From Symbiodinium sp. CCMP2592 (lineage: Eukaryota; Sar; Dinophyceae; Suessiales; Symbiodiniaceae), in contig CAJNDT010006024.1 of the NCBI GenBank assembly GCA_905221615.1, positions 62,001 to 126,000 on the forward strand: a DNA stretch of 64,000 nt, read 5' to 3'. Position 1 is the stretch's first letter; each line of letters opens with the position of its first letter. The notes under the pieces are model-generated. The model searched no databases. It was given only the letters and a program-made list of their open reading frames with translations, and had not been told where the DNA came from. Of this stretch, positions 1 to 64,000 are shown in pieces. The position numbers were made by a program, and so were the translations under genes.

Positions 1-1266
1 TGAGTGCAGCAGGGGGCAAGCTCTTGACATCTCCGAAGTAAGTTGTGGACGGACTGCTTCTTGCAGGATGATGAGATCGTGCCGCAGGTCGTGGGAGAGG
101 CACCTTGGCTCGCAGCCTGACCGCGTCTGTCATCTTTCGATGCTCACGCCGAGCTGCCGAGCAATCGGAAGACGCTGCTGGAAAGGAAACTTCGGACGCG
201 CACACATGAACGAGAAGCGTTTCTGGGCACAGATAATGTGATTTCGTCGAAACTACGAGTGCAAGGGGCCTTCGTTTGGGCAGTATGCTGTGTACTTCAG
301 AGGGCATCCGAACATCTGGGCAAGTGCCTCCCATGAATTCGGGCGCCGACGAAGGTTCGTTTTCGGGGGTCGCCGAAAGTACCAGATCTGCGACCATCAA
401 AACCATCTCAAACACTTCAGAAAGCACGGCACGAACTGAAGCGCACGTGGAAGGCACGAGCTGCATTTGCCAAGCTGAGTGAGGCAACTGAGGGGCTGGA
501 TAAAGCAGAATGTTGTGGCCTTCTCAACGTGGATCTACGGTGCCGACACCGCCTGCACCTTCTCCGTTTGGAAGCGTGGAGCTGAAGCTTCGTCGAAGCA
601 AGATGAGACAAAAGACTTACAGACAGACTCTTGAGATATCTCTTAAGCATCCCGGTGTGCAATACCATTCCGGTCTGGTTCCATGAAGCAGCATGACCCA
701 GCTTCATCCAGCCTGCCGTAGACTGTGTCAAGGCACGTCTCGGAATTCAGCTTCCATGCGCAAACGGACGTCTGCAAAATGGTCAAAAACTGCCAAGACC
801 ATTCTAGACCCCCGGGAGCAGTTCCAACTCCACTTCCAATTCACAGAAGCTGTGCATACGATGCTGGAGGATCGTCCTAGTGGGAACGACTGAAGTTCCA
901 GTCTTCCAAGCTAGTCCTTGAGGTCACGACTCGAAGGCTAGAGCATTTTGACGTAAGGCAACCTAGGCCAAAAAGCAGGATTGTTCTAAGTCTGCAGATT
1001 CAGGGATCTGAGCAACGAGCGATGGCAACTTCTTCGTCTCGTCGGACGTCTTGTCCAACAAACTCTAGTGCCTGAGGCCCAAATCTTGAAGAGCTTTCCC
1101 AATGCATACAGCAGAGGTCGCGGCCCACCAACAAGACTGAACGACGGGCAGCGTCACGACCGGATCATTTTTTATGTCTTCGGATGCGTACTCCAACGCC
1201 TGATGCAAGCGAGCGTAACTAGAGTGAGACCCAGCTAGTCTAGCAAACGTTGGCTAGTGTAGAGAT
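1..1266. other. no gene recognised
   Basis: I see no recognisable protein motif, RNA gene or repeat here. Short open frames exist on both strands (for example minus 417-731 and plus 693-893), but none shows a known domain. The stretch could be intron or intergenic DNA next to the minus-strand exons that begin at about 1,270. Confidence 0.4.
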
Positions 1267-3335
1267 GGGTGACGAATTTTTAGTAACAACTACCACGCAA
1301 AAAATCGATCCCAGAAAGTAGCGTTGGCACGAATAAGCACACTTGAACGGAAATGCAGCATCGCCTTCCAGCTTTGTCTCGCGGCAATTTGCACGCAGAC
1401 AGGGTCATCTTTGACCTTGCCGAATTCACAAATAAAGAAGAGCATGCCATGGAGTGGAGTGGTGAATGAGTTTTTACGTTTTGCTACCTGCATGTTCATG
1501 TTCTCGATTGTCGTTCGTACCTCCATGGTCAACACAAAAAAGTGAGCAGCACGAAGCAGCACCTGCCCTGCGCTTTGTCTTTCAACAGTCACTCGACATG
1601 TCGGGCTGGGCTTAGTTGACCTCCCTCGCTTCACACTGTGCCCCCACCTGATCATGCCAGTCACTCGGGATTTCAGAGCGTTTTCATCCTGGCTAACTCC
1701 TGCTTTTGCAGTAGCTGGATTTTGCTGAACCCGAATGGAGGCGTCGGCAAGCTCCGTGCCCTTACCCTGAAGCTGGAGCAATCATATGGCCCCTGAACTA
1801 AACGGCTCCGAATACAGGCGGCAAACAACGCCGTCTTCAAAACGGATCACATGGTTCCAAACTTCAGGGACCATATTATGTCCAGCAATCCCGAAGGCTG
1901 TGCACACACGAGCTGAAGCCACCAATTCCTGGTTCTTGCTGAGGTGGGCTCCGGCTTTCGTTCGGGTAGGGAGTTCCAGATGCTCTTTTATTTGTTGGTA
2001 AAGTGTGTAAATGTCGGTAACGTAGCATGGGATGCGTGCATCCACTTTGCAGCCAGCAGGCGGACACGACTTAGCAGCAGACAGCTTCTGGAGCCTCCTT
2101 CAAGCATGCCCAATTGGAAGACAACACGGCCTGCAGAAGTTCTTGCGCAAACACGAAAGAAACGCTGGAGATTGCTGAGCTCAACCTCCCAGTGCTCGCG
2201 ATCTGGAAGGGGAGTGCTTCGCCTAAGATTCAACCGACACAGTGCTGCTTGGATGGGGCTCATAAGGCTGCCAAGCTTCTCCCGAGGCTGCTTTCTAGCT
2301 TTGCTCTTCTGAATGACTTTGGCCTCAGAACACGGGCCACACGAATAAATACATGAATCCAAACTCCTGTAAGGTTCGGGCCTCTGCCTCCTGTCGGGAT
2401 GATCGGATTTCTCATGACTACTTCAACAGCGCCTCCATGCAAGCTGTCCTGCCACTTCTTGCGAGCGTTGAAGACCACAGGCATGGCTTGCGTCGGATCA
2501 TCGTGCACATGCCAGCAGGATTTAAGTTTCAATGCAGAACTTCTGCTCGTGTGTCGCCTTCTGCCCTGTTCCAACAAACTTCGAGTGCAGCGGTGAGTTT
2601 TCGCATGAAAAGCAGTAAACAGGGGTGTGAACTTGACGGGGACTTGTCGACGAGGAGGGCTGCACAAGGACACAAGCCACGGCTGCATCTAAGAACGGGC
2701 GGCAGCAGTTCATGTCGGTTGTGTTGCTGTTGGAGCAGGCGGTTCCTGCCAGAAGTTCTCACCGCCCTTCTTGAACTCGAACTTCTTCAGTGGCCCGTCT
2801 GCCACAGTAAGCTCCTGAAAGGCTTCGCAGGAGACGATCTGCACCCATGCGGCTTGCAGATGTGCCTCTGCTCGTGCAGCCTCCATCGGAATCCGATTGG
2901 CGCAATGGCAGCTGCAGCAGATAAAGATGCGCCCGTGCGCACTGACATACCTGAGCTGCGAGTGGCAGGACATTCAAAATTCCCAGAGCCGTGGGCCAAG
3001 TCCGTGGCTGCGCCGTGTGGCAGGAACCACACTCAACGATTCTCATTCCCTGAAGAACGACACCATGCTATGCATTCGAGTGCTACGCTGCACATCCTGC
3101 AGTGTGCCTCCGGGGCATGTCTCACCACCGTGAGGTGCTGAGTCTGACGCGGTCTTAAGCACATTTCACGCAGAAGCTTCTCGGAATTGAGAGCAAAACA
3201 CGTTTGTGTTGTGGCCTGTTTCAAGATTCGGTAAGAGCGGAAGAGCCCCACGAGCAGCACCACAATGAGGATCACGGCCAGGGCCCAGTGGAGCTGCCAC
3301 AACGACATGTTGAAGTAAATGTCAAGTGATGCCAA
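1267..3335 (-). CDS. unidentified multi-exon gene with N-terminal membrane anchor
   Basis: This is a candidate spliced gene on the minus strand. The first exon starts with ATG at 3335 and encodes a short polar N-terminus, then one strongly hydrophobic segment (WALAVILIVVLLVGLF) and basic residues (RSYRILK). That looks like a signal anchor. The frame could leave at a GC donor near 3220. Further coding-looking stretches lie at about 2965-2790 (ending LKKFEFKKG), 2530-2385 (ending NPIIPTG), 2045-1782 (containing NHVIRFEDGVVCRLYSEPF) and 1450-1290 (ending ATFWDRFFAW). I do not recognise the family and have not proved the joins. It could equally be two genes. Confidence 0.3.
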
Positions 3336-6300
3336 GCAGCTGATAACTTCTGTCTAACTTCGAGTCAGTTCTGAGGACTTCACCGTGCCGGGTCTCGCAT
3401 CAGCCTTCTCCAGCAAACACGGGCTGCTTTCAACGGTACTGCTCTGCTCTGGAGTGCAGGAACTTCTGATTCTGCCTGTTGGACCAGTGGCCCAATGCCA
3501 CCTGGTAAGTTCTGCGTCGCTCCACGAAACTGCAGCGTGGCACGCTGGCCGTCGTTATGAGTTCGCTACCGACGAAGCTACCAATGCGGCTGCAGCAGCA
3601 GCAGCAGCATTGCCACCAGCACCAGCACCACACCACCACCATTACCAACGGCACGAACACGGAAAAGATTTCCTCATGGGTTACCAGTGCAGATCACGAT
3701 TGGAGCATGTCGCTCACGGAGTGTGGTAATCAGTGTATATTGGGTGCATGATTCTGATGCTAGTGCGCTGGTCATGCTGAAGATGCCCGAACTGCGGCTG
3801 GGGTGAGAGTTGGTGCTATTCCACATCTGATACGATACATTACATTCGACTACACTTTGCTCAGTCACTTGCATCTGCTGTTGCGCACCGTACGGTGACG
3901 GCTGAAATATGTCCGGCGACAGCTTGGCCAGTTGGAACCTTGGGTAAGGTCAGGGCTGTTGACCGTCTGCGCAGCAGCGCGAGAAGTCAGGACCTGCAGC
4001 TGAGCCACAGGGCGGCCCTTGCTTTCTGAAGCACCAAGTCAACTTATTTGCTGAGATTTTGCTTGCTAAGTCACTGGCCTCCAAAGTATAGGTAAACAGC
4101 AGAGTTGAGAAGCCTACATGGCCTCTCCGCAAGGTTGCGCAGCAAGGATCTTAGGATCGTGCTCACTTCGCGTCTGTCTGTACGTCTTGCAATGTGCGCA
4201 ATCCGCATCGGCCCCGAGGTCTTCCCAAACGCTACAGCGGGCAGCAAGCCCAAGTCCCAAGGGCCATGTTCTGCGCCTCTGCTCATGGTTGCATCCTGCT
4301 CAGGCTGCTGCGAGTCAGGCCAAAACCAAAAGTCTGGTCGAGCCTCCAGGTCGCGCGTGCGCGCCACGTGGTTCGAATCGTCAAGGTGTCTGTGGGTCTG
4401 TGATGTTGTGCACGTTTGCTGGCTTGTTGGGACGGCTGCGAAGTGCTGCAGCCTGCTGGTCACTGGCCACTGACGGCTGGGATCGCAGATCTGAAGTTCA
4501 AGCAGCTTCTGCAGCCGGAAAACTTGAACCGACGTTGCATTGGCCGGATACTTCAGCTCACGTTCAAATGTGCACCGCTTTCGTCGCGGATGAACTAAAA
4601 ACCCCAAAAACATGCCAAAGACGTGACCATGCTTTGCTGCCGCTCAGCGCTCAGGAGGTGAGTCGGTGACCCGTCCCTTTCAGGCAGCTGCCCTTGCCAT
4701 GAGCCTCAAATTGCAACCCCTGCCCGGTCCGTTCAAGCTGCAAAGAGCTGCGCCGCTGCGCTGCTGTTGAGATTCAGATCACATCGCAACATCATCTCTT
4801 CTGCCATCGGGCCTTAGAGATGTGCTATGGCATGTCGCACCGGTGCACCGCTGAACAAATCCGGGCAATCGGCTGAACTGCACCGACCACGATTTCAGGA
4901 CCACAACCTTCTGGTCTGCTTCCGGTATTCCCGTCACCGATTCTCCAGCCAACTGGAATTGGCGCACTGCAGCTTACTCCCACGACGAGGGGCCCCAGAT
5001 GTCAGAACCAGATCATCCATGGTTACTGCCTGTGGATGAGCACTGTCTGCTTTCTCTGCATCTTGCTCTAAAATTTCACCTGCCTCTTCCTCCATCGCAT
5101 GGCCCATAGGCCTGTAGCGAAGGAGTTCTGCATAGGTCATCAGCCTGTCAGCGGCAACGTCAACAGAGCACCAGATGGACGGAGACGTTTGCATCAAGCA
5201 AAGGGCAGGGCTACACGTACAAAGCTGGTCTGCGTGTGGTGAGCATGTCATTCAAGGATGCTCGTACAGTGAGGCGGTTTTACTGACGCGAATGTGAGTG
5301 ACTGTCATTGAAAAGCTCATGACAGAAAATGGCCCATGCGGCTTGTGTCTTCGCCTCTGCCTTCAATTAAACTTGTCAGTGGTGCGCTGGCACTAATCTT
5401 GGCCACGAAGCAGTCTGAAGACGTAGCACTCTTCTTGCTTCGCTTCGAGCGACGGCTGGCCGCTCAGACGGCCGCTCAGACTCTTTCCTCTTTCCGCATC
5501 GGAGTCCTCCACAGGCGTGTTCAGCTTCAAGGCTCTGCTCGGTTAAGCAGGAAACTTATTCACAGAGGGATGCAGGTCTGGGCAGCAGGCTGCTTGTGCC
5601 TTGTTGCCGGTCTTGCAGCGTGGTCGGAAGCGGTGACAGAGGGAGGTTGGCAACGGTATATCCCAAAAGTTTTTCCGATCACCTGATGCACAAAGAAATC
5701 AGCATCCTCCCTTAAACAGTGGCGATCTGACCAAGGAGCTGCAGAAGCTGAACACAGGTGGGGGCACATCCTGTCCAGAATACTCGGGCAGTTCAACACA
5801 CGTTCTACTTGGCCTAGCCTCTCGGCGACCGTAAGGAGGGCTCCACGAATATGATCTCCGTTGTGACACAGCTTCATCTCCAAGGTTGACCACCATCTCT
5901 AGCCTAGCGGGAACAACAACGAGTATCAGAGCAGGAAGCAGGCAACATCACACAACAGGCAAAGGAAAAACCTGAGGGCAGGGCTTTGGCATCGCCGGCA
6001 ACACTGCTATTACCGCAATGATGGTAGCTGCGAGGCAGTCTGCTAGCTGCTCGCGTGTCTCAAGAGCCTGGTGCGATGAAGCAGGCAGACAAGAAGTCAC
6101 GCTTTGTGGGTGCCTCTGGGATGGCCAGGAGCAGAAGTTCCGCGCTGGCCGAGTGGCTTTCAACTAGTCGGAAGACTAGCGCCTTCTGAATTCCGTCCTC
6201 CACACATCTCCGCACTCGTCTGGAAAAGCACAGCAACACACCCCCAAAGCCCCACGCCGTTGAGCCGTCCTCAGTGCGAAGAGCACGGAGAGTGTCCTCC

Positions 6301-9300
6301 TGGGAGATGCCCGTCTTCCACGGCAACAGAGCATTCCCCAAGGCTGCGAAGCTGTTGCAACGCCCTGACCTGAGACGGTTGCAGGCAAGCGCAAGCGCGG
6401 CGAGAATGGATCAATGAATGACAGGACAGCTATCCGAGAGGACCGCGGAGTTAGCATATCATCCGCACAAGTTGAGAACGCGGCCTAGAGCGGGAAGACG
6501 CGGACATGATTCGCATCTCTCTGTCACAAGAAGCTGCCCTGCTCCAGCCTTAGACGTGAAGTCGTCTGTCACCATCATGTGACGCGTGTAGTCCACTCGG
6601 GGCTCGGTGGCCTGCACGGAGAGAGGAAAGAAAGCAGGAAAAGAAGAGAAGAAGAGAAGAGTCCAGCCGCCCAACCGCCCGAGCCCTCGTGCCTTCGAGC
6701 TGTTCTCGTCCCTGAGATCCTCAGATCTTTCCAAGCAGCGGCTTTCTAGGCCCTAGGCGGCTCTAGGCTTGCCGTTATCACTGAGGGCAGAACAACGTAG
6801 AGGGCTCCGGAATCGATTAAGAACGCCTGCAAACAGCTTGCGGAGTATGGTCTCACCTTGTGTGCCCTTGCACTCTTGTGACTTGCATACAATCGCGAGA
6901 GAAGTCGGGCGCACTCGTGCTTAAGTTCGCTCGCAAAGAGACGCTGCTCGAACAATTCGCCGGGTTCAAGCCAAACTTGCTTCTCAAAAGAAACTCAGCA
7001 CCCACACCCGAGCGGCTGAGGTCGACGATGAGATAAATATCTTTGAGCACTACGTTTGGGCGCAGCTTCAGGCTTTGCAAAATCTAAATCAAGCTCCCGA
7101 TTGGCTTGCCTGAAGTCCAACAGGATGAGCACACTGCCACAGCTAGTGGCAAGAGTACCACTGGCAGTGGCAGTGGAAAAGCAGGAGAACGGATCAAACA
7201 CAGCACTAAGGCTAGCCTCGGCGTGGGAGGGGGGGTCACAGGGGGGCTGAAAGCCAAGAGACAAGGGGTGCCCACCCTAAAGCCAACAAACTCCATACGT
7301 GATCAGCATCCGCACAAACTTGCTGAATTTGACAATCTTTTCGGTGGGAGCCGCCCTGACCAATGTACTTGAAGATAGGGTTCGAGAAGTCTTGGCAAGC
7401 CAGAACTCCAGCTGAGGCCTCACTGCTACGCTTCGTGACATGACAAGGCCACATTCCCTAGTAGACTTGATAGGAAGATTGACGAAGTCGTCTTTCACAT
7501 GATTCCTTTTAGCCAGCCCTCGAAGGTTCTGCAGGGTCAGCCATCGCTGCGGCCGGCTGGTTCAACCGGTGCCTGGTAGGAACTGGCGACGTCATCCAGC
7601 ATGTCCAGCAACGGGTGCTGCGTTGTCAGGAGTCTGGCCAAGCCTGCTAAAGATCTTGCGTCGTCTGACTCAGGGCAACCCGTGCGTCCTGCTTCATCGT
7701 TCTGGGCTCTGCCCAGCTGATGCACCAGCACGGTGCATAATTAAGAATGCCACGTTCACCAGTCTGAGGTTGCGGCTAACATTTCGCATATTCATCTCAG
7801 CTAAGCCGAGAAGATCCTCACAAGGAGAAACTGCTTTGTGGACACTCGAATGCACTGTTTTTTGTAGAGATGTCAATGCATGGGTCCATGGCTGCCCAGA
7901 GGAACTGCGGATAAAACTACAAGCTCAGACACAATCAACGTGCAGACATCACTTTTGCAATGCCTGTGGAGAATACTGACATCGGAAGTGCGCTTCTGCC
8001 ACGCCACCCCACCGGTCAGCTCGGAAAAGGAAAGAATTCTAGCCCCACGAGTTCACGATCAATCAACGGCCACGATCCAACCGTCCTCGGTCTCCTCGTC
8101 GAACACTGGAAATCGAGCCTCGTGAAGCTTCGAGATTAGATTCGGGCGGGAGTGGTTTGGCCTGCGCTCGCGGCCCAGGCACTTGAGAGGTACGCCGCTG
8201 CAACCGAGAGCGGGCATCCTGAAACTTGCCCGGGACTCCGACTCCGCTCTTCCACGGGCATTGTGGCGAGTGACGGCTTCTTGGTGAGCTGAGGACAAAC
8301 ATGGCACTGGCGGCAAGCAAGGCCTGCGGACGCTGGTATTCTGCCAAGGGCAGATCTCATCAATCGGACCTCATCCTGAGGTTTGCGATGTCGCACATGC
8401 TTCATCACAGTCGCCGCAAATTCATCCGCATCCTGTCATGAGCCAGTCTTGCTCAAGCCCAGCTATGTCTATTACATTATTTAGTCTAGTGCAAGCTGAA
8501 CTCGAAAGACTCGCACCCCAATGAAAACGAAATGCAGTTCTGTCCTCGTTGCATCCAGTTAAAGGCGGTGCTGCTGCATGTGCCTTCATTCATGGCGCTG
8601 CACGTCTGGACGGACTCAATGGGAAGCCGGCGCCTGTGCCCTGTTCTGCAAAAGACGAAGAAGCCGGAAAACTGGCCAGCCGCTTCGAGCCTGTGTAAGG
8701 CGCGGTCTATGCAAGAGGATAGGACGAAACATCGAGGGCACCACGACTGCTGGCCATCCTACCAGAAGGTCCCTGTTGAAGTCCAAGAGGCCACCTTCCT
8801 CAACACACACTTCTGTTTCACGCCCCCCTATACAGTACCCGTTGTTATGCGAGACCACGTAAAACATGGGATAGGAATCATCTGAGAGTCCTTCCAAACA
8901 TCGTCGGCATCCGTCAGGCCTTGCGTTCCGAGGCGTGACTCTGTCCGTGAGCAAACGCGCTGAGGAGCAACGTTCAGCAGGCCTTCTGCCTCATCTGAGG
9001 CCGTAGCTATTCTGCTGGCTTAAGAGCAGGAGGAGATCGAGTGAGACTCGCCCGGGAACGCAGTCCGTTTCGAGCTGGCCATCCAACCGAGGGACAGCCC
9101 TGTCGAACTCTGCAGCCACGGAGTGGTGCAAAAAAACGGAAAGACAACGACCGCCTTTCAGCAAATGATGATGCTGTTCTGTCCAGCTCGTCAGCCAGCG
9201 TTTCCGTCCCGCCCTCATGCAGATTTCGCAGGCAGGGAATACACGCGCAGCCGAGCAATTCTAGAAGAACCACACATCTACTACTACAGAAACCCGAAAC

Positions 9301-10206
9301 CTTCAGCGGGTTTATTTACAGGTTCTGCAGCTTCTGCTTTCCCGGCATCGGGCCTGCCCCTCCAAAAGTCTCAACAACCGTCGATGCACCGATGGCCAAT
9401 CCTTGAGAAAAGATCAAGCACAGGTTCATTTTTAGCTCGAGATGATTTGGCCTCATGAATTTTCGATTGGCAGGTGCTGTCCTTCAGCGAGGCTGTGTTC
9501 GAAGCCAAGTGAACAGAAGAAGCCGCTGGAAGGAATCTAAGGAGAAGGCAGCAAGGACGGCAAAGACCAGCTCAAACCCAAGCAGCCTTTGTCAGAAAAC
9601 TCATGTTCTTGGGTTTGTCGGATCTTGTCTTCGGCTTTTGGGAGTGACCCTCAGCTCGCAGTTGCCATGCAGGCTGAGCATTTCGCCATAGCGGCACACA
9701 CAGCATGGTGGCACCATGGCTGCACACACTTTCAGTTTAGAGTAGGTGTCCTTCAACAGCCCGGATACTTAGCTGCCATGCTCAACATCCGGCAAAATGC
9801 ACGGGGTATGGGATGCTATGGGCCCGTGCAGATTGTTCAAACTGCCGCGGCTGTCGCAGATCTGCTGTCCGGCAGCATGAGGCCGGAGCCAGACAAACCA
9901 AAATTGGGCAAAAAGCCTTTTCGACTTTGGACGCCCGGCACCTGTATTGTCTGAGACTTTCCGACCAAATCATTTACAGTATTCGCAGAGCCAGCAGAGC
10001 TATAACTGCAGAATGACCACCCCAGATTGTATCGACCGGTACAGCTTGGTGAGGCTCGGAAATTGAAGAACGTTCGGAATTGGGGGTGTGCTTTCTTTGT
10101 GCTTCGAGCTGCTTTTGTGAGCTCTCTGTACACTCATGAAACCAGCAAGCCTTGGAAAAACGATCTTGCCAATGTGGAAACCAGGGTCAACATGGCTAAG
10201 GCTTCA
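3336..10206 (-). other. unassigned region with candidate minus-strand exons
   Basis: No single frame runs through this region and no known family is recognised. Several minus-strand stretches read like exons by composition: 10033-9837, 9115-9030, 8890-8710 (SDDSYPMFYVVSHNNGYC), 8150-8077 (ending DEETEDGWIVAVD and a stop), 7498-7240, 7080-6950 (VVLKDIYLIVDLSRSG), 6610-6470, 6341-6060, 5883-5770, 5165-4990 (MTYAELLRYRPMGHAMEEEA) and 4350-4130. They suit an intron-rich dinoflagellate gene or genes downstream of the phosphatase. A short CAG/CAC-rich stretch lies at 3591-3660. Some plus-strand frames (9123-9458, 9589-9954) look equally plausible, so strand is not secure throughout. Confidence 0.25.
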
Positions 10207-11281
10207 CTAAAGCTTGATGACAATGGCGCTGCAGTTGTCGCCACCTTATATGATGCGAGTGGCGGTGGCTCTTCTTCGTGACACGAAGATGCTGACCTCT
10301 GAGATCGAAGCCCTTCCCCCTGGTTTTGACCAGGTTTGGGCTACAGCTTTGGTCGACAAGCTCTTCAGCGGCCTTGGAAGGTCGAGAGATTCGTGAGCCG
10401 AGCGGCCGAGCTCTCTGCCCATCTCAGAGAGACCCCGCCTGCATCACGGTTTGGCCTGCCCTCAACGCAACTCTGACGATGTCCACCACTTTCTGAAACC
10501 AGTCAGCAATTCGAAGCAGGAGTCTAGAGTCTACCCACGGAGTACAGCAAGAGCTTGCGAATGCTATGTGTTTGGCGGCCTGGGAAGTATGGAGCTCGAA
10601 GCAGCCATCGCAAGCCAAAACCTTCAACGCGAGTGCAAAGGCGAAGCGGCGAAGCTGGTCCGAGTCCCTCCGCCCCTCAGCCCTTTCAGATTCCCGCAAG
10701 AAACTCATCGTCACTGTGAAGTTCCACCGTCCGTATCTCCAAGGGAGGCAACTGCGAATCGTCAGCAGGTCGGTTGGGCGTGTGCCGTGTGCCTCCGGCA
10801 CAGCGATGACCTTCTGCTGTTCCGCACTCAAGTCAGGCCGAGCCTGTGATGAGATGGGATTCCCTGCTAAGGTTTTTTGGCGACCCACAGTTCGTTTGCC
10901 TTGTAATGAAAGTCGCCAAGGGCCCTGGAGAGGTTAAGCCCCCACCTCAGATATGCAGAGAGCACAGCAGCTGACGCCACTCGCGTTTTCCCTTGGCGCG
11001 CGGCCCGTCTATGCGATGACAGGGCCCGATCAACTTCACGGAGCCACCTGCTTGCCTGCAACTCAGCTGCAGGTGCTGCGCCGGCAAGCAACAAAAACTT
11101 TACAAAGTGGCCAGTCAGAATGGGATGCAGAATCTTCGATGAAAACTGTTAGGCGGAGCCAGAAGTATGGTGCGACTGTCTTCCCCTGGCCCCACTGTGT
11201 GTTGTTGCAAAAGGTCGGCATGGCCGCCTGATACGCTTCTCCTCGCTGTGCAGCTCAGGCTTGTGGTCCTGCACGACTTTT
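10207..11281 (-). CDS. PP2C-type protein phosphatase, C-terminal exons
   Basis: This is the downstream half of a metal-dependent Ser/Thr protein phosphatase (PPM/PP2C), which dephosphorylates proteins in signalling. Exons read on the minus strand: 11281-11228 (VVQDHKPELHSEEKR), 10945-10900 (GLNLSRALGDFHYK), 10843-10793 (ARPDLSAEQQKVIAVPE), 10736-10698 (IRTVELHSDDEFL), 10621-10580 (VLACDGCFELHTSQ), 10492-10460 (KVVDIVRVALR), 10372-10312 (AAEELVDQSCSPNLVKTRG) and 10244-10207 (GDNCSAIVIKL, then TAG). These are the later PP2C motifs in canonical order, including metal-binding Asp residues in ACDG and GDN. From the GLNLSRALGD exon on, the joins keep phase through six introns of 56, 56, 76, 87, 87 and 67 bp, all with GC donors and AG acceptors. 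An exon joining EKRI to GLNLS was not located. The upstream half lies beyond the retroelement, at 18.9-22.8 kb. Confidence 0.87.
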
Positions 11282-11440
11282 CTAGCTGTCTTCTGAGTTT
11301 GAATATCTCTGCACACCAATAGCGAACTCACCTGATTCTTGACCTAGCTGCCAACCCTCTTGTGCAACTGCTGGGAGCTGTCGGCTCTCCGCAGGTCCTC
11401 GGAAAGTTCTACGGCCTCGGAGACGCGGAGTACACAGCGA

Positions 11441-11590
11441 GACAATTGCTATCCGCTCCCCAAACAACCACCATCTACTAAGCGAAGCAGACGGACTTTT
11501 CAACAGTTGGTCGTAAAGGTCGCTCCGCTTGCTATGTCCAAAAGGAGCCGATAGGGCCCTTGGACAAACTCAAGTGGGCAGAAGATACCC
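11441..11590 (-). repeat. split direct repeat B2 (element 3' end)
   Basis: This 150-bp copy is identical to 11726-11875. It forms the left boundary of the element on the plus strand. The flanking base differs at both ends of the match, which fixes the repeat limits. Confidence 0.93.
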
Positions 11591-11607
11591 CGGAGTGGGC
11601 GGGTGGG

Positions 11608-11725
11608 CAAAAGATGGGTATCGTCCTTGAGACCAAAATGGCCACGAACGATACTTTCAGTTAAAATAACCCACCATCCACGCTAGCAATTGTCACTACA
11701 ACAAGACGCAGGCTGTGTTTCTCTC
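11608..11725 (-). repeat. split direct repeat A2
   Basis: This 118-bp copy is identical to 18697-18814. It directly abuts repeat B1 at 11725/11726 and is separated from B2 by a 17-bp GC-rich spacer (11591-11607). Confidence 0.93.
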
Positions 11726-11875
11726 GACAATTGCTATCCGCTCCCCAAACAACCACCATCTACTAAGCGAAGCAGACGGACTTTTCAACAGTTGGTCGTA
11801 AAGGTCGCTCCGCTTGCTATGTCCAAAAGGAGCCGATAGGGCCCTTGGACAAACTCAAGTGGGCAGAAGATACCC
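11726..11875 (-). repeat. split direct repeat B1
   Basis: This 150-bp copy is identical to 11441-11590. It lies between the stop of the tyrosine recombinase gene (11943) and repeat A2. Confidence 0.93.
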
Positions 11876-11942
11876 GCATGACCTGACCAACAACTGCCAA
11901 ATAAATATCCGTCCCGCCTGCTTAGCGCGGTTGTTTTCGGTA

Positions 11943-13565
11943 TCAAGAGTCACTCGAGCTTGTGCTCGAGTTGGAAGAGGAAGAGGAGCTTGACTCCGAT
12001 TCCGACGGAGCCCGCCTCTGGCTGGGGAAGCAATGTTTGCATCTCCTGCCTTTATGGCGGAGAGGCACCCATTGAAAGGATTTGTCGCCTGACGCGAAGG
12101 GCCAAAGACAACAGGTACGCCACGAGCTCGGGTTCAGCGCCACCTGGGGTGAGCTGAAATCGCTAAGGCATTTGTGAAGCTTGCCACCCCGAGCCGTATT
12201 GAGGACGAGGGCCTTGGCCGTGCTAGTGTGGATGGCCGCCGGGCCTGACGCCGGCGCGCCCCTGACCTGGCACTCAAAGTGCCAACTGGAATCGGGGATT
12301 GCCAGTGAAGGTCTGGCCTCCCGCATAAGCCTGTCCAGATCGCTGCGAATCTTGGCTAAGGTTTCCCTGTCGCCAGCCTCGATGGCCAACTCGTTCAGCT
12401 GTGCTAGAGGGGCATCGCGGACGTACCGGAGAATCACTTCGCTTCCCCACCTCCCAAAAATTTGGATGCGCCAAATTTCGATTCCTTTAAAGGCTAGGAA
12501 CTGCGCTCCTGTAGCGCGTGCCGTGTGGCCAGTGAAAGCCCGAGCTCCGTTGTGATGGCACAACGGGAGACCCAGCAGAGCCGCGATTCGTTGGAACGTG
12601 TCGGCCCACCCATGCTTTGATGGTGGGCATCCATCCAGGTCCACAAAAACTGGATCTTCCGGTTGTTTTCCCTGTACCAGAGACGCTAGGGTGTGAAAAG
12701 GGCAAAGGTCTGGATGTAAAACGGCGCAGGAACAAGAGTGCTTGCGGGTGGCCCCAAGCGCTGCCACATCCGTCTTGGACGACGGTAGCAACCACGCGGC
12801 TACTTTCGCCCCGAAGTCCAGGGTAATGTGCCGAACCTTGGCGCGGGACGCTTCCAGCTCACGTAAAAGCCACCAGGACGCCACTATAGTGGAGGAGACT
12901 GGCCTCGCCGGTCCCGAGGGGACTTGACAGCGTGACTGGTCCAACCCGGCCAGCTTGTCAAGCGGGAGGGCCGCCGCCTGTTTGGCTGGACCAAGCCCTC
13001 GCTTGCAGGAGCGCGAGCAAACCCGATACGCTAGGGCCAACTGGTCCGTCCATGGGTGTCCTTTCTGGACGTGTTCTTGCTTGGCAAGGTCCAGGTATTG
13101 CATCGCTGAGCGGTAGCCTGCCTCTTTGAGCCCACCCATGACGATGTACATTCCGTCGGGTGTTAGGGGGTAAGGCTCGAGCCCTGCCCACACTGACCAA
13201 GCCACCCATTGCCTGAGTCTAGACTCAACGGGTCCAATGGAGGTGGTCGCTCTAGAGTCGGCCAGCAGAACCGAACGGCAATGAACGGGGTCAGTTAAAG
13301 CTTCCATGGCCAGTGCCGCCGACCCCCGACGATATGCACTTGGCTCCCCATTGTTTCTAGCTACTGCCTCTGGCCCTGCACCCGCCAAGCCCCCCGGTTG
13401 GGTTCCCGCACCCACGTCGGGCCGCCCTAGGGCAGGACCCTCGTGAAGAATGCCAGGTGCCCTCGGTGGGTCTCGAAGCGTGGTGGGGTTACTTAAGGGC
13501 CGGAAGGCTACCGCGTACGATCTCTTGGGCCGCGGCATCTGCAGAAGCGCGTGACCAAACGGCAC
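11943..13565 (-). CDS. tyrosine recombinase (integrase) of DIRS-type element
   Basis: This 540-aa open frame encodes the enzyme expected to insert the circular DNA copy of the element by site-specific recombination. The catalytic set is visible: Arg235 (WWLLRELE), Lys264 (PSSKTD), His347-x-x-Arg350 (GHTARATGAQ), Trp373 in the second-His position (FGRWGS) and the nucleophile Tyr381 (ILRYVRDA). A Cys/His cluster (CSC...CPFH, near 278-291) lies between Lys264 and the HxxR box, as in other DIRS-like recombinases. The C-terminus ends in a long Ser tract. The start is the first ATG of the frame; a Met at residue 10 is an alternative. It is the last gene of the element, 82 bp after the RNase H stop. 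The frame is uninterrupted. Confidence 0.85.
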   Translation of the reverse strand: MPFGHALLQMPRPKRSYAVAFRPLSNPTTLRDPPRAPGILHEGPALGRPDVGAGTQPGGLAGAGPEAVARNNGEPSAYRRGSAALAMEALTDPVHCRSVLLADSRATTSIGPVESRLRQWVAWSVWAGLEPYPLTPDGMYIVMGGLKEAGYRSAMQYLDLAKQEHVQKGHPWTDQLALAYRVCSRSCKRGLGPAKQAAALPLDKLAGLDQSRCQVPSGPARPVSSTIVASWWLLRELEASRAKVRHITLDFGAKVAAWLLPSSKTDVAALGATRKHSCSCAVLHPDLCPFHTLASLVQGKQPEDPVFVDLDGCPPSKHGWADTFQRIAALLGLPLCHHNGARAFTGHTARATGAQFLAFKGIEIWRIQIFGRWGSEVILRYVRDAPLAQLNELAIEAGDRETLAKIRSDLDRLMREARPSLAIPDSSWHFECQVRGAPASGPAAIHTSTAKALVLNTARGGKLHKCLSDFSSPQVALNPSSWRTCCLWPFASGDKSFQWVPLRHKGRRCKHCFPSQRRAPSESESSSSSSSNSSTSSSDS

Positions 13566-13647
13566 AGCACAACCCCGGAGAAGAGAGCAAACGAGCGGGG
13601 GGAGAGCGAGAAGGAGACATGAACCCGCAAGGCAACGAACCTTTTAC

Positions 13648-15569
13648 TCACACTTTCCAGAAGTGATCGTTGATGAGGACCTCGTCACGAGGAACCTCCA
13701 GCAGCTCCTTTGGGAAGCGTTTTGCCTCCGGAGCGAACTGGCGAGAAAGGGCGTCCGCCTGCACATTCGTGACGCCGGGGATGTGGACCAAACCGTTCAC
13801 GTGGTAGGCCCGTGTCGCCTGGTCGAAGGCAAACTCTCGAGCAAGCACATTGAGGTCCGCCGACCTTGCGCTTCCCTTGGCAAGTGCCATGAGGAACCCG
13901 AGGTTGTCCGACTTGGCCCGAAAAGTGGCGCCGTGAACGAGGGAAGGCAGCCACAAGCGGAAGGCGACCAGAAGGGCCAGTCCTTCCCACAGCGTGTTGT
14001 ATTTCGGCAGGCCCCGCTCTGCCCCGAATTTCCGGAGGACGTCCTCTGAGATGTGGAGGTAGAAGTAGGCCGTGGGACGCCCCCCTGGTCGACCTTGGGC
14101 GGGTTGGCGTAGAAGATCTTCTCGATGGTGGGGCCTCCGGCTAGTAGCACCCGAACCCAGCAGAGTGCCGGGCGGATCCGCCTGACATGTATGAGCCTTC
14201 GGGTCGACAAAGCATGCCGACCTTCACCCGTCACATCATGCCTGGTCAAAACCGCCCAGAAAGTAGCCAGGAACGGCCGCAAGTGCGGCACCAGGCCCGC
14301 AACGAAAGAGAGGGCCCCCGTGAAGGAGCGTAGCTCCCTTGATCCCACCACTGATCGGCCCAGGAACTTGTCGGTGTCCTGCAGGAGGGCCTGAATTTTG
14401 GAGGCCGGCAGGGTCACGATCACCGCCTCCTCCGCGTCGACGCACCGGTCTTTGCCACCACAGGCTTTCGAAAGCTTGACGGGGTAGCCTGAAACGGCGG
14501 CCCAAAGCAAGGCCACCGTCAGGTCCGAGGCGGCGACCTTCAAGTGCGGCCCGTCCAGAACGAAGACCGGATCATCGACGTACACCTGGGTGTCGGCTGG
14601 CCCCGTGGCTGCCGTCGTTCTTCCAAGCCACGCTGCGGCGCGTCCCCACACGGTTGGTGAGGACGCCGATCCAAACACCAACGTGTTAAAGAACACCAGC
14701 TTGTGCATCTTGCCTCGGTTCCGCTTCCGAGGGACGGCCGCCACCGTGAAGCGCCGGTCCTTCCCGGCTGGTATATTCATGAAGGCGTCCCGGATGTCGA
14801 TGCACGCCAGGAAGGGTGGCCGGCCCCTCCGATAGGCCGCCAAGAGGGAGGCAACCACGTCCAGAAGCCTAGGGAGGATAATCCTTTCTCCCTGGTTGCA
14901 CGCCTTGTTCACCTGTGACTCTTTCAGGTCCCATATGACCCGGGCCTTTCGCACAAGGTTGCCCTGTGCATCCTTCTTTTCTTTCACCAGGACGCCGAGT
15001 CGGTTGAGGACGGGCGGGCCGCCCAAGATCTCGATGGCTTCCTCCAGGGTGGAAACCACCGTGCAGAACCCTCTTCTCTCGTAGTCGGTGATGAGCTCCT
15101 CCAGCACGTGTGCCTCCTCCTCGGCCGACTTGTAGTTGGACCAGCCCTCAAGAGCCCTGCGGTCGAGCTTCTCGTGGGGCTTTAGGTCCCGAGGCACCAC
15201 CGGTGGGAAGACCCCGGTGGAAGGGATGTCCTCCGTTAAGCCCAGGGGCGCCCCGTGGTCGAGCCAGCCGGCCAGTGTTGCCGAGTCTGGGTCGTCTGTG
15301 GCTTTGCCCCAGGCCTCAAAGATCTCGGCCCGAAGTGGCGTGCTCGCGGGGCCGTGCGCTCGCGTGTCGTGGCCCGGGCCCCCAAAGTTGTGAGCACGGC
15401 TGCCCGGATCTCGAACTCCTCCGGCTTCCTCCCCTCCAGGATGGCGAGCGCCGGTTCGACCAGGCCACTGCTGCATGGAGCTTCGAAGCAGCTTGTGGAT
15501 GGCCCGACCCACCTTTCTCGACTTGGGCAGCCTGCGGAGTGAACGGCGGGGGTTTCGCATGCCGCCCAA
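13648..15569 (-). CDS. reverse transcriptase-RNase H polyprotein, frameshifted
   Basis: This replicates the element's RNA into DNA. The RT domain lies in the frame 15569-13797. It has IDIRDAFMNIP (first catalytic Asp, about residues 257-267), FGSASSPTVWGR, and the YVDD box at about 330-333. RNase H and its C-terminus continue in another frame that ends at 13648. They show WEGLALLVA (Glu), SDNLGFLMALAKG (Asp) and HIPGVTNVQADALSR (Asp), the usual DIRS/Ty3 ending. The switch falls at a GGGGGGC heptamer (14085-14079). The canonical first RNase H DASPWG motif is missing, so the enzyme may be defective. Near 15470 and 15350 the best-reading frame switches out and back (EPALAILEGRKPEEFEIRAA lies in the other frame), suggesting two compensating indels. 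Confidence 0.85.
14079..14085 (-). other. slippery heptamer / frameshift point in RT-RNase H
   Basis: On the coding strand this is GGGGGGC, placed as G GGG GGC in the RT frame. A -1 shift here joins RT to the RNase H frame and yields DQGGRPTAYFYLHISEDV. A single lost G in a G7 run would give the same picture, so programmed frameshifting is only one option. Confidence 0.4.
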
Positions 15570-15650
15570 GGCCTGGCTGTTCTCCCTGTCCCTCTCCGTC
15601 CTCGGGCCCTTCGCCGCCAGGGCCTGGAACTCCGTGGTGGGGTCAGCCGC

Positions 15651-16699
15651 TCAAAGGGACTCCGTTTCCAGGGCCCTGACGCGGAAGCCCTGGTACAGAG
15701 AATGAGCGATGATTTGGGAGAGGTGGGGCGTGTATTCACCCTGGCGCTTGGAGGCCCACTGCCTGGAGCCGGCCGGGCCCCTCTCCTTCTTCCCGGCGGT
15801 GCTGCCATGGGAACCTGGAGGGTGATCGCACCGAAGCCCGTCCAGAACTTCAAAGCCACTGGCGTTGCTGCTGTAGAGGATCTTGGTGGGCTTCACCGTG
15901 TCCAGGCCGAGCTTGCACTGGTCAAACGCTGCGACGGCGACCCGTTCGAGGCCCGCGAGTTGGCGGCTAAGCGGCATCTGCCAAAGTTCCGGTTTGTTCT
16001 CGCCGTGGGTCGGGTTCTCCAAGCCCCAGGTGAGCTTTTGGTCCCAGGCCGCCACCAGTGCATCATGCGTGCGTTCCACCAGCACGTTGGCCTCCTTGAC
16101 CTGTGTCTTCTCCGACGGGCTGAGGTCCGGCTTGCCCTCTATGTGCTCAACCGTGCGGAGCGGTCGGGGTCCCGGGCGGACCTCCCTCAGCGGGCTGAAG
16201 GTGCCGCAAGGTGTGCTAGCCCACACCACAGAGAAGTGCCCGTCAATGATGTCTCGTTCGACTAAGTTCCACTGACTTTCGTCGAGGACGTCACATGACG
16301 GCGAGGAGTCCCTGTCGACACAGCACACCATGAAGCCATAGTGCACCAGCCAGTTGGGAAGGTCTCCTTTGCGGCGCCGGCCACTGAAAAGGATGAGTGC
16401 CCATCCACAAAGGAGTCGGCGGGCTGCTCCATCCACATCCCATACGGCCGTGGGCCCCTGACCAGCGGCTGGTAGTCGGGCCACGCCGTCTCCAGCGGGG
16501 GAACAAGCAGGAGGCTTTGGGTGCTGGCCAGCTTGCCGCTCGCACCCTTCGTTCTGTTGCCCGTGGCTGCCGCCGCTGCGTGCTTCTTCACCTTGGCCTT
16601 CGGGCTTTCGTCGGCTGTGGAGGAAATGGCCGGCTGGGTGGCATCGGGCCTCTGCCAGGCCGTGGCGGCGTCGGTGGCTTCTGCGCTGGAGGCTGACAC
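15651..16699 (-). CDS. cytosine-C5-methyltransferase-like protein of the retroelement
   Basis: The order of motifs matches the SAM-dependent C5 cytosine methyltransferase fold: ILFSGRRRKGDLPNWL (motif I-like) followed by an acidic VDRD, then WASTPCGTFSPLRE (motif IV with the Pro-Cys catalytic pair), WGLENPTHGENKPELW (motif VI, ENP) and DQCKLGLDTVKPTKILYSS (motif VIII-like QC). The N-terminal linker (SPKAKVKKHAAAA, PLVRGPRPYGMWMEQPAD) is in the frame 16699-16262, and the catalytic part is in the frame ending at 15651. The two meet near 16390, implying a one-base shift. The open frame extends upstream to 17156, but that part overlaps gag in another frame and looks non-coding. It lies between gag and RT. 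The target and activity are unknown; a methyltransferase-fold protein with a non-DNA target is possible. Confidence 0.6.
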
Positions 16700-16902
16700 G
16701 GCTCGGAGGGTCGGGTGCCCGATGCCTTGGACTGCGCCGTCTTGTCCACCAGCTGCTGGTTCGCGTCGCCTGCCGGCCCTGCCTTCCGCTTCGGCGTCGG
16801 CTTGACGTACCGCCCCCCATGAGAAGTGCCAGGCGGAGCCGCCGCTGTCTCACCCCCGGCTGCCGCCGAAGAGGGCGTTGAATCAGCGAGGTCGGCGGGG
16901 AG

Positions 16903-18378
16903 TCAGGCGCGGTTGCAGTCCGTAGCGGGGTGGGGGCCGAGGCACATGTTGCATTGATGGCTGCAGCCATCTCGGCATTTGCCTTGTGGCTTCTTGCTGC
17001 CACATTTCCCCTTATTATATCCACCACATATTTTGGCGCCACGCCTGTTGAGGATATACACCCCGTCCTTCTTCTCGCTCCTGTCCTCCCCATCATAGCG
17101 CCCCTTCTTTTGCTTCTTCTTCGGGGAGCCATCGTCGGCGCCACTTCCTTGCCCAACTCGACCTTTGGGCTGCCCAGTGCCAGCGCCGCCGCCGCCGCTG
17201 CCGTCGCTCCCGCTTCCTGGCTGCCTCTGAGACAACCAGAGGGTCGCGGGCGTGATCAGCTCTCTTGTCCAGAAGTCGCTGTCACGGACGGCCGCAGCAA
17301 AGCACGCGTTCCAGGGCCGTGCGCTAGTGAACCCGAACTCCGGGCGGTCAGTCAAGGTCCGCCGGATGCGTTCGAGGTGTTCACAGCGAAGGCGGTTTTC
17401 CGCCCTGTAGATCAGCCACCAGCAGTTGTCGGAAAACTGGGTGACATACGACCTGATGTGCTCCGCGTAGGCGTCCAGCCTCTCCGCGTCGGCGATCTCC
17501 AGCAAGAGGAGCGTGGTGCGGAACACCTTCCAAGCTTCCATCCACGTGTGGTAGCTCGAGGGGCCCGGCTGTTCCTTCTTGGACCACTCGCCCGTGGCAA
17601 CGTTCAGGGTGTAGCTCGTGAACGTCTGTTTGCGAAGGAGGCGCAGGCCGTGAGGCCCGAACAGCGAGAAATCTGCGTAAGGTGCAGCTCCCGCGGCCAC
17701 CACCTGGCGCAGCGACGCCACTTGATCCGAGGAGGGATCGGCATCCGGGCTGGGGTAATCGCCGAACTTGGCCTTGTAGTCCTTGTAGAGTTGTTGAAGT
17801 TCGGCGGCGCCCAGCGGCGAGACCTCGGCGTCCAAGGTGGGGTCGAGGATGGACGACAACTTCAGCCTCCTCGCTCCTGTCGCCGGTGTGCACCCCGTGG
17901 GTGCCGGCCCTGTTGTCGGAGCTGGTGCTGGCGGGCTTGCTCCCCCTGGGACGTCTGGAGGGATGCCCATGCGCAGCAAAGCCACTCGGCGGCTCGACTC
18001 GATCCTGGCTCTTTCGACCAAGGTCAAGTCCCGGGGCGGGCCTGGATTGCCGTCGGCGTCGGCTGGTCCTGCCACTTGCAGGGTGCTCACCATGGTGTCC
18101 CAGGCAGCTCTAGGGACGAGGGCTAGCTCTCGCACGCGAGCTGGGTCGCCCAATGCCGCCCGCAGTGCTCGCTCCAAGGCCCCTGTCACTCCTGCCCACG
18201 TGAACACTCCCGGTAGGTCTGCTATCGCCGCCAGCTCCGCGTCGGTCGGGTCCATTCTGAAGAGCGGGGCCTTCGTGAAGTATGGGCCCAGGCGTCGAGG
18301 CCCTCCGTGCTGCCCTCCTCCGGAGATTCGGGCGGGACTCGGTGGTGTTGCGGAGGCTGTAGTTCCCGAGGTTGGCAA
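16903..18378 (-). CDS. gag-like zinc-finger nucleic-acid-binding protein
   Basis: This 491-aa open frame is the first gene of the element. The N-terminal half is Pro/Ala-rich. The middle is a predicted helical region (SSYHTWMEAWKVFRTTLLLLE to ENRLRCEHLERIRRTL) of the kind found in packaging proteins. A Gly/Ser-rich, then Lys-rich linker (SPKKKQKKGRYDGEDRSEKK) leads to a C-terminal Cys/His cluster (CGGYNKGKCG, KCRDGCSHQCNMC, HPATDC) resembling tandem CCCH knuckles. These features suit RNA binding and particle assembly. The ATG at 18378 is the first in frame. An overlapping frame (18670-18110) with a hydrophobic stretch is probably not used. The frame is intact. Confidence 0.7.
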   Translation of the reverse strand: MPTSGTTASATPPSPARISGGGQHGGPRRLGPYFTKAPLFRMDPTDAELAAIADLPGVFTWAGVTGALERALRAALGDPARVRELALVPRAAWDTMVSTLQVAGPADADGNPGPPRDLTLVERARIESSRRVALLRMGIPPDVPGGASPPAPAPTTGPAPTGCTPATGARRLKLSSILDPTLDAEVSPLGAAELQQLYKDYKAKFGDYPSPDADPSSDQVASLRQVVAAGAAPYADFSLFGPHGLRLLRKQTFTSYTLNVATGEWSKKEQPGPSSYHTWMEAWKVFRTTLLLLEIADAERLDAYAEHIRSYVTQFSDNCWWLIYRAENRLRCEHLERIRRTLTDRPEFGFTSARPWNACFAAAVRDSDFWTRELITPATLWLSQRQPGSGSDGSGGGGAGTGQPKGRVGQGSGADDGSPKKKQKKGRYDGEDRSEKKDGVYILNRRGAKICGGYNKGKCGSKKPQGKCRDGCSHQCNMCLGPHPATDCNRA

Positions 18379-18696
18379 AGGCCAGGGAGAGCCGCCTCCG
18401 GCTCCGAACGAAGTTCACAGCCCTCTGGGAAATCCGTGCCCACCGGTCCAAAGGGGAATGCGCAGGCGTCGGCTGGGCCCGGCCTGCCACGGGTGCTGAG
18501 CTCGGTCGTGCCCAGCAACTACCGCAGCAGAATCCGAAAACCCAGACGCAAAAGCACAGGCTAAGGAGAAGTCCAGGTACCCCTTGGGTGTCCTCCCAGC
18601 CCACCAGTGACCCGCCAAAGGCGAAGGTCAAAGGCGAGCTATAAGGAACGACCGCCAGGTCCATAGACAATCTCCACCCTGTTCCTTGGACTTGCC

Positions 18697-18814
18697 CAAA
18701 AGATGGGTATCGTCCTTGAGACCAAAATGGCCACGAACGATACTTTCAGTTAAAATAACCCACCATCCACGCTAGCAATTGTCACTACAACAAGACGCAG
18801 GCTGTGTTTCTCTC
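18697..18814 (-). repeat. split direct repeat A1 (element 5' end)
   Basis: This 118-bp copy is identical to 11608-11725. It forms the right boundary of the element, about 75 bp from the phosphatase exon that ends near 18,890. A promoter for the element would be expected in or next to this repeat, but none is recognisable by eye. Confidence 0.93.
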
Positions 18815-18887
18815 CACATAGCGATACGGTGCAGTGCGGTGTGGTGTCTGCTGTGTCTGCGCTGGATTCCGCTGGGAGTCTGGCTGT

Positions 18888-21800
18888 GCCGTTGCGGCAG
18901 AGCACAGCTCGAGAGTCGCCACAGTTGGCAACGGTGACACTGCGCGAGTCGCCTGCGGCGAAAAGGCAAACCGAGAAGCTTCCCAGAATCCCAGAACACT
19001 TCCTGGCAAAGGCGCAGAATGGAATCCGGGCTGCTGCCTGTTTTATCAAGGAGGGCCACAATCGCAGTGCTCCCTGGCCAGCTGGCAGTGCGCAAGTTCA
19101 CGTCGATTCCACTAAGTCACTAAGTTGAGGCAGCCACCTACCAAATTGAAGGCATTCCTCTGGCTGCTAGCCTGGACATGAACTGCCGGACTTTGATTCG
19201 GAAATGCATTCCAGCAGCACCCAGCACGGACTGGCATGAATCTTGAACATGAACAGAACATGCCATGCCCCTCCGAACATGCTGTTGTTCGGACATTTTG
19301 GCAACGCTTCGGCACACTCTGGCCAGGGAGTCTTGCCGATACGGAATCTGGAAAAGGAACACCGCCGAAGCGCTCCACTTTTCTGAAGTGCTCAAGCAGT
19401 GCTCTCTCACTTAGGCGATCTTGAGGCCGGGCCTAGCACAACAAGCAGTGCCATTCTTGCAAGGAGGTCCTTGAGCAAGCCGCCAGGGTGCCTTCGCTTG
19501 CTTCGCTTGAGCCGAAGGTTGTTGATCTTTATGATCATCTTGCGGTGCAGCCGCAAAAAACGCTGGTAGTCGCTCAGGGTGGCCTGTTTCTCCAGTCTCT
19601 AGCTGAACTGTGGACCAATTTCAACTTCTTCGATCTGGGTGCACCTCCTCAATATCGATCCCGTGCACGAACATAAGCGTCAGATCCTAGGGAGGAAAGA
19701 GGCGAGGGCGAGATCATAGGCAAGGCAGGCCGCTCTCATGGTTGCAGCACATGGCTCCCCGTAATGCTTCGGGGGCGTTTCTAGGTTCCATAGCCATTTC
19801 GGATACCTGGCATGGCTGGATTGCAGGCAGATGCAAGGGCTTCACACAAATCAGACTTAATTCCGCTGAAGGCACCAGCTGTCTGGCTTGATTTCCTCGT
19901 CCGGGCGGTCTGCATAGATGTTGAAGACCTGGGCAGCCGACATTTCTCAGCTGGCGATGGCGACGGCAGCTGGACTGCACTTGGGCCTGGCTGGCCCCGC
20001 TCGGTCCGGCGGAGGCGGAGGCTGCCGCCGCCGCAGGAGCTTTGCTGGCTCCCTTCGCTGCCTTTTCTCGCACACACTCGCACGCTCTTTTGCACACAGG
20101 ACTCCAGTAAAGCTGATGGCCTTCTTGGGCCCGAGTCTGAAGGCCTCATGCTGCGCTCCGGGACGGCCAAGCTGACTGCTTCTGTTTGTGCAAGCTTTGA
20201 AGACCCCTTCGGGTGGCGTGCAGAAGAGAGAAAGCCCCTGCTCGAGGTGGCCAGGCTGAAAATGCCGCGACATCTCGTAAACACGGGCCTGGAAAAATCA
20301 CAGTGCTGATACGTGTGCAGCCTGCTGCATGCATCTTGGGCTGCAGCTGCGCCATGGCTCAGCTAAGGCAGTGCCAGCTACAGCCCGGCACATGTGCCAT
20401 AGCATTTGTACTTGAACACACAGGGGCTTTGGGATAGATGCATTGCACGACAGTACCAGTGTGTCCAAAGCACATGCCACATGCAAAACGGGCTTTGCCA
20501 GTTGGCCTCGAGGTGCCTGGCCATGATGCCCAGTGGACCTCACATCTCTCGGTCTGCCGGCCACAAACGCCCCGGGCCGCGGGACTCGTCTCCGCACTAA
20601 ACTCGAAAGCCTGCCGAAAGCAGTTGAAACTTGGCTGCTCGATGGCGCCGACGACGCCATGAGGACGAAAGACGAATCAGAAAGCTACGAGATAAGACCG
20701 ACAAAATCCGACAGTCCTGACTCCGCCTGGCACCGGCGTGGCCTAACGACACCCTGAAACACAGAAAAAACTGCGTGAACATCGCAATGTCAGGACGGAA
20801 TGCTGAGGCTCCAGCTGGAAAGCTGAAGCAGGCTGCTCTTCCCTTTGGAGTTGAGGCCATTGCCCAACTGCCACAGTGTCTGAACTTCAAACGACTGGGA
20901 CAGCCTTGACCGAAGAACTCATAGGGTGCAATTTGAGAGCCCCACTTGCCGAAGGAAGGCATCCATTGCGATCATGCTCATGGACAGTGACTGGCAAAAT
21001 ACCAGGTGCCGCAACTTCTCAAGCACTGGTTGCGGGAACCTCTGTCTAAATTGGGGTACGCGACTGGCTCGCGGGATTGTATCCTTTTCCGGCCGCGTGC
21101 ACTTTATTTCTAAATCGAAGCCAATGATTTTCATATATCTTTCCTTTACCACTCTGGCGACCATCTTGCAACTTGGCACTGCGCTGTCTCTTTGTCACAC
21201 ATCTCCCCGGCTGCATCTGCAAGAACTTTCGAAGCCCAGCTGGAAGCCCTATGCGGCAATCAAGACTCCGGGAGTCAATGAGCCAAGGGCCCAGACCTAC
21301 TTAGAAGCCCTAGGGGTGGAGACTATGCACGTGTCAGACTGAGGCTTCAGCGCAGCTTGGCACGGCCCAGTCTTGCAGTAGCTGGTATTTCGTCCCTCTT
21401 GCCACACTGACATGCGACCTGCGGCCCTGCCAAGGTTTCGGCCTTCGCTTATTTAGCTCATCTTCGGCTGTGACCGTGACAGGGCCGCATATGCCGATGC
21501 ACTTCGACTGTAGTGCCATGGTCTGAGAAGAAGGTACAAGCAAATACGAGAAGCAGAGTGCCATGTGGAAAGGACGAGAGCCACTCCGTCCTCGGTCCCT
21601 GAAAGAGCAAAGTCTGGCCCTAAGGATGCACCAGGCCTGCGGTCCTTGAGTGGAGGCTGAAGGCAGATGTCACAGCGGCAAGCAGCAAGCAGAAAGCACC
21701 GGCAAAGTAGGAGACTTGTCCGGGGACAAGCATGCAAGCTGAGCGGCCTGTCACACAGAATCGTGAGCCTGAAATCCGAAGGAACACGAGGACCGTTCCA

Positions 21801-22774
21801 GGAGCCACGTCTCACGTGATACTGTATGACAGTGCGATCTCCTTTCGTCTAACTCTCTGTTGTGTAACTTTGCGCCGTCGCAGGTGTGATATTGAGACAA
21901 CATCCGCTCAAGAAGTGTGCGAATCGCTCCGAACAACATTTGCATGGCTTTCGACATGACAGGTAAGCATGACTCGAACATCGCCACACGATGCAGTTGC
22001 GTGTGCTCTCCAACACAGTTCCCGATCAGAATGCTCACAAAGGCCTCTGTTCAGCCAAGATGACTCAGTTCACAAGCACTCGTCGGGATTGGCAAGCGTG
22101 GCAGCACGGCTTTTCCTGATAGTCCACCCTCATCTCGGGCACTGCCAGCCTGATATCAAGCGCTTCGGCAGAGTCAAGGTTACTCACGGTTTCCCGCGAC
22201 GTAGAGACACAGTCATGTCTTCTGCCCTAGCCTCAACTCCATTTCTTGTTGGAGCCGGCCTACAGCCGCGCAAAACTGCTTTCTACCGCGTCGGATGCAG
22301 TAGCACAGAGGTCCAGCCAAGCTGCAAGGTACAAGGCTCAGCCTCGGCTGCCTCGTCCTGCGCTTGGGCTACCGCTGTTGACAAGAACTGGGGTGATGTT
22401 GCCGATATCCTCCGCTTCAGACGGTTTGCAACCGCTGACGGCCCTAGGCGACCTGTGGAGAAAACAAATACGAGTAGGCTGCAGGCTTGCAATCGAGCTC
22501 AGTGAGCTCAGACTCTCGCCCGTCGACCGATACCTTCTGCCGCGAAGATTGAGGAACCTGCAAGAAAAAGAAGGCGGGCTCTCGGCGGGCGCTCGGCCTG
22601 CTTCCTCAAGCGAGCCTCGTCGGAGTCCCGCAATTTGTTTGCACACACCTGCAGCACCTGAGCAAAAGCTCCCGCCACAGGCCAACATCCAAGTGCCATT
22701 TCAAGTGCAGGCTGCCTTCGGAAACTCCAACGACGCGATGTGAGACACTTGGGACCCTCCGTGGCCATCAAAAA
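18888..22774 (-). CDS. PP2C-type protein phosphatase, N-terminal/central exons
   Basis: This is the upstream half of the same phosphatase gene. Exon 22774-22735 encodes FDGHGGSQVSHIA. It is preceded by an AG acceptor and starts with two bases that would complete a Val codon, giving the canonical VFDGHGG metal-binding motif. Exon 19081-19038 encodes SWPGSTAIVALLDKT (the GSTA motif). Exon 18952-~18893 encodes DSRSVTVANCGDSRAVLCRN. The join between these last two keeps phase through a GC donor. An exon near 22457-22310 (SAVANRLKRRI) may follow FDGHGG. Exons between 22.3 and 19.1 kb, and those upstream of 22.77 kb that should carry the start, were not resolved. The next exon is at 11281, so the intervening intron now holds the 7.4-kb retroelement. 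Confidence 0.8.
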
Positions 22775-25700
22775 CTGCAAATAGTGCCTCTCAAACGACA
22801 CGACTCACGGCTGCCACACTTCGCCCCGATCGCTGTGTCACATGCGAAGGCATGGGTCGTTCGTCGCAGCGACAACTGCAAGCGAAAGACAATGGGACTG
22901 TCATACCAAGACCCCGACCACAGTCTCTAGCACATGCACTTGGTGATTGCATCCATGAGATTTGGACCGTGGAGAGAGCAGATCGTACCCCATGGCATCT
23001 ACGAACATCAAGTTGAATAAGCAGTGACGAGCAGGAGTTTCGCTGCTGGCAAAAAAACTCCTCGACAGGAAGGATGTGCCAGTTGAAAACGGTTCGCTGT
23101 TACGCACGCACCGAAGCAATGCGAGTGCTTTTGACAGGAGCTGGCTGCAGTGGACAGTCACTGGGCCGCACAAATAAAGTATTCACGCTCATTTAAGCGC
23201 TTCATCTCGGCATCTTGTCGAAGCGGGCATGGTCAAGCACAAGACGACAAGACGACAGCTTTAGGACCATCCCAAACATCTGCGAATTCTGCCCCCAATG
23301 TTGGCTGCCAGTGCTGTCCTGGTGTGCCAGTGGCTCCGGCAAGGTCGCAGCAATGCAGGTGGCGTCCTGGACATAGCTTTTTCTGCGACAAGCTGTGGTC
23401 TCCACTGGCGGCTGGCAGCTTCACGTTAACGTCCTGGCCTCCATGGCAGCCCGCCAACCCTGCATCTCGCACACCGCCCACTCCAAGCCGTGCCCATTGC
23501 CTCCTCACAGGTGCTCATGTCAGCAGAACACTTCCGTCGGATGCTGTTGGACACCCAGAAACACGGCACGGGAACGCTGGCTGCGGGCATCCCGAAAGGG
23601 GATTCCCAGCTGATTCTACGACGACATGTCAAAAGCAGGCTGTTCATGCACTTCACAACTCAGTGCGAAGTCACGTCGACCCATGAGGGGATCTTGGTGA
23701 CCCAAAGTGGTGTCCTTCTGTCTTCTTCTGCCGGAGCGGGCCCCCGACTCGAGCTCCTGGCGGCCAGCAGCTGCCAGGATAGCGCGAGCGAGAGTTGTGC
23801 AACTGCAGAGTGTTGCGCAGCGGCCTCCAACAGATGATGTCTCAGAGAGCATGCCTCCGAAGAGCTTCCAGATCACCACACCAATCGTGGCTACCATTAC
23901 CTTCACGGGAGCAGCCACGAGGCATAAAGAGTTCTTGCTCCAATGCGACCTCAAGCAGGAACTTGCTCGGGCACTGGCTGTTTTTCGAAAGACATCATGC
24001 ATCAGATCGCTGCCCGGGAAGCGCTCGATAAGAAACACTACTATCAAGAACACGTACAGGTCCTGCAATGACGTCGGCGCAAGAGGTTCTCAAATGAACG
24101 CTGTGCCAGCTGTGCAGGGTCCCGCAGAATGCTCCACAGGAGCTGCCCCATCCTTTCAAAGCTGGAAGTGGGAATTCTCAAGCTTCGAAGCCGAGCAACC
24201 CATGCCTCTGCGGCACAGGCGGCACCAAGTCTGCGATTGTTACGCCACCGAATTGCAGATATGTCTTTGGGAGCAGCTCGTTAAAACACTGCCTGTTTAT
24301 GGCTATTGTCGAATCTCTGGGGCTGCATGTTGCCTTGATATGCAGTCCTTGCTGCAATGGGCGGCTGGATTCTGCCCCTGATAAACCATGTTGAACCTCT
24401 GTTCTTGAGCCTGGCCAGCGATAAAGCGCCTGAAGGACAAGCCTAGAGAGCAGTCAAGCAATCAACTAGGGCCTAGGGCTTCGCCAGGATGGCTGACCAC
24501 ATGAAAGCATTGTCGTCTTGGCATGCCGCCTTTACGCGGAGGAGGCGGAGCACAAGGAAGTGCAGTTTTTTGCACTGGCTGCAGAGTTGAGGCATTGATA
24601 CACCCACACTGACAGAGGACTCGTTGACCCTGGGCCGAGACCACTCCAAGACATCCGTTTCTCCGTCTGGAGGATTTGTCGAACTTGGTCCCTACCCAAG
24701 GTGTGTTGCCGAGGAGTCTGTCCTAGACTGATGCGAGGGAATGTGTTTGCCGACTGGACGCATGACCCGCTTCGCCAAATACGGTCCGTACGACGACCTT
24801 TGGTATCCTTGTTGATGTTGTATCCCAACTCCCAAGTCCAAGAATGCGCGAATGCGTGACTGGATGGGGCCCCTGCGCAGAAGTAGCTTCTTTCTCAGTT
24901 CCAGCGCAAGTGCAAGGTGTCATGGGTACATCCAGGGATGTAGGACTTCAGGCTTCGTCGATGGAAGCCTTCAGCAATTCTGCATCCTGGCGCAGGGCGC
25001 GGACATGCCGTCCGGGCTGCTGCCGCTGCTAAAGAAGTGACAACTCACAGGAAGCGACTCAAGCTCAGAGCCCAGCCAAGTCCGTGTTCCTTGGGTTGCG
25101 TCTTCTTCTGAAACGATAAACTTGCTTCAGCCATTTCGCCGAGACTCACAACTTTCAACCACGATGTAAGACCAGCGATTAGCACCACAACCTGTCAGAC
25201 GACATCGGTGCACAAATCAACTTTACTTTCCCAAGCCCTTCGTCTGAGCTATGACAAGTAAACGACATGTGGTAGTAACATGGCATGGTCCAATTAACCA
25301 AGTACTTCACCGACTTTTGCCGCTTGCGTCTACGACAAGAGCCACAAATGCAATTGACGGGGTCTCTGACATGTTTACATGTATGTATGCGGATGTGTAT
25401 GCAATCGGTGTGCTTAAACAGATGTTGTTCAAACACACACTGGGCTGTTTGTCATGGTGGGTCGCGGTCACTTTCCAACTTTGCCCCCTGCCAGGCCGCT
25501 TTGACCACACAAAGGCGGGCCTCAAAGCGTCCGGTGGGAGGCCTAGTTGGGTCCCACAGGTCCCCCATCCCCGTCTTCGAAGCTACGCCTGGGCTTCGGA
25601 TACCGATGGCGTCCGACCGGCCCTCACTGAAGAAAGAGATTCAGTGAGCGGCAGGCACAAATACAGCAACTTTGCAGCTTCGCATACCGCGGAATCTGTT

Positions 25701-28100
25701 GGCTTGTTTAGCACTCTGCTGCCCGTCTATCCTCGTTGGCTCATCCCCGTCATCTTATCATCCACATTTATCGACGCATTCAGTGTCAAGCACCTAGTAT
25801 CTCCGTGTCGATCTATCTATCTGCTCACCTATCTCTCCACCTACGTGCCAGTCCATCTATCTGTCTACGTACTGTGTTCTGCTGGTCACATATGTCACAT
25901 CATCATATATCATCTTGCTTTAAGAAAGCGCTCGATCTGCCTGCAGGAAGTCTTCCTAGGGTCCTAGACCTGAACTCTAAACCTGAGGCCTTGCCGCCGG
26001 GCCCCATGAACACCGTGCACAAACCATTGCCCCAAGACGCGAAGCCCGGCTCCTGCAGCCTGCAGTACCCTTGCAGTCCCTGTACTTCTGCATTCCTAGC
26101 GCATTCTGCGATCCAGCATTGCCAAGGAAGAATGCAAACACAAAATCCGCGTAGCTCTGAAACTTCTGGATGCTGGTTGGTGTTCCATTGACTTATTGTT
26201 TTCTTGGTTCCGCCTGGACGAAACCAATCGAGACTAGTTCTCCGGACAATGTGGGTGCACACTATGGGGTTCTAATATCAATGGAATTGCCGTCGTTCTC
26301 GTGAGGGCACCGGTTCTTGATTTTAAGGCTATGGTGCCAAATGAGGCCGAGGCAATGGATGCTGCGGGTATTGTGTCAAAACACAGCAGCATGCCGGGCA
26401 CTTCCGATTCTGTGCGAGGCCCGCGGCTGTCAGAGCTGGGAATGCATTCACCTCGAACCATGGTGCCTGCACGATCATCAGCGAAGCTCCAATCACGCCA
26501 ACAACGAACCTCGGCGGTGCTGCATGCGATGATGTCTCGCTTCGCAGTAGAGTCGCGGAGGCTCAGCTTCAGGCTTGTCGGAAGCATTCGAACCTTCCTT
26601 CGCAATGTGCTCGTCGCTCATGAGAGACCCGGACGTCTTCGATCTGCTGTCGAGGGCACCCGAGTCTTTCGTTCCTGCCGCAGTATCGGAACTATCGAAA
26701 GTGGTCACAATGCGACTCCGTGCAAAGATATCACAGGCAAGGACGAGCTCCTGTTCTCGTGCCTCTGCGGCTGCCACTAGTTCTGCTGGGCACCGGGGAC
26801 ATCTGCCAGGCTTGGCTTGGCCATCGCTTCGTGCGAACGTAGCAGACCCTCTGCCTTCAGCGACAATTGGCGAGTCGACATGGCGCGGCGAACAGGGCTT
26901 CCCAGTCCAGGAGTGCAAAGTCTTGGCAAACAGCCCTGTGCTGGATGCGATGAACTTGACATGACTCCTCGAAGCAAAAGTCCTAGCTGCTCAGCTAACC
27001 TATGTCGTGGCTTCTGCGAAAGATGATAGGCGAATCAATGTTACAAGGCCTGCATCCACTCGATAGTGTCACCGGCCCAAAGGTAGCAGGTAGCTTGGGC
27101 CACAGCTGTGCATGTCTTCTGCCACCCAATCGTCCATGGTACGGACGAACTCATGGTCTGCCAGAACTTGTGTCATTAGGGGGCACCTCGGCATAGAACA
27201 GCGGGGTATTAGGAAAACAAAGTCTCTCCGGCCTCGATGTAACTCTCTGACCGCGAAACACTGGCGTGAACCAGAGCTCTTGTTTTAGATGGAAAGGTGA
27301 AGCCTGGAGAATCTTTTGGGAGATCGGTCTTCCTTGCGCCTATTGAAATTTGTATACTCCGCGTGGTGCCGCACATCCTCACGAATCCTTTTATCCATTC
27401 TTCTGCCCTCGCGTTGGACATTTAGGCGCCGAGTTCTGCACCCTCCGAGCTCACAGAATCGTCCGCACGACACACACTGCCAGAGATTTCGTGACAATAG
27501 CTCTGCAGCTGCCCGGCTATCGAAACGACATGACAGGATACGCGAGATGCAGACGTTGAACAGCAGATGCGTGGTGCAAACCAGCATCGACAGACCGCCA
27601 TCGACTCCCATTCCTGAGCTGTCCTCTTGGCGCGAACAGCACCGATCCTCTGACAAACACCAGACAACAAGCGGCACGCGACACGATGCGCAAGCTGAAG
27701 AGGGTTCTTGCAGCGCAGAGATTGTAGAATGGACACGTCACCAGCTGAAAAAGCACAAGTACCGAGTGGAACTGCACAAGAGGCTTTGCAGCTTGGTTTT
27801 CGGTCGGGCAATCTGATAGGATCTCGTCAAGAATGCGCACAAAAGGCTGCAACACGTACTATCTGCTTCAGCAGGAGCAGCAAGGACGGGCATCGACAAT
27901 ATCAACCAGGAATTCTGAAATTGTCAGAGTGAGAACAGCATCTTGCCTTTGCCCAGCGAGAACGCTCACTTCTCGTTGGCGCCACTCAGGACCATGTACC
28001 TCGCAAGATTGGGAGCGGCTCTGCTAGGGAAAAGCCGATCGGTTGCAAGGCCGGCAATTCATATTAACATGACTTGGCCCCGCGAGTCATCTAAATGGGC
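22775..28100 (-). other. unassigned region with candidate minus-strand exons
   Basis: No family is recognised. Exon-like minus-strand stretches include 24068-23800 (two hydrophobic segments, LYVFLIVVFLIERF and VMVATIGVVIWKLF, suggesting a membrane protein), 26850-26500 (CPRCPAELVAAAEAREQELV followed by a Ser/Asp-rich stretch), 26530-26270, 27420-27300 (basic, REDVRHHAEYTNFNRRKEDR) and 27855-27710 (FVRILDEILSDCPTENQ). The missing 5' exons of the PP2C gene should lie just right of 22,775. A degenerate CTAT/CTGT run is at about 25,800-25,870. I see no RNA genes. Confidence 0.25.
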
Positions 28101-28344
28101 ACGGCTTGGCTTCAGCTGTTTGCGCATGTCGCAGTGCCCTGATCAAAGCACAAGCTCCAGTGCTGCAGTTCAGCTGTTCTGGGAAAAGCGGCATTGCTAC
28201 CGTGCCTGAGCGTCGGAAGAGCTTCGATGACATTCATGCTCTTCCTCAGATGGGGCATTCTTATTTGCAGAGAAGCGGTTAACAAGGGAATTTGAAGGAT
28301 CGTGTGGCACTGACCTGAGGGCAGATGGATTCAATCCAAAAGTC

Positions 28345-28752
28345 AATCTCATCTCGTTTTCCAGACGAAGAAGTCGCCGTTCCATATTTTTTCGGCCAGG
28401 AACCTTCATGCACATTCGGGAAATCAGTCAAACTGCGGTCAGATCTAGCCCTAACAGTCAAGTGCACACCTACGCGAAGACACCAAGCTGCCGTGCTGCC
28501 GTTGCATGTTCTGCTACTCGTTTGACCCTTTCCCGAGGCTCGGGCCTTGCCGTGGAACTTCCAGGAAATCGAGCGGAAGGCTTCCTTTGGCGTCTGGACC
28601 TGAAGGGCAAGCGGCAAGTGCCTTATGTGCCTTGCCGCTCGGCAACCACATCACTGGCGACTGGATGAGCAGCTGACCCTACCGAAATCGTCTCGATATT
28701 CAAGCTTGATGTCACCATCGACCGTAGACATCTCCAATGGGCGATTGTCCAA
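28345..28752 (-). CDS. SART1: SART1/Snu66-type U4/U6.U5 tri-snRNP protein, C-terminal exons
   Basis: SART1 (Snu66/110K) belongs to the U4/U6.U5 tri-snRNP and is needed for spliceosome activation in the nucleus. Three small exons match the conserved C-terminus of the family in order: 28752-28678 (PLEMSTVDGDIKLEYRDDFG), 28599-28546 (VQTPKEAFRSISWKFHGK) and 28403-~28345 (VPGRKNMERRLLRLENEM). The first join keeps phase with a GT donor and the second uses a GC donor. TPKEAFR...FHGK is the family signature. A last exon may lie near 28,150-28,110 (ALRHAQTAEAKP). The upstream exons that hold the rest of the protein were not identified and may lie to 29.6 kb. The PPR gene begins only 1.2 kb beyond, so the gene may be short or partial. 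Confidence 0.7.
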
Positions 28753-28979
28753 CTTGCGGATCCTGTGAGAGTCCTTCGAGGCCATACAAGACAGGGCCAT
28801 GATGTCTGAGCGTCTCAATGCCACAGCACCAACTATCTCGCCTGGTCACAGCCGATCTGCGATCGAGCCCGGAGGTACTCAAGCCCACTGGCACCTCGAA
28901 GACAAGCTCTCAGGCAGCATTTTCTGAGGGGTCGCAAGCATCGAATGGATTCGAATCGGCTGCCGGCAGCTGAGGTCAA

Positions 28980-29581
28980 GAGACTCCTCGATCAGCGTCT
29001 GTTCCTGGCATGACGTGCTGCCACAAAGCAATGCTGCACGAAGGAGGCCCCAATAATGAATAGCGGATCTGGCCAGGTCTTCTTCTGCATCTTTCGTTGC
29101 AGCCAAGACCTGCAACTGATCGGAGGTTTCTACTCATGGCTGCTTTCACCGAACTTCGAGCCCAGGCGCTTCCTCGGGCAGGCCCGCTTTTCGGGCTTTT
29201 CGCTCACCGGCTGCAACACCCTTACGCTGGGTTGCCTGCAGCGGATCAATTACACACGAGTCGGTCTGTGCCTGTACCTGTAGGGCGACCGCACTGAAGA
29301 TTACATAGCAAAAGGCAAGGCCTGCTGCTTGTACAGCGTGGAACCCCGGAAGCTTTCATGCTTCAACGTCTCGATCTTTTCAAGTGGAGTCTGCACCACG
29401 TTGCAGAACCTGTATAGCTTCGATCGCCGGCTTGTTTCATTGCGCGAAGATAGGCAGATATCGAGGGGTACATGATATGAAACTGAGCTGCAGGCTCTGT
29501 TGTGGCGGTCAATGCCACATTGCTGTCTGCTTCTTTCTTTAGCCCCAGTAGTTCTGCCAAACAGCAGGCAGGATCACTCAT
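28980..29581 (-). CDS. unidentified exons upstream of the SART1-like exons
   Basis: Coding-looking stretches on the minus strand are 29581-29400 (MSDPACCLAELLGLKKEA at an ATG), 29250-29140 (ATQRKGVAAGERKARKAG) and 29110-28990 (VLAATKDAEEDLARSAIHY), the last preceded by an AG acceptor. They could be earlier exons of the SART1-like gene, which normally has a long helical, charged N-terminal region, or a separate gene. Neither reading is proved. Confidence 0.3.
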
Positions 29582-29926
29582 ACTAGTCTCTCTAATCTAG
29601 AACGTAGCATCTCACCCCGGCATGGAAAGGCCTTTTTCCTTCTGATCCTTCACCTCATCCTCCTAGCACAGAAGCTCTTCGTAGCGTCAGAATCTGGAGC
29701 ATTCTAATCTCGAGCACGGCCTCCTCACCGCCCATGCCCTGGATGCGCTCCGAAACCTGCAAGGAGTTTTGATTTTATCCCGCTCAGAAACTAGCAGATG
29801 CTGGTGGTGTCGTCCAAGCCTGTGTCAATGCGGCTTCTCCCTTTTTGGCTTGGCCTGGGAGCTGCGTCTTTACCACGAGCCAGGTAGGACTGCTACGACT
29901 GATCGAGCCTGTGTCAGCACGTTTGA

Positions 29927-31612
29927 CTAGGCGGCGTTGCTTGGAAAGCTGCTCATACAGCTCCGGGTCCTGCCATGACGGCAAATGGGTGGACGTAAGA
30001 TCAGGTGGGGCTGCGGCTCCTCTTCGTCAGAGCCGGCATCATCAGGCCGAGCCGGACCTGTCAATCTTTCTGCCCATGGCATGACCCCGCAATTTTCGGC
30101 ATTAGCGCATGCGATGACTGCTATATCATAAGCAGTCAGAGCTGCTGGTTCCGTAGGGTCAAGCTCGTGCAAGCCAGCCAAGCTTTGTGGCCAAGCCCCT
30201 TGACTTGCACAGGCGCTCATAGCAGCATTGCATGCAACTGGATCGCCTTCTACGGCCAAATTCACTAATCCCTCGAGCAAGCACAATGCTGACTGCCATC
30301 TGCCCCCGCGCTCACAGGCCACAATGGAATCGGTGCATGTGTGAGCATCGCAAGAGGGCATTGCAAGTGCCTCCGACCCGAGAAGCAGAGACCTCTCCCA
30401 TCTGTTGGCATGAGTACACGCCGTGATGACCACGCTATGTGTGATCAGGTCTCTCTGCAAATACCGTGCATCCAGTTCGCTCAGCCAATAGAAGGCATGT
30501 TGCCACTGTGTCTTAGAGCTGGCTCTCAGAAGTGTGTGGAAGGTGATGAGGTCTGGAAGTAAGCGGTGGCTCTGGAGTTGTTCGAGCAGCAAGATGGCTT
30601 CCATCCACTCGCCACCGCCGAAGGCAGACAAGGCAGCGTTGAAGGTGACGAGGGTCGGCTGCAGCTTGCCCAGCAGAAGAGACTGCAAGAAAAACATCGC
30701 CAACGTCCAATCCTTTGAAGTGCTGATTATTGAGTTGTAGCTGATGACATCTGGTTGCACGTTCTGCATCGACAACATCTCAAACAACGCCAAAGCCTGC
30801 TGCCACTGGGAACACTTCTCGCAGGCGCTGATGGCAGCATTGTAAGCATTTACTGTTTGTGTCCGAACTCGACCTCGTTGCAACGATATCACGCTGGCCA
30901 AGGCTTGCTGCCATTGGTTTTCCGTCTCGCATGCGCCTATGCATGAGCTGTGCATGACTCCATCCGGCTGGACGCTGCATGCCGGCGCCTCTGACAGAAG
31001 CACCAATACTCTTTGCCAAAGCTCTAGTCTCGCACCATTCCTGTAGCCATTTCTGCAAGAATTCATTGTAGCACTCAGCGTCATCTGCGTGCATCTTACT
31101 GAGCTTCCAGTCATCCAGGACAGCAGCCCACCAGCGTGGACCCAGTGTGAGCGTCTTGCGAAGGCTGAAATGACGGTGTTGGACAAGACTGCGTCCTTTT
31201 CATAGCTATTCCGCGCACAGTCCGCGAGCAGATGGCATGCTTGCTTCCATTTGGCACTGATTGAAAAGGCATTAGCTGCTGAATTAAAGGAAACCGCAGT
31301 GAGCCTCAGATCACGACCTAACTTCCGAAGGTGCAGCGATGTTGTCTGCCACTGCTGTCCTCGACCACAAATCGTGAGCAGAGCATTTTGCAAGACAACG
31401 TCTGACTGAATTCCTTGAGTGGCCAAGTCTGCGACTGTCAAGATGGCTCTCGGCCACCGCTTTGCAGTGCTCCGCGAGACCGCTTCAGTGGATCGAAGCA
31501 AGCTTTCTTTGTGTCGGGACCCCTTGTTCACATGTGCGCCGGGCTTACTTCCAGCATCTTGGCTTCTCCAGTTGCGCTGCGTCCCCTCTGCCAGAACCGT
31601 GCCGACGACCAT
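29927..31612 (-). CDS. pentatricopeptide repeat (PPR) protein
   Basis: This is an intact single-exon gene of 561 aa. From about residue 55 the sequence is a run of roughly 35-residue helical repeats with the PPR pattern: SYNSIISTSKDWTLAMFFL, NAYNAAISACEKCSQWQQAL, TFNAALSAFGGGEWMEAILL, TFHTLLRASSKTQWQHAFYW. About eleven to thirteen repeats can be counted. PPR proteins bind organellar RNA and act in editing, stability or translation. The basic, Ser/Thr-rich first 50 residues could be a targeting peptide, though no clear bipartite plastid signal is visible. The last 40 residues are acidic, then Arg/Ser-rich. The family is greatly expanded in dinoflagellates and often intronless, as here. The ATG at 31612 gives the longest frame. 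Confidence 0.9.
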   Translation of the reverse strand: MVVGTVLAEGTQRNWRSQDAGSKPGAHVNKGSRHKESLLRSTEAVSRSTAKRWPRAILTVADLATQGIQSDVVLQNALLTICGRGQQWQTTSLHLRKLGRDLRLTAVSFNSAANAFSISAKWKQACHLLADCARNSYEKDAVLSNTVISAFARRSHWVHAGGLLSWMTGSSVRCTQMTLSATMNSCRNGYRNGARLELWQRVLVLLSEAPACSVQPDGVMHSSCIGACETENQWQQALASVISLQRGRVRTQTVNAYNAAISACEKCSQWQQALALFEMLSMQNVQPDVISYNSIISTSKDWTLAMFFLQSLLLGKLQPTLVTFNAALSAFGGGEWMEAILLLEQLQSHRLLPDLITFHTLLRASSKTQWQHAFYWLSELDARYLQRDLITHSVVITACTHANRWERSLLLGSEALAMPSCDAHTCTDSIVACERGGRWQSALCLLEGLVNLAVEGDPVACNAAMSACASQGAWPQSLAGLHELDPTEPAALTAYDIAVIACANAENCGVMPWAERLTGPARPDDAGSDEEEPQPHLILRPPICRHGRTRSCMSSFPSNAA

Positions 31613-31829
31613 GTATTCCTGTATGTATCATCATTGCGACTGGCACTCTAGAGCTGCGCTAGACGGACAGCTGTCGTTGCCGGCATCGTTGGAATCTGCA
31701 TCCGGTCCAGGAAGACGGGCCAGCACAATTAGTTGCGGACATCTGCACAGTCATGCGCAGCACCCTGGAGCCATAATTCGCATGTGCATACTGTAGACAG
31801 ACACGGACATGCCGTCAAGTACGAAAGTT

Positions 31830-32740
31830 GTTCGACCGTATCGCGCATGTTAAAAATCAGCTGTAGCGACATCTGCCGGCCTTTAACATGAACCTTGCTC
31901 GGATCACCAATCTGATCCTCTTTGTCTCCTGCCACCTGCGCATCATGATCTGCAAAAACTGGTATGTATGAACCACAACTTGCAGGCGCAAGAGCAACAG
32001 AAGTGTGGGCGTGCAAGGCATCAAAGCTTTTCCTGTTGGGCGATCCATGTCAGAGCAACACAGAAACACGACGACACAACTGGTTGTGAGACGAGCTGTA
32101 GTCCGAGTCCGAAAGCTCCGACCATGGAGCCACTTTCACCAACGCATCACCGCTTTGAACATACTCCACACCACGAGACCACGAGCTCATGCGCTCGAGT
32201 CTCTTGCCACTGTTCCGAACGACTGGCCTTGTCTGCCACGCCAATCGTATTTTCTTCATCCAGCGAAGGTGATACAAGCCCCAGGAGGCAAACGCGGCCT
32301 TGGGTCACCTTGTGGTGGCTGTCAAGTATAGCCGAATGAGTCGACCATCAGGAAGTCCTACGTGCCCGCAGCTTGACAAGCACCAAGAGGATGGGTCATC
32401 GCACCAGGTTCCGGCATGAGTTGGCAATCATTCCGTTTTAGGCCATGTCATGTACATGTAGCATCAGACTTTAAGGATTCGACGCCGGCATCAAAGCTCG
32501 TCACAGATCATGCCCGCTTGTTCAAAGATTGACCTTGGCGACTGTGTGTATGTGCATGAAACGTGTCCACAGTGTCCAAGAAACAGTAAAGATATTCGGT
32601 AAAGAGCAAGGTGGTAACGTCTGGGAACCTGAAAACACTTGGCAGCAAAGCCGTGTCCAACACCACGTGCCCTTGCCCAGGTGGCAGGGTATCACGAATT
32701 TTCGATGCCTCCTCACCGATGGAGCCGATCATAACCTGAA
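31830..32740 (-). CDS. unidentified exons upstream of the PPR gene
   Basis: Three exon-like stretches on the minus strand share good coding character: 32740-32508 (IGEEASKIRDTLPPGQGHVV then PDVTTLLFTEYLYCFLDTVD), 32240-32120 (SGDALVKVAPWSELSDSDY) and 31990-31830 (ADHDAQVAGDKEDQIGDPSK, GRQMSLQLIFNMRDTVEQ). The first is bordered by the purine and CA microsatellite at 32.76-32.93 kb, which would then be intronic. I do not recognise a family. Confidence 0.3.
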
Positions 32741-32756
32741 GATAAGAAAGAAAACA

Positions 32757-32820
32757 CAGAGAATGCATGAGAGAGCGAGACAGGGATTGAGAGATAGGGA
32801 GGGAGGCAAAGGCGGGAGGG

Positions 32821-32851
<31 letters not shown>

Positions 32852-32960
32852 GCCAGAACAAAACCAAAACGACGGACAGAAGGTGACACACACACACACG
32901 CACGCATGACACACACAGGGAGAGAGAAGACCAAAAGAGAAGAGTTGGAAAGACAGACAT
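32757..32960. repeat. GA-rich and CA-rich simple repeats
   Basis: GAGAGA runs (perfect at about 32,820-32,847) followed by an ACACAC run (about 32,886-32,903) and more purine-rich sequence. Open frames translated from this stretch are repeat artefacts. Confidence 0.85.
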
Positions 32961-33179
32961 GGGTTACACCAATGACACAAACCGGAGCTGCTTTCACGAT
33001 GATACCCTCACGGTGCTTAGAGACTGAACGCCCGTTCCCATTGACATGCAGAGCAAAGCACGGCATGACCGTCCACTCGAGAGCTTCGTCGCAGTGAGTT
33101 GCTCCACCAGAGAGGGTCCATACCGTAACGCCTGCACGGAAACGTCAACCGAAGACTCAGCACACCAACCGAAGCAGAG

Positions 33180-33268
33180 ATAGTAGTGGTCCTCGTAACA
33201 GTTGTAGTAGCACTGGTGAGAGTAGCAGGAGTAGTAGGATTAGTAGTAGTAGTAGTAGTAGTAGTAGA
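33180..33268. repeat. degenerate (TAG)n microsatellite at the LINE 3' end
   Basis: TAGTAG-type repeats with interruptions run up to the 3' end of the LINE. On the coding strand the element ends with three AATCT units followed by TAC repeats. A second TAG tract lies at the other end of the element. Confidence 0.8.
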
Positions 33269-33432
33269 TTAGATTAGATTTCCTCGCAGCGGAGGGAGTC
33301 CGCCATGCGACGAGTTAGAACGGGACTCGTTCCCGGCGCTTCAAGCGCTCAACCTTATGTTAAGGCGACTCCGACTGATTGCCACCGCCCCTGAGGGCCT
33401 TGTAAAGCATGGCAATTCAAGAATCAACGCAA

Positions 33433-35158
33433 TCATCTGAGAGTGGACACCGCCTCATAACGGTAGAACAGTATGTAAGCATCACGACGATGATTCGGTG
33501 GCGAGCACTGGTGCAGCTGAGGGATGCGAGCATCGTCACACAGCCAAACGCTTTTTTGGAATCAATCAAAGCAGCAGTGTAGTGACCGCTTTTGGGCGTG
33601 AGCCCGTGATGCACTATGCACGCAACGAGTTTGTAGTTCACATACTCTCGCGCAACTCCCTCAGTACGGAAACATGGCATCAGAAGATGTGGATCGTCCA
33701 ATGGCACCTCCATTCGATTCTTTTTGACATGTCCACCGTGCCGTTTGAAGCGCATAATCTGCAAGGTCAGGATGTGAGGCAAACGGCATAGGCCTTGTGT
33801 GCGATCTCGGCCATTTTGCCAAAAGTCAATCATCGATTGTACCTGGGCAACCGCATGAAGTCCTGGTGGTGCTGAAGGTAACGGCAGTAACAGAGGCTGG
33901 GTGCATGGCCCCTGATCGATGCATTGTACACCGCCCCCAAGAGCAAGACTGCGAGCTTGCCATAAACCCTGAAATGATGGAAGATTCATCGCAGGAAGAA
34001 GGTGACCCAGGAATTCGCCCACATCATGTTGTCTATGCACCTCTGCCCAGCCAGCGACGAGATCTCGCCACTCCTGAACCTCCAGAAGCGTTATATAAGA
34101 GCTTCGCATGGAAATAGAGGTGAAGAAGCAAGCGCCTGTCCCCATAGCATCCGCTCCATGGCCGATGTCGTACAGTAGCCATTCCAAGACCTGCGCAGTC
34201 GCGTTCATGTAGCATGCATTGGCCGGGTTCGTGTAAATGCGCCTTAGTACCGGAGCTGCTCGTGGATCTTCTGAGCCAGTGGTCCCCGGCCCATTCGTTC
34301 CCTCCTGTAACCCAGTCCGATCAACTGAAAGATGCAGCAGCCCTGGAGCTCGATCAAGAGGTCCCAGATCTCCTCCGCGTGCTTGTTCCTGACCGACAAG
34401 TCTAGCTTGAAAGTAGCGTTGCTGTCCATGGTCTCCGTCATCTTCCTGGTGCAATGGAACCGATGCACAACATCCCTCTTGACGTGTTCCACTAGGTGCT
34501 CGAGCTTGTTCGCCATCTCGACGTCCGGGACCGCCGCTCTCGTTTTGTCGAGCTCTAGATGCTTCAGCTTCGGATTCCACTGCTGAAAGTGCCAACCCTG
34601 AGCGTCTCGCCATCCCATGTCCGTCGCCCGTTTGGTGAGCTCCTGAGATGCGAGAACCTTGGCATGGCGATCCCTGAGCTCCCGAAACATCGACATCGCC
34701 ATCACCTGCTTCAACGGCATGTGTGCCATTCCCCACGATGGTTCGGCGGCCTGTTTCTTCTTGAATTCGAAGGCCGTACGATAGAGGTGGTTTAAGATGG
34801 AGTCGCCCCCCGGACTGAACCAAAGGACCAGGGCCGTATCCTGTTTGAGCAGATTGATTTCCTGCTCCTGCTGCAGGACGACACGTGCCAAAGAATAGAC
34901 CAAGGGGTCCCTGCCGTGATGTTGGTAGTGGCTCTGGGGATAGTGGTGATGAGAGTGCCCCTGGTGATGTCGATGGTTGCCCCAGTGTGCGTCCTGTCCC
35001 CAGTCCGCATGCTGCTGGGTCTCCCGTCTTCTTTTTGGGTGCATTCCCGAATCGTCTCCCCCATTGGTCCCAGTGGCCGTCTGAGCCGGTTCCGGACCCA
35101 GTCGAAACGCTCCAAAGAACTCGTCCATCTCTTGATCCCGAACTGCCGATCCGAACAT
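33433..35158 (-). CDS. LINE-encoded ubiquitin-specific protease (USP) protein
   Basis: This third coding region of the LINE starts with MFGSAVRDQEMDEFF at 35158, after an in-frame stop. Its first 300 residues include a His-rich stretch and a helical part (frame 35158-34244). The USP domain follows in a second frame. It has a Cys box (NPANACYMNATAQVLEWLL), the QHDVGEFL box, and a His box (NYKLVACIVHHGLTPKSGHY). A third frame then gives CDDARIPQLHQCSPPNHRR and DAYILFYRYEA, the usual USP ending, with a stop at 33433. Together these are the catalytic Cys, His and Asp regions of a deubiquitinase. The frame changes fall near a CC run (34.24 kb) and an A6 run (33.54 kb). A role in protecting element proteins from ubiquitin-dependent turnover is inference. 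Confidence 0.75.
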
Positions 35159-35219
35159 TGTCGAGGGTACTCACCGAAGCCTGCATCAAACATAAAACTG
35201 CACATTGCCAAATGGTAGT

Positions 35220-36126
35220 ACAGTTGTACATGTGTGCTCGCCAGTCCTTGGGTGCCGTTCCGCAGTAGTGGCAGCGGACGCTGGGAGTAGCACTCAGTTC
35301 AATGATACGTGCGATTTCTTTCTTGCTTGGCTGGAAAAATTTCAGGATGGTTGTTACGATAGTGCAACTTCATCACTTTTTGGGATGCCACCCACTGCCC
35401 GCATAAACCACAATGCTGGTGAAGCCGACAGGTGATATCGGACTGTTGTATGAAGAAGCGTAGGCCTTTATTCGCCGTCTGTTGAACCAAGAGCTGTTGC
35501 GCGAGGGGTTTATCATGTCGTACTCCAAGCGTGGGCTCAGGCACACTCGCATGATCATGATCATGTTCAGGTAGGAGATCTTCGCATGCTGCTTCGTCTG
35601 CATCCGCATTCAGATCATGCACATGAGATAGTTTAACAGACTGAACCGTCTCCCTATCCGCACTGACGGTCTGCGCTGCGTGCATAAGAGGGCAGGCTAG
35701 AGTGTTAATGTGATGTGCCAGGGTCTGCCAGCGCGCGAACCGCTTCTCACAAAATCGGCAAGTGGGCAACCCCTTCACAGCGTGGCATGCTTTGTCAAAG
35801 ATGCGGAGTGGTTTGTTCTTGATGCCATGAGCCCTATAAGCATGTATCTTGAGAGCTGCCGCCGTGCTGAAGAAAGAGTCGCACTCCGGGCAGGCCCAAT
35901 TTTCAGGCTCAGAGTCCTCCATCTGACCAGAAGTCACCGCAGTGGCTTCCTGAAGGCAGCGCTGAATATGCGCATCCCACTCCGGTAAGTGCATCCAATC
36001 GAGTTCCCCGCCATCGACTTCATGGTCGTGGGCCCGCTTGATGAGAACCCCCACGTCCTCCAGATGATACTTCTCACGGACTTCCTGATGCGAGCGGCCT
36101 GTTATATGACGAGGGTCAGAGACCAC
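35220..36126 (-). CDS. LINE C-terminal C2H2 zinc-finger region
   Basis: This is the C-terminal part of the LINE polyprotein. Three Cys/His units are visible in the frame 36126-35299: CPECDSFFSTAAALKIHAY, CRFCEKRFARWQTLAHHI and CGLCGQWVASQKVMKLHY. After a one-base shift in a T5 run near 35,330 a fourth appears (CHYCGTAPKDWRAHMYNC). Such fingers in LINEs bind nucleic acid. The region upstream joins the RT thumb through another small indel at a TGTG repeat near 36,125. No termination signal is recognised. Confidence 0.75.
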
Positions 36127-39100
36127 ACAGCTCTAAGGTGTTTCATCGATGCAGTCTGGATAACCTTCATAAGCTTGGGCGTCAGGCCAAATGAGTGGAG
36201 GCCGTACAGCAGCGAGGACTGCACGCAAGACCTGTATATTTGCAGCTTATACCTTACCGAGAGCCTGCGAGAATGAAGCACCGGGGCCAGGACCCATCTG
36301 CGTTGGTTGGCCTTTGCAATTCGATGTCGCGTGGAGAGTGCCTCGAAGCGGTCGTATGCAATGACCAGTCCCAGGTATTCAGCTTGAGTGACCAGCGGGA
36401 GCCATTTCGTTGGGTCCTTCGGAGAAAGAAGAAGACGTTGCCCTCGGCACCAGCGCGAACATAGTGCTTATGAACTTTCCTCTTGTCATTGCCGGCAACC
36501 ATAAGCAAGGCCTGGGTTTTCTTCTCGTTCACCTTCATACCAAACCGAGCGAAGATCCGCAAGACCTGCCTTAGTTCAGCAATCGCGTGTTCCAATCCAG
36601 AGAACGAGCTGAACTGCCACCTTAGGTGTGAGTCGTCTGCATATAGCACGGCATGGTCAACGGACCAGCATTGCTTGAGTTGAATGTCGAAGGCCTGACA
36701 CAGAAGTGCCGTAAAGATACCCCAGAGCATTGGGGACGCGATGCATCCTTGCCGCAAACCCCATTGTGGCCTGATAGATTTGGTGTCCTTGCCGTGATGA
36801 AAGACGTAGACGACTTGGCAGAGCCACTGTAGAAGCAGTTCCTGGACTGAGGCATTGATGTGTGCTAGCTCCATCGCATCTTTGATGTGCTGCCATCCGA
36901 CTATAAGTCAAAAGCGGCTGTCAAATCCAAACTGATCTGGAGTCCTCCAGAAAAGGGTGGCGCAGGCTTGCCGTCATATTTATCATGAAGACTTTGTCGA
37001 GTTAGAGCACATTGCTTCCGGACAGCATCACAATGTGCAAACACAGTCTTAAGAGCGGTGGTGGTCGATCGTCCTGGCAGATAAGCTGTCTGAGGCCAAT
37101 TCCGTACCAGTGCGATCATGTCCGTCTTGGCCATAGACAACACCACCTTCATGATTGTTTTCCCAATGGGGCGCTGAAGGCCAATCGGTCGCAGGTCTAA
37201 GGGAGTGTTGGCATTCGGCTTCCCTTTAGGCAAGAGCGCAACATCCGCCTGTGCCCAATCCTGATGGACTTGCACATGTGATTCCTGCCAAGTTTCATTC
37301 ACCTTGCCCACCAGGGGAACGACTATCTGCTCCGCACAAGCGCGCCACACTACCGCCGGGACAGCCCCCGGGGGGACTGCTTTCCTCATCGGAATTTTTA
37401 GGAGCTCTTCCAGCACGTGGTCCTCCTGCAGTTGCACCGGAGCATGCTGCCGTAACAAAGGGCCCGGAGTACCCGACGACTGCGCCCCAAAGCGCTTCCC
37501 GAACTCCTCGGCGATCCATTCAAGCTCGGCACTGGGAGTCATGATGTGCCCATGCTTGTAGAGCTGCACCTTTTTCGGTCGACTTTTGGGAGCAAGGCGT
37601 TTGACCACACTCCACATCTCATGCGCGTTGCCTTGTTTGGCAGCCTGTTCGGCTTGTTCCAGTAGTTCATCCCGCCGGACCTTGGAGCGGACTTTGGCAC
37701 GTTGTTTGTGAATGCGATGTGCTTGTGAGAACTGGGTCCAAAGTCGCCACGCCTCCACGATGCCTCTTGCCGTATAGGGTTGGGCCTTCATACGTCGATG
37801 CAGCTGCCACATATGTCGTGCACTGTTGGCTAGCTCCTCCGGTTGAGTGGGCGGCTTGGTTGGCTTCTCAGTAAGGGGGTAGTGTTTGATCGCCACCTGC
37901 TTGACCATTGCATCCATGGAGGTGAGGTCTGCAGTGATTAGACTGGCTACCTCTTCGCGGAAAGCCTGAAGAGCTGGGGTGCCGGTCGGTTCTCTGAGGT
38001 CCACGATCATCTTCTTGGTGTTAATCTGAGGTGAGATGTCAGACTTGGGCTTGGACAACCAATGCGGTCTGAGAGCCTCTACTGCATGGTGGTTCGCGCC
38101 CTCACGCCAACTGGCAACCGGATATTTTGATATTACGCCCGCCTGCTTTGCACAGGTAGTCGCCATGTGCTGCCTGACCATCACGTAGTCAATCTGGGAC
38201 TGCAGCTTACCGAATGTAAAAGTGGCCAAAGTGTGTGTTTTAGTGGGTGCTTTCCACGTGTTTAGAAGTACAAGCGCCTGCGCCTCACAAAGATGTAGCA
38301 AATCCATGTAGTCAGCCTTGTGGTTCTCCACCACCGGGAGCACATGTGGCCCGCAGACCTTTGGCACAGGACTACAGGAGCTATTGAAGTCGCCCGACAT
38401 GATGAGAGCGTGGCGCCGCGGCAGGCCAGACAGATATCTTTGGAGACACTGAAGGAAGCGGTGCCTGTTCTCAGGCGTCTCTGGTTTGTCATTAGCCGCG
38501 TATTGATAGACATTAAGAATGTCCAATGGAACTTTGCCTGCATGAATCCGTACGTGTAGTAGGCGTCCCGGGCGCACACCTTGGTATTGCAAATCGGTCT
38601 TGGCTGCCAGTTTGGCAGACACGATGGTGAGCAGGCCCCCGACCTTGTCCAGTTTGTTCCGCCCCGCCGAGTGAATGAAATGATAGTCCGCTGTGCTCCA
38701 GCAGTTGTCCTCGGCCCATTTTGTCTCCTGAACAAGGCAGATGTCCATGTTTTCATCCCGAACAAAAGTGAGCAGCTCCTGGTAAACATCACTGCTCAAT
38801 CCACCCGCGTTCCAGGTCATCGTTCTGAGCATCCTGGTACGAGACTGGGGTGCAGGAGGCACTGTCTTAGGTAGATGTACCGGACGCACTCTAGCTCGCT
38901 GAAACCATCCTGGTTGATGCCACCCTCCGCGGTAGTATGCCCCACCTTGTCGCATCGCCCTTGCGCAGGCTCGCTGGTAGGACCTTTTCATGATTCTTGA
39001 GGTGTCGGAGGCCAAGGTTGTAGAAGGCATGCTGGCCTCTCGTAATCTGCTTGGCTTTGCCTCCACGGAGGCTCCAGGCGGCATAGCATAGCAGATGGAC

Positions 39101-39525
39101 CGCCAACCCTCACATCTGTGCTCCCAGCTGTGGCAATGTGCATCTGATACATGAATAGGACGAGTCCACACACACGTACAGAGAGAAATTTGCCGAGAGC
39201 ACCACCGGACTTGGGACCGGTGCGGCCGACCATTGTATTCCGAGTCCACGAGGATCGTGGAGCGCCTTGTACAAAGCTGCTGTTTGGTCTTGTCAAGTCT
39301 GCTGCGCACTGTGCAGAGCCGCTTGAGAAAACTGCCACGAAGGTCCGACCAGTACTGCACAGAAGCGTGGCGACTGCAGAGCTGAGGGACCTGATCAGAA
39401 GGCAGACGTAGCATCCCAAGAGAAAAGGAAGCATTGCCACCGATGCGGTACAGAGTAAGCTTTGCGCCGCGGTAGAACAGAAGGTGCAGGTAGAGTACCT
39501 GGCCGCCCCCGTGCATGACAGACAA
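36126..39525 (-). CDS. LINE endonuclease-reverse transcriptase polyprotein, frameshifted
   Basis: The AP-like endonuclease nicks target DNA and the RT copies the element RNA at the nick. The endonuclease (about 38820-38050) shows MTWNAGGLSS, LVQETKW (Glu), MSGDFNSSC (Asp/Asn), QIDYVMV and HHAV. The RT shows RPIGLQRPIGKTIMKVV, SLDLTAAFD (first Asp), GLRQGCIASPMLWG and YADDSHLRW (catalytic pair). The 874-codon frame ends in a TAG at about 36,900 just after AAFDL. One extra C would restore the frame through GWQHIKDAMELAH. A second shift near 36,425, at a T3 run, leads to SPKDPTKWLPLVTQAEYLGL and the thumb. The part of the open frame above about 39,000 is probably not translated as drawn, since KQITRGQHAFYNLGLRHL lies in another frame. 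Confidence 0.87.
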
Positions 39526-41201
39526 GTGGTGATTGCATTCAGCATGGCAGACGTCTTCGCAACTTCGGGCTCACGGCTGCTCTGCCCCCGAGTGATCGGC
39601 AGTTCAGGCCCATATAAAAGACAACCCGACTGATTAGGGCCCGTTGGCTCCATATCGGGTGCGACCCTGGAGGTTTTAGAGTCCCTAGGCAGCGCTTTCA
39701 CTGTTCCGTCGCCTTGGCACTTAGGGTGGGCGGGGGTAGGTGCAAGCACAAGCACGAAAAACTGCCAAGCGCAAAGAGAGGCAACTGTCAGAAGAAGCAA
39801 TCGCGATTGAGAGCCCCACTTCCGATTGGCCCTGGGCTTGGCCGTAGCGCCTCCTCGTGCTCGATCTGTCATGGTGGGCGGTGTCACAGGTGCCACGGCG
39901 GTGGCATGGGAGGTCGCTCCAGCTGTGTCAGGCACCGGCATTCCAGGTCCCCATGAGGCTGTAGTACCTGTAGTGCCACTACCGCCGCCTGCGCCGCTGG
40001 ACATGGCCGTCGTTGTCGGGGTAGTCCCTGGCCCTGGTCCATCTCCCGCAGCTGTCACCGCTTCCTCGACATTCAGTTCAGACTCGCTGGCGTCTTCGCT
40101 TGCATTCATCCACAGAGTGTTCGGGTGGTAGCTGGCGAGGCGGTTTCCGAGGTGAGAGATGTCAATCCTCAGTGAATCCATGGAGGACAGGCTTCCGGTA
40201 TTCAGCGTCAGTGCCCTTCGGATCGGCGTGCCACGTCGCTCCATCTCGTTGCGACTGCCATTGAGATAGCATGACTTTGCGGTTGTTCCGCTTGCACCAC
40301 CTGTGGAGGCGGAGGCCCAGCCGGCAATGGCGTGCCATGCGGCGTATGGTGCTCCTCACTTTCCTCAAAGTCACTGGAGTGTATGGGATCCTCCCGCGCA
40401 GCCATGCTCACAATCGTCTGTATCCACGTCAGAGGCCCCAGAAAGGGGATTGGGCCTGTGCAGGCAGCTGCAACCCTGGAATCTTGAGCCTGCACATATG
40501 AACGACATTTGTTCGCATTTAGCAGCCTGAAGAAAGCTTCTGTCAGCTGTTCACACTTGCAGTGACCAAAGAACATCTCCAATACTTGAATGGGGCACTG
40601 TAACACCATGCAACGCAGGAAAGCCCGCTTCCAGCACCTGGCACGGAAAGCAGATCGTCTAAAGTCCCTGGCCCGGCTGCGAGGGCCGCGCCTGCGGCGC
40701 CGAACTGGCCATCTTCTTGTCCAACGTCTGCCTCGCCTCCCTATGCAGAGGAAGTTTGTCGACGGAGCTTGCAGGCACTCTTCAGTCCATGCTATGGAGG
40801 TCCCAAACACCCAAACATGAGGGGTCCCCAGAGTCAGGCCATAGGAAACTGCTCCAGCTGGGATGATACAATGCGCACCACCTGCGAAGGCTCTCCTCGT
40901 CGGGCGGGTATTTGGAGTATCGAGCAGCTTGCAGTATGACTCCAGGATGGGCGGCTGTACCCCATTGTATGTCAAAGCGATTGAAGTAGTCTGGATCCGA
41001 AAGCCATCCCTTCGCAACTCGCAGCATGTGTTGACCCACTATGGAAGTCCAGTGAACCCGAATACCAACCTCCAAGAAAGATTCCCGGGCTGCTTCACGT
41101 GCCGGGGAGGCTGGCATCTTGTTGCGTCCCATGCGTTTGCTTGCAGCGATGGTGTGCTTGAAAGCGCACCCCAGATCAAAAGCAGCAGTCTTGCCATTCA
41201 C
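38988..41201 (-). CDS. LINE 5' region / ORF1-like fragments
   Basis: Open frames at 41201-40782 (starting MNGKTAAFDLGCAFKH), 41017-40208 (ending ATRWSDVARRSEG) and 40244-38988 overlap in different frames. They probably represent one broken first coding region. The C-terminal part is Pro/Gly/Thr-rich with a hydrophobic stretch (LLLLTVASLCAWQFFVLVLA). No RNA-binding motif or zinc knuckle is recognised. Position upstream of the endonuclease and matching orientation support an ORF1 role, but the function is unknown. Confidence 0.45.
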
Positions 41202-41310
41202 TCGCAGAGCTGGAAATTCGTGTTTATTTCAAGAGCACAGCTACAAGCGAAGGCACTCGCGTTTGCGAGTCTTCAAGGCTTCGGGCAACACGCCCCTCTC
41301 GGCCGAGATG

Positions 41311-41544
41311 CTTGTAGTAGTAGTAGTGGTAGTAGCAGTAGTAGCAGTAGTAGCAGTAGTAGTAGAAGAAGTCATCGGCAGTTAGTACTAGTGGTAGGAG
41401 TAGGAATAGGAGGAGGGGGAGGGGTAGGGGTAGGAGTAGGAATAATAGTAGTAGTAGTAGTAGTAGTAGTAGTAGCAGCAGTCGTCGGTTAGTAACAGTA
41501 ACAGTAGCAGCATCAATATCATTATCATTAGCAGCCGCAGTCGC

Positions 41545-41616
<72 letters not shown>

Positions 41617-41635
41617 CGCAGGCGCTAGTAGTACC
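41311..41635. repeat. (TAG)n microsatellite and variants at the LINE 5' end
   Basis: TAG repeats interrupted by CAG, TGG and GGA variants. The longest perfect stretch is about 72 bp at 41,545-41,616. Together with the TAG tract at 33,180-33,268 this brackets the LINE. Open frames across it (poly-Ser or poly-Val) are artefacts. Confidence 0.88.
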
Positions 41636-42186
41636 CGTAAACCTAGTAAGAGGCTGAAATCAGCTGCGGTGAATCACCAGAACAAGGAGTAGACGAAAAC
41701 ACGTCCGCCGGCACACTGGCAAAGCCATGAATGTGTCTCGACACGCGGGCACTCAGCAGATCGATCGAAGTTGGCTTAGCTTGAAAACCTTCATCGGCAA
41801 TAAGGTGTCGCGCAGAACCGGTCGTGGCCAGAATGCCTGCGAAAGCTACTTGGTTCGGCAGCTGGTGCACCAGTACATGTACAGGCAAAGCAAAGGCCCG
41901 TGTTTTCCTGCAGAGTTCTTGCTGCACTTGGCAAGCAGCCTTCGAGCGATGCAGTGCTAGCTTCTGCAGTTGCTGTCTGCAAGCACTACAGCGACTGGAC
42001 CCTGCTACCTCAACTGTAAACCCTCACGACGTGAACCCTGAGCCTTAAACCCACAAGGAAACACCGTTGCAAGCTCCAAGCTTCCGCCCGTGCTTTTGCG
42101 AAGCCTAAAAAGGCGGGGTCTCTACCTGCGGGCACCTACGGGGCTCAACGTAGGCACGCCCTCTTTTTGAGACCACAAAGGGCTGC
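41636..42186. other. no gene recognised
   Basis: No domain or repeat of note. Short frames on both strands (41643-41927 minus, 41727-41960 plus) show nothing recognisable. Base composition begins to shift toward the CCCTAAA-bearing region at about 42.0 kb. Confidence 0.4.
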
Positions 42187-42260
42187 GGTGCGCAGTGGTT
42201 AGCGTAACTGCACATGTGCAAAACACAAGGGGTAGCCTAGCTCAAGCCCTTGGGTGTTGG
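42187..42260 (+). ncRNA. possible tRNA-derived SINE head (A and B box-like)
   Basis: GCGCAGTGGTTAGCG resembles a tRNA A box, and AGCTCAAGCCC about 45 bp downstream matches eight of nine positions of a B box. I could not fold a proper tRNA cloverleaf, so this is more likely a retroposed tRNA-like head than a tRNA gene, if it is anything. Confidence 0.25.
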
Positions 42261-42424
42261 GTTTAGGGTTTCCTACAAGATTTCTCGCACCCCCCTCCAA
42301 TGCCGAGGGCTTGGGCGGAGGCGGAGAGTCCCGCTCGGGCGGTCCCTTCCCGCACTGCCTAGCCGCCACGTGTAAAGTGATGGCTCCTGCAGTGGCTGCA
42401 GACTGGAAGCTGCCGGGCCCACCC

Positions 42425-42460
42425 CCAGACCCCCGGCCGGATCCAAAAAGTAGATCCGCA
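42425..42460 (+). repeat. GATC-rich motif, inverted copy at 61.35-61.38 kb
   Basis: A 36-bp motif beginning CCCAGACCCCCGG and containing CGGATC and TAGATCC. A copy in the opposite orientation ends near 61,375; about 29 of 36 positions agree. The two copies bracket the AT-rich block. They may instead be unrelated copies of a dispersed repeat. Confidence 0.45.
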
Positions 42461-42736
42461 TGTTGATGGTCCGAGTTAGAGCCACCCCATGAAAAGTGGA
42501 TCCGCGACCATTTTTGGGTGAGACAGCGAAACCTACAACTTGAGCAAAAAAAGCCGAAAGTCCGTAAGTTTAACCCGCTAATGTACCGCAAGCTCACTCT
42601 TCTGGTTTATAGTGCAAAAGGTGGCGACGGCAAGCAGTTGCTACTGTTATGCACTATTGGCTGCCGGTATTTGCATATAGTTCGGTGATTTGGGACGGCG
42701 ATAATGAAAATCGCTGAAACTCCGGTGGTCATATTG

Positions 42737-42777
42737 TGTTTGAGCCAAAAAAGGTGTTTGAGCCAAAATCCTTAGTC
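42737..42777 (-). repeat. two relict spliced-leader-like motifs
   Basis: On the minus strand ATTTTGGCTCAA and TTTTTTGGCTCAA occur in tandem about 18 bp apart. The dinoflagellate spliced leader ends in CATTTTGGCTCAAG, so these resemble truncated leaders left by retroposition of trans-spliced mRNA. The final G is replaced by A in both, and the spacing is not the classical 15 bp. No gene follows that I can identify. Confidence 0.35.
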
Positions 42778-43194
42778 TCTCCTTACTCTCCCCTTGTCTG
42801 TTCTCTGAGATTCTTAGCATGTTGTGCGGGTGGTTCGTTTCGGCGGGTTGGGGTTCGGGTGTGTTGGCTTTGAGGTGTTTCTCTAGATATCGATCGGGTG
42901 TTTGGGGGCAAGGAACCCCGCAAATCCTATTGCATACGGAAATTCCCGACCAGACTATATACAGCTTGAGTTGAATGCCTCAGACCTCAAGCTTCAAAGA
43001 GCCATTCGTTCAACAGGATCAGACTACGAGTTGTTGATATTTGTTTGGGCCTTTGGGGTCAAAGCTTGGGTCAGTTTTACATGCAACTGCAGGTGCACAA
43101 TCTGTACTACTGTCAAAACTCCGAGTCTTGAGGATTCGCTATGAACATAAATAACATAGAATAAGTCTTGGGACCTTGGGATTTTTCCAGCGCC

Positions 43195-43420
43195 AGCAAG
43201 CCCGAAACCGTAAACCTACCTTACACCCCCCTAACTAAACCCTACACCTTTCCTAAATCCTAGCCTTAACCGCTCACCCTAAACATCCCTAAGCCATACC
43301 CCCTAAACCCTTACACTATATCCCCAAAACCCGTAAACCTTAAACACCCTTAAACCGAAACCCTAAACCGAGAACACCGAAACTTTACCCCTTAGCCCTG
43401 GGAAGCTTCCAACCCTCTGG
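43195..43420. repeat. degenerate CCCTAAA telomere-like tract
   Basis: Many imperfect CCCTAAA, CCTTAAAC and similar heptamers in a row. The dinoflagellate telomere repeat is TTTAGGG. Similar shorter tracts occur at about 44,110-44,350, 47,580-47,710, 50,770-50,815 and 60,645-60,720. These are interstitial and m​utated, not a chromosome end. Confidence 0.65.
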
Positions 43421-44513
43421 GCTGTTTCCGGTGACGATCGACGATCTGCTCTGCGGGCCGACTCTTGGCACAGGGCTCGGCTTTTTTAAGCCTTTTGGTA
43501 TGGATTACAAGGTCTTTGGAAACATACACCCAAGAGTAATTTATATATTTCACATATCGAAAGTTCGAGAGCCCCGTCGTGCGGAAAGCACACTGTACAC
43601 GAAGTGAGGCAGCTGAAGCCCCATCTGAACCATCGTCGCATATCCTTAATTGAATTGTGGTTTGTGCGAATCAAGACCCAAACCCAAGCCCAAGCCTAGG
43701 CCAGTGCCCCCTTAAAGCTCAAAAAGTTCTGGGAGCCACCAAGATTCCTGATCCACCGTAGTGCTCGCCCGACCACCAAAGCCATCGTCCTTTGGTTTAT
43801 GAAGTATGAAACTAAAACTAAAACCTTTAACCCACTATACTTGTATCCGAAATCTAAACCGCTACGAAACTGGATCTGGAAAGGTTCGGCCTCGATTCGG
43901 ATTTGAGGGGAAGTGGGTTTCAGCTAGGCTTTGGGAGATATTTTGCATTTCCGAGGTGTTAGGGCTATAGTGTCGGTTTTCGGAATTGAGGTTTTCGTGG
44001 GATTTGGGGCCGGGGTGCTCTTTCGACTTGTACGAAAGCGTACAATTAAGTTAAGTTGACTATACCAAAAGAGCTTTATTTACGGCAAAGCAGCCGAAAT
44101 CTCACTACCGTTAAGCCCTAAATCGTGGAAGCCCATACCTCCAATAGTTCGTTCACTCAGATAACATACAAGCCTTGAGCCAGAACTCGCCCTAAACCCT
44201 TGATTGCCCCGAACTCGAAACCCGAGCCTAACCCATAAACCACACACCTTGAAGCCAAATCAAATCCCCCTTCCTGAGCAAAGCTCGCCGGCGCAATTCG
44301 TGTGGTATACGGGTTTCGTAGCTTGCAATACCCTAACCCTAAGCCCTGAGTTGAACTGGGTGTCAAAAACCAAAGCTACTTTCTCAAGCACCCTATAGAA
44401 GTGTGACTGGTCGAATCAGTCATGTCAGTGGGGCCTACCATCGAAAATGGAATTTGAGGATTGGGCGAAGCTGCTATATATGCCAAGTGGCAGCAATAAG
44501 CGACTCGACCATT
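43421..44513. other. no gene recognised
   Basis: AT-rich sequence with scattered CCCTAAA-like heptamers. No domain or RNA gene is seen. It lies downstream of the 44.5-kb minus-strand gene. Confidence 0.4.
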
Positions 44514-47500
44514 TCAGTCGTCAGCAGATGAAGTAGCCAAAGCTTCCAGCATTTGCAACTTGCGGTAGACGGCCATTGCCCAATGTCGACGATGAACTGA
44601 ACGACAGACTTTAGCAATGGCCCCGTTATAGGACTCATCCACATAAGTAGAATACATCCTGGGATTCCCTTTAACCCTGGCCTGAGAAGCAAGGTGGTAC
44701 ATGAGGTGGCCCTTTGGTAGGAAAGGCACACCAGCCCTTGAGCACAGCTGTATGAAACGATGATATCGTGTATGCAAAGCGTCGCATGCGTCCTGCGGAA
44801 ACACTCTGCTGTGCTCGTTCATAATCTGATCGAATGCTTCGGCTGCACACCCTGCCCGACGAAGTAGATCAAACATGTGCGAATTTTCATTGCCCTCAAG
44901 CACCGTCTTGTATTTCTCAAGTGTCATGACCACAAAGCGAAGTAGACCGTGTGTCTCCGCTGCTTTGCACATCAGGGCTTTCTCTGCAAGCATCGTGAGA
45001 GTGAGGTTCCACACCTACGAAGTATATTCGGTTTCGGGAATCCGGGTTAGCATTAGCGGGCTCTGGTCTTCGATGTTCTTTTACACTAATTATTCACTAG
45101 CAAACTATTTGGGCTCCGGACAAACATCCCTCGATCTCTAATCCAGCTATCCCAAAAACCCTAATACTAAATAGCAGCCTATGCTGGCTATTTCGTTATC
45201 TGGCGATGTTTACCTCTAACAGAGTCACTTAAGTTTGTTGTAGTTTAAACTTTAATGATCGATATAAGCCTTCAAGTCTTCGGGCACCACATAAACTACT
45301 CATCAAAGCTTAGATTCACGACTATATCATTATTCTTATATCATCCTTTTCCTCCCCACCTCAGAACCTTTCTTGCTCCACTCCTTGTCTGTGGCACGTC
45401 TGTGCTTGTAGAACATCCACAATTCCGCTTTGAGGGCCATCAAAGAAAGCTTGTCATTTTCTTCTTTGTCTAGAACCGCTGAATTGCCAGGCTTGTAGAT
45501 ATCTGTGCTCAGCAAAGCACGAAGAGCAAATGTCAGATAAGTAGACATGGGTCCATAATGCCACGTATGTAGCAAGTCGATGCACCAAGAACTCAAGCTG
45601 ACTCCAGGGATTTGCAAAAGCGGAGACACGTGCAACACACGGCCGTGTTCACCAGCCACATAAAAGATGCAACTGAATGGACACTGCTGCTGCTCGAAGG
45701 ACCCCACATCTGGCAACAGTGTAGAAGGCTCCAATCTAGCCCATTTCGGAAGCCCTAGCTGTTGAAATGCTTTCAGCAAGCAGCGTCCACGGCCACGGCC
45801 TTTTTTTCGATAGTGCAAAAGCTTCGAGATCTGCTGTTGAACATCCACATCCGGAATCGTGACCTCCTATGTTGTTGACGACTACATAGACATATTAATA
45901 TTAGGACGTACGTGAACATATAAGGTGCTATATGCGGAATCCAGCGACCGGACACAAACGAATTTTGAGTGGCGAAAAATACTTAAAACATCATGAAGCC
46001 TGTAAGCTATCTAGTGTTTTAGAACAAAGGTCCTTGAAGTTCTTCGACAAAGTAGCTTCGTACTTGCTTTTGTCATACAACGGGAATGGGCACGATCTCG
46101 CACTGAAACCATCAATGTTTGGAAGCTGTGCTTTCTTGACCAGACAACAAGGACAGGCATGATGATTATGGGACCACGTTCTCAAAGCAGCTATCTCGAC
46201 CAAAGCAGCCCAATCAGCTTTGAAGTCAATGATCGGCAATCTCAAATCCGGATGTTGTTCACTCAAATCTCGCCTGAAAGCTTCCAATAATGGAAACACG
46301 GAACACCAGCCTCTGCAGCCACATCCACAAAGTTCCGATAATCCTGTGTTTGTCGTGAACACATCTGCGATATGTACTGGCTTCAGCCAGGACACAACCT
46401 ACATTATATACAGAACACGTAGGACAACCAACGGTGGTGTTTATATTCATACATATAAATAAACATACATATATATATATATATAAACATACATATATAT
46501 ATCTATATATATATATAGACAATAAAAACCCACACACACACACACACACAGCAATATCCGTATACCCATATAGCCTTTCACACTCCAGACCTTAAGTTTC
46601 AGTAGCAGGGCTATGTACAAACATACATATACATACTCATGTACTTATACATATGCATATACATACACGTACATGCATAAGCACATGTACAGGCGACAAA
46701 TATAACATAAAATCTACTATGTGCTGTCGGGGTACGTAGCAACCAAACAAGCCTTTGCTTTTTTGTGCGTAAGTTGGTGACATAAAACCCCAAAAAGTTC
46801 TCGTTCTTGGAATACTGGACCCCGTCGAAATAGACCGATAGAGGAACGATGTGTTCTCGCGAGAAACCTTGGCGGAGAGCTTCGATCGTGACACAATGGC
46901 GTTCGTATAGATCCCCTAGCTCCTCGTCGTGTTTCAAGAAGTCTTGCACAATCTCAGGAGATGCTGTGCCTTCAAGAATACCAAGCTCCATCAGCTCATT
47001 GCGTATCATGATCGAAGTCACACGGGTGGGGTGCTGTACGAGGGTCCTTCCAGCAGACTTCTTCAGATGCATCGGAACTGAAACCATTTCCACATCAGGC
47101 TCCGGGAATTCTTTATTCAGATGGCACCTGGGGCAAATTACGAGAAAGGACCAGGGACTTAATCAATGGAGTGTTAGATTCGGATAGAGGATTCAGGGAT
47201 ATCATTCTCCAGGTTTTGCAGAGTTTTGCACACAGTCCCTGACCTCAGATGTTCAGCTGCATGACGACTAGCGGACCGAGGGTTCAAAGCCAGATCCTCA
47301 GCACCCTCACCCCCTGATGCCACGTGCCAGTAAGCAAGCTGACAAGTGTCGGTTGCCGTAGCAGAACCATCCAAAAACCTCTCGACCAGCAGACGTCGAA
47401 ACTTCTTAGCAGCCTCGATGTCCCCGCCTTCACTAGGCAACGTGTCTTCATACCCATGGAGATCAAAGTAACAGGAACCTTGGGTTTGGTCTGCTGCACG

Positions 47501-47518
47501 AGCACGTTTGAAGCTCAT
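44514..47518 (-). CDS. five-exon gene with CGCGCRGWC motif, possibly transposase-derived
   Basis: Reconstructed exons on the minus strand: 47518-~47190 (start MSFKRARAADQTQGS), 47127-~46737 (IVPLSVYFDGVQYSKNENF), 46398-46000 (ELCGCGCRGWCSVFPLLEAF, then CPCCLVKK), 45863-45360 and 45014-44514 (ends MLEALATSSADD). The last two joins keep phase: 45999-45864 is a GC-AG intron and 45359-45015 a GT-AG intron. The first two joins are not exact. The product is about 700 aa. YFDGVQYS...FLGFYVTNLR with Cys/His pairs resembles multi-copy proteins of dinoflagellate genomes that look like transposases. I cannot name the family or point to a proved catalytic triad. TATATA, CA and CCCTAAA repeats lie in its introns. 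Confidence 0.55.
46440..46552. repeat. TA-rich and (CA)n microsatellites inside an intron
   Basis: ATATAT runs at about 46,466-46,519 and a (CA)n run at about 46,531-46,551. They lie between exons 2 and 3 of the 44.5-47.5 kb gene. The TACATA-rich sequence at 46,620-46,690 is of the same kind. Confidence 0.85.
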
Positions 47519-48255
47519 CGACCATGGACACCCCACCGTGCTACGATACAAATATATATGCACAGCCCGCTCTATAATAAGCCTTAAACCTAAACCTTCC
47601 AGCCTCAACCATACGTACACCTTGAGTGTGAGCTCCCGAAACACCACACCTAAAACCCTTGACCTCAAACTTAAACACTCTAAATCGTAAACTCTACACA
47701 AAGTAGTTATCATCCTCACCATACGTACATGTATTCGGTTCCTACATGAGCCAAACCTCGATGCAATTACTGTGCGGCTTGCACCGGCTGTGTGCATCAT
47801 CATGGTCACTCACAGATCGAAACTAACTTTTCAACGGCGTTGCCCCGGAACTTTGTTCCCCAGCACCGCTCCCAGCACAACTTTTTCATTGTGTGAGAAC
47901 GAACCCACACAAGCAGCAGCCAGGATCCTCAGGATAAACCAGGGAAGGTTTTGGATTAGGACTATAATAACCCGAGCAGTAAGATGTCAACCGTAAACCA
48001 GGATACCCACTAGGAGCTTCTGGGGGGTTTCGGGGTTCCGGACTGTTAATTTAGCTATACTCATGACGATCTACACCTTACTAGTAGTCCTAGGGGTGAA
48101 ACGATCCGAGCCTAAGCACCTAAAACCTTAAAGCATATCTCAACCCTAAGCCCCATGCCCATATTCTTAAATAAAACTCGTCCATACGAATCCTCTATGC
48201 AGCTGCTTGTGGCACTACCCGGCAAGCTTCGAAAATCCAAGGCATGGCACAGCGA
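47519..48255. other. intergenic, telomere-like heptamers
   Basis: The spacer between two minus-strand genes. It contains degenerate CCCTAAA/CCTTAAAC heptamers (47,580-47,710, 48,110-48,150). No promoter motif is recognisable. Confidence 0.4.
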
Positions 48256-50158
48256 TCACACTGAGCCGATGCTTCTCGTGGAGGCCGATCGGGCCAGGGC
48301 TTTTTTGGCTTTGCCTTTTGCCTTGGGGGCAGGGCTAGCTTTAACACTCTCGGAAGCATTCTTCTTGGCACTAGCCATCTGTTGTATCTGTACACTAGCC
48401 TCTGCCATAGCAGAGATTTTCGGCCCCAACATGCTCACGAAGTCGCAAAGCTTCGGCAAATACTGATCCTTGTACTCCTTCTTCACCTTCTGCAGCTCCT
48501 TCGCGGAGAGAACAGCCACCTTCATGGACTGAAAGAAGGGGTTCTCGGCGTAGAGCTCGAGCACCCCGACCCGGCATTCCTTGTAGCTCTTCACGAACCC
48601 AGCCGCCCACTGCCATGCGGCGGGATCGCTCTTGCCCATCTCGATCGTGATCATGCTCATAGCATTGTCGCTCGCTTGCTCCTGGGCAAGAAGCTCTTTG
48701 ACCTCCTTCTCCTTCTTGGTCGTGACGGAACCGCTCCCGCCCGCCTTTGCCCGCTTGTTCGGATTCGCAGGATTCTCGGTAGTAGGAGGCGGCGTCGGGA
48801 GGTCAGTGTCGATCGGCTTCGGCTCCTGTTCCAAACCCCTCTTCTTGCCGCCCTTGCACCCACCAGCATTGCTGCCATCCCCGCCGGGCTTGGGCTGGGC
48901 TCCTGGAGTCTTTTCGAACAAAGCAGCATAGCCTTGCAAACCCAACTCCGAGGTCCTCACTTCGGTCTCGGTCACATCAACCAACCTCTTGCCGTTCTCC
49001 GCCGCGTAGCATCGCATAGCTTTCGAGAGCTGCACCTTTTCAGACCATGAGCCTTTAACCGGCTCCTTGACCTCGACAGTCACAGTACTCTTCCATTCCT
49101 GGATGTTCGATGTGGTCAGGAGCTGCTCCACCCACAGGTATGTGTCAGCTTTCAGCCAGGCGTTGTAGACCACACAGTGTTCCTGATTGGCAGTTGTAGG
49201 TTTTGGGGTTTCTTAGAACACATTCTCAAAGTTGAAGGGTAAAGTGTGTTTGTACATTCTAGGGTCCTTGGGGGTGTAGTGGGTGGGAACTGAAGCTCCT
49301 TAATGTCGGGCTTAGGGCTTATTGTTAGGCTCCGGGTCTTGTCACTAGTCAATGCTAATCGGCTCCTATATAGATATATAAGGTCTAAGAGTCTAGGCTT
49401 CCGGGTGGGGAGGGGCTCTTGAGTTCTTTGTGCGAGGCTAGGCTTGATTATTTGGGTTCGGCCTTGAGGTCGTCACGGCAGCACATCTGAGTGTAGTTCT
49501 TCGCCTGTTGCATGGCGATGGGTTCATCGACCCCGCCTAGGACCTGACAAATCTGAAGGAAGGTCTTGTAGGTGCCGAGCTCGTCCTTTCTTTTGCGAAA
49601 TGTATTGACGGTGCTGCGGGTAGTCGTGACGAATTCAAAGTCCCGGGAGCATGCCCAGGCCCTCCTAAACTCGAGCTTGAAGGAATCTAGGAGTAGGCCA
49701 TAAAGGTTTTTCACGTCCGGTTTGAAGCGGATGGCACGGCCCATAGATTGTGCCGTGGCACCACGGGCCGACATGTCTGTGTTGACCGTGGCCCAGTAGC
49801 TGGGGCCTTCCTTTGTAGCCTCAAGCATGGAGAACGTCACCTCCTTGGGGCCCTTGTTGATGCTGTTGGCATAGTTCTCGATCGCGATACGAATGGATTC
49901 CGGGGTCATTGCAGGTGGCTTCTTATCCTCGCTGGCGGCGTCTGCTGCCTTCTGCTCGCCGCTGCTGGTGGCGTCTGCTGGCTTCTGCTCCTCGCCGTTG
50001 GTGGCGTCACTTGGCTCATTATTGTTGTCACAGCCGGCGGCGTCTGGTGCCGATGCCGTGTCTGCGGGAGCTTCTGGGAGATCGGTGACGAGGGTGTCTG
50101 CGATTAGGGTATCGCGGGTGTCCATGGAGTCGATGCGGGCGGGCTGTGACTCAGCCAT
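48256..50158 (-). CDS. two-exon gene, 540-aa protein of unknown function
   Basis: Exon 1 runs 50158-49463 (232 codons from MAESQPARIDS) and exon 2 runs 49182-48256 (308 codons plus stop). The 280-bp intron has a GC donor and AG acceptor and sits in phase 0, joining DDLK to EHCVVYNAWLKADTYLW. The N-terminus is acidic and Ala/Asp/Glu-rich. A conserved-looking core follows (KNLYGLLLDSFKLEFRRAW, DELGTYKTFLQICQVLGG). Next comes a Gly/Pro/Lys-rich linker, a helical region (SDPAAWQWAAGFVKSYKEC) and a basic Ala/Lys/Ser tail (PAPKAKGKAKKALARSAS). The core resembles proteins that recur in dinoflagellate genomes, but I know no function. It is 740 bp upstream of the CGCGCRGWC gene on the same strand, so they may form a pair. 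Confidence 0.65.
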
Positions 50159-51480
50159 GATAGCTAGAAGCTATCTGCCGAAGCCTGTCGATCTCTGCAC
50201 TACGTAGCTTGCGAGCTGGGGCATAGCAGCATGCATCAGTATAGCATATCATACAATACATACATACAAGACAAGGTGGAGCTTCCAAGAGGGTCTGATT
50301 GATCTCAATATAGTAAGTATATATGAGCTAATATATGTTCGATACAGGACTTTTTGGGCTCGTGACACCTCATCACACCTCATTGGGGGGCTCATCGGGG
50401 ATCCAGTTTGATACCTCATTCTGTTCATTGCCTACTTAGAGGACACGACAGCATCTACCATACCCTAGAGGGGCTCATTGGGGGGCTCATCGGGGATCTA
50501 GTTCGACACCTCATTGTGCAGCTTTGCTCTTGCCGGAGCTCTCTAGCTTGCCTATTGACATAATCAGCAGCAATGAGTGGCTTGGTACGTTGCTACTCGA
50601 CGAGCATGCAGACTCTGCGGTTTTCCGCTGTTGCGAACACATAGATCATGAAGTCAAAATCACCTCGCGTCGGCTATGGAAGCCCACAAACCTTAAAGTA
50701 GAGCCCCTACATGGGTATCTAAATCTGGATCCACCGATATATTGGTTATTAGTAAAATACTCATACCGAAAGAGTTTAGGGTTTAGGGCTGAAGGGCTTA
50801 GGGTTATGGTTTGTGGTTAGATGGGCCGGTCGGGCTCAGATGAAAGGTGGTATCCAGTTAATAGATTGCGAGGAAGGTAGCTAACGGATCTAATTATGGA
50901 TCCATTATAGCCCACGAGCGAACGGATCTAATTCTGGATACCTATATAGCCATAGCCAATCTGATATCTATATAGGGAAGGGTGTAGATTCTGAGTTTAA
51001 ACCTATATATATATCCGTACCAAGGCAATAAAAAAGGCGGTATCCAGATAATAGAATGCAAGGATGAGAGACGAGAGGCTCTAATTCTGGATCCAAACAA
51101 CAGCAGGCGGGCTCGATTGCGGGATCTAGTTCGATCGTAACCAATCAACATATATATATATATATATATATACATACATACAAGCCCTTATAGTTTCCAG
51201 ATCCCCGATCGAGGCTTTATTATATTATATATATAAGGTGTGGGAGGATTTTTGGAAATGTAGGGATTAGGGCTTAAGGTTATACTAAGCAGGATTATAA
51301 TAATTAATGGATAGGGAGCTATACATTATTCGGGGGGGGTCCAATTCTGGATCCAGAAATAAGGGTAGAGGGTACACACATACATTATCCGGGTCGGGTT
51401 TTAATTATGTATATATGATCTATAATTCTCTCGCTTCTTCTATATATATATATATATACATATATATCTATCTATATTTT
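50159..51480. repeat. AT-rich repeats with recurring TCTAATTCTGGAT motif
   Basis: CGGATCTAATTCTGGATCC-like units recur around 50,885, 50,928, 51,078 and 51,342. A GGGGGGCTCAT motif recurs at 50,390 and 50,475. TATATA runs lie at 51,149-51,172 and 51,440-51,478. A plus-strand open stretch at 50,524-50,690 (SLPIDIISSNEWLGTLLL) could be an exon, but I do not recognise it. Confidence 0.5.
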
Positions 51481-51499
51481 ATTCTACAGAATCGGGACT

Positions 51500-51900
51500 A
51501 GGCTTACAGCGATTCGAGGGATCCATACTACGACGTGGCTCGCACATCATCTGCGGATGGCTTGGCGGCTCCAGCTTTTCTGGAGCCTGGTGGAATATAA
51601 AGCGAGCACGGCATTCAAGCGGGAGGGTTTTGCGAGGATGAGGTTCTTCTTCTGGGCCTCTGGGTCTTCGCCTTACATATATATATATATGCTCCCCCCC
51701 CCCCCCCCCAAGATCCACGCCTGCCCTGCCCAGGTACTGGCCTAAATACGCTGCGACTGCACCAAAGATTTCGCAGATCCTACATTCTGCATTTCCTTCA
51801 TATACACTTTGAGTTTTCCAAGCGACATACATTCGCGTACGGCTTCTTCTCGTGTTGCAAAAGAACGCAAGCTTGCATGCATGTTCTGTGTGTGTATAGG
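51500..51900 (-). CDS. possible exons, unidentified
   Basis: Two minus-strand stretches look coding: 51890-51745 (FATREEAVRECMSLGKLKV) and 51680-51560 (DPEAQKKNLILAKPSRLNAV). A poly(C) run of about 15 at 51,692-51,709 separates them. No family is recognised and the join is not proved. Confidence 0.2.
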
Positions 51901-52246
51901 TTTTTGCATGCAGCAGTATGGGCTCTGAAGGTAACATGCAACAGGAAAGCAAAAATATATCATCCCATATAACATAGTATCACGACAAGTATCGATATGA
52001 AAAGACGGCCCTATTTCTACACCTCCCATATATAAGACGCATCGAGATTATAGATAATGTCCGTGAACACGAAATCTATCGATACTTTCAGGGCTCAACA
52101 CCTTGTATTTCACCAACATAGTACCCTTTAGATTACATTATAGAACACTTTTCAAAATTCCACTCTCATAACTTTTATATCTTGTACAAATCCATCTGAA
52201 TATCCTGTCGCACACCGTATACAAGACCACCTATATATGATACACC

Positions 52247-52433
52247 CCGCACGCATTATATTACACATACCCTATAGGACACTCTATACAAGACACTATA
52301 TAGAATATCTTATAGGATGTCCTGTAGAATATTTTCTCTATGTATCTTGAAACCTTTCATATGGAATGCACTGATATAGAATACCCTCATGCCTTATTGA
52401 ATACCCTAGAGCCTCTGGAATACCTTATCATAT
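52247..52433. repeat. 187-bp direct repeat, copy 1
   Basis: Nearly identical to 52,660-52,846 (a few substitutions and no length change), with starts 413 bp apart. The surrounding sequence at 52,050-52,640 is made of shorter related GAATACC(T/C)TA-type units. Confidence 0.85.
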
Positions 52434-52659
52434 ACTTTCAGTCATGGCCCGTATATCTTTTGAATATCCAAAGTACCTTACAGAATACGACATAGAATAC
52501 CCTACAGAATACCTTATGGAACACATAGTACCCTCTATATATCGCACTCCTCATGGAAGACCGTCTGGAATACTCCAAAGAAGACCTCACAGAATGCCCC
52601 TATGGCCCTATATATGACAGTCCATGTATACAGTATATATACCTTGAACACATATGACA

Positions 52660-52846
52660 CCGCACGCATTATATTACACATACCCTTTAGGACACTCTCT
52701 ACACGACACTATATAGAATATCTTATAGGATGTCCTGTAGAATACTTTCTCTATGTATCTTGAAACCTTTCATATGGAATGCACTGATATAGAATACCCT
52801 CATGCCTTAGTGAATACCCTAGAGCCTCTGGAATACCTTATCATAT
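52660..52846. repeat. 187-bp direct repeat, copy 2
   Basis: This copy ends about 10 bp before the plus-strand transposase-like exon. The repeat may therefore be part of the intron or leader of that gene. Confidence 0.85.
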
Positions 52847-52856
52847 GATCAAGCCT

Positions 52857-53066
52857 CACTACACGAAAGTGTACAAGGTGAAGCTGCCGAACGGCAACTT
52901 TCTGAGTGTGAAAAGTGGCACGCAGATAATCGACCGCTTTTGGGAACATTTGCGTAGCTTTTTGAAGCACACAGATCGCACTCCAGGCAACCAGGCCCTC
53001 ACAAGGAAGATTCGCTCAGCCCAGTTCACCTACTGGTGGCTATGGCAACATGTGGAAAGCCACAGG
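52857..53066 (+). CDS. Merlin/IS1595 (ISXO2)-like transposase fragment
   Basis: A plus-strand exon preceded by an AG acceptor. It encodes TKVYKVKLPNGNFLSVKSGT, then TQIIDRFWEHLRSFLK and AQFTYWWLW. The GTQ-I-x-x-FW-x-x-L(R/K) pattern followed by an aromatic helix resembles the C-terminal end of IS1595/ISXO2 transposases, the Merlin superfamily in eukaryotes, where T-x-x-x-E-x-FW-x-x-K surrounds the last catalytic acid. Here the acidic residue appears as Asp. The catalytic Asp residues further upstream are not in view. A GT donor (CACAG|GTACC) may end the exon at about 53,066. It is the only well-supported plus-strand coding sequence in the window, so it is probably a transposon remnant. Confidence 0.4.
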
Positions 53067-53384
53067 TACCATGCTTGACTTCCTTTGGAACAATAGCTAG
53101 GGGAGCTGCCTTGCCTCTGCAAATGCCATCGCAGGCACCATTTTGATTTCGATGCTCCAGCGGTAAGCTGTGAATCGGCACCCAGCGACTCCTCGCGCAC
53201 AAAACATCGGCCCGAAGCAATCGTGCATCAGTCCTGCTCCACATGGTTTGCCGAGACGTCGGACTCATGTTCGTACTGAGAATAATTAGATCGTCCACAT
53301 CCAGCAATCTTTGCCGCAGCATTCACGGCTCCAGCAAGAAACTGGAGTAGAATGGTACCTGAATTCTGCTTCTCCAAACCCAAA

Positions 53385-54180
53385 TTTTAGGGACAGTACA
53401 GCACTTTAGGGCACTGGAGTTCAAAAGTGCTGTACTGTCCCTAAATGTGGCCTCTGCCAAACCCAACTTTTAGGGACAGTACAAGACTTTAGGGCACCTG
53501 GGTTTCAACAGTGCTGTACTGTCCCTAAAATTTGGCTTTCCCAAGCCAAAAGTGCTGTACTGTCCCTAAAAAACCTAAAAAACCTATCCTCCAGAGACTA
53601 TCGGCTGGGAACGCTTGAAGGTTGCTGGGGGATAGGTTTTTTAGGTTTTTTAGGGACAGTACAGCACTTTTGGCTTGGGAAAGCCAAATTTTAGGGACAG
53701 TACAGCACTTTGGGGCACTGGAGCTTCAAAAGTGTTGTACTGTCCCTAAATTCGGCCTCTGCCAAACCCAACTTTTAGGGACAGTACAGCACTTTAGGGC
53801 ACCTGGGTTTCAAAAGTGCTGTGCTGTCCCTAAAATTTGGCTTTCCCAAGCCAAAAGTGCTGTACTGTCCCTAAAAAACCTAAAAAACCTATCCTCCAGA
53901 GACTATCGGCTGGGAACGCCTGCAGGTTGCTGGGGGATAGGTTTTTTAGGTTTTTTAGGGACAGTACAGCACTTTTGGCTTGGGAAAGCCAAATTTTAGG
54001 GACAATACAGCACTTTGGGGCACTGGAGCTTCAAAAGTGTTGTACTGTCCCTAAATTTGGCCTCTGCCAAACCCAACTTTTATGGACAGTACAGCACTTT
54101 AGGGCACCTGAGCTTCAAAAGTGCTGTGCTGTCCCTAAAATTTGGCTTTCCCAAGCCCAAATGAAAAGGACTGCACAGCA
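53385..54180. repeat. foldback tandem array, ~305-bp units with nested palindromes
   Basis: Units start at 53,385, 53,689 and 53,994, so the array has about 2.6 copies with a period of 304-305 bp. The core TTAGGGACAGTACAGCACTT occurs about eight times in each orientation, so each unit folds on itself. Open frames across the array (for example 53622-53999 plus) translate the repeat and are not taken as genes. Confidence 0.93.
53510..53709. repeat. perfect 80-bp inverted repeat with 40-nt loop
   Basis: Arm 53,510-53,589 is the exact reverse complement of 53,630-53,709, with loop 53,590-53,629. The next unit has the same structure at 53,815-53,894 and 53,935-54,014, with two mismatches. Transcription from either strand would give a long hairpin. 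Confidence 0.95.
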
Positions 54181-54593
54181 CTTTTCAACACTAATGCTTG
54201 TAAAATCAGATTGATAGTGACAGCATACTATTGTGCGTAGTGGTATATCAACAATCTTTTCCAAAAATACAAGTTATGTCATGCCTTTGGTTCCTTGGCG
54301 GTATTTTGGTGTTGGCACTCTGCCTCACTAAGCCATTGATTTCGGAACCAGATCCTGGTGTGCAAAATGTTCGATGTCAAGAGTTTGTAGACATGCTATG
54401 AGCAAAGTAGCTGTTCTACAGAGAAGCCGTTCCCGCTGGTATTTACAGCACGTTCTGCACATGGAGAAGGTCGGTTCGAAACGCTTGGTTATGCGTGAGA
54501 GAGAGGAACAGAGAGGGTGTGGATCTTGGGGGGGGGGTGACCATATATATATGTATATATATATATATATATATATTTGTTTATATATACACT

Positions 54594-54648
<55 letters not shown>

Positions 54649-55989
54649 GGATGAGAAGGAAGAGAAAGCTGTGTAGGTAGATCTAAATGAGATGGACTGG
54701 TGTATATGTTACATTAGCTTATTAGTAGATAAATATATATATATATATGTATATCTACAGACGTCCACGTCTCGCCATGTAAAACATATACTATATATAC
54801 AGTGTACGATAACACACCAGCAGCTATAGTAGCTAGCACTCTCACCATTGTTGACTGTCGGTATATTAATACATATGTATCAGTCCTATAGCGAGAAGAC
54901 GACAGTGCAGCAGCTTAGCACATAGCAGAATACCTGCTGGATACATATATATATATATTCGATGGATGACAGATCAGACCAGTCTGCGTACAGTCATGTA
55001 TCCCAGAAGCCTCGAAGCCATCCAGCGATATTGCTTTGCAATTCGAGGCAGAATCGAGCTGCATCGGTGGAGACTCAAGATTGGGGTCAGGTGTTGAGGT
55101 TGGTACTGTCCAAATAACGACCATCTAGTACTACAAAGTTTCAAGGCCACAATCCCACGTGTAGCTAGAGGTCGAAAACCAGAGTAGCTCCATCCTCAGC
55201 TATAGCTCCTAGCGGCTGCCGTTCAGGAAAATCAGATCATGCCTCGAAGCTAGCCAGGCCACCCAAACTACTAGCTGATACTAAAACCCTATCAGACGAA
55301 TGTTTTAGCACAATTAATACATAGATATGTATATGTATACCATACTCCCCAAAGATCCTACCCAAGTTGGAGGCCCGAGGACTGTAGTCTGCGGTGGCAA
55401 ACTATTGCACCAAACCTGAGGACAGCTCGCTGAATCCACTGGAACAAAGCAGTCACGGTTTCCATAATGTTGCGGGCTTCGGGACATGCAGTTGCAATCC
55501 TACAGGGGTAGGCGGGGACAGGACTATAGCTACGATCACAATAAGCGAGATCCCCGATCCCATCCAAACCGGTCGTATGCAGGTGCTACACTAATCATCA
55601 AGTTTGTGGGATTCAGCCAACACGACAATCCTCAGGAAAGCTGCTCGTGGCGGCCAGTATGCTTTCGAAGCGATCGACGGGCAACTTGTTTATGCGGGCT
55701 CAGGGTCAAGGCTTTGAGTGTTCGGGTCTTTCGGGACTAAGTATCCTTGGTTTTTGGGGTTGCGGGAAAGTTCTGGGTCCTTTTCGCTACCTCATATCAT
55801 CCCCATTCTCCTGGCCAAGCAGAGCACTAGCCGCCGTGCCAAGCCCAGCGAAGCCTGAGCGAGGTACTAGCTTCTAATGGGGTTCAGAGCAGAGGTGGCG
55901 TTTGTGGGGATTAAGGTTTCGGAAGTTTAGGGTTCAGGGTGATGTTAGTTCCTGTTGTACATAGCAAAAGCAGCAGATGCAAAGAGAGT
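54181..55989. other. simple repeats and unidentified exons
   Basis: TATATA (54,541-54,590) and a long perfect GA run (about 54,595-54,640) are followed by more TATATA sequence. Possible minus-strand exons are 55,567-55,380 (TVTALFQWIQRAVLRFGAIV) and 55,120-54,955 (SASNCKAISLDGFEASGIH). A GGTTCGAAAC motif at 54,472 resembles a tRNA B box but lacks a convincing A box. Short TTTAGGG-like heptamers appear near 55,920. Confidence 0.3.
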
Positions 55990-57690
55990 CTAGAAACCTT
56001 CCTCTACTGCAGGGTCATGTTCCCCATCTTCTTCTTCATCTCCCTCGGCATCATCATCATCATCTCCCTGCGGCTCGTTCTTGGCCTGGTCATCCACGAT
56101 CTGGGTCTGCGTGGGCTTCGGGATCTTGATAGGCGACTCTTTCGGCCTGGGAGTGGATATGACTGCAAGGCATATATGTGTATGTGTGTTTGTGCGTGCT
56201 ATTTTGTGGGTGTGTGTCGGTGTGAGCTTGTCTCTATGTGTGTGCTCTTTAACATATGCGTGCAGCATGCATGCTTCGAAGTGTGTATGTGTGTATATGT
56301 ACACATATGTCTGAATAATGGATCTATCTATGCATCCAACCAAGTCATGGTAAATTAAGACGATTCAAGTTGCGACTTCGGGAAGTGTTTCAGGCCAAGC
56401 GAATTGACAGTTTGCCAATCCAAAGCTGAAGCTTCCCAATCGTGGTCGTGAGCCAGTAGATCATCTCGACAGCCTCTGTAGTTGATCTCCGCCGGATTCA
56501 AGTTCATGTACACATAGCAATCGGCGAAGGTCATGGCGATGTGCATCGCTTTCCTCACACTGAGGCTGTCCCGGATGACCAGCTGGAGCTTCTGAACCCA
56601 CCTGCTCGAGGCATCGTGGCGATCCTCGCGAGCCTCGACCTTGATCAGGGGGTTCTTGGAGCCTTGCGTGCAGTACTTGCAGCGGATTATCGAGTACACA
56701 TAGTCCTCGATAGGTTTGTCGGCCTTCGCTTTGCGTTTGCTGGCTGTCGGCTTGGGCTTCTGCTGGGCAACAGTCGGGGCCGGCAAACCAAGACCACTCT
56801 CTAGGTCTGCAGGCACGAGGTGCGGAACCGACCACATAAGACCATCGGGGAATTGAACGAAAACCTCATCCTCTTTCACAAAGGGCTTCGAAGAAAACAC
56901 CGGGCCGGTCTGGCTTTCGAGGCAGGCACGTTGCATCTCGTAGTCCCACCAGATATCGCCAGGCTGTCGCTTGTCCTGGGCTAGGTTGGGTTGTGTTTTG
57001 GCAAGGGCTTTGTGGAGCTTCATAATGATTTTTATTTGGGCTCTGAACTGTTTCAGCTCAGGGGCTGCCTTCTGCTTGGATTGGTTCTCGGGGGCCTTGT
57101 CGTTGGACTCGGGGGCCTTCTTGTCGGACTGCTTCTCGGGGGCCTTCTCGTTGGACTGCTTCTCGGGGGCCTTCTTGGACTGCTTCTCGGGGGCCTTCTT
57201 GTCGGAGTGCTTCTCGGGGGCCTTCTTGTCGGAGTGCTTCTCGGGGGCCTTCTCGGACTGCTTCTTGGGGGCCTTCTTGTCGGAGTGCTTCTCGGGGGCC
57301 TTCTCGTTGGACTGCTTCTCGGGGGCCTTCTCGGACTGCTTCTCGGGGGCCTTCTCGTTGGACTGCTTCTCGGGGGCCTTCTTGTCGGACTGCTTCTCGG
57401 GGGCCTTCTTGTCGGACTGCTTCTTGCGGGTCTTCTCGTTGGACTGCTTTTCGGAGTCTTTCTCGGCGTCTTTGTCCTTCTCGTCCACAAAAGCGCTCAT
57501 CTTCTTCAGACTAGGTTTTCTCTTGTTGTTCTCGGGCTTCGGTTCTTCGTCGGCTTTTCGCTTGTTCCGAGGCGGCTCCTCGGCGGCTGGGCTCTCCAGC
57601 AGCTGCGTCTCTCGGCGTCGACTTGGACCAGGAGTCGGCGAAAGGTAGCCTTGGATCGAAGGAGTAATGGTTTCTCGTACATCGTTATCA
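55990..57690 (-). CDS. KAPEKQS-repeat protein of unknown function
   Basis: The main frame runs from about 57,690 to 56,355 and a last exon probably from about 56,165 to 55,990 (acidic, GDDDDDAEGDEEEDGEHDP, then TAG). The N-terminus is basic and Pro-rich. About 13 units of the KAPEKQS(D/N)(K/E) type then form a highly charged, probably disordered tract. The C-terminal 250 residues look folded (DEVFVQFPDGLMWSVPHLV, YVYSIIRCKYCTQGSKNPLI, RWVQKLQLVIRDSLSVRKAM). That part resembles multi-copy dinoflagellate proteins, with no known function. No ATG is obvious at the start of the frame. An AG acceptor before YLSPTPGP suggests a missing first exon upstream. Confidence 0.6.
57062..57445 (-). repeat. 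coding minisatellite (27-33 bp units)
   Basis: About 13 tandem units encode the KAPEKQS repeats. All units keep the frame even though their lengths vary by a codon or two, which supports translation. The opposite strand is also open through the repeat (SGAFLSDCF units), as a consequence of repetition. Confidence 0.88.
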
Positions 57691-58017
57691 TTTATATTGG
57701 ATGAACATAGCGATATAGAATTAAGCTGATGGATGGGCCGGGCTTTTGGGTGTTGCTCTATATAATCAACTACAACTACCTTTTTGCTAGTTTTATTTTG
57801 GTTGTCATAGTGTTGCTTGGTTATTATTATTATTCTTATTAGTATTATTATTAGCATTATTATTATTGCTGATTTCGAAGGTTCTGGATGGGGGCTTAAT
57901 TTGTGGGGCTTCGTTTCGTTCTGGGCCTTAATGTAGGGGTATCAATAGAGGGCCTAAAAGTTTCACTTCGAAGACGTCTTTTTCAGCTTGCATCGGGCCG
58001 GTTCCATCCCTCTGGCA
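57691..58017. other. short intergenic or intron region, AT-rich
   Basis: ATTATTATT-type simple sequence at about 57,815-57,870. It may contain the first exon of the KAPEKQS gene, but no start is identifiable. Confidence 0.35.
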
Positions 58018-60494
58018 TCACCTTTTCGACACCACGACGTAGACACACCAGGGGCCTTCCTGGCAAGATAAACCTTCACCTCCACTTGCAGAGTTCAAGC
58101 AACGAGAGTCCAATTGCCAACGGTCAATAAGAGCAGCTTCTAAAAAACCAGCGGCTTCGGCAGATGCCAAAATACCCAGAATCCGCATCTCAGCCCATGC
58201 AGGCTTTGAAGAGTGCTGATACCCATAATCTTCGTTGCACCACCGGTGCGAAGGGCTGGAAGTCAAGCCGATCTTGAAACTGCAATTGTCACCGAGTCCA
58301 CGTATGACAGTATGAGCTCGTTGCAGGATGTTGGAAGCAAGTGTTTGAGACGGCAATAAGTCCAGTTTTAAAGCAGGCTGAGCCATAATGTCTTGGATGA
58401 CCCCTTTCATCCGAGGCAGCTCGGCCAAGTGCTTCGGCACTTTCAGCTTCCAATAGTTGTCTGAAACATATCGCACACCAGATGCTGTCTTCTCCAATAA
58501 GCAAGCTCGAGGATATGGTGCTATGGGCACTACAGGGATCTCTATATGGTCTGGCGGCGCAACCAGTCCTTCGATGGAGGCTGCAGAGGCCAAGCAGCAC
58601 AAGGAATACTTTAATTAGTATTTCGCACCCTGTAAAAAAGTAGACAGTATTCTCAGAAACATAAGACTGGTGTGGATCGAAGGGTCTTCGTCTCTGTTTC
58701 TGTCGTCCATAGGCCAACAACTCCTGTAGCCAGGCCTCTTCATCGTCGAGAGATTCGCCCGAATCTCTTATTGATGCCATCACAGAAGCTCGCCGCATCC
58801 GAACATGGCTAGATATCTTAGATATCCCTATAGTCTCTTTATCTACACCAGGACTAAACCCAGGGGTTGCTACGTGGCCCTGCAGAGCAACAAAACCTTC
58901 GGAGTTTGAAGCACTTGAAGCCCTCCACAGGCAAGCGACCCCCCCCCAAACCTTTGTCAACGAGCCCAGCACAGGCACACGAAACCTATTGGGGAAACCC
59001 TAGCTTAGTTCCAATCCGAATTAAAGGATCCCAAGCCGACTCCAAAGGAAAGCCGAGTAACTCGCACCACTAGCCGATGGATCAAAGCCGCCCATCATCC
59101 CATCCAGCGTGTTCAAAAACCAATCGTTGGCCAGGAAAGCCGCCGCTGCTTCCTGGGCGGGATCGCGATATATGATGCAGCTGCCACAAGACTGGAACAT
59201 AATGTATCTCAACTTCGAGGGTTGATGGGACTGCAGTGCCACTAGGATCAGATGCAACTTTGTTACAAGGATGGTTCCAAAGTTCAAGAATCGGCCGCTA
59301 ACTATATGTAAAAGTAATAGGAAGCATATATATAAGAGGATCTAGCTATAATAAATCATCCAAAGGTCGGACAGACCATGCTGTGCGTTTGAGCTGCTGC
59401 TGCTGCTTGCCTGTACTTTTGGCGGGGGCTCATTGTCTGCGGGCTCGTTGTCTGCGGGCTCCTTCTCGGGCTCATGGTCGGGCTGATTGTTGGCTTCCGG
59501 GCTAGACATCTTATTGGTGCTGGTGCTGCTGTCACTGCTGCTGCTGCTGCTTGAGCTGGAGTCATCACTGCCGCTAACATCATCTGCTCCGTGTTCCCCG
59601 TCCATGTCTTCACAGGCCACCTCATCCTGCGGCTGTGCCTTCGGCTGTGCCTTCGGTGGATCACGGCTCTGATCTCGCTGCTTGCCAGTAACTCGTCTGA
59701 GTCTACGTTTTCCCGTGGGCTCATCTGAAGCCAATCTTCTGAGAGGTTTGTGTGCCTGAACGGAAGGGCCCCAAGAAACCGTACAGAAGCTAATGAATAT
59801 AGCTAATGCCCAACTAAGTTTGATTGGCCTCCCTCAACCCCAGCCTTTGGAACCCATTCTCTTTGGCGAAGGGTGGCTTGCGAGTAGTGTCGGAAAGCAG
59901 CACTGAGTCGTAAGGAATTGGTGGTTGACCATGCATCCCGATCGGCTTCTTTAACCTGCTCTGCCAAATGTGCTTTGTCCTCTCGCATGCGGACAATAAC
60001 AGTAGATAGAAGTAAGGTATGCACATATATATATAGAGAGATAGAGAGAGATACCGATAGGATCAGTACCAAAACCCAACAGTAGATGCTGTCCTCGTGC
60101 TTTAGCACCCCTAGCAAGGCTTTCTTGATGACGGTATCCGGAAAGTTCCACGTAGGACTCAACTGTCTGCAGTTGTTCAAGATGCCCTGGAAGAGCCTTG
60201 ATTCGAGTGCACTCTAGCAGCACAAAACCCAGCCACTATCTACAGAATAAGCTTATAACAAAACAAGCCTGTACTCTATACTTTGATCACAAAGAACGGC
60301 GAGCACAGTTTCTTCTTGTCGATCTTCGCGATTGAGCGGTCCGTGGGGTACGAAGTAAAAAATCGTTTGTCTATGAACGGCAACAGAGCATCTCGCAGCT
60401 TGTGCCATTCCTTGAACCCCTTCCGACTCTTCCGAGGCTCTTCGTCGTCATCATCAGCCGCGATCGCGGCAGGTCGCTTCTTCGGAGGCATGGC
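58018..60494 (-). CDS. multi-exon gene with C-terminal GIY-YIG-like domain
   Basis: Reconstructed exons on the minus strand: 60494-60282 (71 codons from MPPKKRPAAIAADDDDEEP), 60235-60070, 59981-~59840 (EDKAHLAEQVKEADRDAW), ~59745-~59370 (basic, then a Ser/Asp/Glu/Pro-rich tract), ~59250-~59050, ~58860-~58625 (SGESLDDEEAWLQELLAYGR) and ~58606-58018. The first two introns keep phase, both with GT donors. The C-terminus, CSFKIGLTSSPSHRW ... FLEAALIDRW ... CLNSASGGEG ... CVYVVV, follows the pattern of GIY-YIG/T5orf172-type nuclease folds (K-I-G-x-T, a later Glu, a conserved Asn). The strict GIY and YIG tripeptides are absent, so activity is uncertain. It is probably nuclear, given the basic start. 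Similar proteins are multi-copy in dinoflagellates. Confidence 0.55.
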
Positions 60495-61171
60495 AGCACT
60501 AAGCGGGCCCCGAAGCCTGAACACTGAAACTTCTCAACTTTGAGTTCTCAAACCCGCGAACGTGGCCCTCAAGCCCGCCGCCCCAGCGACGAGCCCAGTT
60601 GACTTCAAGTGGACCTGGCCTACCTCGACAAGCTCCGACATTAAAGGGTCCTAGGGTTTAGGGTTCAGGCTTTAGGTTCGGGGGCGTATCCTTTCAATTA
60701 GCTGTCTAAACCCTCACATCCGAGACCCACATCCAGTAAGTAAGTACAATCTACGGCGCATATATAAATGTTAGTGTCTTTAAATTAGGCTGGTACGGTC
60801 AAAGGCAAGCTTAACCTATATACCCTTCGCCCTTCACCCGCAAAAGAAAGCCACAGTCGACCCTCGCCAAGCCAGATATCGAGCGGGCGGTTGCCGGAGC
60901 GACTTTTCATCACAAAACCACAACGGACGGACGACGGACGAACAACGGCCGACTTCGACGACGACGGACGACGACTATGTGATTTACGGCTTCAACACAG
61001 GACGATGCTGCACAGCCATTCGATATTTCCGGTGTTCCTTCGCAGTGTATGCATTATTTTTAGATGTTACACGACTCCTCCTGTTTTATGGTTTTCGTGA
61101 GTTTCGAGGTGTTCCTTCCAATACACTACAGGTTTTAGGGCGAGGTCTGTAAAGGTTTCATATTTAGGGCC
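60495..61171. other. intergenic, telomere-like heptamers
   Basis: TTTAGGG-like heptamers at 60,645-60,680, a GACGGACGAC repeat at about 60,924-60,975, and no recognisable gene. It separates the GIY-YIG-like gene from the retroelement at the right edge. Confidence 0.4.
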
Positions 61172-61435
61172 TTAGGGTTCTTCTTCTTTTTCTTTTTCCA
61201 AAATCTTTGAGCCAACTGACAAACTTTTGGCGTGCAGAGCCGTCTTGTATACTGTTATCCAAGATCTGCCACAAACTCGCATTTCGGGTGACACAACAAA
61301 ATCTAGAACCCCCTGTACAAAAGTAGATCCGCGACCAAAGGTGGATCTAGAAAGTAGATCCGCCCGGGGGTCTGGGCCCGCGTATCTCCGTGCAATGCGG
61401 AAACACGTGTGGCGTGTAGTCTTCCCCGACCACAA
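61172..61435 (-). other. possible downstream coding fragment
   Basis: The minus frame 61435-61172 reads VSPEMRVCGRSWITVYKTAL and ends in a Lys/Glu tail. It overlaps the GATC-rich motif, and no domain is recognised. It could be 3' sequence of the Copia element or an unrelated exon. Confidence 0.2.
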
Positions 61436-61471
61436 GAAAGTGGGTGAGATCCTCCCACCTGTGGCCTATGA

Positions 61472-62907
61472 TCATTCCACCCCAACAGGTGAAACAAAGG
61501 TTTTCGGTGATGATCCGGTTTTGGGGTACCGAAGCCAACCCGACACAGTTCCTGTAGAGGCTGTAGAGGTGAACTGTGCGCCTCGTGGGAGCGCTCCCCG
61601 AACTGGAGCTGCGGCACCGGCGGCAGGCGCGCTCCAACCTGCCTTGCCCGCACTACCCCATTGACTTGGGGCGCCGCTGGCGGCGGCGGCTGCCGCCTCG
61701 GCGGCTGCACCCGCATCCCCATCGCGAGGCTCTGGTTCCGGAGCCGGGGGTCGTAGGTCTAGCCGCCCGCGCCGGAGCGCGGAAGAGGTCCTCAGCTGCT
61801 GCCGGTGGTTTGGCCACCACCTCCTCTGGGTCTTCTTCTTCCCGGGTTCTTCAGGTAGCTCTTCCTCGGGCTCTTCTGTGGGCTCCGAGGGTTCCTCTTC
61901 TGGCTGCCGGCCCGTCGGCTGCCTTAGCCGTCGCAGCGTTCTGCTGCACCACCCGGTCACCGTCCTTACCACAAACCACAGGATAACCAACCAGGTAAGG
62001 ATGCCCAGCAGCATGGTTGCTTGCAATTTGGTTCGCCATAATGGCGTTGACGATGGTTACCGTCGGCTTGAAAGGGAGAACCGGCTTCCACTGACTAGGC
62101 GGGTTTTCCCGCACAAGCTTCACCGAGTGCCGCTCCGCGGCGGAAGCTCCCGCAACCAAGGTGGGATCCACCATGGCAAGGGATGGCAAAGCCTGTGCAA
62201 CCTCGTTGCCTGTCTTGGCGTGCTTCGTAAGGAAGTTCGCCAGATTCTCTGTGCCTTTCACTTTCCTCAGCAAGGCCTTTCCAGCCTGGATGACCCCTTG
62301 AACATAGAATTCGGACACGTCGAGGTGTCTCAGTTTCGTTCCTGGGCCGATCCGCTTAGCTGCCGTGATCCCGGTGCTGCTGTCGCTCCAGATCCTCGGG
62401 ATTTCAACCTCGAGCCCAAAGTCTAGCGTCGCTAGCTCGGCAGGCGCGGCTGATGCCGCGGAGCTCTGCGTCTGGACTGGTAGCCGGCAGTCCCGGCTGG
62501 GTCTGGGTCGCCGTGGTAACGACGGCGCCCCCGAGCACCACCACGTGGCAGTCTGTAGACCGCCGGGTCTCCACACAGCCGGCCCAGTCGCTGTCGCAGA
62601 AGACGTCCGGAGCGTCCCGTCGTGCGCTCCGGGGTCCAAGGCTGTCACCCTCACCAAAAGGAGGGGTGTTGCTGCAGGTACCTTCCAGGGGAACCGGTGA
62701 TTTCTCACCTGGCTTCAGGCCCAAGGCCTTGATGATGTTCTCCGCGTGCTTCGGATCCGGAGCCGTGAGGATGCACCCTGGTAGTCGGGTCTTGGTCTTG
62801 CCTAGAACCTCGACCTCAAGGGGTCCGGCGGTGATCTCGCAGTGGGCACAGAGATCCTCATCTAGTAACCCATCGGGCGGCGGCGTCGCCCGCACACCTC
62901 CCATCAT
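61472..62907 (-). CDS. Copia RNase H and C-terminal extension, frameshifted
   Basis: RNase H removes template RNA. VFCDSDWAGC carries the first Asp and SPDAELRGISRA the Glu (frame 62907-62404). SDSSTGITAAKRIGPGTKLR carries the next Asp and is followed by HLDVSEFYVQ and NLANFLTKHAKT (frame 62708-61851), as at the end of Copia pol. The frames join near 62,440. A further frame (62026-61472) starts with a hydrophobic segment (LLGILTWLVILWFVV), then a Glu/Pro-rich and an Ala-rich tract. This looks like a membrane-anchored C-terminal extension. Whether it is fused to pol or separate is unclear. Confidence 0.75.
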
Positions 62908-63983
62908 CGATATGGTGTACTATGACAATGCCCGTCTTTAGGCATCTGTAGACGCACGGGTCTTTGACCCCACGCCTAAAGTCGTAGCGTCCGGTTTCCT
63001 TGAGCTTCACGCAGAGAAGCTCTTCAAGCTCGTCTCGGTAAACCGAGCCTGCGGTCCTCCTGCCATAGAGGTTGCCATCCAGTCGGAAGAGCATCTGGTC
63101 GAAGCTCTCCCAGAGTTCGGGCTGTTGTGCAGGCGGTTGTGCCCGCACCCACTCTTCCCAGATGGGCCTCCACTCTAACAAGGTCGCACGTAAACCCACT
63201 GTTGTGCCCCGCGGTCCTGCCCAATGAGAAACGGTGCGACGATGTCGAAGGAGCGCGTGGCGCAACCCTTCTGCAACGCCGTGATCTCGAGCAAGGCATG
63301 GGCCTCAGGAGTTGGAGTCGGAACGAAGACTCGCAAGTCTTGCTCCTGTTCCTCCGTGTAGGCTCGCTTTACGTCAGCACAGGTGAACCGAGACTTCACC
63401 GTGCCCTCCTTCACCTTGTCGACCCACTTGTAGTGGAACACCTGCGCGTCAGCAGGCTTCTGCCGCCTGTGTACCGGCGTGAAAGCGCCTAGGCCTAGGC
63501 GCCACAGCTTCTGGAGCTGGGTTAGCCTGGCTTCCTGCACTGCGGCAGGGTCCGGGCAAAAGTCAAGGAGCTCCATCACGGATGCAAGGCGCTGCTGGTA
63601 CACAGCGGGGTCGCCCGCGTTGGCCCAATGCTCGATCCTTTCCCAGAGCTTCTGGGCTTCCGCCTGGAGGCGGTCGATCCTTTGGGCCTTTCGCGTGGCG
63701 CTCTTGGACTGCTTGGGAGGCCTGGCGCTCTCTGTGCTTCCTTGCTTCCTTGCCCCACCACACCTGTGGGGTTTGGTGCTGCTCGTGCAGCTGAGGAGCT
63801 GGCCGCCGCACTGGCGGCGGAACCCGCACCAACGCATGTCGAGGCTCCAGCGGGTACACCCGCACTTGCTGTTGCGGTGTCCGGGGCTGCCTCCGTTGGT
63901 TCCGCGTGTTCCGGGGCGGTGTCTCCGATTCCCCCGGCTTGGGGGAAAACCTCGCTGTCTTCCATCACGTCCAGATCCTCCAA
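62870..63983 (-). CDS. Copia reverse transcriptase, frameshifted, partial
   Basis: RT copies the element RNA. The frame 63837-63175 has the linker (RIDRLQAEAQKLWERIEHWA) and then KWVDKVKEGTVKSRFTCADV and RSFDIVAPFLIG, which contains the first catalytic Asp. The frame 63265-62858 continues with MLFRLDGNLYGRRTAGSVYR (the Copia LYGLKQ-type box), DPCVYRCLKTG and HHIDDGR, which occupies the YVDD position. Two frames are needed, joined near 63,235. The substitution to HIDD keeps both Asp residues but loses the usual Tyr-Val. Confidence 0.8.
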
Positions 63984-64000
63984 GATCGCTGCCGCTTCCA

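Follow-up and report, generated by a model that had tools for sequence, protein, structure and literature searches.

A LINE family of Symbiodinium with a predicted ubiquitin-specific protease downstream of its reverse transcriptase and a putative gene nested within ORF2

Does a ubiquitin-specific protease (USP) found next to a retrotransposon of Symbiodinium, a coral-symbiont alga, belong to that element, or does it lie beside a truncated copy by chance? The question was raised by a stretch of 64,000 nucleotides (hereafter the window) from Symbiodinium sp. CCMP2592 (assembly GCA_905221615.1, contig CAJNDT010006024.1, positions 62,001 to 126,000), an isolate named S. tridacnidorum in the part of PMC8045281 available to us. 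A sequence-only reading had proposed that positions 33433..35158 of the window hold a LINE that encodes a USP, which follows the reverse transcriptase (RT) and zinc fingers on the same strand and comes before the 3′ tail repeats. In this study, the element was delimited in the window and compared with sister copies in the same genome and with related proteins in databases.

The features of the window copy are listed in Table 1. The element lies on the minus strand between TAC arrays, in the 5′ to 3′ order 5′ ORF, endonuclease, RT, zinc fingers, linker and USP; it starts with AAGCATCTC, adjoining a TAC array, and ends with AATCTAATCT(TAC)n. As had been proposed, the USP shares the orientation of the RT and precedes this tail. 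The 5′ motif AAGCATCTCGGCC was present in all five sister copies whose 5′ region was read. When direct repeats were sought between positions 30000 and 43000, only TAC arrays exceeded 27 bases among the 20 largest families, and no LTRs were seen. With an RT, an upstream endonuclease, no LTRs and a simple-repeat 3′ tail, the element is a non-LTR retrotransposon of the apurinic-endonuclease type. The PF00078 match of the RT was stronger in the related protein P0002 (E 3.8e-17); against PDB, the RT gave weak matches of L1 ORF2p type only (2.6e-05 to 5.3e-05). In the window, the frame of ORF2 changes near 36904, 36400, 36130 and 35330, and once more inside the USP near 33540. Given at least four frame changes upstream of the USP, the window copy is dead, and it is unable to make a fused RT-USP protein. 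We are highly confident, for anatomy and selection taken jointly and not for the target of the USP, that it belongs to a large Symbiodinium family of non-LTR retrotransposons, as a nearly full-length copy that has decayed.

Table 1. Features of the LINE copy and its flanks (positions within the window).
Feature	Position	Strand	Remarks
Whole LINE copy	33266..41313	-	5′ end AAGCATCTCGGCC at 41313, 3′ end at TAC tail; frame-broken
(TAC)n 3′ tail	33221..33267	-	
(GTA/TAC)n array, 5′ flank of LINE copy	41314..41616	.	
5′ ORF (ORF1-like)	40782..41117	-	~112 codons in window copy
Apurinic-type endonuclease domain (PF03372)	38134..38817	-	E 7.5e-09
Reverse transcriptase (PF00078)	36135..37263	-	over three frames through frameshifts; E 5.6e-09
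Zinc-finger region, C2H2-type (PF13894 and PF00096)	35181..35919	-	
Putative nested ORF, 304 aa, +1 relative to ORF2	34244..35158	-	ATG at 35158, stop codon ends at 34244; no Pfam family
ORF2 linker, ORF2 frame over nested ORF	34245..35180	-	0 stops observed, ~10-13 expected
Predicted USP (UCH, PF00443) domain, Cys/QHD..EF/His/Asp boxes	33433..34244	-	frameshift near 33540, ahead of Asp box
3′ UTR with block TCGTCGCATGGCGGACTC..CGCTGCGAGGAAATC	33267..33432	-	

TAC-type arrays also adjoin other copies. The sister copies L014, L016 and L023, like the window copy, begin directly after such arrays, and many copies end in such tails. The copies with both flanks examined sit inside TAC-type arrays, which would mask any target-site duplication; the element behaves as if it targeted the TAC microsatellite or the tails of earlier copies. 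Elsewhere in the window, an uninterrupted frame for a PPR-repeat protein (PF13041, 1.5e-22) was seen at 29927-31627 on the minus strand, along with a 305-bp tandem repeat at 53376-54161 that is 81% self-complementary and has TTTAGGGACAGTACAGCAC units, and a possibly coding tandem repeat at 57108-57465 (CTCGGGGGCCTTCTTGTCGGACTGCTT) in which periods of 27 and 51 bases occur.

In the Pfam scan, the stop-free minus-strand frame 35369-33417 (650 codons) matched PF00443 with 52.3 bits (E 7.7e-14), spanning profile positions 140-222 of 254 only. In this frame, NPANACYMN forms the Cys box and GHYTA the His box, and RQHDVGEFL is present as a further box; past the frameshift near 33540 follow CDDARIP and then DAYILFYR, with the stop at 33435-33433. 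The boxes and the ending described in the sequence-only reading are thus present, the Asp box and the ending in another frame. The interval given there held up in part: the USP occupies ~34244-33433, whereas the first 915 bases (35158-34244) are an ORF of ~305 codons in the +1 frame inside the linker, and not USP. When a profile built from related USPs was used, it matched 34244-33540 over positions 1-234 of 240, with 279 bits. Moreover, PF00443 was matched by all 13 of the sister USP sequences, so that the match in the window is beyond chance. In an alignment of 13 USPs, chosen for a stop-free USP frame and not for their catalytic residues, no variation was seen at the Cys, at the His or at three residues of the QHD..EF box (Gln, Asp and Glu). 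The second Asp was likewise invariant; the first Asp was present in 12 and replaced by Asn in one. Among 23 USP rows at the protein level, several of them shortened by gene models, the Cys box was found in 17, the Q.D..EF box in 22, GHY in 21 and DD in 18. On the profile match and the catalytic Cys, His and Asp, the element domain is classed as a putative USP (Peptidase C19). Many USPs, although not all, have zinc-binding fingers with paired CxxC; such pairs were absent from all 13 aligned element USPs, and a single CxxC occurred in two. By profile, the nearest solved chains were USP46 and USP12 (PDB 5l8h and 5k16). The predicted structure of the USP (P0006 first) was poor, with a mean pLDDT of 40.

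The place of the USP was then judged from 24 sister copies, picked by hand (20 mostly top RT matches and four from the weakest band of RT matches). USP sequence was found downstream of the RT in 22 of them. In 15 (L013, L014, L016-L025, L029, L030 and L032), RT, fingers and complete USP lay in one stop-free frame; for L029, L030 and L032 the reading began inside the RT, and L022 has a stop upstream, in the endonuclease, despite its open frame from RT to USP. In L028 the open frame reaches only the first third of the USP, and in L009, L011, L012, L026, L027 and L031 USP sequence is present in broken frames, L026 retaining only ~50 residues. In the remaining two, L010 and L015, homology ends inside the nested ORF or linker and tblastn found no USP in the DNA read; in L010 a PF00443 place lies ~11 kb further down on the same strand. 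Among the 24 copies read, none has a 3′ UTR directly behind its fingers, a finding that would have spoken for host sequence beside a truncated LINE; 13 RT places lay outside this reading. A 3′ UTR block of GCTGCG type and a tail of TAC/ACT/GCT type followed the USP stop in 17 of 23 USP copies, as judged by eye and with the window included; among the sister copies this is 16 of 22 with USP, in some of which the tail is short, and by a strict word count the tail passes in 11 of the 23. Block and tail were not seen in L026 (in which the USP is cut off), L028, L029, L030, L031 and L032. Of these, L029, L030 and L032 are deep copies and L031 is decayed, and none of the four offers the block and tail of the close family by which a 3′ end could be placed.

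Genome-wide, 56 RT matches were found, or 50 places once six minor fragments were removed. A listed PF00443 place lay 0-8 kb downstream at 24 of the 50, which is a lower bound, as is the list itself (1371 candidates, of which 149 were scored, giving 148 places). Reading of the DNA added USP sequence at 11 further RT places, one of them partial; at C259 the nearest listed PF00443 place is ~11 kb downstream, at C395 homology is lost inside the nested ORF, and 13 of the 50 places were outside the DNA reading. When RT and USP distances were compared over 15 copies, their correlation was 0.94, and none of 10000 permutations reached as high; the RT, USP and nested distances correlated at 0.94-0.98, which fits common descent. 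The element USPs were also set against other USPs of the same genome. The profile of the element USPs gave -1 to 31 bits per stretch on the host-like USPs L039-L041, as compared with 174-306 bits on complete element USPs in DNA, and did not match L042 and L043, two further PF00443 stretches; L044, one of six further such stretches read, proved to be another element USP (234 bits). Given these low scores and the two unmatched stretches, the element USPs form a distinct, diverged group. The rival reading, capture of a host USP gene sequence by chance beside a truncated LINE, might draw on the broken frames of the window copy and on the many database gene models that stop ahead of the USP. It can be set aside as next to impossible, because 22 of the 24 sister copies have USP sequence, mostly followed by the 3′ end, because the USP is under selection (described below) and its distances correlate with those of the RT, and because the host-like USPs are so remote from it. 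Taken together, these comparisons indicate that the predicted USP lies within the limits of the LINE, as first proposed, and is passed on within the family as one of its standing domains rather than being there by chance.

Related proteins in databases were searched as well. Against long proteins, a query with the USP part returned two matches, P0002 (RT and UCH, 64% identity over 95%) and P0003; a query with the nested ORF and USP returned 10, and one with RT and fingers returned 69. When the 74 distinct proteins were scored with our own iterated profiles, which were grown on the same proteins, RT was found in 70, the nested protein in 46 and the USP in 23, with RT and USP together in 21, six of which have an RT only 26-32% identical to the query. 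A USP match was lacking in 51 of the 74, mostly gene models that stop earlier. Since many models leave ORF2 and end at a stop of the nested frame, a missing USP in a gene model does not equal true absence. Proteins without USP include P0066 (endonuclease and RT only, 54 members), P0065, P0072 and P0073, the ends of which look cut or frame-shifted. The proteins came from Symbiodinium sp. CCMP2592, CCMP2456 and KB8, S. microadriaticum, EukProt and ENA entries, under names such as MCAT, Pol and Craniofacial development protein 2. These database names are clarified by the present element; of 69 rows, 6 were labelled MCAT and 5 Pol. Scans of viral contigs returned nothing.

The ORF found in the linker proved to be a second coding candidate. 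It has no Pfam family, and its predicted structure was poor (mean pLDDT 47). Over this ORF, the ORF2 frame of the window contains no stop, as compared with a mean of 13.2 in a simulation with synonymous codons and 9.7 in shuffles of its own codons, none of 20,000 being open in either. In all 13 copies compared, the nested frame was +1 of ORF2, and ORF2 over the nested gene had no stop in each, against 3.8-9.2 expected, with 0-47 of 5,000 shuffles open. Linkers of 21 sequences were also scored against the nested protein. The ten database relatives that reach the USP, together with the window, scored 665-1188 in the +1 frame and 239-315 in +2, with shuffle means of 363-416 (12 shuffles each). 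P0022, which ends in the linker, scored 856, and the linkers of P0041, P0060, P0061, P0062, P0063, P0068 and P0069 were only 3-10 standard deviations above shuffles; those of P0036 and P0024 gave no nested-protein signal in the +1 test. In the deep copies L029, L030 and L032, the nested ORF is plain in the DNA in the +1 frame. The start motif was detected in 11 of 26 sequences, and in these the nested ATG lay a few tens of bases past the last finger-like codons. Several gene models splice through the nested frame and enter it just before this ATG, an arrangement that would fit a separately spliced or trans-spliced message.

Selection was examined through codon positions in 78 pairs of 13 copies, the pairs not being independent of one another. 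ORF2 position 3 was the most different in 77 pairs for the RT, 75 for the fingers and 73 for the USP; in the overlap, it was ORF2 position 1 (position 3 in terms of the nested frame) that varied most, in 76 pairs. When four near-identical pairs were removed, the counts were 74, 74, 71 and 72 of 74 for RT, fingers, USP and overlap, respectively. In the pair L023-L024, for example, percent differences at ORF2 positions 1, 2 and 3 were 11/5/44 in the RT, 43/16/6 in the overlap and 19/13/43 in the USP. A scan along two pairs placed a switch in codon position at the nested ORF and a second at the 5′ end, with stretches just ahead of the endonuclease lacking a clear pattern; in L016-L020, one stretch of 100 codons before the nested core retains the ORF2 pattern. 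The dN/dS ratios (NG86) were obtained from 8 hand-picked pairs, some with common copies or near-copies, and were 0.13-0.19 for the USP (8 pairs), 0.03-0.05 for the RT (7 pairs, 1 saturated) and 0.05-0.08 for the nested frame (6 pairs, 2 saturated). By these estimates the predicted USP evolves faster than the RT. It is under purifying selection, and its Cys and His are invariant. Read in the ORF2 frame, the linker gave a dN/dS of 2.0-4.6, values that selection on the other (nested) frame produces. The linker sequence of ORF2 is thus nearly free but stops are excluded from it, and the kept feature is therefore the fusion of the USP to the RT.

Several gene models run from the fingers through the nested frame to the USP, as they would if splicing or a frameshift led into the nested frame as the genuine C-terminal part of ORF2, the open ORF2 frame across it being accidental. 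However, an accidental frame would not be expected to stay stop-free in all 13 copies, and P0013 and other models read straight into the USP; we regard this reading as improbable. Since neither frame is closed by stops and the codon-position rates follow the nested frame, the nested ORF is best described as a putative overprinted (dual-coding) gene. At the other end of the element, the 5′ ORF resembles an ORF of 140 codons in L016, L023 and L024, and was not found in L014 and L020 by a motif test. Its overlap with the open ORF2 frame was clear in L016 (5 of 3,000 shuffles open) and not significant in L023 and L024 (570 and 484 of 3,000, respectively). The 5′ ORF is a possible second overlap with ORF2 in the same element. 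These combined data argue strongly, for anatomy and selection as a whole, that in intact copies ORF2 is one long frame of endonuclease, RT, fingers, linker and USP, with a nested +1 gene and with selection on both the USP and the nested gene.

Given that the linker frame is kept free of stops, translation of ORF2 would place the USP domain at the C-terminus of the RT protein. The USP could be thought to bind ubiquitin, or to act as a scaffold, without catalysis, as the missing paired CxxC fingers and the higher dN/dS relative to the RT might suggest; we give little credence to this reading, against which stand the Cys, His and second Asp invariant in all 13 aligned USPs. A second choice for the target of the USP is a protein of repair or chromatin where the element inserts, such as a ubiquitinated clamp or histone; the USP would thereby ease target-primed reverse transcription. 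The part of PMC2836005 available to us suggests a DNA-repair role for the Ulp1 and OTU domains of DNA transposons. USP46 and USP12 are the best PDB profile matches and zinc fingers lie in the same ORF; however, the match to USP46 and USP12 is at the family level only and names no target. Dinoflagellate chromatin, moreover, is poor in nucleosomes. This second choice is in our judgment unlikely, if less so than a non-catalytic role. The target that we prefer, tentatively and at somewhat under even chances, is the element's own protein. As an active deubiquitinase, the USP would accompany the RT-RNA particle and strip ubiquitin from the element's protein, which may spare it from the proteasome. 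The nested protein may be a partner in this particle, made from its own ATG or from a separately processed mRNA.

Cysteine proteases of the ubiquitin and SUMO pathways are known from other mobile elements. As described in the accessible part of PMC4640811, the NeSL and Utopia LINEs resemble the present element in that a non-LTR protein carries such a protease (Ulp1-like) along with zinc fingers; there, the protease is N-terminal and a restriction-like endonuclease C-terminal, whereas here the USP is C-terminal and an apurinic-type endonuclease lies ahead of the RT. Pfam scans of the window pieces and relatives detected no Ulp1 domain and found UCH and Exo_endo_phos instead; membership in NeSL or Utopia was thus rejected. 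Helentrons with OTU, Ginger1 transposons with OTU or Ulp1, and a transposase_11 protein of T. vaginalis with Peptidase C19, the protease family of USPs, have been reported (PMC4067079, PMC2836005). They are likewise mobile elements with a recruited protease of deubiquitinase type but are DNA or rolling-circle elements, and the accessible parts of these papers describe neither a fusion to RT nor a nested gene. The catalytic domains of USP12 and USP46 have Cys, Q.D..EF, His and Asp boxes that align by profile with the element USP, which is compact and without paired CxxC fingers. In SART1, another bicistronic retroelement with overlapping reading frames, ORF1 and ORF2 overlap at a stop-start junction; in the present element, by contrast, a whole gene of ~300 codons would lie inside ORF2, near its 3′ end. 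In the literature searched, which lay outside subscription papers, Repbase reports and preprints, neither a USP in a LINE RT protein nor a whole gene nested in ORF2 of a non-LTR element was found. In the same genome, an ORF of 1837 aa in a tandem array (L045:52-5562, plus strand; C994) has an N-terminal USP (5.5e-18) followed by Helitron_like_N and an AAA helicase, which suggests that a Helitron-like element has recruited a USP as well. The PF00443 places C1715 and C2844, known from the list only, have the same score as C994 and a similar frame length.

We consider it probable, if well short of certain, that these copies represent a dinoflagellate LINE lineage in which a deubiquitinase is fused to the RT and a second essential gene lies wholly inside ORF2 in a different frame. 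One stretch of DNA would then encode, each in its own frame, both a particle protein and the tether between RT and deubiquitinase, and a third, 5′ gene appears to overlap the open ORF2 frame as well. Ulp1 and OTU proteases recur in mobile elements, and the accessible literature only suggests their roles. One genome alone has at least 15 copies whose frame stays open from the RT through the USP; the predicted USP-RT fusion would make a role of deubiquitination in retrotransposition directly testable, and the nested gene would be a long overlapping gene in a cellular retroelement, both frames of which can be measured by comparison.
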